Source: Leucothrix pacifica (GTDB lineage: Bacteria; Pseudomonadota; Gammaproteobacteria; Thiotrichales; Thiotrichaceae). Taken from it: a stretch of DNA of 44,363 nt. Where the stretch lies: contig NZ_QGKM01000012.1 of assembly GCF_003172875.1 (NCBI RefSeq), forward strand, positions 1 to 44,363, given 5' to 3'. The position numbers and the translations under genes are program-made. The first letter of the stretch is position 1. The number at the start of each line of letters is the position of its first letter. Shown in pieces: positions 1 to 44,363 of the stretch. Below the pieces are notes generated by a model, which saw only the letters and a list, made by a program, of their open reading frames with translations, did not search any database and was not told the origin of the DNA.

Positions 1-61
1 GACGTGTTAAAGGGTGAACTGTCAGCTATTTTGGAAGGTGTTGGTGAAAAGTACTGCATAA

Positions 62-457
62 CTTTTAGGTAGGTACTTAGTTCGGGGCATGATATTGGCT
101 CACTCCTTTCCTGTTGCTATCAACACTGTCCCTGTTGCTATCAACACTGTCCCTGTTGCTTTCAATCAAGATATGCGAGCTCTAAAAGTTTCTAAGGATT
201 TTCTGCCTGAGTATTTACTGTTTTACCTGCAATACATAAAGGGAAAAATTCTTAGCAAGGTTACTACTACTACTCATGGTACTAAAAGATTAGCTAGTGA
301 CGAATTGTATAGCACACCAGTCCCTAAACCGTCTCTAGGAACACAGAAAAAATTTGTTGAATTGATTAATTCACATCGTAAGATCAAAGATGAGTTTATA
401 GCTTCTGTGGCCGCTTCAAGACTGCTTAAACAATCTCTAATCAATCAGGTGTTCTAA
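62..457 (+). pseudogene. hsdS: Type I restriction specificity subunit HsdS, C-terminal part, probably frameshifted
   Basis: HsdS recognises the DNA target of a type I restriction-modification enzyme. The visible reading frame gives the end of a target-recognition domain (GMILAHSFPVA, then FNQDMRAL, the FNQD motif typical of S subunits), followed by a conserved helical region ending LLKQSLINQVF. This frame is closed upstream by TAA at 59-61, so the first ATG is at 89, yet the similarity seems to run back of that ATG (LLGRYLVRGM). A different frame is open from the window edge to TAG at 70-72. I infer a frameshift near 60-72, though it could be a sequencing indel. A 21-bp tandem repeat lies inside the gene. 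It ends 1 bp before hsdR; hsdM must be outside the window. A full S subunit has about 400 residues, so most of the gene is not visible. Confidence 0.6.
110..165 (+). repeat. 21-bp tandem repeat inside hsdS
   Basis: Two exact 21-bp units (110-130 and 131-151, starting CCTGTTGCTATCAAC) are followed by a partial third (152-165, one mismatch). Each unit encodes PVAINTV. The unit length is a multiple of three, so copy-number change would insert or remove seven residues without breaking the frame. Related S subunits, as I recall the family, have one such stretch before FNQD, so one copy is probably an extra duplication. Confidence 0.85.
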
Positions 458-458
458 C

Positions 459-3428
459 ATGGCTTTCACTGAACTAAACGCCGTTGAGCATTACATCATC
501 CACCAACTAACGGGTGTAAACCTCAACGACACTACAGTCAGTGAAAGCGAGTTACTTCCCTACAGCGGACAGTGGCAATTCCAAACCGCCGACCAACTCG
601 GTCGCGGTATTAATGAAGTGCTGGTTGAGTCACATGTAAAGCAAGCACTGGTTCGCCTAAACCCAGAAATCGCGGCCAATCCTGACTTGGCAGATGAGGT
701 GATTTACAAGCTCCGTGCGATTCTTATTTCAGTCAATCAGATTGGTTTAGTCAAAGCCAACGAAGAGTTTTTCAAGTGGTTAACGGGTGAAAAGACCATG
801 CCATTTGGCGAGAACAACCGCCATGTGCCGGTGTGTTTATTGGACTTCGATAACTTCACTAATAACCAATATGTGGTGACTCAGCAGTTCCGCATTCATC
901 ACCGCGAAACCAAAATCCCAGATGTGGTGTTGCTCATTAACGGTATTCCCGTGGTTGTGGGAGAAGCAAAAACACCGATACGCCCCTCGGTGAGTTGGTT
1001 AGATGGCGCGCATGAGATACACGATATTTACGAAAACGCAGTGCCGCAGTTGTTTGTACCGAATATTTTATCGTTCGCGACTGAAGGCAAAGAGCTGTTT
1101 TACGGTGCGGTACGTTGCCCACTCGAATTTTGGGCGCCGTGGCGTTTAGAAAATGACGAAGAGCAGATAGCAAAAAGCCTTGGTTTAGGGGAGGTTGGGA
1201 AAGAGTTAAACGACTTGCTAAAACCGTCGCGCTTGTTGGATATTATGCGTAACTTCTCCTTGTTTACGACCAGTAAGAAAAAGCAGCGTATTAAGATTAT
1301 TCCGCGTTTTCAGCAGTACGAAGGCGCGAATAAGATTGTTGACCGTGTCACTGAGGGCAAGGTTAAAAAAGGGCTTATCTGGCACTTTCAGGGTTCAGGT
1401 AAGTCTTTATTGATGGTGTTTGCCGCACAAAAGCTACGCCGCGCACCAGCGCTGAAAAGTCCAACCGTCATTGTCTTGGTGGATAGAACCGACCTTGATA
1501 CGCAAATTAGCGGCACCTTTAACGCGGCCGATATTGCTAATGTTGAAACCACCGACAGCATGAGAGACCTCCACACTTTGTTGGAGCGTGACACCCGTAA
1601 AATTATTATCTCGACCATTCACAAATTCCGTGATGCGCCGCCGGATATGAATACGCGGGAAAACATTATCGTCATGGTGGATGAGGCACACCGAACCCAA
1701 GAAGGTGATTTAGGACGACAAATGCGCGCAGCCTTACCGAATGCATTTTTGTTTGGACTCACAGGTACGCCAGTGAATAAAGCGGACAAAAATACTTTCT
1801 GGGCCTTTGGTGGTGAAGATGACCCTGGCGGGTATATGTCGCGTTACACCTTTCAGGATTCGATACGCGATGAAGCGACACTACGCTTGCACTTTGAACC
1901 ACGCTTGATTGATGTGCATGTGGATAAAGAGGCCTTGGATAAAGCGTTTGCTGAGTTTAAAGCCTCAGCCGCATTGACCGATGAAGAAGCGGATGCGCTT
2001 AACCAAAAATCTGCAAAAATGGCGGCATTTCTCAAGTCTCCAGAGCGTATAGAGAAGATTGTTAAAGACATTGCATCGCACTTTAACGAGAAGGTCGCGC
2101 CGCATGGCTTTAAGGGCATGATTGTCACGCCAGACCGTTATGCCTGTGTGCAGTATAAAGAGGAGTTAGATAAGTATTTCCCCGAGGATGCGAGTCGTGT
2201 GGTTATCTCAACCACAGCGAATGATGCGCCTGAGTTTAAGCAGAAGTGGGCGGTTGATAAAACGCAGCAAGAAGCAATTGTTGATGAGTTTAACGATAAG
2301 GACTCTGCGCTTAAATTTATTATCGTGACGGCGAAATTGCTAACGGGCTTTGATGCACCGATTTTGCAGACCTTGTATTTAGATAAGTCCTTAAAAGATC
2401 ATACTTTGCTGCAAGCAATTTGTCGTACTAACCGACTGTATCCCAATAAGAACTTCGGTCGCATCGTGGATTACTTTGGTATTTTTGATGATGCGGCGAA
2501 GGCGTTGGAGTTTGACGAGGAAAGCGTCAAGCAGGTAGTGACCAATCTATCTGAGCTACGTGATAAATTACCTCAAGCGATGCTAGATGCTCTATCTCAC
2601 TTCGCAGGTGTCGATAGAACGCTGGAAGGCTTTGAAGGTTTAGAAGCGGCGCAGAATGCGATTAAGGGTGATGATAAGAAAGATGCGTTTGCTGCTGACT
2701 TTAAGTATTTGTCTAAGCTGTGGGAGTCTTTATCGCCTGATCGTATTTTGGATGAATACACGCAGGATTATCGGTGGTTAGCGCAAGTCTTTGAGTCGGT
2801 AAAACCAGCTTCGGATAATATCGGTAAGCTGCTTTGGATGACACTGGGTGCTCAGACGACGCAGTTGATTCATGAAAATGTGCATGTGGGTGAGGTGCAT
2901 ACTTTAGATGAGTTTGTACTAGATGCGGATGTGATTGAGGAGATCGCAAGTAACCCAAACTCTAAGCAAGCTAAGCAGCTTGAAAAAGTGTTGCTAGAAC
3001 GCTTTAAGAAACATACGGGTGATCCTAAGTTTAAGTCTTTGAGTGAGCGCCTAGAGGAGCTACGAAATAAAGCGGAGTTGGGCCTGATCGCGTCAATCGA
3101 CTTTGTTAAAGAGCTTTGTAAAATTGCTAAAGAAACGGTACAAGCAGAAAAAGCACTCGCAGCTGAACTTCAGGAGAAAACGCCAAAATCTGCACTGACC
3201 GATTTGTTTTTAGAGATGAAGACGGATCAAACACCAGTGGTTGTGGAGCGCATAGTGACGGATATTGATGCGATTGTTCGGGTGGTGCGCTTTCCGGGTT
3301 GGCAGAACTCGACAGCGGGTGAGCGCGAGGTGCAGAAGTCACTGCGTAAGGCGCTGTTGAAGTATAAGCTGCACAAGGATCAGGTGTTGTTTGATCGGGC
3401 TTATGGGTATATCAGGGAGTATTATTAA
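459..3428 (+). CDS. hsdR: Type I restriction enzyme subunit R (HsdR), ATP-dependent translocase/nuclease
   Basis: The motor and nuclease subunit of a type I restriction-modification complex. It pumps DNA using ATP and cuts unmethylated DNA far from the recognition site. The 989 residues match the usual family length. An N-terminal PD-(D/E)xK nuclease is visible (D155, then E169-A-K171 in GEAKT). The SF2 helicase core follows: Walker A QGSGKS (K315), DEAH box at 408-411, LTGTP motif III, and the late motifs LLTGFDAP and QAICRTNR. A helical C-terminal domain for complex assembly completes it. The ATG at 459 lies 1 bp after the hsdS stop, so the genes are co-transcribed and probably coupled. The subunit looks intact although its S partner seems damaged, in which case restriction would be off unless another S subunit serves it. 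Its last 4 bp overlap the end of the convergent gene. Confidence 0.96.
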   Translation: MAFTELNAVEHYIIHQLTGVNLNDTTVSESELLPYSGQWQFQTADQLGRGINEVLVESHVKQALVRLNPEIAANPDLADEVIYKLRAILISVNQIGLVKANEEFFKWLTGEKTMPFGENNRHVPVCLLDFDNFTNNQYVVTQQFRIHHRETKIPDVVLLINGIPVVVGEAKTPIRPSVSWLDGAHEIHDIYENAVPQLFVPNILSFATEGKELFYGAVRCPLEFWAPWRLENDEEQIAKSLGLGEVGKELNDLLKPSRLLDIMRNFSLFTTSKKKQRIKIIPRFQQYEGANKIVDRVTEGKVKKGLIWHFQGSGKSLLMVFAAQKLRRAPALKSPTVIVLVDRTDLDTQISGTFNAADIANVETTDSMRDLHTLLERDTRKIIISTIHKFRDAPPDMNTRENIIVMVDEAHRTQEGDLGRQMRAALPNAFLFGLTGTPVNKADKNTFWAFGGEDDPGGYMSRYTFQDSIRDEATLRLHFEPRLIDVHVDKEALDKAFAEFKASAALTDEEADALNQKSAKMAAFLKSPERIEKIVKDIASHFNEKVAPHGFKGMIVTPDRYACVQYKEELDKYFPEDASRVVISTTANDAPEFKQKWAVDKTQQEAIVDEFNDKDSALKFIIVTAKLLTGFDAPILQTLYLDKSLKDHTLLQAICRTNRLYPNKNFGRIVDYFGIFDDAAKALEFDEESVKQVVTNLSELRDKLPQAMLDALSHFAGVDRTLEGFEGLEAAQNAIKGDDKKDAFAADFKYLSKLWESLSPDRILDEYTQDYRWLAQVFESVKPASDNIGKLLWMTLGAQTTQLIHENVHVGEVHTLDEFVLDADVIEEIASNPNSKQAKQLEKVLLERFKKHTGDPKFKSLSERLEELRNKAELGLIASIDFVKELCKIAKETVQAEKALAAELQEKTPKSALTDLFLEMKTDQTPVVVERIVTDIDAIVRVVRFPGWQNSTAGEREVQKSLRKALLKYKLHKDQVLFDRAYGYIREYY

Positions 3429-4552
3429 GTAATTGCGCCATCATTCTTGAGAGTATCAATATCATCTGGCTGATAGCCCAATTCCCGTAAAATATTCTGT
3501 CCATCCGCTCCTGGCGCTTTAGGACTCTTCGGTGTGACGGTTGCCGTACGACCAAACCTAGGCGCTGGCGCTGCCTGCAACACGCCACCCACCCGAATAA
3601 AATTCCCACGCTCAGCATTATGTGGATGCGTCTCCACTTCATCAAAATCAAGCACCGGGGCAACGCAGGCATCAGTACTGTCAAAAATCTGCATCCACTG
3701 TTCGCGTGTTTTAGTTTTAAATATCGTTTGATAAGTCTCTCGTTTATCCGGCCATTTTTCCTGCTGATATTGCGTGGCGATCTCTGCTTCATCCAATCCA
3801 CTTAATTTCACCAATTCAGTAAAAAAGTGTGGCTCCAGTGGCCCAACGGAAATAAATTTCTCATCAGCCGTTTCATAGCAGCGATAAAACGGCGCAGCAC
3901 CATCCAATAAATTACTCTCTCGCTGAGTCGTCCATGACTGCTGGGCGAACCAACTATGGATCAATCCCATCATGGCAGGAACGCCATCGACCATAGCGGC
4001 ATCAACTACCTGACCTTTGCTGGATTGACTGCGTTCAAACACTGCGGACAGCACGCCGAACAACAAAAACATAGTCCCACCGCCATAGTCTGCTACTAAA
4101 TTTAAAGGTGGGATCGGGGCTTGTTTATCTTTACCAATGGCATTGAGCGCGCCAGTGATTGAGAGGTAGTTAATGTCATGGCCAGCTGTTTGTGCCAGTG
4201 GACCAGTTTGCCCCCAGCCCGTCATTCGACCGTAAATAAGTCCCTGATTTTGCTTGTGAAGTATCTCAGGGCTAAGACCAAGCTTTTCCATTACTCCAGG
4301 TCGGAAACCTTCAATGAGGATGTCTGCGGTAGCGATGAGCTGTTTGGCAATTTTTAGGCCTTGGGCAGACTTTAGATTCAGGGCAATGGATCGTTTATTG
4401 CGCCGATTAATATCTGTAGGGTCGGCAGCGGCACTGTTACGATCAATCACTATGACCTCGGCGCCCAAGTCTGCCAGTAGTTGCCCTGCCAGTGGGCATG
4501 GGCCGAGACCTGTCATTTCTATCACTTTTAGATTTTTCAGTGGTCCGCTCAT
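3425..4552 (-). CDS. CaiB/BaiF family protein, alpha-methylacyl-CoA racemase-like
   Basis: A family III CoA-transferase fold protein of 375 residues. It most resembles alpha-methylacyl-CoA racemase (AMACR/MCR), which epimerises 2-methyl-branched acyl-CoAs for beta-oxidation. The N-terminus has the family signature (LKVIEMTGLGPCP, ADLGAEVIVID), then NRRNKRSIALNLKS and EGFRPGVMEKLGL. H125 in AGHDINYL and D155 in VADYGGG sit where the catalytic His126 and Asp156 lie in mycobacterial MCR, which favours racemase over a true CoA-transferase. The ATG is at 4552. No racemase partner gene is adjacent; it is convergent with hsdR, overlapping it by 4 bp at the stop codons. The family assignment is firm and the substrate is inferred. 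Confidence 0.9.
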   Translation of the reverse strand: MSGPLKNLKVIEMTGLGPCPLAGQLLADLGAEVIVIDRNSAAADPTDINRRNKRSIALNLKSAQGLKIAKQLIATADILIEGFRPGVMEKLGLSPEILHKQNQGLIYGRMTGWGQTGPLAQTAGHDINYLSITGALNAIGKDKQAPIPPLNLVADYGGGTMFLLFGVLSAVFERSQSSKGQVVDAAMVDGVPAMMGLIHSWFAQQSWTTQRESNLLDGAAPFYRCYETADEKFISVGPLEPHFFTELVKLSGLDEAEIATQYQQEKWPDKRETYQTIFKTKTREQWMQIFDSTDACVAPVLDFDEVETHPHNAERGNFIRVGGVLQAAPAPRFGRTATVTPKSPKAPGADGQNILRELGYQPDDIDTLKNDGAIT

Positions 4553-4702
4553 AAAGTTCTCGTTTGCTGATGCTCAAAATCGATAAAACAGTGATTTTCA
4601 CGTATGAAGTGGCATTATTGTATGATTTGTAAGAAGATCTTAATTCAAAGTTTGATATAATCAATATTCACGAATGGAATCAAGGATTCAGGGTTGTTTA
4701 CA

Positions 4703-5191
4703 ATGACCGAAGATAAGCCAAGAAAAACGCTCACACTAAAAAGAAAACCAAAGGCTAAGGCCGCTGAAGCGAGTCATTCCGAAGAGATTAATGATGACGT
4801 GACAGAGTCAGTCAGAGGTCGCAAGCGCGTGATAAAAATGCAGTCTGCGGCACAGAAAAAGGCGATTAAAGACAGTAAATTATCTCCGTCTGAGCGTCAG
4901 TCACGTGAGCTCAAGCGTTTGCTTGCTGAGACATTTTCAGTATGGCGTCGCCGCCGACCATTGGCGCGTGGTATTGATGAGCAGATTGCTGCCTTTATAG
5001 AAACCCAGGGCGTTGAGATTAGTAAGCGCGCGGTAAAAAAACTACTGCACCGTCATACACATCACAAAAGTTACTTACAGAATGTAGCGCGTGGTGGTGT
5101 GCGTTTTAAGTTGGATGGCACTGAAGACGGTGAGATTCTGCCGGAAGAGCGTGATCATGCCAGACGCGCCATGGAATCACTGGAGTCTTGA
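4703..5191 (+). CDS. ProQ/FinO family RNA chaperone
   Basis: A small basic protein (162 residues) with a ProQ/FinO domain that binds structured RNA such as terminator stems of sRNAs and mRNA 3' ends. The first 60 residues are lysine/arginine-rich and probably disordered (TLKRKPKAKA, RGRKRVIKMQ). The domain follows at about 62-145: RELKRLLAETF, then WRRRRPLARGI, and HTHHKSYLQNV with the basic patch expected for RNA binding. I place the start at ATG 4703, preceded by a weak CAGGG, rather than at the TTG three codons earlier. It lacks the C-terminal Tudor-like domain of E. coli ProQ and is closer to the minimal FinO-domain proteins. The next gene starts inside its stop codon, so the two are translationally linked. 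Given the possible sRNA cluster near 15 kb, it is a natural candidate partner (inference). Confidence 0.88.
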   Translation: MTEDKPRKTLTLKRKPKAKAAEASHSEEINDDVTESVRGRKRVIKMQSAAQKKAIKDSKLSPSERQSRELKRLLAETFSVWRRRRPLARGIDEQIAAFIETQGVEISKRAVKKLLHRHTHHKSYLQNVARGGVRFKLDGTEDGEILPEERDHARRAMESLES

Positions 5192-5706
5192 GTACCAAAA
5201 CCGCTGAACAGTGGATCGAAGCGCTGAAGTTAGTGCCATTGCCAGAAGAGGGTGGTTGGTATAATGAGGTGTACCGGTCCGATGAAACTATCAAGCGAGC
5301 GGCACTGCCTGCAAGATTCGCTGGCGAACGATGCTTCGCAACTTCAATTTATTATTTGCTAAAAAGTGATGAGTTCTCGGCATTTCATCGCATTCAACAG
5401 GAAGAGATCTGGCACTTTTATGAAGGTAGCCCACTGATCGTTCATGAAATTGATTTGGCGGGAAATTACACGGCACACCGTTTGGGAAGAGATTTTGATG
5501 CTGGGGAGCGTTTCCAGCTGACCATTCCACGTGGCCACTTGTTTGCTTCCAATGTTATTGAGTCCGCAAGGGATTCATTTTCTCTGGTTGCTTGTTCGGT
5601 TTCACCGGGCTTTGAGTTTGTAGATTTTGATGCACCAAAACGTGAGGTGCTGCTGCAGTCTTATCCGCAACATGCTGAAGTGATTCACTCCCTCACGCGC
5701 GAATAA
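5188..5706 (+). CDS. Cupin_5 (DUF985) family protein
   Basis: A 172-residue single-domain cupin of the DUF985/Cupin_5 family. These are small beta-barrel proteins whose in vivo function is not settled; some relatives resemble sugar epimerases. The family pattern is visible: LVPLPEEGGWYNEVYRSDE near the N-terminus, SIYYLLKSDEFSAFHRI, EEIWHFYEGSPL with the metal-type histidine, and the RGHLFASNV strand, ending SPGFEFVDF. The start is a TTG at 5188 whose last two bases are the TG of the upstream TGA, a 4-bp overlap. No in-frame ATG exists near it, so a rare start with coupling to the ProQ-like gene is the only good option. An imperfect inverted repeat follows the stop. Confidence 0.87.
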   Translation: MSTKTAEQWIEALKLVPLPEEGGWYNEVYRSDETIKRAALPARFAGERCFATSIYYLLKSDEFSAFHRIQQEEIWHFYEGSPLIVHEIDLAGNYTAHRLGRDFDAGERFQLTIPRGHLFASNVIESARDSFSLVACSVSPGFEFVDFDAPKREVLLQSYPQHAEVIHSLTRE

Positions 5707-5708
5707 AG

Positions 5709-5764
5709 ACCAGCTCATTTTGCCGATAACATCGGGTGAATAACCACCGACAAAATGCGCTGGT
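5709..5764. other. Imperfect 17-bp inverted repeat between convergent genes
   Basis: The arms at 5709-5725 (ACCAGCTCATTTTGCCG) and 5748-5764 match at 15 of 17 positions as inverted repeats, with a 22-nt loop. The element lies just after the cupin stop and before the end of the DUF3149-like gene on the other strand. It could act as a bidirectional terminator or an mRNA 3'-end stabiliser, but neither side has a T run. Confidence 0.5.
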
Positions 5765-5790
5765 ACTACTGGTACACTGCCGTTTTGATG

Positions 5791-5940
5791 TTAGTGAGCG
5801 TGTTTGCTCTGGTCTTGTAATGGAACAGCAGGCTTAGCTGAAAGCGTATACATCTTGTAGATGAACCATCCCATACCACCAAAAATAGCGGCCAATGTGA
5901 CAATGCTAAGAATTCCGGTTTGACTGAATAAAAAGTCCAT
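5791..5940 (-). CDS. DUF3149-like small integral membrane protein (49 aa)
   Basis: A short gene easily missed because of its length. The product begins MDFLFSQTGILSIVTLAAIF, has one transmembrane segment at about residues 9-29 (ending GGMGWFIYKMY), then a hydrophilic tail. The start MDFLFS followed by one helix and a short charged tail matches the DUF3149 family of predicted small membrane proteins, whose role is unknown. GGAG lies 8 nt before the ATG at 5940, a good ribosome binding site. It stands alone and is transcribed towards the cupin gene. A longer alternative ORF in another frame over the same bases has no family resemblance and is probably a shadow. Confidence 0.7.
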   Translation of the reverse strand: MDFLFSQTGILSIVTLAAIFGGMGWFIYKMYTLSAKPAVPLQDQSKHAH

Positions 5941-6029
5941 GAGTGTGACTCCATCGTTAATTAAGTGATGGAGTCAGCTTATCGTGAGCTGGGAATCGCT
6001 TCCTTGATACATATCAATTTTATAAAAAA

Positions 6030-6905
6030 TTATTGCTGCGATGCCTGTATCTGCTGTTTGATGGATAGGATGTACTGGCTGACTGAGGCTAGTTTTTCTG
6101 TATCTATTCCGGTGTGATAGCCTAGTTTGTGCAGTAGTTGCACCACTGCATCGGTTGAGACATTGCCTTTAGCGCCAGGTGCATAGGGGCAACCACCCAA
6201 CCCACCGACAGCTGAGTCAAAGGTTCGAATACCTAGATCTAAACTCGCCTGGATATTATCTAGCGCAAGGTTGCTGGTGTCATGGTAGTGACCGGCTAGT
6301 TGGTCTGCCGCAACACGGGTGAGGACTGCTTCCAGCATGCGTGTTATTTCATCGGGTTTTGCTCTGCCGATGGTGTCGCCGAGTGACACTTCATAGCAAC
6401 CTAGTGCTATTAAACGAGCGGTGGTACTGGCGACGCTGGCGGGATCGACTGCGCCGTCGTAAGGACACTCTACGATGCAAGACACATAGCCGCGAACGGG
6501 TATTCCGTCTTGTTTAGCCAGCTCCATAATCGGCTCAAAGCGTTGAATACTCTCTTCGATGCTACAGTTTATGTTGTGTTGGCTGAAGCCTTCTGAGGCA
6601 GAGGCAAAGATCGCGATTTCATCAGCGTTAGCTGCCTTGGCTCGCTCATAGCCTTTAAGGTTAGGGGTTAGTGCTGAGTAAGTGATCTTGCTATTGCGAT
6701 GAATGCCCGCCAGAACATCGGCTCCATCTGCCATTTGCGGTACCCATTTGGGAGATACAAAGCTGGCTGCTTCAATTTTTGTTAGGCCTGTTTCTGACAA
6801 GCGATTGATCAATTCGATTTTTTGAGCCGTCGGGATCATTACTTTTTCATTTTGCAAACCATCTCGTGGCCCCATCTCAAAAATGGTAACGTTTTTATCG
6901 CTCAT
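6030..6905 (-). CDS. mvaB: Hydroxymethylglutaryl-CoA lyase
   Basis: Cleaves HMG-CoA to acetoacetate and acetyl-CoA, the last step of leucine degradation. The 291-residue protein is a DRE-TIM-type barrel. It has FEMGPRDGLQNE (metal and substrate Arg/Asp) near the N-terminus, IEAASFVSP, GHYHDTSN with metal-ligand histidines, and the family signature around GGLGGCPYAPGAKGN with the catalytic cysteine. I choose ATG 6905 because GAGGAA sits just upstream; an ATG 14 codons earlier has no such site and adds residues the family lacks. Other leucine-degradation genes (liu cluster) are not adjacent, so the enzyme is encoded apart from its pathway. It is divergent from the ChaN-like gene. Confidence 0.95.
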   Translation of the reverse strand: MSDKNVTIFEMGPRDGLQNEKVMIPTAQKIELINRLSETGLTKIEAASFVSPKWVPQMADGADVLAGIHRNSKITYSALTPNLKGYERAKAANADEIAIFASASEGFSQHNINCSIEESIQRFEPIMELAKQDGIPVRGYVSCIVECPYDGAVDPASVASTTARLIALGCYEVSLGDTIGRAKPDEITRMLEAVLTRVAADQLAGHYHDTSNLALDNIQASLDLGIRTFDSAVGGLGGCPYAPGAKGNVSTDAVVQLLHKLGYHTGIDTEKLASVSQYILSIKQQIQASQQ

Positions 6906-7003
6906 GACTTCCTCATAAAATTTTGTTGTTGTGGCAGCGTGATGCATGCAAGAACATAGAGGGTTATAGTACTCTGAAATCTTGCGAAATTGGACCTTTC
7001 CTT

Positions 7004-8008
7004 ATGATGAAAGTACGGCTTTTATTAATCCTGAGTAGTGCCTTTATGACTGCTTGTACACTGATGCCTGCCACTAAAAAGAGCGCTACGCAGCCAATGA
7101 ATTCAGTAAGGCTTGCCACGTTGTATGATGTGGCGATTTACGAGAGTTCCTCAAAGAAGCGGGTTTCTCTGCAGCAAACAGCAAAAGCTTTACGTGATGC
7201 GGATGTTGTTTTTATTGGTGAATATCACGGTAACCATGCGTCTCACTGGTTGCAGGCTCAGTTACAGGCGGCACTACATACCTCGCAGCCAAAACAAATA
7301 CTGTCGCTTGAGCAATTTAGCACGGATAAGCAAGCTGAATTGAATCAGTATCTGAAGGGAGAGATTGGTGAGGTTGCATTGATAAAGACTGCCAGTGCCT
7401 GGCCGAATTACAAGGCGTCTTATCGTCCTCTGGTTGAGTTTGCCAAGCAACATAACTCTCCCGTGATTGCTGCGAATGCACCTGCTGACATTGTTCGCTG
7501 CATTGGCAGGCAAGGGGAGTCTTACCTAAGCAAGATTAAGCTGGAGCGTCGCCAGCAGTTAGCAAAGCAGGCTTTTTTAAATGATGTGGATTATCAGGCT
7601 GCGTTTCAAAAAGTAATGCATGCACCCTCAGGCGCGACCAGTAAAGCCCAGTCTGCCTTGAGTAATAGTTATTTAGCGCAGTTGAGTCGTGATAATACGA
7701 TGGCAGAATCCATTGTGAAGGCGCTAAAACAGAACCCGGATCATCAGCTTATTCATATGAATGGCGCTTTTCACAGCGATAATCATTTAGGTACGGTAGC
7801 CTTACTAAAGCAGCGTTTGCCGGATATAAAGATCAAGGTGATTAGCCCAGTGAGATTGAATGCAGATAAGTCCAAGAACATTCCCTATGATAAAGGTGAT
7901 TACGTCTACTTACTAAAACCACTGCCAGATCAATATGCCAATGATGCTGAACGCTCCGCTGCGTTTAAATCAATGTTTAGCCAGGCCAGACGTAAGGTCT
8001 GCGAATAG
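7004..8008 (+). CDS. ChaN-like lipoprotein (Tiki/DUF399 superfamily)
   Basis: A predicted lipoprotein of 334 residues. Two adjacent ATGs (7004, 7007) start a signal peptide (KVRLLLILSSAF) ending in a lipobox-like MTAC, so the mature protein would be lipid-anchored at the envelope. The domain is of the ChaN/DUF399 type: VVFIGEYHGNHASH near the N-terminus supplies the GxxH motif, LSLEQFS follows, and HMNGAFHSDNHLG near the C-terminus is characteristic. ChaN of Campylobacter binds haem; the wider Tiki superfamily includes metal-dependent proteases. Haem binding here is inferred only. No tonB or haem-uptake gene is adjacent. The first 27 codons of the longer ORF are not signal-like and are rejected. 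Confidence 0.85.
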   Translation: MMKVRLLLILSSAFMTACTLMPATKKSATQPMNSVRLATLYDVAIYESSSKKRVSLQQTAKALRDADVVFIGEYHGNHASHWLQAQLQAALHTSQPKQILSLEQFSTDKQAELNQYLKGEIGEVALIKTASAWPNYKASYRPLVEFAKQHNSPVIAANAPADIVRCIGRQGESYLSKIKLERRQQLAKQAFLNDVDYQAAFQKVMHAPSGATSKAQSALSNSYLAQLSRDNTMAESIVKALKQNPDHQLIHMNGAFHSDNHLGTVALLKQRLPDIKIKVISPVRLNADKSKNIPYDKGDYVYLLKPLPDQYANDAERSAAFKSMFSQARRKVCE

Positions 8009-8093
8009 TCTACGGTTAGCTATGGATTCTTGAAATAGCGCGCTTTTGTCGCCATAGTCACTGCACACACACAATCACACACTAGGAATAAGA

Positions 8094-8870
8094 ATGGCTA
8101 AGTACGCCACGGAAACGGTAACCGAAGTAAAGCATTGGAATGACACGCTGTTTAGTTTTAAGACCACCAGAGATGACGGTTTGCGCTTCCGCAATGGTGA
8201 GTTCATCATGATTGGTCTGGAAGACGAGCCGCGTCCGTTGATGCGTGCGTACAGTATTGCCAGTTCCAATTTTGATGAGTATCTGGAGTTTTACAGCATC
8301 AAAGCGCCGAATGGTGCGCTGACATCCCGTTTACAACACTTAAAAATAGGTGATGATGTTTTAATAGGCTCTAAACCGACCGGTACGCTAGTGCCTGATG
8401 ACTTAAGGCCGGGTAAGCATTTATTCCTGTTTGCCACGGGAACCGGTTTGGCGCCGTTTCTCAGTATTATCAAAGACCCGGAAGTGTATGAGCGATTTGA
8501 GAAGGTCGTGGTATTTCACGGTGTGCGATTCTTAAGTGAGCTTGGTTATTATGACTGGTTGTCGGAAGGCCTGAAAAACCATGAATATCTGGGCGAGCTG
8601 ATCAGCGATAAACTGTGCTATTACCCCGCGGTGACCAGAGAGCCATTCCGTAATCAGGGTCGTTTGACTGATTTGGTGAAGTCCGGAAAGTTGTGTAAAG
8701 ACTTAGGCCTGCCACAGCTGAATCCGGAAACAGATCGCGCCATGGTCTGCGGAAGTCCTGCCATGCTTCAGGATACCTGCGATATGTTGAATGAGCTTGG
8801 TTTTGAGATTAGTCCAAAAATCGGTGTGCAGGGTGACTACGTGATTGAGCGGGCCTTCGTTGAGCGATGA
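8094..8870 (+). CDS. fpr: Ferredoxin/flavodoxin--NADP+ reductase
   Basis: A 258-residue FAD enzyme exchanging electrons between NADP(H) and ferredoxin or flavodoxin, important in oxidative stress and Fe-S metabolism. The FAD domain shows RAYSIASS (the RxYS motif) and the phosphate-binding stretch after it. The NADP domain has ATGTGLAPFLSI and VCGSPAML. The C-terminus ends YVIERAFVER, typical of the bacterial subclass found in Azotobacter and Pseudomonas, in which the terminal residues stack on the flavin. AGGAA lies 5 nt before ATG 8094. It is monocistronic, and a hairpin follows before the convergent membrane protein gene. Confidence 0.96.
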   Translation: MAKYATETVTEVKHWNDTLFSFKTTRDDGLRFRNGEFIMIGLEDEPRPLMRAYSIASSNFDEYLEFYSIKAPNGALTSRLQHLKIGDDVLIGSKPTGTLVPDDLRPGKHLFLFATGTGLAPFLSIIKDPEVYERFEKVVVFHGVRFLSELGYYDWLSEGLKNHEYLGELISDKLCYYPAVTREPFRNQGRLTDLVKSGKLCKDLGLPQLNPETDRAMVCGSPAMLQDTCDMLNELGFEISPKIGVQGDYVIERAFVER

Positions 8871-8888
8871 CAGAACGTCAATATTCAG

Positions 8889-8920
8889 TGGAGTAGCGCG
8901 GTTAAGGCGCTGCTACTCCA
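8889..8920. terminator. Hairpin between fpr and the convergent membrane protein gene
   Basis: TGGAGTAGC at 8889-8897 pairs perfectly with GCTACTCCA at 8912-8920, and GCGC elements in the loop can extend the stem. It is placed to end transcripts from both sides, but a T run is lacking. Confidence 0.5.
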
Positions 8921-8935
8921 TGGTTCATTAAACGG

Positions 8936-10234
8936 TTACACCATGTAAAACGCTATCATTGCTGCCAGAGTCATAATAAGTCCAAAGCGCCAGTGATAGC
9001 TAAACATCTTCGCCAGACTTAACTGGTAATGCCCTTTGAAAAATAATGACAATCCGGAAAATGGACTCATGACGGCGGCAATAGACCACGCTGACAGATA
9101 ACAAAGTGCTAATAACGTCGTGTCAGGATCAGTACTTAAAATAACCGGCGCGGTCACGGAAATCCCCACCAAAACATGCGCCCCCAGCATCGCTACGGCC
9201 AATAGCAGTAGCAATAATAAGCTGGCAACTCCGGCATCAAATGTTTCGAAAGGCAATAGCGGCGGGTAATGCTTAAGGAGTGCGGTGCCTCCGTAACCCA
9301 GTACGCCCGCACTGATAAACAATAAAAACTCCCCCCGTAAATTCCCTAAACCAACACTGACGTGTCTGGTAATACTTCTGGTGCTTTGAATTACTCCCTG
9401 TCGCTTAATCAGAAACAGGCAAGGAATGAGTAAGGCAGAGATAGAGACCAGTAAAACCATCGCCACATCTGGCCAGATTAGGCGAGCTACTAATGCGCTG
9501 ATTAAGAGACTCAGAGGAAGCAGCAGTGGTCCGATTCCAATGGGGTAGCCTTTAAACGTTGTCAGATGCTCCGGGTCGGTATGTTTGGCTTCAAAGAAAC
9601 TGATGGTCAAGGCAATGAGAGTCAGCGGTATGCTGTAAATCCATAATGACAAAATATCGATGTCTGGCAGGTAGTGCAGGACGGTTGCCATAGCGCCAAA
9701 GAATGGTGACCAGTATGCGGCGATACAAACGGCTCGCATGGTTAAAATCGCCAGTGTTTTACTTAGGCTGCTGTCTTTATTTAAGTAGTCTGCTACTACA
9801 ATACTGGCACTCATATTGATGATCGCCGCTAACAGGTGTGTGCCGAGCAGTGTTTGAACAAAAGCGGCTGGGCCAGTGCGTTGTTTTTGTGCTGCAGGTG
9901 TGACCGGGAGTACTCTTAGAAAGCTGACGGAGGTAAAGAGTATTAGCAACGGAATATTGCTATTTAAGGCGTCTAACCAGGGCACATCGTCACCTAAAAA
10001 ATGCATCCAGATCAGCAGTGAAAACCCAATACCTAGCATGAGCCCGCACTGCCAGAGTAGCGTTTTACTGAGTGTTGTTGGTAACAAAATAACAGCAACG
10101 GCTGCCATGAGTCCGGTGTATGACAAGGCTTGATGATGAGTAATTAGCGTTAGTGCGATTATCGCAAACAGCAGGATCAACCAACCGCCCAACGTTGAAC
10201 GCCAATGTGTTGAAGGAAGTATATTGAGAGTCAC
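8936..10234 (-). CDS. Multi-pass membrane protein, possible ion-transporter-superfamily permease
   Basis: A 432-residue polytopic protein with roughly 11-12 hydrophobic segments. I do not recognise a named subfamily. Two similar half-sites are visible: AAYWSPFFGAMATVLHYLPD in the middle and AAVMSPFSGLSLFFKGHY near the end. Each has SPF preceded by a hydrophobic helix, which suggests two inverted repeats with re-entrant loops as in CitMHS/ArsB/NhaD-type ion transporters. The central loop has a charged stretch (FFEAKHTDPEHL). The substrate cannot be told from sequence. The start is a GTG at 10234 with no strong Shine-Dalgarno; the next in-frame Met is about 40 residues in and would remove the first helix. 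It is divergent from acuR, about 107 bp apart. Confidence 0.8.
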   Translation of the reverse strand: MTLNILPSTHWRSTLGGWLILLFAIIALTLITHHQALSYTGLMAAVAVILLPTTLSKTLLWQCGLMLGIGFSLLIWMHFLGDDVPWLDALNSNIPLLILFTSVSFLRVLPVTPAAQKQRTGPAAFVQTLLGTHLLAAIINMSASIVVADYLNKDSSLSKTLAILTMRAVCIAAYWSPFFGAMATVLHYLPDIDILSLWIYSIPLTLIALTISFFEAKHTDPEHLTTFKGYPIGIGPLLLPLSLLISALVARLIWPDVAMVLLVSISALLIPCLFLIKRQGVIQSTRSITRHVSVGLGNLRGEFLLFISAGVLGYGGTALLKHYPPLLPFETFDAGVASLLLLLLLAVAMLGAHVLVGISVTAPVILSTDPDTTLLALCYLSAWSIAAVMSPFSGLSLFFKGHYQLSLAKMFSYHWRFGLIMTLAAMIAFYMV

Positions 10235-10306
10235 AGAAGACTACGCTCGGGTTGGTTTAAATTGGCAGTGTAGTCCTGTCATACACAGACGTAAAGTAAT
10301 GATAGG

Positions 10307-10335
10307 TTGACAATTGTAGACGATCGGTCTATAAA
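10307..10335 (+). promoter_or_regulatory. acuR sigma-70 promoter with AcuR-type operator in the spacer
   Basis: TTGACA (10307-10312), a 17-bp spacer and TATAAA (10330-10335) form a near-perfect sigma-70 promoter. The spacer carries the dyad TAGAC-GATCG-GTCTA at 10317-10331, overlapping the -10 box. The same dyad precedes acuI, so AcuR very probably binds both and represses itself. Transcription should begin at about 10342, which is the acuR ATG, so the mRNA is probably leaderless or nearly so. Confidence 0.78.
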
Positions 10336-10341
10336 TAAAAG

Positions 10342-10974
10342 ATGACTCAGAAACAGACTAATCCAGTACGCAGGGGGCGACCTCCGAAAAACGGTTATTC
10401 ACCGGAAGAAACACGGCAACGTTTGATACGTCAGGGTATCGAAGTGTTTACGGAGAAGGGGTTTAGCAGTTCAGGCTTGGATGAGATTTTGCGTCAGGAG
10501 AAAGTGCCGAAAGGCTCTTTCTATCATTACTTCCAAAGTAAAGAAGCATTCGGAGAAGCTGTCATTACTGAATATGCCCAGTATTTTGCGAATAAACTCG
10601 ATCGAAATTTCAATAACGAACAGCTGTCCCCAATGCAGCGACTACAGTCCTTTGTTGACGAAGCATGCCACGGTATGCAAAAACATAAATTTAAACGTGG
10701 CTGTCTGATTGGTAATCTTGGCCAAGAGCTAGGTTCATTACCGCCTGCATATCGTGTGCAGCTGGACTCTGTTTTTCTGAATTGGCAAATGCGTTTAGGG
10801 CTGCTCCTGCAAGCCGCTCAGGAAGCAGGTGAGTTATCAAAAGACGAAGACACGAAAGCGTTGTCCGCTTTTTTCTGGATCGGTTGGGAAGGAGCTATTC
10901 TGAAATCAAAGCTGGAAATTTCAGAGCAACCGATACGATTATTTATCCAGTATTTCATGCGACTTTGTCGCTAA
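10342..10974 (+). CDS. acuR: TetR-family repressor, AcuR-like
   Basis: A 210-residue TetR regulator. After a basic arm (RRGRPPKNG) comes the helix-turn-helix region at about 24-70, with GIEVFTEKGFSSSGLDEIL and VPKGSFYHYFQSKEAFGEAV. The ligand domain includes KRGCLIGNLGQELG, which resembles AcuR of Rhodobacter, the acrylate-responsive repressor of acuI. The next gene is an acuI homologue and a shared 15-bp dyad precedes both genes, so I call it AcuR. The ATG at 10342 has no Shine-Dalgarno and lies just 6 bp after the -10 box, consistent with leaderless translation. No DMSP lyase gene (dddL or similar) is in the window. The inducer is inferred to be acrylate or acryloyl-CoA. Confidence 0.85.
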   Translation: MTQKQTNPVRRGRPPKNGYSPEETRQRLIRQGIEVFTEKGFSSSGLDEILRQEKVPKGSFYHYFQSKEAFGEAVITEYAQYFANKLDRNFNNEQLSPMQRLQSFVDEACHGMQKHKFKRGCLIGNLGQELGSLPPAYRVQLDSVFLNWQMRLGLLLQAAQEAGELSKDEDTKALSAFFWIGWEGAILKSKLEISEQPIRLFIQYFMRLCR

Positions 10975-11012
10975 GCAACACATTCAATGCGACCAAAACA
11001 CGCGTTTATTTA

Positions 11013-11027
11013 TAGACGATTGGTCTA
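11013..11027 (+). promoter_or_regulatory. Operator upstream of acuI
   Basis: TAGAC-GATTG-GTCTA differs from the acuR operator at one base, inside the 5-bp centre. It lies 30 bp before the acuI ATG. I could not identify convincing -35 and -10 boxes around it. Confidence 0.75.
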
Positions 11028-11057
11028 AATTATTGATACACAATGAGAGGGTTTCCC

Positions 11058-12041
11058 ATGTTTAAAGCGTTACTGATCGACAAAAATGATGATGGATTAC
11101 AGGTTGGACTTAATGAAATTGAAGAGTCTCAACTACCAGAAGGTGATGTACGGGTTAAAGTACTGTACTCCACGCTGAACTACAAAGATGGCCTGGCAAT
11201 TACCGGTAAAGCACCGGTAGTGCGAAAGTTTCCGATGGTGCCGGGAATTGATTTTGCGGCTGAGGTTGTTGAGAGTAATCACCAGGCTTGGTCTGTTGGC
11301 GATAAAGTAATTTTGAATGGTTGGGGTGTTGGTGAGTCTCATTGGGGTGGTTTGGCAGAGCAGGCCAGAGTCAATGGTGATTGGTTAGTCGCCTTGCCTG
11401 AGTCTGTGTCAGCAAAGCAAGCCATGTCTATCGGTACTGCCGGATATACTGCAATGTTGTGTGTGATGGGTCTACAAGACCAAGGTGTGAAGCCAGAAGA
11501 CGGAGAGATTATTGTTACTGGTGCTAACGGTGGGGTGGGCAGTATCGCCACGTTGTTGTTGTCCAAGTTAGGCTATACCGTGGTGGCCTCAACTGGTCGC
11601 CTGGAGGAGACTGATTACCTGAAGTCTTTAGGTGCGACTGAGGTGATTCATCGTGATGAGTTCTCATCACCTGGTAAGCCTCTGGCTCGTGAGCGTTGGG
11701 CAGGTGCTGTTGATAGTGTTGGTAGTCACACGCTCGCGAATGTGTGTGCTTCAACCCGTTATGGTGGCGTAGTCACTGCTTGTGGTCTGGCGCAGGGCAT
11801 GGATTTCCCAGCAACGGTTGCTCCATTTATTTTACGTGGTGTGCGCCTGATTGGCATCGACAGTGTTAATGCACCGCTGGAAAAGCGTATTGAAGCCTGG
11901 ACTCAGTTAGCTAACTTACTGGATATGGATAAACTGGCAGAAAACACACGTGAAATCACACTGAATGACTGTGTGGAAGTGGCGACAGACTTATTAGCGG
12001 GGAAAGTGCGTGGTCGTGTTGTTGTCGATTGCACCGCTTAA
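11058..12041 (+). CDS. acuI: Acrylyl-CoA reductase (NADPH), AcuI/YhdH family
   Basis: A 327-residue zinc-independent medium-chain dehydrogenase/reductase that reduces toxic acryloyl-CoA to propionyl-CoA with NADPH. This removes acrylate made from DMSP or other C3 sources. Family features in order are MFKALLIDKND, STLNYKDGLAITGK, FPMVPGIDFAAEVV, GWGVGESHWGGLAEQARV, IGTAGYTAMLCV, the nucleotide-binding VTGANGGVGSIA, and GGVVTACGLAQG. The start is ATG 11058 because GAGAGGG ends 6 nt upstream; the ATG at 11043 would place that sequence inside the gene. It lies 83 bp after acuR and has its own copy of the operator, so it is probably induced when AcuR binds its ligand. Confidence 0.95.
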   Translation: MFKALLIDKNDDGLQVGLNEIEESQLPEGDVRVKVLYSTLNYKDGLAITGKAPVVRKFPMVPGIDFAAEVVESNHQAWSVGDKVILNGWGVGESHWGGLAEQARVNGDWLVALPESVSAKQAMSIGTAGYTAMLCVMGLQDQGVKPEDGEIIVTGANGGVGSIATLLLSKLGYTVVASTGRLEETDYLKSLGATEVIHRDEFSSPGKPLARERWAGAVDSVGSHTLANVCASTRYGGVVTACGLAQGMDFPATVAPFILRGVRLIGIDSVNAPLEKRIEAWTQLANLLDMDKLAENTREITLNDCVEVATDLLAGKVRGRVVVDCTA

Positions 12042-12220
12042 CTGAAATTTGCCCTAAGTAACGCTCAGGCACGACATTCTCATTATTCGTTTACGGAGAT
12101 TGTTGTGTCTAAGCTTTCCGTTTATTTGCTTTTGCTTTATTGAGTGCTGTTGGTAGACTCTGTGACAAATAATATTCCTTGTCATACGACGATCATTCAA
12201 CGGTTAACGGAAGCATAATC

Positions 12221-13009
12221 ATGAGTAAATTTTCAGGAAAAACAGCACTAGTCACCGGCTCGACGAGTGGTATCGGTCTGGGTATTGCTAAAGAGCTAGC
12301 ATCACAGGGCGCGAATATCGCCTTGAATGGTTTTGGTGATGCAGAACAGATTGAGGCACAACGCAGTGCGTTGGAGTCTGAGCATGGTGTAACCGTTAAA
12401 TATTATGGTGCTGACCTTACCGATGTTGCTCAAATTGAAGCAATGATGTCGTCTATCCCTGATGAAACTGGTCCGATTGACATTCTGGTCAATAATGCTG
12501 GTATGCAGTTTGTCTCTCCCATTGAAGATTTTCCCGTAGCGCGCTGGGATATGATTATTGCGCTGAATCTTACCGCTTCATTCCACACTATTCGGTTAGC
12601 CCTTCCTGCGATGAAGAAAAATAAGTGGGGCCGTATTGTGAATATTGCCTCGGCACACGCCTTGGTAGCCTCTCCTTATAAATCAGCCTATGTCGCGGCC
12701 AAACATGGTATAGCGGGCCTGACTAAAACAGTTGCGCTGGAAGCGGCAGAAGAGGGTGTAACGGTTAATGCTATTTGTCCGGGCTATGTGTGGACGCCAC
12801 TGGTTGAAAAGCAAATCCCTGATACCGCTAAGGCACGTGGCATGACGGAAGAGCAGGTGATTAATGATGTGATGCTAGCCGGTCAGCCCACGAAGCAGTT
12901 TGTATCCATTGAGCAAGTTGCCGCGTTTACCACATTTCTTTGTACAGATGACGCAAGTGGCGTTACCGGGTCCATGCAGTCGATTGATGGCGGGTGGATT
13001 GCGCGATAA
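12221..13009 (+). CDS. bdhA: 3-hydroxybutyrate dehydrogenase (SDR family)
   Basis: A short-chain dehydrogenase of 262 residues interconverting D-3-hydroxybutyrate and acetoacetate with NAD, as in polyhydroxybutyrate or ketone-body use. Seen are the cofactor loop TGSTSGIGLGIA, NNAGMQFVSPIEDFP, the catalytic serine in IASAHALVASP and YVAAKHG with the catalytic Tyr/Lys, then NAICPGYVWTPLVEKQIPD and the C-terminal GSMQSIDGGWIAR. The QF-SPIE and YVWTPLVEKQI stretches favour this enzyme over generic FabG-type SDRs. The ATG at 12221 is preceded by CGGAAG; upstream in-frame codons are not conserved. Acetoacetate is also made by the HMG-CoA lyase in this window. No PHB synthase is nearby. Confidence 0.92.
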   Translation: MSKFSGKTALVTGSTSGIGLGIAKELASQGANIALNGFGDAEQIEAQRSALESEHGVTVKYYGADLTDVAQIEAMMSSIPDETGPIDILVNNAGMQFVSPIEDFPVARWDMIIALNLTASFHTIRLALPAMKKNKWGRIVNIASAHALVASPYKSAYVAAKHGIAGLTKTVALEAAEEGVTVNAICPGYVWTPLVEKQIPDTAKARGMTEEQVINDVMLAGQPTKQFVSIEQVAAFTTFLCTDDASGVTGSMQSIDGGWIAR

Positions 13010-13047
13010 TGTGCGCTCTATAGTAATTTTGTTTGGGAGATACTGAA

Positions 13048-13500
13048 ATGATGATTAGAAACTTACTCATGTCAGTGATGCTGATGTCGGCTTATGGCTG
13101 TGCTGGTACGTCTATAAATGATAAGGGTGCGCAAGACTCTGGAGCCTCAGCTAAGCAATGCTTGGCTAGCCAGCCTAAGAATGCTCATATGTGGATTAAC
13201 TCGATGCCAAGTCCGGATTCATCGGGTCGTGCCCCTTTACGGGTAACGTTTACGGTTACGACGCCGACACCGGGTTACCAATTCGCTCTAGAGGTTGATC
13301 AGGTGAAGGAGAGTTTTCCTGAGCAGGTTGTGTTGGATCTTATCGTTAGCAGACCCGATGGGATTGTTGCTCAAGTGATTACCGAGACAGATGTGAACAT
13401 CAAGCTGGATGATTTTCCGGGGTCAGTAGGAAGTTCTGTGCAAATCAACTGTGCAGGAAAATCATTCCTGAAGGTGAATGAGGTAATGGCTGTCTATTGA
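13048..13500 (+). CDS. Small predicted lipoprotein of unknown function
   Basis: A 150-residue protein with a signal peptide (MMIRNLLMSVMLMSAYG) and a plausible lipobox ending at C20, followed by a short linker. The rest looks beta-rich (PLRVTFTVTTPTPGYQFALEVDQV; IVAQVITETDVNIKLDDFPG), compatible with a small Ig-like or beta-sandwich fold, with one further pair of cysteines. I do not recognise the family. GGGAGA lies 7 nt before ATG 13048, which I prefer to the TTG five codons earlier. A 9-bp perfect hairpin follows the gene. Confidence 0.7.
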   Translation: MMIRNLLMSVMLMSAYGCAGTSINDKGAQDSGASAKQCLASQPKNAHMWINSMPSPDSSGRAPLRVTFTVTTPTPGYQFALEVDQVKESFPEQVVLDLIVSRPDGIVAQVITETDVNIKLDDFPGSVGSSVQINCAGKSFLKVNEVMAVY

Positions 13501-13539
13501 GGGGGCCGCTAGAACGAGTCAGATTTAATCTTAAAAGAT

Positions 13540-13575
13540 ATGCCGCTGTCAGTGCTTTCAGATTTGCAGCGGCAT
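13540..13575. terminator. Hairpin between convergent genes
   Basis: ATGCCGCTG (13540-13548) pairs perfectly with CAGCGGCAT (13567-13575) across an 18-nt loop. Read on the minus strand it is followed by ATCTTTTAAG, so it best serves as the terminator of the LysR gene, and secondarily of the lipoprotein gene. Confidence 0.55.
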
Positions 13576-13603
13576 GGTCAGTTATTAGTTGTGGGTGAGG
13601 CGA

Positions 13604-14536
13604 TTAGTGTCCTGCTTCACCCATAATCCATTCCACAAACGTTTCGGTGGTTTCAATGTTGTGCCCGTGCTTATGCTTATCCATCACTAGATGGTAGCTG
13701 TAATCCAGTGGAAGCTCTAAGTCAAAGGGTGCGATTAATCGTCCATCATCAATGTCTTTAGATGCCAGTTGGTCGATGGTTAGTACAACACCGTGCCCGG
13801 CAACTGCTGCCTCTAATGCTAGTGACACATGATTAAACCGAGAGCCACGTGTTGTATCTACTTCAGTCACCCCTGCAGCCGATAACCAGGAATCCCAGTC
13901 CTGCTGACCGCCGTGTAAGGTGTCATCATGAATCAATGTGTAATGACGCAGATTGTCCGGATTGTTTAAAGGAAATTCACCATTTAACAGTGTTGGGCTA
14001 CACAGCGGTTTGACACCAACATCGAATAGTTTGGTGGCATCACAATCCGGGTAATTCCCTTTACCAAAACGGATAGACACATCTGTACCATCACGTCCGT
14101 GTTTAGCTCCCTTGTAGGATTCCAGATAATCCGAACTTGCCAGAATGCGAAGGTCTATGTCCGGAAACATCTCGGTAAACTGATTCATTCTGGGAATAAA
14201 CCACTTAGATGCAAATGAGGGAGCCATGCCGACCGTTAATTGGCGACGGTTGGTACGTTGGCGTATTTCTGCAACAGCATCCGCCAGTGTTGAGAATCCC
14301 TGACTTAACTTCGGGTAGCAGTGTAAGGCGACTTCTGTCAGTTCCAGCCCTTGGTTTCCCCTAATGAATAGGGTCACGTCTAAGTACTCTTCCAGTACTT
14401 TGATATGCCGACTTACTGCGGCGGGGGTAACAAATAATTCAGCGGCTGCTTTGGTAAGATTTAAGTGGCGTGCAGCAACTTCGAATGCTTTTAATGCGTT
14501 TAGCGGTGGTAGTGGTGCTTTACTTTTGTAAGTCAT
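13604..14536 (-). CDS. LysR-family regulator, GcvA-like
   Basis: A 310-residue LysR-type transcription factor. The N-terminal winged HTH reads LPPLNALKAFEVAARHLNLT, KAAAELFVTPAAVSRHIKVL and EEYLDVTLFIRGNQGLELT. This is the GcvA/AmpR-like subgroup, in which LNALKAFEVAAR opens the protein. The periplasmic-binding-protein-like effector domain occupies about residues 95-300. The ATG is at 14536. The gene faces the 1-kb non-coding region on its upstream side, and LysR proteins commonly control a divergent neighbour, so the small-RNA candidates there are possible targets (inference). In E. coli GcvA regulates the small RNA gcvB, a loose precedent. No gcv genes are present. Confidence 0.88.
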   Translation of the reverse strand: MTYKSKAPLPPLNALKAFEVAARHLNLTKAAAELFVTPAAVSRHIKVLEEYLDVTLFIRGNQGLELTEVALHCYPKLSQGFSTLADAVAEIRQRTNRRQLTVGMAPSFASKWFIPRMNQFTEMFPDIDLRILASSDYLESYKGAKHGRDGTDVSIRFGKGNYPDCDATKLFDVGVKPLCSPTLLNGEFPLNNPDNLRHYTLIHDDTLHGGQQDWDSWLSAAGVTEVDTTRGSRFNHVSLALEAAVAGHGVVLTIDQLASKDIDDGRLIAPFDLELPLDYSYHLVMDKHKHGHNIETTETFVEWIMGEAGH

Positions 14537-14689
14537 AAAGAGACAACTATTATGTTTTTTGCGTCTGTTAACAATCTGAAGACGTGTAAGATGTTGTGGT
14601 GCTAATCTATTCTAAGTAACTGAATAATATATGATTTAGCGTGATGTTAACGATTTATGGTACTGGCATTGAGTTTTTGTCTATTGAGT

Positions 14690-14800
14690 CTGTAAGGTCT
14701 GGGGGCTATCTTAGAGTCGTAAGATGATTTCCTCCTCCTTTACCAAGAGTGGTGCAAGACCTACCAGTTAGAGTCAGGCACTGCTCTTGGACTTCTTACT
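14690..14800 (+). ncRNA. Candidate small RNA A with TCCTCCTCC motif
   Basis: Two stem-loops flank a C/U-rich single-stranded segment. ATCTTA (14708-14713) pairs with TAAGAT (14720-14725); then TTTCCTCCTCCT (14728-14739); then a 13-bp stem, CCAAGAGTGGTGC (14743-14755) with GCACTGCTCTTGG (14778-14790), containing two G-U pairs. It shares CTGTAAG-TCTG and GTAAG-TGATTTC with element B. There is no open reading frame and no clear promoter; no T run directly follows the second stem. Boundaries are approximate. Confidence 0.35.
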
Positions 14801-14925
14801 ATTTTCTGAGTATATCACCCGAATACGCCCTTTCTGAATATTTTCACAAAATAATATTGTCTATTAAGTGGGCATTAATCATGATCCTGTATTATTAGCC
14901 ACAGAGTATCAGTCAAAGACAAGCC

Positions 14926-14954
14926 TTGTGCGGACATTCAGATAGAGTTAACTA
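14926..14954 (+). promoter_or_regulatory. Candidate promoter of small RNA B
   Basis: TTGTGC (14926-14931), a 17-bp spacer and TAACTA (14949-14954). This is a moderate match to sigma-70; a start at about 14961 would give a transcript of about 120 nt ending at the terminator near 15083. Confidence 0.35.
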
Positions 14955-14960
14955 GCAGTA

Positions 14961-15084
14961 CAGCTCTGTAAGTCTGACCAGTCTAAGATTGCTACTCTCG
15001 ATCTCATGTAAGTGATTTCTCCTCCTCCTCGACCATGGGGTATGTAGACGGTATGTTAGTCTACAAGCCCCCTCTGGTTTTTTC
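14961..15084 (+). ncRNA. Candidate small RNA B with TCCTCCTCC motif and intrinsic terminator
   Basis: This is the best-defined of the related elements. After a promoter-like sequence comes CTGTAAGTCTG (14966-14976), GTAAGTGATTTC (15008-15019), the C/U-rich TCCTCCTCCTC (15020-15030), and directly a strong terminator hairpin. In the hairpin CCA, GGGG and GTAGAC (15033-15049) pair with GTCTAC, CCCC and TGG (15059-15077), followed by TTTTTT at 15078-15083. The C/U-rich core is complementary to Shine-Dalgarno sequences, so it could base-pair with ribosome binding sites, as C-rich sRNAs do in other Proteobacteria. No protein frame of note. Confidence 0.5.
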
Positions 15085-15197
15085 TTGTGCTGGTAGAGGG
15101 AGGTATTGAGCTGAAATGGGTAGCGGTAGGGATTGAGTAGTTATAGTGTAGTGGGCCAGAAACAGAAAACCCAACTACTGCGAAACAATAATTGGGT

Positions 15198-15300
15198 TAT
15201 CTTTTTGCGCGTAAGATAGTTTCCTAATCCTCAACCGTAAGATACAAAACCAAGCCACTTAGTTAGGCATCTACTTTGGCGCTTCCTCATCTCCTCATGA
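15198..15300 (+). ncRNA. Candidate degenerate element C of the same family
   Basis: TATCTT (15198-15203) pairs with AAGATA (15213-15218), then GTAAGATAGTTTCCTAATCC (15211-15230), matching elements A and B with changes in the C/U-rich core. Another C/U-rich stretch (CTTCCTCATCTCCTCATG, 15282-15299) follows. No terminator is visible. Just upstream AACCCAA/TTGGGTT (15168-15174 and 15192-15198) plus a T-rich run could end an earlier transcript. Confidence 0.25.
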
Positions 15301-15559
15301 TTCGGTTTGCAGAGCGTATATCTCTACAGTGGTGTAAATTCTAGTTCCCTTTACCTAATCCGGCAACGATTAATTCGAAAAAAATAATCAATTTCAAGTT
15401 ATAATTCGTTAATATAGGGTTATTAGTTTTATTATTTATTCTTACGCTAGGATCGCAGTTGAGTTTTGCTAAAAACATAGTTAAGTTTTATTAAATGTTG
15501 CAGTGCGTCATAGATATTAGTGCAAATGGCTCACAGTTGGTGTATTGAGTTGGCAGGAC

Positions 15560-16387
15560 TTATTTGAAGCCCATTTCCTGAAACACGGTCAATGCAATGT
15601 CTACGCGATCCGTCACGATGCCATCGGCACCGGCCTCAAGTAGTCGTTTAATGTCATCAGATGTATTGATCGTCCAGTAGTGGATAGGTAAGCTGGATCT
15701 TGCTGCGAAATTAACAAAACGCTTTGAGCTAAGGTTTAGCCAACCAAACTGAGGTGGTATTTGTAGGGCAGCACATTTTGCATCACTGGCCTTAATGGGT
15801 ATCTTGCTGAGTGCATAAAACTGACTCACTTCCTTTGGTGAGGCGGCGGTCGGGATTTCCGGAGCAATGTTTCTGAAATGATCGATTACCGTTTGATGAA
15901 AGCTACCAACTAATACCCGGTTTTCGGCACTTGCCTTGCTTATCGAGTCCACCAGCAGCTCTGCGGCAACTGGGTTTTTATCTTTGATGTCGATATTGAT
16001 GCGAATATCCGGATACGCTTCAAACAACTCTCCAAGGGTTGGGAGTCTTATGTATCGGCCTCTGAATGCCTCACCATCCTCCGTTTTAAAATGATAAGCA
16101 GCATCAAAGTGTTTAAGTTGGATAAGGGTGTGGTTCGTGATCTTGCCAAAGCCGTTAGTGACGCGTTCAAGTGTTTCATCATGAAAGACCAGAATTGCTT
16201 TGTCCCGACTTAACCGAATGTCGACCTCCAACACGTCTGCCTGTGACTGGTGGGCAATATCAAATGCATCAAAGGTGTTTTCCGGACCTAAAATCCGGCT
16301 CCCACGATGAGCCATTAGTAAGGGTTTTTTATTATTTTTCAGATAGTCGTGGGGTGATGTCTGATCGTTTTGATTAAGTGAGTCCAT
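15560..16387 (-). CDS. Glycerophosphodiester phosphodiesterase
   Basis: A 275-residue GDPD-family TIM-barrel enzyme splitting glycerophosphodiesters into glycerol-3-phosphate and an alcohol. Motifs in order are LLMAHRGSRILGPENT (catalytic HRG and ENT), LEVDIRLSRD (metal ligands), LVFHDETLERVTNG (second catalytic His), INIDIKD, and the C-terminal YWTINTSDDIKRLLEAGADG with GIVTDRVD. No signal peptide is present, so it is cytosolic like UgpQ rather than periplasmic like GlpQ. Its ATG at 16387 lies 4 nt after the stop of the lipase gene and lacks its own strong Shine-Dalgarno, so it is probably translated by coupling. Confidence 0.93.
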   Translation of the reverse strand: MDSLNQNDQTSPHDYLKNNKKPLLMAHRGSRILGPENTFDAFDIAHQSQADVLEVDIRLSRDKAILVFHDETLERVTNGFGKITNHTLIQLKHFDAAYHFKTEDGEAFRGRYIRLPTLGELFEAYPDIRINIDIKDKNPVAAELLVDSISKASAENRVLVGSFHQTVIDHFRNIAPEIPTAASPKEVSQFYALSKIPIKASDAKCAALQIPPQFGWLNLSSKRFVNFAARSSLPIHYWTINTSDDIKRLLEAGADGIVTDRVDIALTVFQEMGFK

Positions 16388-16391
16388 CAGC

Positions 16392-17258
16392 TTATTTTGG
16401 GTCTAAATCGCCAGAACTCAACGCTTCGAAATAAATGTGGTCAACATAACGATCAATAATATGATCTTCAAAGTGATCAATGCTGCGGTTTTTGATACCA
16501 CTCACAAACCCCTTCCAGGCATCCTTTCGACGTTGGATAAGGTTGAGCTTGCGGAGTTTTCCTTCAGAATCCAGATAATGCTCATCACCGGTATGACGAT
16601 AACCTAGCCATGCGGGAGGTACTTTGGGGACAATGTCATTGTTATGCACCCAGCGAACATGGTCGACTTTAACAAAGTTGATATAACGCTTATCACCAAC
16701 ACGGGGGCTACCAAAGGTATAGATCTGAGTTGGGTTGGATTTGATGTGGGACAACATACAGCGCCCCGCACATATAGTCGCCATTGCACCACCTAAAGAG
16801 TGTCCGGTAAACCACAGTGTTTTGTCATTACTCTTAAGGCTTTGTTCTAAAATAGGCCATATATCATCCACTTCACGTTTAAATCCGCGGTGAACCCGCC
16901 CGATGGTTTCAGCAACTGCAGTGGCAGCATCTAAGTCAGCTCTGACATCATTCCATTCATTCGGTTCTGTGCCGCGACAAGCAATCACGTGGTCTGTTTC
17001 GTTAATAAAGGAGTAGGCCTGTGAACCATCACGGTCATAATAAATGACATTGTCAAAGCCTAATATGTGAGCTGCTTTGATAACCTCTGGTTCTGGCAGA
17101 TAGGCAATCATGGATAGCTCTGCAAATAGTAATGAGCGTGCGAGCGGCCTAAGATGGGTAATTGAGGATGGATTTTTTGATCGTATCAGCAAGTCATCCA
17201 GTGTTTGCATACTCTTACTGGCAGCTGGGGCAAGTTCGGTTATGGTTGCTTTACTCAT
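16392..17258 (-). CDS. Lipase class 3 family protein
   Basis: An alpha/beta-hydrolase of 288 residues of the fungal-type (class 3) lipase family. The nucleophile elbow is WFTGHSLGGAMAT; the likely catalytic aspartate is in VHNNDIVPKVPP and the histidine lies near the C-terminus (DHFEDHIID). ACRGTEPNEWNDVRADLD is the typical pre-elbow stretch supplying the oxyanion region. No signal peptide is visible, so it acts in the cytosol or at the inner membrane face. It is the first gene of a two-gene operon with GDPD, suggesting sequential lipid deacylation and head-group release. It is divergent from moeA. Confidence 0.9.
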   Translation of the reverse strand: MSKATITELAPAASKSMQTLDDLLIRSKNPSSITHLRPLARSLLFAELSMIAYLPEPEVIKAAHILGFDNVIYYDRDGSQAYSFINETDHVIACRGTEPNEWNDVRADLDAATAVAETIGRVHRGFKREVDDIWPILEQSLKSNDKTLWFTGHSLGGAMATICAGRCMLSHIKSNPTQIYTFGSPRVGDKRYINFVKVDHVRWVHNNDIVPKVPPAWLGYRHTGDEHYLDSEGKLRKLNLIQRRKDAWKGFVSGIKNRSIDHFEDHIIDRYVDHIYFEALSSGDLDPK

Positions 17259-17401
17259 TACTTATGGCTATCGAAATCACAAAGCGAGCAAGTTTACAGG
17301 AATCAATCCATCATGCATTAATTTCTGCTGGTGAGTGCGGCGTGAGTCTGGACTGGTGTAGTATACGGGGTATCAAAATACTACATTTTACGAGGTAAGC
17401 A

Positions 17402-18646
17402 ATGGCTCAAGTAAGCTGTGATAGTCCAATATTAGGTGTAAAACTGATGCCGGTTGATGAAGCCTTGCAGCGATTGAGTAAATGCGTAGTGCCTGTTAGT
17501 GAGACTGAAGAGATTGCTTTAAGTGATGGCTTGGGGCGTGTGTTGGCTGAAGCGATCACATCGCCGCTAAATGTTCCTCCACTAGCGAATAGCTCTATGG
17601 ACGGGTATGCGGTTAGGGCAGATGAGATACATGAGGGTATTCAATTACCAGTCAGCCAACGTATTCCGGCAGGTTCAGTAGGCTCAACGTTGCTTGAAGG
17701 CACAATTGCCAGAATCTTTACTGGCGCACCTGTTCCGGAAGGTGCTGATGCGGTCGTGATGCAAGAGTTATGCGAGGTGGGTGCAGATGGCGTCACTATC
17801 TCCGCCTCTATTGATAAAGGTGAAAATATTCGTGCTGCAGGTGAGGATATCAAACAAGGTGAATTGGTATTGTCTGCTCATCACAAACTACGTGCGCAAG
17901 ATCTTGGTTTATTGGCGTCAGTAGGAGTTTGTCGCATTCGTGTCTATAAGAGGCTGCGTGTCGCGGTCTTTTTTACAGGTGATGAGTTGCGCGAACCAGG
18001 GGAGGTGCTCGCAGAAGGGCAAATCTATAACTCCAATCGATACACCTTAGTTGGCATGCTGCAGAGAATGGGATGTGAGGTGGTTAACCTAGGTATCATT
18101 CAGGATGATTTGGCCTCAACAATTGATGCACTGAACGATGCATCATCACAAGCTGATTTGGTGATGACTAGCGGGGGGGTATCGGTTGGTGAAGAGGATC
18201 ATGTCAAATCAGCGGTTGACTCACTTGGAACGCTGGACCTGTGGCGAATCAGTATTAAGCCTGGTAAGCCACTAGCCTTTGGTGAAGTTAATGGTGTTCC
18301 GTTTCTGGGCTTACCGGGCAATCCTGTCTCAGTGTTTGCTACCACTTGCGTGTTAGCCAGACCGTTTATATTGGCAATGCAAGGTGGTGAGTTTGAGTCG
18401 GTCAAAGGGTTTAATGTAACGGCGAATTTTGATTTAGCGTACACCGTGCGTCGACAGGAGTATCTGCGGGTGCGCTTGGTTGTTGCAGAAAATGGAAAAG
18501 CAGTTCTTGAGTCTTATCCCAATCAAAGCTCAGGTGTGTTGACGTCTGCGAGTTGGGCGGATGGGCTGGCGGTAGTGCGCGAAGGAGTGAAGCTGTCAAA
18601 AGGTGATGAACTAGAGTTCATACCGTTTAGTCTGTTTGATCTGTAA
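17402..18646 (+). CDS. moeA: Molybdopterin molybdenumtransferase MoeA
   Basis: Inserts molybdate into adenylated molybdopterin to finish the molybdenum cofactor. The 414 residues match the family. Characteristic blocks are PLANSSMDGYAVRADEI, RIFTGAPVPEGADAVVMQE, IRAAGEDIKQG, VFFTGDELREPG, YNSNRYTLVGML, TSGGVSVGEEDHVK, ISIKPGKPLAFG and FLGLPGNPVSVF. GAGG lies 6 nt before ATG 17402. No other moa/mog genes are adjacent. It is convergent with the tRNA-Ser/Arg operon. Confidence 0.97.
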   Translation: MAQVSCDSPILGVKLMPVDEALQRLSKCVVPVSETEEIALSDGLGRVLAEAITSPLNVPPLANSSMDGYAVRADEIHEGIQLPVSQRIPAGSVGSTLLEGTIARIFTGAPVPEGADAVVMQELCEVGADGVTISASIDKGENIRAAGEDIKQGELVLSAHHKLRAQDLGLLASVGVCRIRVYKRLRVAVFFTGDELREPGEVLAEGQIYNSNRYTLVGMLQRMGCEVVNLGIIQDDLASTIDALNDASSQADLVMTSGGVSVGEEDHVKSAVDSLGTLDLWRISIKPGKPLAFGEVNGVPFLGLPGNPVSVFATTCVLARPFILAMQGGEFESVKGFNVTANFDLAYTVRRQEYLRVRLVVAENGKAVLESYPNQSSGVLTSASWADGLAVVREGVKLSKGDELEFIPFSLFDL

Positions 18647-18674
18647 AGATTAGAACCGATAAGTGTAAATAAAA

Positions 18675-18751
18675 TGGCGCGCTGGGGAAGATTCGAACTC
18701 CCGACCCTCTGGTTCGTAGCCAGATACTCTATCCAACTGAGCTACCAGCGC
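18675..18751 (-). tRNA. tRNA-Arg(ACG), copy 2
   Basis: 77 nt with encoded CCA. Acceptor GCGCTGG pairs with CCAGCGC; the anticodon loop CTACGAA gives ACG, read as ICG. It is identical to the copy at 18796-18872 and is last in the Ser-Arg-Arg operon. Confidence 0.97.
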
Positions 18752-18795
18752 GTATTTTACTAACTTATGAAGATGTAGGAATGATATTAAGGAAG

Positions 18796-18872
18796 TGGCG
18801 CGCTGGGGAAGATTCGAACTCCCGACCCTCTGGTTCGTAGCCAGATACTCTATCCAACTGAGCTACCAGCGC
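18796..18872 (-). tRNA. tRNA-Arg(ACG), copy 1
   Basis: 77 nt with encoded CCA, anticodon ACG, identical in sequence to the copy 44 bp downstream. The spacer differs, so the tRNA bodies are either recently duplicated or kept alike by conversion. Confidence 0.97.
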
Positions 18873-18906
18873 ACTTCTTAAATCCTACTAGACACGACTC
18901 TAACGA

Positions 18907-18998
18907 TGGCGGAGAAAGAGGGATTCGAACCCTCGATACGGGATAAACCGTATACTCCCTTAGCAGGGGAGCGCCTTCAGCCACTCGGCCACTTCTCC
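18907..18998 (-). tRNA. tRNA-Ser(GCT)
   Basis: 92 nt with the long variable arm of tRNA-Ser. The anticodon stem CTCCC/GGGAG holds loop CTGCTAA, giving GCT for AGC/AGU codons. CCA is encoded. First gene of a minus-strand operon with the two tRNA-Arg genes. Confidence 0.97.
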
Positions 18999-19022
18999 GT
19001 GCTAGATTTCGTGAAGGGCGGT

Positions 19023-19051
19023 AGATTACTCATATTGCCCTTGGAGGTAAA
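19023..19051 (-). promoter_or_regulatory. Candidate promoter of the Ser-Arg-Arg tRNA operon
   Basis: On the minus strand, TTTACC (19046-19051), a 17-bp spacer and TAATCT (19023-19028), followed by the GC-rich ACCGCCC usual for stable-RNA promoters. The start would lie about 20 nt before the tRNA. Confidence 0.45.
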
Positions 19052-19083
19052 GTGTTTTTTTCAATTTTATTCGTAATTTTTTT

Positions 19084-19112
19084 TTGACGCCAATAAGTCA
19101 TTATAGTTTGAT
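19084..19112 (+). promoter_or_regulatory. Candidate tpiA promoter
   Basis: TTGACG (19084-19089), a 17-bp spacer and TTTGAT (19107-19112), preceded by a long T run that could act as an UP element. The -10 match is modest. Confidence 0.35.
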
Positions 19113-19177
19113 TTATCGAGTCAGTCGGTTTAATCTTCCGCGATTGTATGAAACGTGGCATTGAACGGAGAAGCTAA

Positions 19178-19927
19178 ATGCGTCAAACACTGATAGCGGG
19201 CAACTGGAAGCTTAATGGTACGAAGCAATCTATTATAGAGTTGCTGGCCGGTATTTCTGCGGGTCTCAATAATAGTATGAATGCGTCAGTTGCGGTTTGC
19301 GCACCTTATATATACGTACCGCTGGTTGAGACCGCTCTTAAGGATAGCGATATCAGTTTGGGCGCGCAGGATGTATCTGCTCACACATCAGGCGCATACA
19401 CGGGCGAGGTTAGTGCTTCAATGCTGGCTGAGTTCTCTTGTGAGTACTGCTTGGTCGGTCATTCTGAGCGTCGTAGTTTGCACATCGAGACTGATGCAGA
19501 GGTAGCAACTAAATTTAAGATGCTGAAAGATCAAGGTATCACACCTGTATTATGCGTAGGTGAAAGTCTTGAAGAGCGCGACCAAGGTGTTACAGAAGAT
19601 GTTGTTAAGCAGCAGATTCTGGCTGTGATAGATGCCCACGGTATCAGTGCGTTAGAAAATGCAGTGATTGCCTACGAGCCAGTATGGGCAATTGGTACCG
19701 GAAGAACGGCGACACCGGATCAGGCACAAGAGGTTCATGCGTCTATTAGGGTATTGCTTGAAAGTTTTGACAAGACTATCGCGGAGACAACTCAAATTCT
19801 CTACGGTGGTAGTATGAATCCGGCAAACGCTTCTGCATTGCTTGCAATGCCGGATATTGATGGTGGTCTGATTGGTGGCGCCTCATTAAAAGCAGATGAC
19901 TTCCTGGCAATTTGTCAGGCCGCTTAA
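19178..19927 (+). CDS. tpiA: Triose-phosphate isomerase
   Basis: Interconverts dihydroxyacetone phosphate and glyceraldehyde-3-phosphate in glycolysis and gluconeogenesis. The 249 residues carry all active-site elements: N10 and K12 in AGNWKLNG, the catalytic His in VGHSERR, the catalytic Glu in AYEPVWAIGTG (loop 6), and the phosphate-binding LYGGSMNP and GGLIGGASL. CGGAG lies about 9 nt before ATG 19178. It is followed 17 bp later by secG, the same order as in many gammaproteobacteria. Confidence 0.98.
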   Translation: MRQTLIAGNWKLNGTKQSIIELLAGISAGLNNSMNASVAVCAPYIYVPLVETALKDSDISLGAQDVSAHTSGAYTGEVSASMLAEFSCEYCLVGHSERRSLHIETDAEVATKFKMLKDQGITPVLCVGESLEERDQGVTEDVVKQQILAVIDAHGISALENAVIAYEPVWAIGTGRTATPDQAQEVHASIRVLLESFDKTIAETTQILYGGSMNPANASALLAMPDIDGGLIGGASLKADDFLAICQAA

Positions 19928-19944
19928 CTTAAAAAAATATTACT

Positions 19945-20334
19945 ATGCTTTATAACATTTTATTGATTGTACAATTAATCGCATCTCTGGGAATCATTGG
20001 TCTTGTGCTAATGCAGCACGGTAAAGGTGCGGATGCAGGCGCTGCTTTTGGTGGCGGTGCTTCAGGCTCAGTATTTGGATCTAAAGGTTCTGGTAACTTT
20101 TTGAGTCGTACGACTGCGATACTGGCAACTATATTTTTTGTCAACTCTCTGGTTTTGGCTTGGCTGGTTGCTCATCCTGAAGGTGAGTCAAGAAGTGTTG
20201 TTGAATCAGTTGTGACTAGTACTAGTCAAACTGACGAGAAAGCGGTACCATCTGCGCCCTCAGATGTACCGGTCCCTGTCGGCACTACGCCACAGAATGA
20301 TCAGTCTGACGTTCCAGCTGCACCTCAGCAGTAA
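19945..20334 (+). CDS. secG: Preprotein translocase subunit SecG
   Basis: Small inner-membrane subunit of the SecYEG channel that aids SecA-driven export. It has two transmembrane helices (about residues 3-22 and 53-75) joined by the glycine-rich cytoplasmic loop LMQHGKGADAGAAFGGGASG, diagnostic for SecG. A long Ser/Thr/Pro-rich tail follows and is probably disordered, making 129 residues. The ATG at 19945 has no recognisable Shine-Dalgarno (A-rich AAAAAAATATTACT upstream), so expression may depend on readthrough from tpiA. tRNA-Leu(GAG) begins 11 bp after its stop. Confidence 0.95.
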   Translation: MLYNILLIVQLIASLGIIGLVLMQHGKGADAGAAFGGGASGSVFGSKGSGNFLSRTTAILATIFFVNSLVLAWLVAHPEGESRSVVESVVTSTSQTDEKAVPSAPSDVPVPVGTTPQNDQSDVPAAPQQ

Positions 20335-20345
20335 GAATGAATTTT

Positions 20346-20431
20346 GCCGATGTGGTGGAATTGGTAGACACGCCATCTTGAGGGGGTGGTGGCCCTAGGC
20401 TGTGCCGGTTCGACTCCGGCCATCGGCACCA
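20346..20431 (+). tRNA. tRNA-Leu(GAG)
   Basis: 86 nt with a class II variable arm and encoded CCA. The anticodon stem CCATC/GGTGG encloses loop TTGAGGG, giving GAG. Its place after secG matches secG-leuU in E. coli, and it is probably processed from a tpiA-secG transcript. Confidence 0.97.
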
Positions 20432-20441
20432 TATTAACGAC

Positions 20442-20466
20442 GCCCGGTTCTCCGGGCTTTGTTTTG
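20442..20466 (+). terminator. Intrinsic terminator after tRNA-Leu
   Basis: GCCCGG (20442-20447), loop TTCT, CCGGGC (20452-20457), then TTTGTTTTG. It closes the tpiA-secG-tRNA-Leu unit. Confidence 0.85.
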
Positions 20467-20570
20467 TCTCAAAAATGCTTTATTTCATTTAAAAGCCGAT
20501 TTTAATGAGTGATAGGCCTAAACAATAATTAATTATGCTTATTCGCTTATATTTTGCCTTGTAAAGAAGG

Positions 20571-20599
20571 TTGCCCATTGGATGGGTATCGATTATGCT
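20571..20599 (+). promoter_or_regulatory. Candidate promoter of the modular envelope protein gene
   Basis: TTGCCC (20571-20576), a 17-bp spacer and TATGCT (20594-20599). A start near 20606 gives a leader of about 130 nt, which can form a small CGACC/GGTCG hairpin around 20627-20643. This is the main content of the 305-bp gap between tRNA-Leu and the gene. Confidence 0.4.
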
Positions 20600-20737
20600 T
20601 TATCGGCAAATATATAAAGGGGTGTCGCGACCAAGACGGTCGTGAATACAGAAAATAATCACAGGAGCCTTGCTCCATAGAAGTGCCCACTCAGTCACTA
20701 CAAATCAAAATTAAGTAGTCTATTTTAGGAGTTCCAA

Positions 20738-22129
20738 ATGCTGAACAAGAGCTATGCCTCAGCCGCCATTCTTTCTTTGCTAATACCTGTGTCGCAAGCA
20801 GCAGATACTGATCGTGTTGACGCTACTGACACATTACCAGATGCTAAGCCGGGTGAGTGCTACTCAAAAGTAATCGTACCTGCAGTGTTTGAGACAGTAA
20901 CGGAAGAAGTTCTGGTTAAGCCTGAGACAAGTACTGTTGAAATCATTCCTGCAACGTTCGATGTTCAGGAAAAAGAAGTACTTGTTAAAGAAGCATACAC
21001 AAAATTAGTTGCTGTACCTGCGGTTTACCGTACAGAAACAGAAGAAGTTGAAGTATCACCAGCTCGTAACGAGTGGGTGACCCGTCTGGATCGCCGCGGT
21101 ATTCCGGCAAGTCCTGCGCTATTAGCAGCAGCGAAGACCAACGGTGTTGATCTTGACGTTGCACAGCCAAATCAATGTTTCAGTGAGTTTTACATTCCTG
21201 CAAAGTTCGAGACTACTGAGAAAGAAGTACTCGTTAAAGAAGAAGCTGAGCAGATCACTGTAGCAGAAGCTCAGTATGAACAGACAGAAGAAACTGTCAT
21301 GGTTAAAGCTTCTACTAAGGATAAAGTTCTGACAGAAGCTGAGTATGAAGTCATCGAAGAGCAGGTTATGGTAGAGCCTGCTAAGGCAGTCTGGAAGAAG
21401 GGTACTGGTCCGATCACACGTATCGATAACAGTACTGGCGATATCATGTGTTTGGTTCAGATTCCTGCTAAATACAAGACCATCAAGAAAACTGTTCTGA
21501 AATCAGCTGCAGCGATTCAGGAAGTTGAAGTGCCTGCTGAGTCAATTGTTGTTCCTGTTAGTCGCTTAGTCAGTGATTCTACTGCGGACCGCACAACGCT
21601 TCCTGCTGAGTTCAGTAAAGTTGAAGTAACTAACAAAGTTGCTGATGCTGCGTTCATCTGGAGAAATGCTGAAGTTGCTGGTGAAGGTACTGCGACTGGT
21701 AACACTATCTGTCTAAAAGAGATTCCTGCGGTATTCACAAGCGTGAAGAAGCAAGTGATCGATACACCAGCGACAGTAAGAGAAGAGAAGGTTCCAGCTG
21801 AGTACAAAACTGTTCAGGTGAAGAATGTTTCTGCAGAAGCTGAAGAAAAGCGTACGATCATTCCTGCAGTATTCGATACTGTTGAGAGAGAAGAGAAGAA
21901 GTCTAGTGAGCGTTTGGAGTGGAGACGTGTTTTGTGTGAAACAAACATGACTCGTGACACTAACAAGAAGATTCAGCAAGTATTGAAGGATGCTGGTTAC
22001 TACAATGGTCCAATCGACGGAAGTATCGGTCGTGGTACATTGGCATCAGTTGAGAAGTATCAGAAAGACAATGACTTGCCAACAGGTGGTCTGACTATTC
22101 AGATGCTAGAGAAGATGGGTATCATGTAA
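20738..22129 (+). CDS. Exported modular repeat protein with C-terminal peptidoglycan-binding domain
   Basis: 463 residues with a signal peptide (cut probably after VSQA, residue 21). The body has four modules. Each opens with a cysteine (C41, C147, C238, C325) and closes with a tryptophan (W113, W219, W308, W395), 70-72 residues apart. Each module contains about three sub-repeats of about 24 residues built on P-A-x-[FY], two or three residues, then E-x-x-V-x-V, for example VPAVFETVTEEVLVK. A fifth cysteine (C400) precedes a PG_binding_1-like domain (about 405-463: IQQVLKDAGYYNGPIDGSIG). Such a domain binds cell wall, so the protein is probably a periplasmic or envelope scaffold. AGGAG lies 8 nt before ATG 20738, and a good terminator follows. 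I do not recognise a named family for the repeats and give no function. Confidence 0.88.
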   Translation: MLNKSYASAAILSLLIPVSQAADTDRVDATDTLPDAKPGECYSKVIVPAVFETVTEEVLVKPETSTVEIIPATFDVQEKEVLVKEAYTKLVAVPAVYRTETEEVEVSPARNEWVTRLDRRGIPASPALLAAAKTNGVDLDVAQPNQCFSEFYIPAKFETTEKEVLVKEEAEQITVAEAQYEQTEETVMVKASTKDKVLTEAEYEVIEEQVMVEPAKAVWKKGTGPITRIDNSTGDIMCLVQIPAKYKTIKKTVLKSAAAIQEVEVPAESIVVPVSRLVSDSTADRTTLPAEFSKVEVTNKVADAAFIWRNAEVAGEGTATGNTICLKEIPAVFTSVKKQVIDTPATVREEKVPAEYKTVQVKNVSAEAEEKRTIIPAVFDTVEREEKKSSERLEWRRVLCETNMTRDTNKKIQQVLKDAGYYNGPIDGSIGRGTLASVEKYQKDNDLPTGGLTIQMLEKMGIM

Positions 22130-22151
22130 GCTGATTGCTTAATCTGATACG

Positions 22152-22180
22152 AAAAGGTCACTCATTGAGTGGCCTTTTTT
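22152..22180 (+). terminator. Intrinsic terminator of the modular protein gene
   Basis: AAAAGGTCACTC (22152-22163) pairs with GAGTGGCCTTTT (22167-22178) with one G-T pair, a 3-nt loop and a T run. Confidence 0.88.
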
Positions 22181-22288
22181 GTGTCTGATGGATCTTAATG
22201 AGTCAGTGATTAAAATATTGATATAGAGTGTGAATAAATTAAGGCTGGTCTGTTAAAGGGGCCGGAGAGGTATAACGACGCCGCGGGA

Positions 22289-23443
<1,155 letters not shown>

Positions 23444-23530
23444 TTACAGGCAATGCTTTAAAATTCAAAAGGCTATATCACCTGCGCTAAAGCTCTTGAA
23501 AATTAGTCGCAGAAAATTGAATAAATATGC

Positions 23531-23559
23531 TTGACGCTATTAAATATCGCGCGTATTAT
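23531..23559 (+). promoter_or_regulatory. Promoter of the tRNA-Pro/Arg/His cluster
   Basis: TTGACG (23531-23536), exactly 17 bp, TATTAT (23554-23559), then GC-rich TCGCGCTTC, as expected of growth-rate-controlled stable-RNA promoters. The start at about 23566 leaves a leader of about 48 nt. Confidence 0.75.
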
Positions 23560-23613
23560 TCGCGCTTCTTCGGGGCAGCAGCGTTACTTAGCTGATCTGA
23601 AGTAACTTGGAAA

Positions 23614-23690
23614 CGGGGTATAGCGCAGTCTGGTAGCGCGCCTGCTTTGGGTGCAGGATGTCGGGAGTTCGAATCTCTCTACCCCGACCA
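23614..23690 (+). tRNA. tRNA-Pro(TGG)
   Basis: 77 nt, CCA encoded. Anticodon stem CCTGC/GCAGG with loop TTTGGGT gives TGG. First of four tRNAs before tig. Confidence 0.97.
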
Positions 23691-23704
23691 CGTTTTTCGA
23701 GCAT

Positions 23705-23781
23705 GCGTCCGTAGCTCATCTGGATAGAGCATCGGCCTTCTAAGCCGAGGGTAGCAGGTTCGAGTCCTGCCGGACGCGCCA
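23705..23781 (+). tRNA. tRNA-Arg(TCT)
   Basis: 77 nt, CCA encoded. Stem TCGGC/GCCGA with loop CTTCTAA gives TCT, for AGA/AGG codons. Confidence 0.97.
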
Positions 23782-23811
23782 TTTGTTCGGTTGGAAGCCA
23801 TTAAGTATGAT

Positions 23812-23888
23812 GGTGGGTGTAGCTCAGTTGGTAGAGCCCCGGATTGTGATTCCGGTGGTCGTGGGTTCGAGCCCCATCATCCACCCCA
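23812..23888 (+). tRNA. tRNA-His(GTG)
   Basis: 77 nt including the extra 5' G(-1) opposite C73 that marks tRNA-His. Stem CCGGA/TCCGG with loop TTGTGAT gives GTG. CCA encoded. Confidence 0.97.
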
Positions 23889-23972
23889 ATTACTTAGTGC
23901 ACGATGAGGTCATAATCATGATTTTATCAAAATTTATCTAAAGAGGTTATACACAAGTGCTAATTAGCAATG

Positions 23973-23978
23973 TATAAT
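23973..23978 (+). promoter_or_regulatory. Candidate -10 box ahead of tRNA-Leu(TAG)
   Basis: A perfect TATAAT followed by the GC-rich CCCCGCTC discriminator suggests a second stable-RNA promoter inside the cluster. No convincing -35 element is seen at the right distance. Confidence 0.4.
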
Positions 23979-24020
23979 CCCCGCTCTTAGCTCACAAGGC
24001 AGAGTGGTGTAAGTCAAAGT

Positions 24021-24105
<85 letters not shown>

Positions 24106-24165
24106 ATTTGACTTAATCCAACCCTGTCCTGGGGAATTTTACGATCTATAGATTATATATCATCT

Positions 24166-24183
24166 CACCGCTTGCTAGCGGTG
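24166..24183 (+). promoter_or_regulatory. Hairpin just before the tig ribosome binding site
   Basis: CACCGCT (24166-24172) pairs perfectly with AGCGGTG (24177-24183) around a TGCT loop, ending 6 nt before the TGAGG Shine-Dalgarno of tig. No T run follows, so it is not a plain terminator; it may shape translation initiation or protect the mRNA 5' end. Confidence 0.4.
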
Positions 24184-24201
24184 GTACATGAGGTTTTGTG
24201 C

Positions 24202-25509
24202 ATGCAAGTTTCAGTTGAATCCACTGGTAATATCGAACGCAAACTGACGATTACCGTTCCCGCTGACCATATTGATGGCGAAGTTGAATCGCGTTTGAAG
24301 TCCATGCGTGGACGTGTAAAGCTAGATGGTTTCCGTCCGGGTAAAGTGCCATTAAGTGTAGTTAGTCAGCAATATGGCGACTCTGTCTACCAGGAAGTTC
24401 TTGGCGAAACATTCCAAAAAACATTTACAGAAGCAGTTGCACAAGAAAGTTTGCGCGTTGCTGGTCAGCCAGAGATCGAGCCGGAAGCGCTTGAGCGTGG
24501 TAAAGATCTGACTTACGTTGCGACTGTTGATATCTATCCTGAATTTGAAATCGCTTCAATGGAAGGTTTAGAGATCAAACGCCCAGTTGCTGAAATCAAC
24601 GAAGATGATATCGACAAGATGATCGAGAATCTTCGCACTCAACAAAAAGAGTGGACTGATATTGAGCGTGCTTGTGCTGATGGCGATACAGTTAATATCG
24701 ACTTTGAAGGTTCTGTTGATGGTGAATTGTTTGAAGGTGGATCAGCTCAGGACTTCAATGTAGAGCTAGGCGCTGGCAGAATGCTTAAAGACTTTGAAGA
24801 AGGTCTGGTGGGCATGTCAAAAGGCGAAGAGAAAGAAATTACGGTTAACTTCCCGGAAGACTACCCGGCTGAAAACCTGAAAGGTAAAGCTGCTCAGTTT
24901 AAATTAACTGTGAACAAGGTACAGGAAGCGACATTGCCGGAAGTTGATGCAGCATTCATCGAAAAGTTTGGTGTTGACGCGGGTGATATGGATTCTTTCC
25001 GTGCAGAGATTCGCCAGAACATGCAGCGTGAACTTGAGCAAGCTATCAAGAACCGCGTTAAGCAGTCAGTCATGGATGGTCTATCAGACTTACACGAAAT
25101 CGATTTGCCTAAGGCGCTTGTGACTCAGGAAATTGGTTACGTTCGTAACGAGATGGCAGAAAATGCAGGTGGGGCAGATATGTCTTCACTACCTGATGAG
25201 CTGTTTTCTGAGCAAGCATCACGTCGCGTTAAGTTAGGTTTGATTGTTGGTGAAATTGTTACTAAGAACGAACTACAAAGCGACCCTGAAAAAGTTGATG
25301 AAATGCTGAATACATTGGCCTCTACTTATGAAGAGCCACAGCAGTTAATCGAATACTACAAAGGCAATCCACAGGCAATGCAAACTATCCAGGCAGCTGT
25401 CATGGAAGAGATGATTGTTGAGTGGGTTATGGGTCAGGCTAAGGTAGTTGATGAAGAGGTTGCTTTCTCTGACTTGATGAATCCTCAGCAACAGCAAGCC
25501 GCAGCATAA
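24202..25509 (+). CDS. tig: Trigger factor (ribosome-associated chaperone, peptidyl-prolyl isomerase)
   Basis: The first chaperone to meet nascent chains, docked at the ribosome exit tunnel. The 435 residues show the ribosome-binding N-domain with the signature GFRPGKVPLSVV, a central FKBP-type PPIase domain (about 150-245: DGDTVNIDFEGSVDGELFEGG and MSKGEEKEITVNFPEDY), and the long helical C-terminal domain. I choose ATG 24202 (MQVSVESTGNIERKL), 8 nt after TGAGG; the longer in-frame start is not conserved. It begins the tig-clpP-clpX-lon-hupB-ppiD block and is separated from clpP by about 20 bp, so the two are co-transcribed. Confidence 0.97.
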   Translation: MQVSVESTGNIERKLTITVPADHIDGEVESRLKSMRGRVKLDGFRPGKVPLSVVSQQYGDSVYQEVLGETFQKTFTEAVAQESLRVAGQPEIEPEALERGKDLTYVATVDIYPEFEIASMEGLEIKRPVAEINEDDIDKMIENLRTQQKEWTDIERACADGDTVNIDFEGSVDGELFEGGSAQDFNVELGAGRMLKDFEEGLVGMSKGEEKEITVNFPEDYPAENLKGKAAQFKLTVNKVQEATLPEVDAAFIEKFGVDAGDMDSFRAEIRQNMQRELEQAIKNRVKQSVMDGLSDLHEIDLPKALVTQEIGYVRNEMAENAGGADMSSLPDELFSEQASRRVKLGLIVGEIVTKNELQSDPEKVDEMLNTLASTYEEPQQLIEYYKGNPQAMQTIQAAVMEEMIVEWVMGQAKVVDEEVAFSDLMNPQQQQAAA

Positions 25510-25530
25510 TTATAAAAGGAGTCAATGCTG

Positions 25531-26139
25531 ATGAGTAATGCATTAGACACGAAAGCATTGGGTTTAATCCCAATGGTAGTAGAGCAAACTTCACGGGGTG
25601 AGCGTTCTTACGACATCTACTCACGTTTGTTGAAGGAGCGCGTTATTTTTGTGGTTGGTCCGGTTGAAGATCACATGGCAAACCTAATCGTTGCTCAGTT
25701 ACTGTTTCTTGAGTCAGAAAATCCGGAAAAAGATATACATCTATATATCAACTCTCCGGGTGGTGTTGTGACCGCAGGCATGGGTATCTACGATACTATG
25801 CAGTTCATCAAGCCAGAGGTTAGTACAATTTGTATTGGTCAGGCGGCAAGCATGGGCGCGGTATTGTTAGCCGGTGGTGCTAAAGGTAAGCGTTACGCTT
25901 TACCTCATTCACGTGTGATGATTCACCAGCCGCTGGGTGGTTTCCAAGGTCAAGCGACGGATATTGATATTCATGCTCGCGAGATTCTGAAAATTCGTGA
26001 TGAACTGAATCGTGTATTGGCTCACCATACTGGTCAGAGTTTAGATCAGATTGCTAAAGACACTGACCGTGATAACTTCATGGATGCTGAAACAGCAGTG
26101 AAGTACGGATTGGTGGATGAAGTATTAAGCGAGCGCTAA
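25531..26139 (+). CDS. clpP: ATP-dependent Clp protease proteolytic subunit
   Basis: Serine protease that assembles as a tetradecamer and degrades proteins unfolded by ClpX or ClpA. Counting from the chosen ATG at 25531, S107 (QAASMGAV) and H132 (MIHQPLGG) are the nucleophile and base, and the third triad member is the Asp in the DTDRDNFM stretch. IYINSPGG-type sequence ([14 protein letters not shown]) forms the oxyanion side. Two ATGs, 25525 and 25531, are in frame; AGGAG at 25517-25521 leaves 3 or 9 nt, so the second is better placed. Length is 202 residues, usual for the family. A terminator follows. Confidence 0.97.
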
Positions 26140-26162
26140 TTGCTATAATTCTTCTGAAGATT

Positions 26163-26189
26163 AAGGGCCTGTCAAATGACGGGCCTTTT
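26163..26189 (+). terminator. Intrinsic terminator after clpP
   Basis: AAGGGCCTGTC (26163-26173) pairs with GACGGGCCTTT (26178-26188) across AAAT, ending in TTTT. clpX therefore needs readthrough or its own promoter in the 220 bp that follow; I see a GGGG-AAAG-CCCC mini-hairpin near 26307-26318 but no clear promoter there. Confidence 0.85.
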
Positions 26190-26407
26190 GTGATTTTGGC
26201 TTCAGAGGATTATGCTTAGTCTAAACGAATAATTGTTGTGGATGTTTTGGCTTGGATATAAGCAGTGGCGTCTCCATAGTGTAAGTATCTCGATAGCACA
26301 AAAAGCTGGGGAAAGCCCCTAGGCCTATCTGTTATTACTGTACTTTCATCAAGAAGTTGATTAAGTTGGGGCATGGGCTTCAATATAGAAATGAGGAATT
26401 CTCTGTA

Positions 26408-27694
26408 ATGAGTAAAGACAAAAAAGACGATCAGGATAATGGTAAATTGCTGTATTGCTCGTTTTGCGGCAAGAGCCAGCATGAAGTTAGAAAACTGATC
26501 GCCGGGCCGTCTGTTTTTGTTTGTGATGAATGTGTTGATTTGTGTAATGACATCATCCGTGAAGAAATGCAGGACAAAGAGGAAGAGACTCAGGATTCAT
26601 TGCCTACTCCTCGCGAAATAAATAAATTCCTGGACGATTATGTAATCGGTCAGGATGCTGCGAAAAAAGTGCTGTCTGTTGCCGTTTATAACCATTACAA
26701 GCGTATGGAGTATTCGGCCGGTGATGACGGTATTGAGCTGTCGAAAAGTAATATTTTGTTAGTTGGTCCGACTGGTAGTGGTAAAACATTATTAGCAGAA
26801 ACTCTGGCTCGTACGTTGAATGTGCCATTTACCATGGCTGATGCAACAACGTTGACTGAAGCCGGCTATGTGGGTGAAGACGTTGAGAATATCATTCAGA
26901 AGTTGCTGCAAAAATGTGATTATGATGTAGAGAAGGCTCAAACGGGTATTGTCTATATTGATGAGATTGACAAGATTTCTCGTAAGTCTGACAACCCGTC
27001 AATCACTCGTGATGTGTCTGGTGAAGGTGTTCAGCAAGCGTTATTGAAATTGATTGAAGGTACAATTGCTTCTGTACCACCTCAAGGTGGACGTAAGCAT
27101 CCTCAGCAAGAATTCCTTCAGGTTGATACAAAAAATATTCTATTCATCTGTGGTGGTGCTTTCGCCGGATTGGATAAGGTCATTCTGGATCGTACCGAAA
27201 AAGGCAGTATCGGTTTCTCGGCACAGGTCAAAGAAGCTGACGGCAAGAAGACGTTTGGTGATGTTATTCAGGGTATCGAAGCAGAAGATTTGGTTCGATA
27301 TGGTTTGATTCCTGAATTCGTAGGTCGCTTACCCGTTGTGGCGACGCTTCAGGAGTTGGAAGAGGAGTCGCTGGTTCGAATTCTGACTGAGCCGAAGAAC
27401 GCACTCACTAAACAATACACCAAATTGTTTGATATGGAAGGAAGTGAGCTGGATATCCGTGATGACGCCTTGCACGCAATTGCACGCAAAGCGATGGAGC
27501 GTAAGACCGGCGCACGTGGCTTGAGAAGTATCTTAGAGCGAATATTGCTCGATACAATGTATGACTTACCATCGGAAGACGATGTCACAAAAGTGGTTGT
27601 GGATGAGTCTGTGGTTATTGGTGACAGTAAGCCTTATCTGATTTATGAAAGTCAGGACGCAGAGCCGGAGCGAAAAGTTTCTTCAGCGGATTAA
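26408..27694 (+). CDS. clpX: ATP-dependent Clp protease ATP-binding subunit ClpX
   Basis: AAA+ unfoldase that selects substrates and feeds ClpP. 428 residues. The N-terminal zinc-binding domain has CSFCGKSQ and CDECVDLC. The AAA+ core carries Walker [14 protein letters not shown], Walker [10 protein letters not shown], the pore motif AGYVGEDVE, sensor and arginine-finger regions ([12 protein letters not shown]), and the [11 protein letters not shown]-like C-terminal segment ([12 protein letters not shown]). GAGGAA lies 9 nt before ATG 26408; upstream in-frame codons are not conserved. A terminator follows the stop. Confidence 0.98.
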
Positions 27695-27705
27695 GCTAGA
27701 TAACC

Positions 27706-27737
27706 AAGCCCCATGCTTAACTGCACGGGGCTTTTTT
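27706..27737 (+). terminator. Intrinsic terminator after clpX
   Basis: AAGCCCC (27706-27712) pairs with GGGGCTT (27727-27733), with an inner TGC/GCA extension, followed by a run of six T. Confidence 0.88.
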
Positions 27738-27759
27738 ATTTTCAATAATAAGAAGCAGC

Positions 27760-27789
27760 CGTTGAGATTGCGGAAAACTATCCCAATAT
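27760..27789 (+). promoter_or_regulatory. Possible heat-shock (sigma-32) promoter of lon
   Basis: CGTTGAGA near 27760-27767 and CCCAATAT at 27782-27789, 14 bp apart, resemble the sigma-32 consensus (CTTGAAA, then CCCCATNT). lon is heat-induced in E. coli. The match is partial. Confidence 0.3.
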
Positions 27790-27834
27790 CCATGTGATGC
27801 TAACAGCTAAAGCAATTAGGCTAAAGAGGTTAAA

Positions 27835-30255
27835 ATGGCAAGAGCTAAAACGATAAAAAATGTACCTGTCCTAACGCTACGCGACGTAGTCGTTTATCCA
27901 CACATGGTTATTCCATTATTTGTTGGTCGTGAGAAGTCTATTCTTGCACTTGATGAAGCAATGGAAAGTGACAAGCAGGTATTGCTGGTCGCACAGCGCA
28001 GTGCCGAAGTTGATGACCCAAGTGCTGAAGATGTTTACGAAATCGGAACATTAGCAACTATTCTGCAACTACTGAAACTCCCTGATGGAACCTTAAAGGT
28101 TTTGGTTGAAGGTGGTGAGCGTGCGTTAATTAAAAAGATCAACGAAGACGATAATCACTTCTCAGCTGATATCACGGTTATTCCGGTATCAGATGATTAT
28201 GATGAGCGTAAAGTCGACTTACTCTCTCGCATGTTGCTCAATTTGTTTGATAAATACGTCAAACTCAATAAAAAGATTCCACCAGAAATACTGTCTTCAC
28301 TAAGCGGAATTGATGATCCTGCACGATTAGCTGACACCGTTGCAGCTCACTTAGGACTAAAAGTCGCCGCTAAGCAAGAGATATTAGAAGTTGTTGGCGT
28401 TAAAGATCGTTTAGAGCAGCTGGTTGAATTGGTTGAAGGCGAGATTGATCTGCTTCAGGTTGAGAAACGTATCCGTGGTCGCGTCAAGCATCAGATGGAG
28501 CGTAGCCAGCGCGAATACTATTTGAATGAGCAGATGAAGGCGATTCAAAAAGAGTTAGGTGATATGGATGAAGCACCTAACGAAAATGACGAGCTGGCGC
28601 AAAAGATTGAGAAGGCAGGAATGCCTAAAGAAGCATTGGAGAAAGCCACTGCTGAAATGAACAAGCTTAAGATGATGTCTCCGATGTCAGCCGAAGCGAC
28701 CGTTGTTCGTAACTATATCGACTGGTTGGTTGGTCTTCCCTGGAAGAAGAAGTCTCGCATTGTCTCTAACCTTGCAAAAGCTCAGGCAACATTGGACGAA
28801 GATCACTATGGTCTTGATAAAGTCAAAGAGCGAATCGTTGAATATCTGGCGGTTCAGCAGCGTGTTAAAAAGCTAAAAGGACCGATCATGTGCCTAGTTG
28901 GTCCTCCGGGTGTGGGTAAAACGTCTTTAGGACGTTCAATTGCACGAGCTACCGGGCGTAAGTATACACGCATGGCGCTGGGTGGTGTGCGAGATGAGGC
29001 TGAGATTCGAGGCCATCGTCGGACTTACATCGGTGCTTTGCCGGGTAAGATCGTGCAGAATCTGAGTCGTGTAGGTACCAGAAACCCATTGTTCTTGTTG
29101 GATGAAATTGACAAGATGGCGACAGATTTCCGAGGTGATCCTGCCTCGGCAATGCTTGAGGTGCTTGATCCGGAGCAGAATCACACATTTGCCGATCATT
29201 ATCTTGAAGTAGATTTTGATTTGTCAGATGTCATGTTCGTTGCAACCTCTAACAGTATGAATATTCCGGGTCCTTTATTGGATCGTATGGAAATTATACG
29301 TATTCCTGGTTACACCGAAGATGAAAAGCTGAATATCGCAAAAAACTATCTGGCGCCTAAGCAAATCAAGGCGAATGGATTGAAGAAAGGAGAGATCACT
29401 TTTAGTGACTCTGCTTTACTAGCCATCGTTCGTCATTACACGCGTGAAGCAGGTGTTCGTAATCTTGAACGTGAGATCTCAAAAGTTTGTAGAAAAGTGG
29501 TGCGTGATCACCTGCTTGAAAACAAAGCGAAGACCTCAGTTAGCCAGCGAAATCTTGAAAAATATCTCGGTGTCCAGCGTTTTGACTTCGGTAGAGCGGA
29601 TAAAGAGAATCAAATTGGTCAGGTTACGGGGCTTGCTTGGACATCGGTTGGAGGAGTATTACTGACCATAGAAAGCGTGAAGTTGAGCGGAAATGGTAGC
29701 ATTAAGAGTACTGGTAGCCTGGGTAAGGTTATGCAGGAGTCTATTCAGGCTGCTGAGACTGTCGTGAAGAGTAGGGCACGCGTGCTGGGTATTTCTCAGA
29801 AGTTTATGAAATCGCACAATGTGCATATTCATGTACCGGAAGGTGCTACACCAAAAGATGGACCAAGTGCCGGTATCGGGATGGTCACCGCAATTGTGTC
29901 TTCAATGACGGGTATTCCGGTCAAAGCCGAGGTGGCAATGACAGGTGAGATCACACTTCGTGGTGAAGTGTTACCGATCGGTGGGCTTAAAGAGAAGCTA
30001 CTAGCGGCACATCGAGGTGGCATCACGACGGTTGTTATACCTAAGGATAATGAAAAGGATCTTGCTGAAGTGCCTGAGAATGTCACTAAGGGACTAACGA
30101 TTAAGCCGGTCAAGTGGATTGATGAAGTGCTGGAGATTGCACTAGAGTCAGCGCCTACCGCGTTAAGTGAAGAAGAGTATGAAGATAATGATGATTCAAT
30201 AGACTCATCAGGCGTTTCAGATTCTTCATCAGAGGGAGAGGTTCGCGCCCACTAA
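27835..30255 (+). CDS. lon: Lon ATP-dependent protease
   Basis: Cytosolic homohexameric AAA+ protease that degrades damaged proteins and some regulators. 806 residues. The N-terminal substrate domain begins [14 protein letters not shown]. The AAA+ module has Walker [10 protein letters not shown] (about 356-364), [10 protein letters not shown], and the conserved stretch [20 protein letters not shown]. The protease domain carries the Ser-Lys dyad: S678 in DGPSAGIGM and K721 in GGLKEKLLA, 43 residues apart as in E. coli Lon. The C-terminus has an acidic/serine-rich tail ([13 protein letters not shown]). AGAGG lies just before ATG 27835. Its own promoter region lies between the clpX terminator and the start. 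Confidence 0.98.
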
Positions 30256-30341
30256 ATACCTCAAAATATCAGGCTTCATTACATTGGATGCATGAATAAT
30301 GACAAATTTAATGGTGTCGTTGTTCTGCGTCCTTAATTTTG

Positions 30342-30370
30342 TTGAACAATTGTGAAGTGACTGGTATAAC
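30342..30370 (+). promoter_or_regulatory. hupB sigma-70 promoter
   Basis: TTGAAC (30342-30347), exactly 17 bp, TATAAC (30365-30370). The start at about 30377 gives a leader of about 100 nt before hupB. Confidence 0.7.
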
Positions 30371-30479
30371 TGTGCGGCGTAATCAGCGTATCTCCAATAA
30401 GGCTGTTAGTTTTGGGGCAGGCTGGGATACAACAAATGGGTACAACCATCATCACACCATTTAATAAAGGATAACAATC

Positions 30480-30752
30480 ATGAATAAAACTGAATTAGTC
30501 GCAGCAATGGCGGAAGCATCTGGGCTGAGTAAAACTGATGCAGATGCTGCATATCAGGCATTCGTAGATACAGTGACTGGCGCACTGAAAAAAGAAGAAA
30601 CTGTTACTCTAATTGGTTTTGGTACATTCACTGTTCGCGAGCGCGCAGCACGTACTGGACGCAACCCACGCACTGGCGAAGAGATCCAAATTAAAGCTTC
30701 AAAAAATCCTGTATTTAAAGCTGGTAAAGCTATCAAAGATGCAGTAAACTAG
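30480..30752 (+). CDS. hupB: DNA-binding protein HU-beta
   Basis: Nucleoid-associated protein that bends DNA without sequence specificity, as a dimer. The 90 residues are the standard length. It starts [18 protein letters not shown]; the DNA-binding arm is seen in [25 protein letters not shown], with the intercalating proline in RNPRTG, and it ends [20 protein letters not shown] lies about 9 nt before ATG 30480. It follows lon as in E. coli and Pseudomonas. tRNA-Val begins 16 bp after the stop with no terminator between, so hupB mRNA and the tRNAs probably share a transcript. Confidence 0.98.
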
Positions 30753-30768
30753 CGCGCTTTCTACTTGA

Positions 30769-30844
30769 GGGTGATTAGCTCAGTTGGTAGAGCGCTGCCC
30801 TTACAAGGCAGATGTCAGGAGTTCAAGTCTCTTATCACCCACCA
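30769..30844 (+). tRNA. tRNA-Val(TAC), copy 1
   Basis: 76 nt, CCA encoded. Stem CTGCC/GGCAG with loop CTTACAA gives TAC. It starts 16 bp after hupB. Identical to the copy at 31002. Confidence 0.97.
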
Positions 30845-30856
30845 ATTTTTTACTTC

Positions 30857-30933
30857 GGAGCGGTAGTTCAGCTGGTTAGAATACCTGCCTGTCACGCAGG
30901 GGGTCGCGGGTTCGAATCCCGTCCGCTCCGCCA
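30857..30933 (+). tRNA. tRNA-Asp(GTC), copy 1
   Basis: 77 nt, CCA encoded. Stem CCTGC/GCAGG with loop CTGTCAC gives GTC. Separated from tRNA-Val by 12 nt. Identical to the copy at 31079. Confidence 0.97.
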
Positions 30934-30956
30934 GTAAAAAAAGTGTAAAAAAACAC

Positions 30957-30986
30957 TTGCAGTAGAAAAAAAAGTCGGCATAATAC
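30957..30986 (+). promoter_or_regulatory. Promoter of the second Val-Asp tRNA pair
   Basis: TTGCAG (30957-30962), 18 bp, TAATAC (30981-30986), with A-tracts upstream (30935-30953) that could be an UP element and a GC-containing discriminator. The start at about 30993 is only about 9 nt before the tRNA. Confidence 0.6.
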
Positions 30987-31001
30987 GCCTTCTTCGACAT
31001 C

Positions 31002-31077
31002 GGGTGATTAGCTCAGTTGGTAGAGCGCTGCCCTTACAAGGCAGATGTCAGGAGTTCAAGTCTCTTATCACCCACCA
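31002..31077 (+). tRNA. tRNA-Val(TAC), copy 2
   Basis: 76 nt, identical to copy 1, CCA encoded. It has its own promoter. Confidence 0.97.
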
Positions 31078-31078
31078 C

Positions 31079-31155
31079 GGAGCGGTAGTTCAGCTGGTTA
31101 GAATACCTGCCTGTCACGCAGGGGGTCGCGGGTTCGAATCCCGTCCGCTCCGCCA
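31079..31155 (+). tRNA. tRNA-Asp(GTC), copy 2
   Basis: 77 nt, identical to copy 1, but only one base separates it from tRNA-Val copy 2 (12 in the first pair), so the spacers are unrelated while the genes are identical. Confidence 0.97.
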
Positions 31156-31164
31156 GTTTTAGAG

Positions 31165-31197
31165 AAAAAGGATACCTAATAGGTATCCTTTTTTTTT
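31165..31197 (+). terminator. Intrinsic terminator after the tRNA array
   Basis: AAGGATACCT (31168-31177) pairs perfectly with AGGTATCCTT (31181-31190) across AAT, flanked by A and T runs. Confidence 0.93.
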
Positions 31198-31306
31198 GCT
31201 TAAAATTTGATGCTACCTTGCGTCAGAGTACTGATTTTATTGGTATGCCTTAGTGCAATCAGGTATCATCAGCAGCGATAAAAACATCAACGAAAATAGA
31301 GATATC

Positions 31307-33199
31307 ATGCTTCAAACAATTAATGATAAAGCGAAAGGGTGGATTGCATACGCAATCGTTATTTTCATCAGTATTCCTTTTATGCTGTTCGGTATTGGTT
31401 CATACCTGGATGGTGGTGAAAAGGTTGTTGCAGCAACTGTAAATGGTGAAGATATTGATATTTCGGCTGTTACGACTGCGACTCTTCAACAGAAGCAGCG
31501 TCTGACGTCTATTTACGGCACATTGCCACCTCAGTTAGACGATAAAACAATCAAAGAACAAGTTCTTGATGACTTAGTGACCAGAGAGCTTTTAAAGCAA
31601 TCTGTTGCAGAGTATGGATATCGCGCCAGTGATCAGGAAGTCGGTGACGCTATTCGTGGAATGCCAACATTCCAAAAAGATGGTCAGTTTGATGAGACTA
31701 CCTATGAGCAACTACTGACTGCAAACCGTCTCACCAGAGGCACGTTTGAACAACAGACTCGTGATGACATCACCTTACAGCAGCTTACTTCTGCCGTATC
31801 ATCCACGGGGTTTGTACCTAAACAGCAAGCCGCCTTGTATCAGTCATTGGTTAATCAAGAGCGTTCCGGCCAGACTTACACACTTCGTGCTGACGCATAC
31901 AAAGCGAAGGTGACACCAGATGCAGATAGCGTGAAAGCATTTTACGAATCAAACACTTCGCGTTTCATGAGTGATGAACGTGTAAAGCTGGATTACCTGG
32001 TTGTTGACCAAGCTGAGATCGCTAAGGGTTTGGACGTTAATGAAGAGCAGTTGAAAGCATATTTCGACGAAAACGCGGATATGTACCGTAAGCCAGAGCA
32101 GCGCAAAGTCTCACACATTCTGGTATCACTCGCTAAGCAGGACAAAGAAGCAGCTGAAAAGCGTGCCAACGAATTGTATGAACAGATTACATCTGGCACT
32201 AGTGACTTTGAGACGCTTGCTAAGACCGCTTCTGATGACACATTTGCTGCTGAACAGGCGGGTGACATGGGTTACTTAAATGTTAACGACATGGATCCTG
32301 AATTTGCTAAAGCGGCTTCAGCCTTGAAGGTGGGTGAAGTTTCTGCTCCGGTATTGACCTCATCCGGCTACGAAATTGTCAAAGTGACTGATATCAAAGC
32401 AGAAGAGTTAGAAACGTTTGATGCTGTAAAGGATCGGGTTGATTCTGCATACAGAGATGCTTCAGCTGCAGATGTATTCTTCTCACAGGTCGACCAACTT
32501 CGTACACAAGCGTTTGAGAATGACGGTAGTCTTGATCCGGCTGCTGAAGCATTAGGCGCGGAAATCGTAACGAGCGACTGGATCACTCGTACTAGTGGTG
32601 AAGGCATCGGTGAGTCGTCAAAAGTACGTGAAGCTGCATTTTCTGAGGCAGTTTTAAATAACCGCTTTAACTCGGATATGCTGGAAATTACACCAACACG
32701 TGCAATTGTAGTTAGACTAAATACGCATGAAGAGGCTGCAGTTAAACCTTTTGCAGAAGTTGAAAAAGAAGTAACAGACGCTTATATCGATTCTGAGTCT
32801 CGTAAATTGACCGTTGCAGCTGGTGAGGCTTTACTGGCTAAAATGAACGAGACTAACGATTGGTCAGCATTAGAGACAGTTGCTGAGTTAGTGCCCGAAG
32901 ACGTTGTGCAATTTGATAAGCTGAAGCGAAACGACCGTAAAACCACCCCACAGGTGGTTCAGGAAGTCTTTAAAATGCAGGCGGCTGAGGAAGGAAAAGT
33001 TAGTTTTTCTAATACTATACTGCCAAACGGAGACTATGTGATCGTCGGACTGAGTAAAGTAGTCGATGGCGATACTGAGGTTAGCAAGGGTAGCTTAGCG
33101 AGTTTCCAGTCTGAGATTTCACGTCGTGAGCAGGATGCGTTGTTAAAAGCAATGCGTGAACAAGCAGAGGTTGAGATCAATCCTTCTGCATTGGAATGA
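31307..33199 (+). CDS. ppiD: PpiD, periplasmic membrane-anchored folding factor
   Basis: A SurA-like chaperone bound to the inner membrane near the Sec translocon, helping newly exported proteins leave it. 630 residues. It starts MLQTINDKAKGW, the family's cytoplasmic stub, then one transmembrane helix (about 13-31). A SurA_N-type chaperone domain follows (residues 45-190), then a parvulin domain (about 264-360: VSHILVSLAKQ, AGDMGYLNVNDMDPEF, SSGYEIVKV), then a helical C-terminal half. I choose ATG 31307; the 18 codons before it are not family-like. It is last in the tig-clpPX-lon-hupB block. Confidence 0.94.
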   Translation: MLQTINDKAKGWIAYAIVIFISIPFMLFGIGSYLDGGEKVVAATVNGEDIDISAVTTATLQQKQRLTSIYGTLPPQLDDKTIKEQVLDDLVTRELLKQSVAEYGYRASDQEVGDAIRGMPTFQKDGQFDETTYEQLLTANRLTRGTFEQQTRDDITLQQLTSAVSSTGFVPKQQAALYQSLVNQERSGQTYTLRADAYKAKVTPDADSVKAFYESNTSRFMSDERVKLDYLVVDQAEIAKGLDVNEEQLKAYFDENADMYRKPEQRKVSHILVSLAKQDKEAAEKRANELYEQITSGTSDFETLAKTASDDTFAAEQAGDMGYLNVNDMDPEFAKAASALKVGEVSAPVLTSSGYEIVKVTDIKAEELETFDAVKDRVDSAYRDASAADVFFSQVDQLRTQAFENDGSLDPAAEALGAEIVTSDWITRTSGEGIGESSKVREAAFSEAVLNNRFNSDMLEITPTRAIVVRLNTHEEAAVKPFAEVEKEVTDAYIDSESRKLTVAAGEALLAKMNETNDWSALETVAELVPEDVVQFDKLKRNDRKTTPQVVQEVFKMQAAEEGKVSFSNTILPNGDYVIVGLSKVVDGDTEVSKGSLASFQSEISRREQDALLKAMREQAEVEINPSALE

Positions 33200-33220
33200 T
33201 TTAATAAGTAAACTTATCAG

Positions 33221-33255
33221 GCCTCTTTAGTGCGATGCATTAAGGAGGCTTTTTT
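33221..33255 (+). terminator. Intrinsic terminator after ppiD
   Basis: GCCTCTTTAGTGC (33221-33233) pairs with GCATTAAGGAGGC (33237-33249) with one wobble and one mismatch, then six T. The right arm holds AAGGAGG, which looks like a Shine-Dalgarno but is 24 nt from mtaB and locked in the stem. Confidence 0.88.
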
Positions 33256-33272
33256 GTATCAAGTGAGTAGTA

Positions 33273-34559
33273 ATGAAAGTTCATCTAAAAGCCTTGGGCT
33301 GTCGCCTGAATGAAGCAGAATTAGAGCAGTGGTCGCATGATTTTCGTGCAAAGGGACACGCGATGGTTCCTGACCACGAGGATGCTGATATTGTGGTGCT
33401 GAATACCTGTGCAGTAACAGCTGATGCGGGTAAAAAATCACGTAAGCTGATGAATCGCTTATATCGTGAGAATCCAGAATCAAAACTTGTTGTCAGTGGT
33501 TGCTATGCAACACTTGAGGCAGACAAGGTCGCTGAACACATGGGTGTCGATTTGGTGGTGCCAAACCCGCAAAAAGATAAACTTCCCGAACTTGTTATGG
33601 ATAAATTCGCTGGCAATGTAATGCCATTAGTAGCGATGGAGCCAGGTGAGAGCAGTTTATTTGCACGAGGACGCCAGCGAGCATTTATAAAGATTCAGGA
33701 TGGTTGTCGTTATCGTTGTACTTTTTGCATTGTCACAGTGGCACGCGGCGAAGAGAAAAGCCGTACATTGGCTGATATTATTGCTGAAGTGCAGCGTCTG
33801 CAGGAGCAGGGTATTCAAGAGATTGTACTCACAGGAGTGCATGTTGGTGGTTACGGTAGTGATTTGGATACATCACTATACGAACTGGTTAAGGCTATTC
33901 TAAGTGAAACAGATATCCCACGCATTCGGTTTGCCTCTGTTGAGCCTTGGGATCTTCCGGATGAGTTTTTTGCATTATTCGAAAACAATCGTTTACTGCC
34001 TCATATGCATCTGCCATTACAAAGTGGGTCGGACACAGTACTCAGAAGAATGTCACGTCGCTGTAAAACAGACTCCTTCCGGCACCTCGTGGAGCAGGCC
34101 AGACAAAGCGTGCCCGGTTTTAATGTGACTAGTGACATTATTGTTGGATTTCCGGGTGAAACGGAGGAAGAATGGCGACAAACCATGGAGTATGTGGAGT
34201 CAGTAGGTTTTGGTCATCTGCATATTTTCTCTTACTCCGCGAGAGAAGGCACTAAAGCAGCTCGCCTCAGTAATTCGGTTGAAGAGGCAGTCAAAAAAAT
34301 GCGCAGTCTTGAAATGCATCAGTTGGCTGAGCGTTTGAAGCAGGACTTTGCTAGCAGTCAGCTAGGGCAATCTGTACCTGTCTTATGGGAGCGCCAACGC
34401 ATAGAAGGCGGTAAGGCAAAGTATTCTGGTTACACGCCTAACTTCATGAAAGTTGAAACTTCTGTCAGTAATACGGTCTTATTAGAGAACCGCATCGTAG
34501 ATACTCGGCTGAGTGCATACAATGCCGAGAACCAGTCTCTGACAGGAATAGTAGAATGA
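33273..34559 (+). CDS. mtaB: tRNA t6A37 methylthiotransferase MtaB
   Basis: A radical-SAM enzyme of the MiaB/RimO group that turns t6A37 into ms2t6A37 in ANN-decoding tRNAs. 428 residues. The N-terminal UPF0004 domain holds three cluster cysteines: LGCRLNEAE, LNTCAVT and VSGCYAT. The radical-SAM motif is CRYRCTFC (CxxxCxxC), followed by GEEKSRTL, LTGVHVGGYG, HLPLQSGSD and DIIVGFPGE. A C-terminal TRAM-like segment ends the protein. The LGCRLNEAE opening and the lack of RimO or MiaB hallmarks favour MtaB. ATG 33273 has only a weak GTGAG. Its TGA overlaps the ATG of the next gene. Confidence 0.9.
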   Translation: MKVHLKALGCRLNEAELEQWSHDFRAKGHAMVPDHEDADIVVLNTCAVTADAGKKSRKLMNRLYRENPESKLVVSGCYATLEADKVAEHMGVDLVVPNPQKDKLPELVMDKFAGNVMPLVAMEPGESSLFARGRQRAFIKIQDGCRYRCTFCIVTVARGEEKSRTLADIIAEVQRLQEQGIQEIVLTGVHVGGYGSDLDTSLYELVKAILSETDIPRIRFASVEPWDLPDEFFALFENNRLLPHMHLPLQSGSDTVLRRMSRRCKTDSFRHLVEQARQSVPGFNVTSDIIVGFPGETEEEWRQTMEYVESVGFGHLHIFSYSAREGTKAARLSNSVEEAVKKMRSLEMHQLAERLKQDFASSQLGQSVPVLWERQRIEGGKAKYSGYTPNFMKVETSVSNTVLLENRIVDTRLSAYNAENQSLTGIVE

Positions 34560-35182
34560 TGACAAAAAGAAGCTTCACCTTTTTAAGTTTATTTTTGATG
34601 GTGATGTTCTTAACAGGCTGTAACGCCAAAACTCAAACGCCGGAATCTGTGGCAGCTGAATTTTGGCAGGCAGTAATTGATCAAGACATGGAGCAAGCCA
34701 AGTCACTGGCAAGCTGGGATAGTGTCGATTACCTAAAATATATTCGTTCAGGGCAGCTGAAACCTGAGCGTTATGAATTGGGTGAAGTGTTGAAAGGTGA
34801 TCGCACCGCTACCATCGAAACAATGCTTTATTCCCAGCCACAAGGTCAGGCAAGCGTAAAAATACCGGGTCGTACTGTCTTGCTTAGTACGGAGCATGGC
34901 TGGCGGGTTGATCTTAAAGAGACCATTGGAAGTACGGTCAAAGAAACTGTTGGCACTGTTTTTGATCAGCTCAATAATTTAATGCAGGATGGACTGAAAG
35001 GGCTGGATAAGCAGTTGTCTGAATCAATGAAAGGCTTTGACAAGCAGCTCTCCGACACGATGGAAGAGGTTGGCAAGGCGCTGGAAAAGGGTACTGAAGA
35101 ACTCCGCAAAGAGTTAGAAAAATCTCCTTTTAATGATATAACGCCTACACCTCAGCAAGTGCCGGAAGGGCAACGGATTTAG
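34556..35182 (+). CDS. Predicted lipoprotein with a helical heptad/hendecad tail
   Basis: 208 residues. The signal peptide ends in a classic lipobox LTGC (cysteine near residue 22). A small NTF2/DUF4878-like domain may follow (PESVAAEFWQAVIDQDMEQAKSLAS), then a long helix with an 11-residue repeat: GLDKQLSESMK, GFDKQLSDTME, EVGKALEKGTE. This suggests an extended amphipathic or coiled-coil stalk in the periplasm. The ATG overlaps the mtaB stop (ATGA), so translation is coupled to a tRNA-modification gene for no obvious reason. Function unknown. Confidence 0.8.
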   Translation: MMTKRSFTFLSLFLMVMFLTGCNAKTQTPESVAAEFWQAVIDQDMEQAKSLASWDSVDYLKYIRSGQLKPERYELGEVLKGDRTATIETMLYSQPQGQASVKIPGRTVLLSTEHGWRVDLKETIGSTVKETVGTVFDQLNNLMQDGLKGLDKQLSESMKGFDKQLSDTMEEVGKALEKGTEELRKELEKSPFNDITPTPQQVPEGQRI

Positions 35183-35193
35183 TCAATAATTGT

Positions 35194-35787
35194 TTATAGA
35201 TCGTCTGTGCTCAGGTACTGACTTTGTAAGGCAATCTGATCGACCGCAACATCCCAGTCTTGGGGTGTTTGTGGTTCAATTAATTGAAAATCGTAAGCAA
35301 ATCCTATCAGTAATGGTGAGCTGTTTTCATCTTTTTTGAAAGCAAAGGTTCTGTCATAAAATCCACCGCCCATGCCTATACGGTTCCCCCGAGAGTCGAC
35401 ACCAACTAATGGTGCAATAACGACATCTAGTTGACTGGGGTCATGTAGAAGCGATGCTGTCGCGACATCAGGCTCAGGAATCCGAAACCGGTTTAAAACC
35501 ATCTGTGTGTTCTCATCATAGCGGGCGAAAGCTAAATGATTTTCTTTATGTTCAGATAGAATTGGCAGATAGAAATGCTTGTCCTGATATGCATCGATTA
35601 GTTGTAATGGGGTAGGGTCAGCCTCACCCCTGACAGGCAAGTAAAACGCTATGTGACCTGCGTTGTCGAGTACACCACTGTTCACAATTTGCTGACAGAT
35701 TTGTGCGGAGTAATTGGTTTGTTGTTGCTTTGTTAGTGATTGACGCTTGGTTTGAATACGTTTTCTGATTTCAGACTGATGACTCAT
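35194..35787 (-). CDS. 5-formyltetrahydrofolate cyclo-ligase
   Basis: Converts 5-formyl-THF to 5,10-methenyl-THF using ATP (ygfA/fau family). 197 residues. Seen are a basic N-terminal helix with RKRIQTKRQSL, FYLPVRGEADPTPL, the region RFRIPEPD, and the diagnostic GNRIGMGGGFYDRTFA, then LIGFAYDFQLI. I start at ATG 35787, with GAGGT about 9 nt upstream; a longer frame adds 32 unlikely residues. In E. coli this gene lies downstream of 6S RNA, but the 130-bp gap here is too short to hold one. It is convergent with the lipoprotein gene, 11 bp apart. Confidence 0.94.
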   Translation of the reverse strand: MSHQSEIRKRIQTKRQSLTKQQQTNYSAQICQQIVNSGVLDNAGHIAFYLPVRGEADPTPLQLIDAYQDKHFYLPILSEHKENHLAFARYDENTQMVLNRFRIPEPDVATASLLHDPSQLDVVIAPLVGVDSRGNRIGMGGGFYDRTFAFKKDENSSPLLIGFAYDFQLIEPQTPQDWDVAVDQIALQSQYLSTDDL

Positions 35788-35844
35788 AGGTGGCTTACCT
35801 CTTGTTTTCGCTATCTTGCGACAGGATATAAAACAATACCACCT

Positions 35845-35881
35845 ATAAAAATGGCCTCTATTCCAAAACCGGAATGAGGCC
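35845..35881 (-). terminator. Intrinsic terminator of the mltD-like gene
   Basis: On the minus strand GGCCTCATTCC (35871-35881) pairs with GGAATAGAGGCC (35853-35864), with one bulge, followed by ATTTTTAT. The cyclo-ligase start is 58 bp beyond it. Confidence 0.88.
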
Positions 35882-35917
35882 ATGAGACTAATTGTGATTC
35901 ATTATTCAAGACACTGA

Positions 35918-37639
35918 CTAAATTAAGCGAAGGCGTGTTCCAACTCTAATTGTATTAGAGCGCATCCGGTTAAGACGCTTCAGTTTATTCACGGTAAGGC
36001 CGTGGCGCATTGCGATGCGATATAAAGTCTCACCACGCTTCACGCGATGTGTGCGGTAACGTGACTTCCTTTTGGTGCTTTTCTTGTACTTCTTTTTATA
36101 GCGAGTACTAGTCGCCCGAATACTGACCGGACGCTCCGCAGGAAGTTGGTGGATAACATGCGCCAGGCGACCTGCCTGACTTCTTGGTAGCAGAATGCGT
36201 CCGCTGACTCTTGGGGTAGTTACACCCTTTAGGAAGTTCGGATTCAGACTCGTTAAAGTGTCTGACGGCAAGCCCGCATGCATTGCAGCTTTGCGAAGGT
36301 TAACCGGCTTATTTACATTAATCTCAACCAGCTTCGGCATATTTGGTGTTCTTGGTAAGCGGAATCCGAATACATGAGGACGCGAAATAATTTGCTTGTA
36401 TGCTAGGAGACGTGGCACGTACTCACGCGTCTCACGAGGCAGTCTTATACTCCAGTAGTCTGTTTTACGACCACGAGCACGGTTGTAACGAATCGCTCTG
36501 CTAACGCGACCTTCACCGGCGTTATATGCTGCCAATGCAAGGAACCAATCACCTTTAAACTGACGATGTAGTTTTTGTAGGTAATCCAGTGCAGCTCGTG
36601 TTGATTCTAATGCGTCCATTCGACCATCAAATCCACGGTTCTGCTTCAGTCCGTACAGTTTTCCGGTAGAAGGAATGAACTGCCACATACCCGCTGCACC
36701 AGCATGTGAATGAGCAGTATTGACGTAGGCACTCTCAACAAATGGAAGTAGTGCAAGCTCAGTTGGCATCCGACGGCGTTTTAGCTCATTAACAACGATA
36801 TGCAGATAGTCGCTAGCGCGGTTTGCAATACGCTGTAAACGCTCCGGATTCTTACCGTAGTCACGGATAAACTTTTTTACCTGACTATGGTTTGCATAGT
36901 GAGGCATTTGGTAACCCGCTTTAATGTGATTCCACATGTCTTCATGCGGTGCATGAGGTAGTTGTCTGGCTACCTTACTTTTGCTTGCGGCAGCAGCGGG
37001 TACAAAACGTGGTGGAGCAGAAACTTGTCTGAAAGCTGCAGTTCTTTGAACTGCAGGTGCGCGCTGTTTTTTAGGTGCCATACCTGCTAACTCAAGCAGG
37101 ACTTGCTCATATGCAGGGTTATTCAGTATGGAATCAGGCTGATGGCTAACTTTGTAAGCTTGTGATCTGTTAGCGCGAGCCGGCTGGTATTGTTTCTGAA
37201 CAGCTCTGGGTGCAACAACGCGTGATGCTGCTGATTTAGGTGAAACATACACTGAGCGCTTTGCTGCGATTGTTTGCCTAGGCTGTTGTGGCTGGCTGTA
37301 ATCAGAGTTGTTTAGCAGGATACTTGCTGCATAAATCAGATCATTATCATTGTGTTTAGGTGCAGGGCGTGGCACTGAACGTGGCGCAGGAAAGTTAAGT
37401 GCTTGAGCTTGAGCGACCGGACGAGCGACTTGTCTTGTCAGTTGTCTGTTTTGATACTGATAATTACGAGTCCGTGTGCCACTAAGAAAGGCAACTTCCT
37501 CTTGTACAATCGTCGGTGAACTCGCTGCAGCCTGAGTGGGAATAGACTTGATTCTGTTTGTTCCGACACTACACCCCGTGATAGCGGACATGGAGATAGT
37601 CGCTGCGATAGCAAACGCTAAATTTCTTTGCTGGCCCAT
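35918..37639 (-). CDS. mltD: Membrane-bound lytic murein transglycosylase, MltD-like
   Basis: Cleaves peptidoglycan glycan strands to leave 1,6-anhydro-muropeptides. 573 residues. The signal peptide has a lipobox-like ITGC (C23), so it is probably a lipoprotein. A long low-complexity Ala/Gln/Arg/Pro segment (about 40-210) is unusual compared with E. coli MltD. The SLT domain follows, with the catalytic Glu in LPFVESAYVN, then SHAGAAGMWQFIPSTG, LAAYNAGEGRV and RETREYVPRLLA. One clear C-terminal LysM domain (HRVKRGETLYRIAMRHGLTV) binds the wall, with a degenerate segment before it. AAGGG lies 7 nt before ATG 37639. Divergent from the methyltransferase gene. Confidence 0.93.
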   Translation of the reverse strand: MGQQRNLAFAIAATISMSAITGCSVGTNRIKSIPTQAAASSPTIVQEEVAFLSGTRTRNYQYQNRQLTRQVARPVAQAQALNFPAPRSVPRPAPKHNDNDLIYAASILLNNSDYSQPQQPRQTIAAKRSVYVSPKSAASRVVAPRAVQKQYQPARANRSQAYKVSHQPDSILNNPAYEQVLLELAGMAPKKQRAPAVQRTAAFRQVSAPPRFVPAAAASKSKVARQLPHAPHEDMWNHIKAGYQMPHYANHSQVKKFIRDYGKNPERLQRIANRASDYLHIVVNELKRRRMPTELALLPFVESAYVNTAHSHAGAAGMWQFIPSTGKLYGLKQNRGFDGRMDALESTRAALDYLQKLHRQFKGDWFLALAAYNAGEGRVSRAIRYNRARGRKTDYWSIRLPRETREYVPRLLAYKQIISRPHVFGFRLPRTPNMPKLVEINVNKPVNLRKAAMHAGLPSDTLTSLNPNFLKGVTTPRVSGRILLPRSQAGRLAHVIHQLPAERPVSIRATSTRYKKKYKKSTKRKSRYRTHRVKRGETLYRIAMRHGLTVNKLKRLNRMRSNTIRVGTRLRLI

Positions 37640-37753
37640 TTTTATACCCTTTCCACCCCCTTTGATCCGGGCGGATTATTATTATTCTTGCGGTTTGTGT
37701 TTTGATATTCTGAGCTGATCTTAAGTGGGGTTGACTTAGCATAAGCTTAACAG

Positions 37754-37776
37754 CCAGACAATTACACTTGGTCTGG
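37754..37776. promoter_or_regulatory. Dyad in the mltD/methyltransferase divergent region
   Basis: CCAGAC (37754-37759) and GTCTGG (37771-37776) form a perfect inverted repeat 11 bp apart, directly followed by TATTAT. It may be an operator over a promoter; no regulator is implied by neighbours. Confidence 0.3.
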
Positions 37777-37861
37777 TATTATTCATTGATGAGGTGGTCA
37801 AATAATCCCTACACACTTGGATGGGATTCTAGTAGGATTTAAAAGTGTGGAGAGCAATATT

Positions 37862-38602
37862 ATGCAAACAAGTGACGCCAATCTGGCCTTATGTAAAAAC
37901 TGGTACGAGTCTTTAGCGGGTAAACAGGCTTTATCGGAGCTGGATGCACTCTGTGCAAGTTATATGTCAGAAATCTTTGGCTACTACGCACTTGAAATGG
38001 GAGCGCTCAGTGGCCACACCCATTTTGCAGAACATTCACGTGTTGCTTTTAGTACCTCCTTAGGCATGGATCCCGCGACCAATGATGTGATTGCAACGCC
38101 GGAACAACTGCCTATCGAAACGGATAATATTGATTTGGTACTTGCTAGTCATGTGTTGGAGTCTAGTTATGATCCACATCAGGTGCTTCGTGAAATCGAC
38201 CGGATTCTGGTTCCGGAAGGGCAACTGATACTGATTGGTTTTAACCCATGGTCTCTCATGAGGTCTGGTAGACAGTTACGTAAGAAAGGTGATTTACCCG
38301 TCATGTCGCGCGTTCGTGACTGGTTTGCCTTACTTGGTTTTGAAATGATGGATGTTCAATATCTGGGGTTTCGTCCGGCATTGCAAAATGAAAAACTCTA
38401 CCAGCGATTGTCCTGGATGGAGTCCTTCGGTAAAGTTGCGATGCCTTTATTTAGTAACTTATATGTTATTCATGCGAAGAAGCAAGTGATAGCCAGAAGG
38501 CCTTACAAGAAAGTGTGGAAAGCGCCGGTGCTGTTATCAGGTGGTAAAGTCGCATTAAACCGTACAGCACAGCGGGTACGGAAAGAAAACTTCTCGGGTT
38601 AA
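37862..38602 (+). CDS. SAM-dependent methyltransferase (Methyltransf_11, YafS-like)
   Basis: A 246-residue class I methyltransferase-like protein of the group found beside rnhA and dnaQ in gammaproteobacteria (yafS in E. coli). The core has [20 protein letters not shown] (motif around the post-II acidic strand), [22 protein letters not shown] and NPWSLM. Motif I is poorly conserved ([14 protein letters not shown], with no clear GxGxG), so catalytic ability is uncertain. ATG 37862 has GGAG 9 nt upstream; an alternative TTG at 37817 would add 15 residues. It leads the operon with rnhA and probably dnaQ. gloB, which lies between mltD and this gene in E. coli, is absent. Confidence 0.85.
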
Positions 38603-38627
38603 TACACCCACGGAACACTCAAATACT

Positions 38628-39080
38628 ATGACAACAATGAAAACAGTTGAACTGTTTACGGACGGCGGCTGCCGTGGAAATCCTGGTCCGGGCGGCTGGG
38701 GTGCTCTACTGCGATTCGGTGAGCACGAAAAAGAGCTCTATGGCTATGAGCCTGAAACAACTAACAATCGTATGGAGTTAATGGCGGCAATAGCAGGGCT
38801 TGAAACGCTTAACACGCCGTGTAAAGTCAGCCTGACAACCGACTCCCAGTATGTACGACAAGGAATTACCAGCTGGATCACTAATTGGAAAGCTAAGGGT
38901 TGGAAAACAGCGGCAAAGAAGCCGGTGAAAAATAAAGACCTTTGGCAGAGGCTGGATGCCGCCTGCGAAAAACACACCGTGGAATGGCACTGGGTGAAGG
39001 GGCACAGTGGACATGCGGAAAATGAGCGTGTCGATGAGTTGGCGAATAAGGCCATGGACGAAAAGTCAGGAAATTGCTGA
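38628..39080 (+). CDS. rnhA: Ribonuclease HI
   Basis: Degrades the RNA strand of RNA-DNA hybrids (primers, R-loops). 150 residues. All four carboxylate ligands of the DEDD site are seen: the Asp in [17 protein letters not shown], the Glu in NNRMELMA, the Asp in LTTDSQYV, and the Asp in NERVDELAN. The catalytic His is in [14 protein letters not shown]. It lies 25 bp after the methyltransferase gene and 40 bp before dnaQ. Confidence 0.98.
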
Positions 39081-39120
39081 GTAATCGGTATTCTTTAGAG
39101 AAGCGGTAAGGACAAAGAGC

Positions 39121-39828
39121 ATGGCTAGACAGATCATTATGGATACTGAAACAACTGGTATCGAAATAAAAGCAGGCAATAAGATCATTGAAATCGGTTG
39201 TGTTGAGATGATTGATCGTAAATTTACCGGACATAACTATCACCAATATCTCAATGCAGATCGTGACAGTGAAGAGGGCGCATTAAAAGTCCACGGAATT
39301 ACGACGGAATTCTTAGCGGACAAGCCACGCTTTCATGAGGTGGTTGCTGACTTTATTGACTACATCAAAGGTGCTGAACTCATTATTCACAACGCCCCAT
39401 TTGATATTGGTTTTTTGAATCATGAGCTGAGTTTAGTGGATGCTTCCTGGGGGAAGATTGAAGATATTTGTACCATAATTGATTCTTTGGTGATGGCGCG
39501 CGATATGTTCCCTAGTCAGCGAAATAGTCTGGATGCACTGTGTAAGCGTTTTGACATTAATAACTCGCACCGTGAGTTGCATGGCGCACTCCTTGACTCT
39601 GAGATACTCGGTGATGTTTATCTGGCGATGACAGGTGGACAGGTCACGCTGAGCCTGGATACTAAAGCTGCGAAAACAACTGAGACTGAAGAATCAGAAG
39701 TGGTTGGAAGTATTTCATTACCAACCGATGCGCTACGAGTCATCAGTGCTAATGCAGATGAGCTGCAAGCACATAATGAGCGTATGGAAGCAATTGTTAA
39801 GCAGTCGGGCAAAACGCTCTGGCAATAA
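39121..39828 (+). CDS. dnaQ: DNA polymerase III epsilon subunit (3'-5' proofreading exonuclease)
   Basis: Proofreading exonuclease of the replicative polymerase. 235 residues. The DEDDh motifs are: MDTETTG (Exo I), HNAPFDIGFLNHEL (Exo II), and SHRELHGALLDSEIL (Exo III with catalytic His and Asp). The C-terminal segment after about 185, which binds the alpha subunit, contains LPTDALRVISANADELQ, which could carry the clamp-binding contact as well. AAGGA lies about 8 nt before ATG 39121. It is convergent with the PAP2 gene, 13 bp away. Confidence 0.97.
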   Translation: MARQIIMDTETTGIEIKAGNKIIEIGCVEMIDRKFTGHNYHQYLNADRDSEEGALKVHGITTEFLADKPRFHEVVADFIDYIKGAELIIHNAPFDIGFLNHELSLVDASWGKIEDICTIIDSLVMARDMFPSQRNSLDALCKRFDINNSHRELHGALLDSEILGDVYLAMTGGQVTLSLDTKAAKTTETEESEVVGSISLPTDALRVISANADELQAHNERMEAIVKQSGKTLWQ

Positions 39829-39841
39829 GACTTAAACCTCG

Positions 39842-40603
39842 TCAACCTTTCTGACGGTGCATTAACTCTGTCAAACTTCTCAAGCTGTAGGCGATTGCAA
39901 ACAGGGAGATTGCCGTGCTCAACCATTGCGCTTGTGGGTAGGGTGTTTTGTTGATGACTGCCCATATGGCACCGAGCAGAACGATGCCATACAGTGCCAT
40001 TTGTACGTACGGCTGCATATTTGACTCAAGACGACTGTTGAGTGAGACTGCCAACCACGCCACTAGCCATCCTATTAGCGCACCAAACACGAGATCCATA
40101 GGCCAATGCACACCCACAGCAATGCGGCTGAGTGCAATGAATGCGGCCAGCGTAAATAACAAACGGCTGGTTAAGTTCACTTGGTTCCAAAAACTAATGA
40201 CCCCCATCATGGCAAAAATCGTGATGGTGTGACCAGAAGGAAAGCTAGGGGATTGAACATCAGGTCCTATCAGAAAGAAATCCTTTGGTGGCAGGACATT
40301 ATTGGGTCGTGGGATATCAAAACCATGTTTTAAACTGTAGTTAGCAATAACGGCAATGACCGAGCAAATTAACAGTGCACGAACAAAATTCACCTGCCTA
40401 AACAAAATAACAAACGTTAACAATGGTACTACCCATGGATCAGCAAGTGTGGTTATAAATTGCCAAAAACCTTGCGGTAGTAGTTGTAGCGTTTTGTTTA
40501 GAAATGTAAACAATGGCTCATTGACGCCTGACAGCCACATGACAAGCAATAATACGAATAGACTAATAGTCGTCTTAAGGGGAAACAGAGGGGCTGTTTT
40601 CAT
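39842..40603 (-). CDS. PAP2-family membrane phosphatase
   Basis: A 253-residue integral membrane phosphatase with about six helices. The PAP2 signature is complete: KHGFDIPRP (KxxxxxxRP), SFPSGHT (PSGH), and SRIAVGVHWPMD (SRxxxxxHxxxD). Relatives act on phosphatidic acid, undecaprenyl or PG-phosphates at the periplasmic face; which one is unknown. The start is ATG 40603, whose bases overlap the TGA of the preceding DUF423 gene (ATGA), so the two are translationally coupled; an ATG 12 codons earlier lies inside that gene. Its last helices are followed by a short basic tail. Confidence 0.92.
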   Translation of the reverse strand: MKTAPLFPLKTTISLFVLLLVMWLSGVNEPLFTFLNKTLQLLPQGFWQFITTLADPWVVPLLTFVILFRQVNFVRALLICSVIAVIANYSLKHGFDIPRPNNVLPPKDFFLIGPDVQSPSFPSGHTITIFAMMGVISFWNQVNLTSRLLFTLAAFIALSRIAVGVHWPMDLVFGALIGWLVAWLAVSLNSRLESNMQPYVQMALYGIVLLGAIWAVINKTPYPQAQWLSTAISLFAIAYSLRSLTELMHRQKG

Positions 40604-40983
40604 GATTGTTTTACCGCTGCGATTAGCATTGCCAGCCATGCTAATATCATAAATAGACCACCCACGGGGGTGATCATTGCGAAGGTCTTAATGTTTGTGA
40701 GCACATAGCAATACAGACTGCCGGAAAATAACAGAGTCCCCAGTAGCATTGACCAACCACTTATAGTTAACCATTTAAGCGATAAACCATATTTGGATAG
40801 CAGGAACACCGAGATTAGCCCGAGTGCGTGGTAGAATTGGTAGCGTGCGGCGGTTTCGAAGGTTGCAAGCAGTTTTACATCCTGCAGATGCTTCTCAAGA
40901 CTGTGCGCACCAAATGCACCGAATATGACACTCAGTGCGGCCAGTGCGGCACCAAATATCAAAAACTTTTTAAATTCAGGCAC
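40600..40983 (-). CDS. DUF423 family inner-membrane protein (YgdD-like)
   Basis: A 127-residue protein with four transmembrane helices. DUF423 features are FGAALAALSVIFGAFGAHSLEKHL at the N-terminus and FETAARYQFYHALGL in the middle, with SGSLYCYVLT and ITPVGGLFMILAW later. Function unknown in the family. The start is GTG at 40983 with GAGGG about 6 nt upstream. It begins the two-gene operon with PAP2. Only 11 bp separate it from the divergent gene at 40995, so one of the two promoters must lie inside the opposite gene. Confidence 0.92.
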   Translation of the reverse strand: MPEFKKFLIFGAALAALSVIFGAFGAHSLEKHLQDVKLLATFETAARYQFYHALGLISVFLLSKYGLSLKWLTISGWSMLLGTLLFSGSLYCYVLTNIKTFAMITPVGGLFMILAWLAMLIAAVKQS

Positions 40984-40994
40984 AAAGAACCCTC

Positions 40995-41522
40995 ATGACG
41001 GATAAACGATTGTTGTACCGCGTCATCATAAAGCTGATGGCGGTTTCAGGCATTATTGCACTACTATTCGTGTTTTTAAATGCAACGTTTAATAGTGGCT
41101 TGGAAACTGAAGAGGTGGAAGTCATGCCTGATGAAATAATCAGTCTGAAATTGGCGATGGTGACGAGTACTGAGCCGACGAATGTGGTGTGGAATAACCA
41201 ACGAGTTGCTGTGATTAAGCGTGATGGCGCTCAGCAAATGCAGCTGATTCAGGCGACCAGCAAATCTCCTTCAGCGAGTGCTAACTCCGTTGAACAACAT
41301 CCCTGGCGATCCATTGATGTGAGTTACTTTGTATATATGGACAAAGGCGACTCGGGGCATTGCCCACTATTTTTCGATGGTGATAGTTTCAAAGATACTT
41401 GTAGTGGCAATCGCTTTGATCTTACCGGAAGACAAATTGGTGGTAGCCGAACTTTGAAAATCCCACCACATTATTATGCTCAGGCAGGTGAGTTGGTGAT
41501 TGGCCGATGGAAGGCCAACTAA
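40995..41522 (+). CDS. Membrane-anchored Rieske-like protein lacking canonical [2Fe-2S] ligands
   Basis: 175 residues: a short N-terminus, one transmembrane helix (about 11-30), then a soluble domain. Its C-terminal part resembles the cytochrome bc1 Rieske protein: RFDLTGRQIGG, KIPPHYYA and ELVIGRW are the strands that follow the second cluster-binding box. The boxes themselves are altered. Box 1 (CTHLGC) is represented only by GHCPLFF with C123, and box 2 (CxCHGS) by DTCSGN with C136, so the two His ligands and other cysteines are not conserved. C123 and C136 could form a disulfide. The region before the domain (50-110) is of unknown fold. It is likely a non-redox, periplasm-facing derivative of the Rieske fold. 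ATG 40995 has no strong Shine-Dalgarno. Confidence 0.7.
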   Translation: MTDKRLLYRVIIKLMAVSGIIALLFVFLNATFNSGLETEEVEVMPDEIISLKLAMVTSTEPTNVVWNNQRVAVIKRDGAQQMQLIQATSKSPSASANSVEQHPWRSIDVSYFVYMDKGDSGHCPLFFDGDSFKDTCSGNRFDLTGRQIGGSRTLKIPPHYYAQAGELVIGRWKAN

Positions 41523-41613
41523 AAGTGTAGCCTGTACAGGTGACATTACTTATTTGCTTAGTGTAATAATGGCCAGTACACTGGGGTAATTACAATATTT
41601 TCAGAATCATACT

Positions 41614-42876
41614 ATGGAAAAAGCATTAATTACCCATAACAAACACTGGAAGAAACCATATGACGGGCTGTACCAGCGTAGTGTGTACTTAAAGTTAATT
41701 GATTTAATTTCCTTGAAGCAAATTCAGGTGCTCAAGGGGATTCGTCGTTCTGGTAAAACAACATTATTTAGGCTGTTGATAAATCACTTATCGGAAACAG
41801 TTGATCCTAGGAGTATTCTGTATGTGAATTTGGATGACCCTTACTTCTCTGACCTTTACAACAGTAGTAAAAGCCTCTACTCCTTGTTGGAACTCAGCGA
41901 AAAAGTGACGGGTATACCAGTCCAGTATTTGTTTCTGGATGAAGTACAAAACGTCGACGCTTGGGAGAAGTTTGTCAAAGCGATCTACGACAATGAGGTT
42001 GTGAAAAAGATTTTCGTGACAGGCTCTAACTCATCACTTCTTGAAGGTGAGTACGCAAAGCTACTCAGCGGGCGCTATATCGAAACTGAAATTCATGCTC
42101 CAACATTTTCAGAAGTGTTGAATGTACGTGGCATTAAGAGTCGTTTCGAGCTGATAGATCGTAAAGCGGAAGCACTTCGACTTGTTGATGAAATGATGGA
42201 GTTTGGTTCTTTCTTTGAAGTACTGGACGCACAAGAGCATAAGCGTGACATTATCCTAAGCTACTACGATACGATCGTATTTAAGGACTGCATTGCGAAT
42301 AACAATTTACGAGATGCCAAGACCTTTAAAGAAGTTGCCCACTTCATGATTACTAACAGCGCGAGCTTGTATTCTTACACCTCGGTTTCAAAGGCGCTGG
42401 GCGTCAATGATGGTACTGTGAAGGAGTATATTCATGTGCTTGAAGATAGTTATATCTGTCAGGAAATTAAGCAATACGCATTTTCACTGAAAGAGCAAAT
42501 TCGCTCTAAGAAAAAAGTCTACATTAACGATAATGGCTTCTTGTCGCAGACATCGTTTAAGTTTTCACAGAACTATGGGCAGACCTTTGAAAACTTGGTT
42601 TATACCGAGTTTAACAAGCGTGGTTATGAGGTCTACTTTCATAATAAAGACTTTGAGTGTGATTTTATCTGTAAGAAAGGCGAGCAGTTGCTTGCTGTAC
42701 AGGTTTGTTATGAGCTTACGCCGCAGAATCGTCCGAGGGAGTTTAGTGGGCTTGAGAAGCTGAAGTTGAAAACTGGTCGGAAGTTGTTAGTGACCTATAA
42801 TCAGTCTGAGGGTGTGGCTGATGGGGTTGAGGTTATTGCGTTTTGGGATTTGTTTTCTGAGGAGATTACAAGTTAA
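41614..42876 (+). CDS. AAA_14/DUF4143 family ATPase
   Basis: 420 residues. The N-terminal ATPase has Walker A KGIRRSGKTTLFRLL and Walker B YLFLDEVQNVDAWEKFV, with sensor-type FVTGSNSSLLEGE and LLSGRYIETEI. The DUF4143 C-terminal domain includes a winged-helix-like stretch (YTSVSKALGVNDGTVKEYI) and an end region (FENLVYTEFNKRGYEVYFHN, then FECDFICKKGEQLLAVQVCYEL) that looks like a PD-(D/E)xK-type fold. These proteins are widespread, patchily distributed and of unsettled function, often horizontally moved. It is monocistronic. The gene lies just before a decayed IS, fitting an accessory edge. Confidence 0.93.
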   Translation: MEKALITHNKHWKKPYDGLYQRSVYLKLIDLISLKQIQVLKGIRRSGKTTLFRLLINHLSETVDPRSILYVNLDDPYFSDLYNSSKSLYSLLELSEKVTGIPVQYLFLDEVQNVDAWEKFVKAIYDNEVVKKIFVTGSNSSLLEGEYAKLLSGRYIETEIHAPTFSEVLNVRGIKSRFELIDRKAEALRLVDEMMEFGSFFEVLDAQEHKRDIILSYYDTIVFKDCIANNNLRDAKTFKEVAHFMITNSASLYSYTSVSKALGVNDGTVKEYIHVLEDSYICQEIKQYAFSLKEQIRSKKKVYINDNGFLSQTSFKFSQNYGQTFENLVYTEFNKRGYEVYFHNKDFECDFICKKGEQLLAVQVCYELTPQNRPREFSGLEKLKLKTGRKLLVTYNQSEGVADGVEVIAFWDLFSEEITS

Positions 42877-43100
42877 GCGTATTTCAAGGGTACGCATCAT
42901 AAGCATTCTATAATTGAAAGTAGCGACCCTTAATAAGTACAGGACTAATCGAATATAAGTTTCCCAAAAGACGAAGAGCCGGCGCTTAGAATTATGAATA
43001 ATGAAAGATAACAGCCCATGACATCCTATTATTGGATAACTGCCAAGGATGTGAGCCTATACAAAGATACAGATAAAGGTACTAGCTAGGTAAAATCATA

Positions 43101-44300
43101 TGTATAAACCCCGATCTAATCTGACACATCCTCTTGAAACAAGGAGGGTTACCGTATTTGATGGAAGGTGACGAAACCTGAAATCAAACCTAAGAGGTAA
43201 CCCTCATGTTGAATAGTAACGAACGAATCATCAAACACAAAGTCGGTCTTCTGAATTTGGCTGAAGAATTAGGGAATGTATCGAAAGCCTGCAAGATGAT
43301 GGGGCTATCCCATGATACTTTTTACCGTTACAAAGAAGCGGTGGAAGACGGTGGTGTTGAAGCATTACTCGACAAACCCCGTCGTATTCCTAATCTGAAA
43401 ATCGTGTTGATCCAAACGTTGAGTCAGCCGTTCTGGATTATGCTATCGCGGAGCCGTCTCATGGTCAGGCACGTGTCTCTAATGAACTGCGTAAATAAGG
43501 CGTGTTTGTATCAGCCAACGGTGTGCGTAGTATTTGGTTGCGGCATGATCTGGGCAACTTTAAACAACGCCTGAAAGCACTGGAAGCCAAAGTCGCTGAA
43601 GATGGTATTATTTTAACCGAATCACAAGTACAGGCGCTGGAGCGCAAAAAGCATGATGATGAGGCTTGTGGAGAGATTGAGACGGCTCATCCGGGCTATC
43701 TGGGGTCACAAGACACCTTTTATGTTGGCACCTTTAAAGGTGTGGGACGTGTTTACCAGCAAACTTATGTAGACACCTACTCAAGCATGGCCCAGTGCAA
43801 ACTCTACACAACGAAAACGCCGATTACTGCAGCTGACCTGCTAAATGACAGAGTACTGCCTTTTTACAGTGAGGAAGACTTACCTGTATTACGCATTCTG
43901 ACAGATCGGGGAACCGAGTATTGTGGAAGAGCAGACCATCACGATTATCAGCTCTATATGGCATTGACAATATTGAGCACACCCGTACTAAGGCGAGGCA
44001 TCCGCAAACCAATGGTATCTGTGAGCGCTTCCACCGCACTATCCTGGATGAGTTTTATCGTCCGGCATTACGAAGAAAGATTTACCAGCCTGTTGAGGAG
44101 CTGCAAAAGGATCTGGACGACTGGCTGAATTACTACAATAATGAACGCACCCATCAGGGGAAACGTTGTTGTGGTAGAACTCCCATGCAGACACTTGTCG
44201 ATGGGAAATCGATCTGGAAGGAAAAGTTTGTGAACTAAACCGAACCTGACAGACACCTTCTGAAAATCGGTAACTGTCAGATCAGGTCTGGAGTTTTACA
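43101..44300 (+). mobile_element. IS481-family insertion sequence (decayed)
   Basis: The element is 1200 bp. The 26-bp ends, 43101-43126 on the left (beginning TGTATAAACCCC) and 44275-44300 on the right, match at 20 of 26 positions as inverted repeats, sharing TGTA at the tip and ATCTGACA at the inner end. Together they enclose the transposase remnant, which reads left to right. No convincing target-site duplication is seen in the flanks (…AATCATA left, ACTAATG right), which fits an old insertion. A TGACAGACACC motif at 44248-44258 lies just inside the right end. Confidence 0.85.
43206..44238 (+). pseudogene. IS481-family transposase, frameshifted
   Basis: The DDE transposase is broken into three frames. 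Frame 1 (43206 to about 43405) holds the N-terminal HTH (NVSKACKMMGLSHDTFYRYK). Frame 2 continues from about 43403 (NRVDPNVESAVLDYAI), with an in-frame TAA at 43496-43498, and covers VDTYSS, RILTDRGTEYCG (catalytic D residues). Frame 3 continues from about 43965 (NIEHTRTKARHPQTNGICERFH, with the catalytic E) to the stop at 44238. Each frame change can be explained by loss of one base, near 43405 in an A run and near 43968. The TAA looks like a changed AAA codon. The gene cannot make an active enzyme unless the changes are sequencing errors. Confidence 0.88.
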
Positions 44301-44363
44301 ACTAATGAATTACCAGTAAACCCTAAATGGCATTTACACAGTTAGGGCCTGTTGCCGTTTCAC
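44301..44363. other. Window end, no gene seen
   Basis: 63 bp after the IS. It contains CCCTAA (44321-44326) and TTAGGG (44342-44347) as an inverted repeat, and GGGCCTGTTG near the very end, which could be the tip of another mobile element. Too short to assign. Confidence 0.3.

Follow-up and report, generated by a model that had tools for sequence, protein, structure and literature searches.

A dispersed family of putative anti-Shine-Dalgarno sibling small RNAs in the genus Leucothrix

Upstream of a divergent LysR-type gene in Leucothrix pacifica, three similar C/U-rich elements follow one another on the plus strand of a 44,363-nt stretch of DNA, which was analysed as a whole and is referred to here as the window. 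The question raised by this locus is whether the elements encode small RNAs (sRNAs), and what such RNAs might do. The first-pass annotation had proposed a family of C/U-rich sRNAs arranged as tandem siblings, with a core complementary to Shine-Dalgarno (SD) sequences, and this proposal is supported by covariation in the stem, by flanks that drift, and by pairing of the core with ribosome-binding sites (RBSs). We consider it highly probable that the elements belong to trans-acting sibling sRNAs of Leucothrix that repress nutrient uptake by anti-SD pairing, with transcription and start site deduced from the sequence. The copies in the window are worn ones, and belong to a family that is dispersed and spans the genus.

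All three elements lie where they had been placed, and were found in the sequence, as direct repeats, and by a covariance model (R1, see below) that was not trained on them. Copy A (14718..14798, plus strand) has an intact seed (14718-14739), with the same letters as in the canonical copies found elsewhere, followed by a hairpin (14743-14790) and a weak terminator with no clean T run. It was matched by R1 with 42.9 bits (E 2.8e-7 in a search of the whole window), and its fold has a free energy of -27.8 kcal/mol (z -3.55). Its promoter (14684..14712, plus strand) consists of a -35 box TTGAGT (14684-14689), a spacer of 17 nt and a -10 box TATCTT (14707-14712), and is shifted by one base relative to the TTG/TANTAT footprint of 17 canonical copies. 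Copy B (15007..15085, plus strand) has the CCTCCTCC core, a hairpin at about 15031-15079 and a T6 terminator; it scored 35.5 bits against R1 (E 1e-5, whole window) with a fold of -24.7 kcal/mol (z -3.06). The stems previously described 3' of the core in A and B are real by repeat search and folding, and the run of six T after the stem of B is seen as well, though a simple consensus scan listed neither a plus-strand promoter nor a plus-strand terminator at the A-C locus. The canonical promoter is unrecognisable before B, with the hexamers missing from their fixed places. Copy C (15210..15287, plus strand), noted earlier as a degenerate third copy, was matched by R1 (23.4 bits, E 0.0035) with many stem positions unpaired. 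It retains the GCCACTT loop letters, but neither the T run nor the CCTCCTCC core is left and many stem pairs are lost; a stable fold was not found (z 0.12). Besides A, B and C no further match to R1 was obtained in the whole window up to E 10. In short, A has a seed and a promoter with a weak terminator, B has a good terminator with an unrecognisable promoter and is perhaps transcribed by read-through from A, and C is dead. Three canonical copies of the same genome sit outside the window (contigs C1, C59 and C126), and the window set is thus the worn part of the family. Between B and C, a hairpin (15168..15198) is terminator-like on the minus strand, and a similar one is also found 3' of copy B in a relative (G001).

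R1 contains a single 22-pair hairpin and was built from 12 well-kept copies, all from outside the window. Seven of the first 19 copies were left out, namely six from LysR loci (copies A and B of the window included) and L004, which was misaligned. RNAalifold had returned no structure for a first MAFFT alignment of the 19 copies, which we attribute to the misaligned worn copies. With R1, 25 copies were found in seven of seven Leucothrix genomes, one to six in each, the genome with 69% completeness (G004) having one. Out of 35 matches listed, this count excludes copy C, a phage match, seven antisense matches of the palindromic stem, and L056:7829-7890 in G003, a marginal match (E 0.01) that is possibly an extra degenerate copy between A and B. 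A further copy in G005 is truncated by the contig end. In L. arctica a tandem array of five copies in 1.7 kb (L054:6028-7683) has urease-operon genes on its upstream side and is followed by a transhydrogenase-like gene.

Searches with R1 beyond the genus were run with a stricter filter, at which weak matches are lost. None of 56 other genomes of the family was matched, the order-level search covered 63 genomes, apparently the same set as the family search, and among 369 genomes sampled from the class the own genome was the sole match. A Blast search with 14670-15330 against 57 genomes (own included) gave matches in seven, all Leucothrix, and in none of the 50 genomes outside the genus at E 0.001; a stretch of 22-29 bases from the seed region of copy A was present in each of the seven. 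An exact 20-base pattern found eight stretches in a contig collection that may omit the window's own records: six from Leucothrix (one of them L. arctica), one from an uncultured Thiotrichaceae and one from a generic proteobacterium. With Rfam 15 at gathering thresholds the whole window yielded tRNAs only and no sRNA match, and permissive scans gave chance matches only (14540-15560 with E up to 10, four loci with E up to 5). The family was not met in the literature searched, where no small-RNA paper was found for the genus Leucothrix. Several homologous copies with their own promoters and intrinsic terminators, the hallmark of sibling sRNAs, were found. Judged by sequence this is a real family of predicted anti-SD sibling sRNAs, which adds to Leucothrix an sRNA family with no Rfam 15 match.

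A canonical copy comprises about 83 nt, counted from the deduced transcript start, with a 5' seed CGUAAGAUGAUUUCCUCCUCCU of about 22 nt and then one terminator hairpin. Each of the first 22 positions is invariant or has at most one deviating sequence among 17 canonical copies (the 25 minus seven LysR-locus copies and one duplicate). The CCTCCTCC core is kept in 24 of the 25 copies and TAAGATGATTTCCTCCTCC in 20, and a run of at least five T is present in 19 and absent from six, A among these. Eleven of the 25 copies were folded, and in all eleven the 5' segment was unpaired and followed by one hairpin; a fold of A that begins at 14685 pairs the core with upstream G's, so the unpaired seed rests on the start position adopted here. 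The loop letters GCCACTT are kept by 16 of the 25 copies although the stem varies.

Stem pairing is maintained by compensatory change. In the alignment fitted to R1 (23 distinct rows), 18 of the 22 stem pairs change on both sides, and neither the share of paired cells (86.9% vs 73.3% when shuffled) nor the covariation (0.460 vs 0.222) was reached by any of 500 shuffles. When the stem partners were slid by 1-3 columns in this alignment, pairing fell from 86.9% to 38-53%. With 12 copies aligned without the model, 12 of the 22 pairs change on both sides (reached by 1 of 500 shuffles) and covariation was 0.355 vs 0.203 (0 of 500). Further pair types were not above chance in the unfitted alignment (reached by 341 of 500 shuffles) and mildly above it in the fitted one (17 of 500). 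Positional orthologues are 79-100% identical over the first 24 nt, and their flanks (-200..-81 and downstream) mostly show identity at the shuffled level, the largest exceptions coming from one pair (0.65/0.62 vs 0.52/0.51). The search for compensatory changes that the first-pass annotation had suggested thus finds core and stem kept with compensation in surroundings of roughly random identity.

An ungapped alignment of the 17 canonical copies has TANTAT at -12..-7 and TTG at -35..-33. Further upstream the majority sequence reads TTTAG-N5-CTAAA at -72..-58 (T-N11-A at -71/-59), some columns being held by only 9 of the 17 copies, and a second, weaker T-N11-A extends from -49 to -37. A T-N11-A near -65 is the textbook LysR-type site, and the canonical copies are preceded by what reads as a sigma70-like promoter with a LysR-type T-N11-A footprint. 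Before copy A this footprint is poor (7 mismatches in 17 at best), before copy B it has no fewer than six mismatches and lies away from the fixed place, and upstream of the LysR gene (13604..14536) itself no good footprint box was found. Several canonical copies also have, at about -35 to -19 and overlapping the -35 box, an inverted repeat resembling TTG(A/T)TGC-N3-GCAGCAA, which could be a second operator; a similar stretch stands before the DUF1127 gene described below.

Two motifs that had been assigned to the RNA fall in this promoter region. CTGTAAG-TCTG, taken earlier for a common element, lies 5' of the deduced RNA start (within the promoter spacer in the case of A); by eye it was not seen in the other copies. 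The ATCTT/AAGAT stem proposed before the core of A is made up of the -10 box TATCTT (14707-14712) and the first bases of the RNA; canonical copies carry letters such as TAATATCTAACCC there, without such a stem, which is most likely promoter rather than RNA. When 14685-14800 is folded, the ATCTT/AAGAT stem can form, with the core paired, if the transcript of A started further upstream.

The footprint was also searched for in the seven genomes as a 17-letter pattern with at most two mismatches, with the reversed pattern as a control. Of 24 matches, 14 precede sRNA copies, eight are scattered, and the other two stand upstream of a single gene, once in G000 and once in G003; the reversed pattern gave eight matches. 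The gene behind the pattern in G000 and G003 encodes a DUF1127 protein (PF06568, E 8.9e-12 and 5.3e-11). Such a gene occurs in six of the seven genomes, and in all six the pattern precedes it with 1, 2, 3, 3, 3 and 3 mismatches, G001 and G004 having identical letters there and hence not being independent; a second DUF1127 copy in G003 has five mismatches. Among 1610 sampled gene upstreams (G003 and G006) a single one reaches three mismatches, and this is the DUF1127 gene of G006 itself. In G002, sRNA copies are present and no DUF1127 gene was found at E 1e-5, and R1 detected no sRNA copy in the DUF1127 loci of G000 and G003 (L247 and L255). The DUF1127 protein may be an RNA-handling partner of the sRNAs. 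A gene for a Crp/Fnr-type regulator adjoins the DUF1127 gene in G000 and G003 (L247:1501-1952, L255:1097-1600; other DUF1127 loci L262-L268).

Candidate targets were sought through the seed. Its complement GGAGGAAATCAT, with one mismatch, matches RBSs of genes for solute-binding proteins, among them one of the TTT type that was hit in G000 as well as in G003; many matches also fall inside genes, and 40 stretches from these two genomes, a subset of the matches, were read. In G003, 1003 genes from 1.2 Mb were used, of which 77 encode exported-like proteins of 250-460 aa that were scanned with Pfam, 22 of them being solute-binding. Predicted seed pairing for these 22 Pfam-verified proteins was stronger than for the rest (mean -12.3 vs -9.36 kcal/mol, p 8e-4), in a test that is exploratory since the solute-binding class was picked after earlier target results had been inspected, one of the 22 (L191:18878) having already been met before. 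As low a mean was obtained in 0 of 2000 SD-matched draws and 0 of 60 full seed shuffles, and core-kept shuffles (CCUCC fixed, first 11 bases shuffled) equalled the signal in 6 of 100 cases by mean and 21 of 100 by rank. Two proteins were not counted among the 22. One, L161:4356, is a regulator of the LacI type; the other, L196:16379, is TctC-like and has the best score of all 77, but its E of 3.3e-6 is above the limit of 1e-6, and adding it widens the contrast.

In G006 (658 genes) the protein set and the test were fixed beforehand, the length limits of 230-470 aa were not. Ten solute-binding proteins identified by homology had -12.7 vs -9.07 kcal/mol (p 0.002), with 9 of 2000 SD-matched draws, 0 of 60 full shuffles and 27 of 60 core-kept shuffles equalling the signal; the two genes with the top scores resemble binding proteins but are absent from the homology set. 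Shine-Dalgarno pairing as such is also somewhat stronger for genes of solute-binding proteins (p 0.02 in G003, 0.009 in G006). By the core-kept shuffles, the signal is carried by the core, which may suffice to explain it. Over all genes the seed did no better than core-kept controls, and the 165 exported-like genes as a whole scored no better than the rest. Proteins for amino acids, phosphate-like and phosphonate binding proteins, Peripla_BP_2 proteins and one SBP_bac_1 protein were about or below average in G003. Target prediction with the core, as the first-pass annotation had recommended, thus leads to the RBSs of a coherent gene class, and by predicted pairing the best candidates are periplasmic solute-binding proteins, mainly of the TRAP (DctP, TAXI), TTT, sugar and Peripla_BP_6 types.

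These results bear on the possibility that the RNA acts by titration, the core then binding, instead of mRNAs, a protein or some other RNA, such as SD-bearing sRNAs or a ribosomal or CsrA-like partner. The number of copies, the conserved loop GCCACTT (16 of 25) and a core that resembles the 3' end of 16S rRNA would suit such a role, but the RBSs of solute-binding proteins outscore those of SD-matched genes in two genomes, and a linear seed followed by an intrinsic terminator is the layout of Hfq-type sRNAs. We regard titration as improbable, though it is the best of the alternatives.

The surroundings of the copies speak to another reading, in which each element is a cis-acting leader that attenuates the gene downstream. 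The canonical copies do end in a terminator, and four genomes have a copy followed, on its own strand, by a transhydrogenase-like gene (the G000 protein matches PF07992 and NCBIfam Sth). At 16 loci, however, the downstream gene is on the same strand in eight and on the opposite strand in eight, a count in which small overlapping ORFs were ignored at three loci, L060 is represented by a 115-aa ORF, and the loci are not independent. The downstream genes moreover come from several families, and the conserved seed has no pairing partner in the stem, making cis-acting leaders very unlikely.

A dispersed repeat of the MITE or REP type that happens to carry a terminator and has no regulatory role would account for the presence of several copies in a genome, for tandem runs like the five in 1.7 kb of L. 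arctica, for decayed copies and for a copy on a phage contig. Yet there are only 1 to 6 copies per genome, and outside promoter and terminator their flanks have little in common; the promoter itself is conserved and also stands before a protein gene; and the stem changes are compensatory and the seed letters fixed. This reading is about as unlikely as the previous one, if anything slightly more so. That the product is a short leaderless peptide (MISSSS...) is scarcely credible, for although the ATG in GATGATTTCC is kept by 21 of the 25 copies, the peptide would vary in sequence and in length from 9 to at least 45 residues, copy B of the window and G002_C5 have lost the start ATGATT, a 6-nt leader is too short for an RBS, and third codon positions in the seed are as invariant as the others.

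Trans-acting sibling sRNAs thus being the preferred reading, the neighbouring regulator and possible protein partners come into view. The LysR-type gene (13604..14536, minus strand), divergent to copy A, is of the GcvA subfamily; its protein scores 307.4 vs the NCBIfam GcvA cut-off of 288, and its sole PDB relative at E 1e-20 or better is 8y6u, a GcvA. A homologous LysR gene adjoins this locus in four genomes. As a candidate activator it is a plausible regulator of the copies, and the protein may act on the sRNA family. A ProQ-domain protein, which the first-pass annotation had named as a possible partner, is encoded in the window (4904-5179) and a second ProQ-domain match lies on contig C63, but Hfq is encoded in the own genome as well.

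In the mechanism that we propose, a canonical copy would be transcribed from its own sigma70-type promoter into an RNA of about 83 nt, with a seed that is complementary to an SD sequence, an A-rich spacer and the first two bases (AU) of a start codon. Given this complementarity, the RNA most likely binds RBSs, with the help of Hfq, and blocks translation; the proteins affected would be periplasmic solute-binding proteins. A LysR-type activator, possibly the GcvA-like protein beside A, would switch on both the sRNAs and the DUF1127 gene, and the DUF1127 protein would act as RNA-handling partner.

Several known systems are arranged in a comparable way. According to excerpts of two papers, AbcR1 and AbcR2 of Rhizobiales are tandem siblings whose neighbour is the LysR gene lsrB/vtlR; by means of anti-SD motifs such as CUCCUCCC they repress transporter mRNAs, with periplasmic components as the targets (PMC8844928, PMC7486931). 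The same excerpts state that the LysR protein drives one AbcR sibling (PMC8844928), that LsrB had no effect in S. meliloti 1021, and that the AbcR RNAs of that species have 121 and 114 nt with seeds in a loop and between stems (PMC7486931). The Leucothrix family is like AbcR/alpha-r15 in its tandem siblings by a LysR gene, its anti-SD seed and its transporter targets, here predicted. Unlike the alphaproteobacterial AbcR, it has an 83-nt RNA with a linear 5' seed and one hairpin, is dispersed over the genome, and belongs to a gammaproteobacterium. A match to AbcR/alpha-r15 in sequence or structure was not seen, no Rfam family matching; alpha-r15 is, we assume, among the Rfam models.

In E. coli, as far as the portion consulted of PMC1557403 goes, gcvB is divergent from gcvA, is activated by GcvA, and encodes a 206-nt RNA that represses periplasmic binding proteins. 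A GcvA-type LysR gene divergent to an sRNA gene is likewise seen here, at the window locus only and not at the other copies. GcvB is a single gene. It differs from the present family in that no Rfam GcvB match was obtained and most Leucothrix copies lie away from a LysR gene. The AbcR, GcvB and LysR parallels are likenesses of arrangement, and on present evidence the family would work like AbcR or GcvB but the Rfam tests give no ground for filing it under either.

For the link to DUF1127 the closest parallel is found in Rhodobacter, where CcaF1, an RNA-binding DUF1127 protein, is involved in the maturation of the CcsR sRNAs transcribed together with it, DUF1127/sRNA pairs being frequent in Alphaproteobacteria (PMC10253847, in the sections available). 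CcsR1-4 (CIN1 locus, cuckoo RNA family) are described, in parts of PMC10253847 and PMC8307010, as products of one transcript from an RpoH promoter that is cut into an mRNA and sRNAs. In Leucothrix, too, a common promoter motif points to a possible tie between sibling sRNAs and a DUF1127 gene. Unlike in CcsR/CIN1, every canonical sRNA is preceded by a promoter of its own, and the DUF1127 gene lies elsewhere in the genome, the promoter design alone being in common; co-transcription with DUF1127 was not seen in L247 and L255, and the likeness to CcsR is one of description, not of aligned sequences. A link known from alphaproteobacterial CIN1 loci appears to recur in a gammaproteobacterium in a different form, through a common promoter instead of a common transcript, which opens to experiment the question of whether anti-SD sRNAs in general have DUF1127 proteins as partners. 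Sibling sRNAs are likewise described, in the portion of the literature at hand, from Neisseria, and the LhrC RNAs of Listeria are sibling sRNAs with C-rich anti-SD motifs; both were compared through the Rfam scan only.

A wider and tentative proposal, to which we give rather less than even chances, is a complete circuit of uptake control paralleling two alphaproteobacterial systems at once. In it a GcvA-type LysR protein would switch on up to six dispersed anti-SD siblings together with a DUF1127 RNA-binding partner of the same promoter design, the sRNAs would silence the binding proteins for organic acids and sugars, and a phage would have taken over the seed, joined to a terminator of its own, to tap into this network.

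The phage-borne seed lies on an IMG/VR contig of 12.4 kb (L270), where the exact 20-base seed is followed by a different hairpin and a T run (4880-4941). It sits between plus-strand ORFs ending at 4756 and starting at 5034, with a mechanically called minus-strand ORF overlapping; lysozyme-, terminase- and portal-like ORFs are recognised on the contig by eye. The canonical promoter was not seen before this seed. The terminase-like protein had no match in the seven genomes, in a search run without a positive control, and comparison of a canonical copy with phage and plasmid records, and of L270 with phage records, gave no credible DNA similarity. Weak scores were obtained for L269, L271 and L272, three further viral contigs in which 18-20 bases match; these were taken as chance, the match in L269 being antisense inside an ORF with no hairpin and T run in view. 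The phage-borne copy offers a handle on how phages enter host riboregulation. Shortly before the seed on L270 stands ATGCCTGCGATTTG, the same letters that are found 3' of the terminators of two copies in G003.
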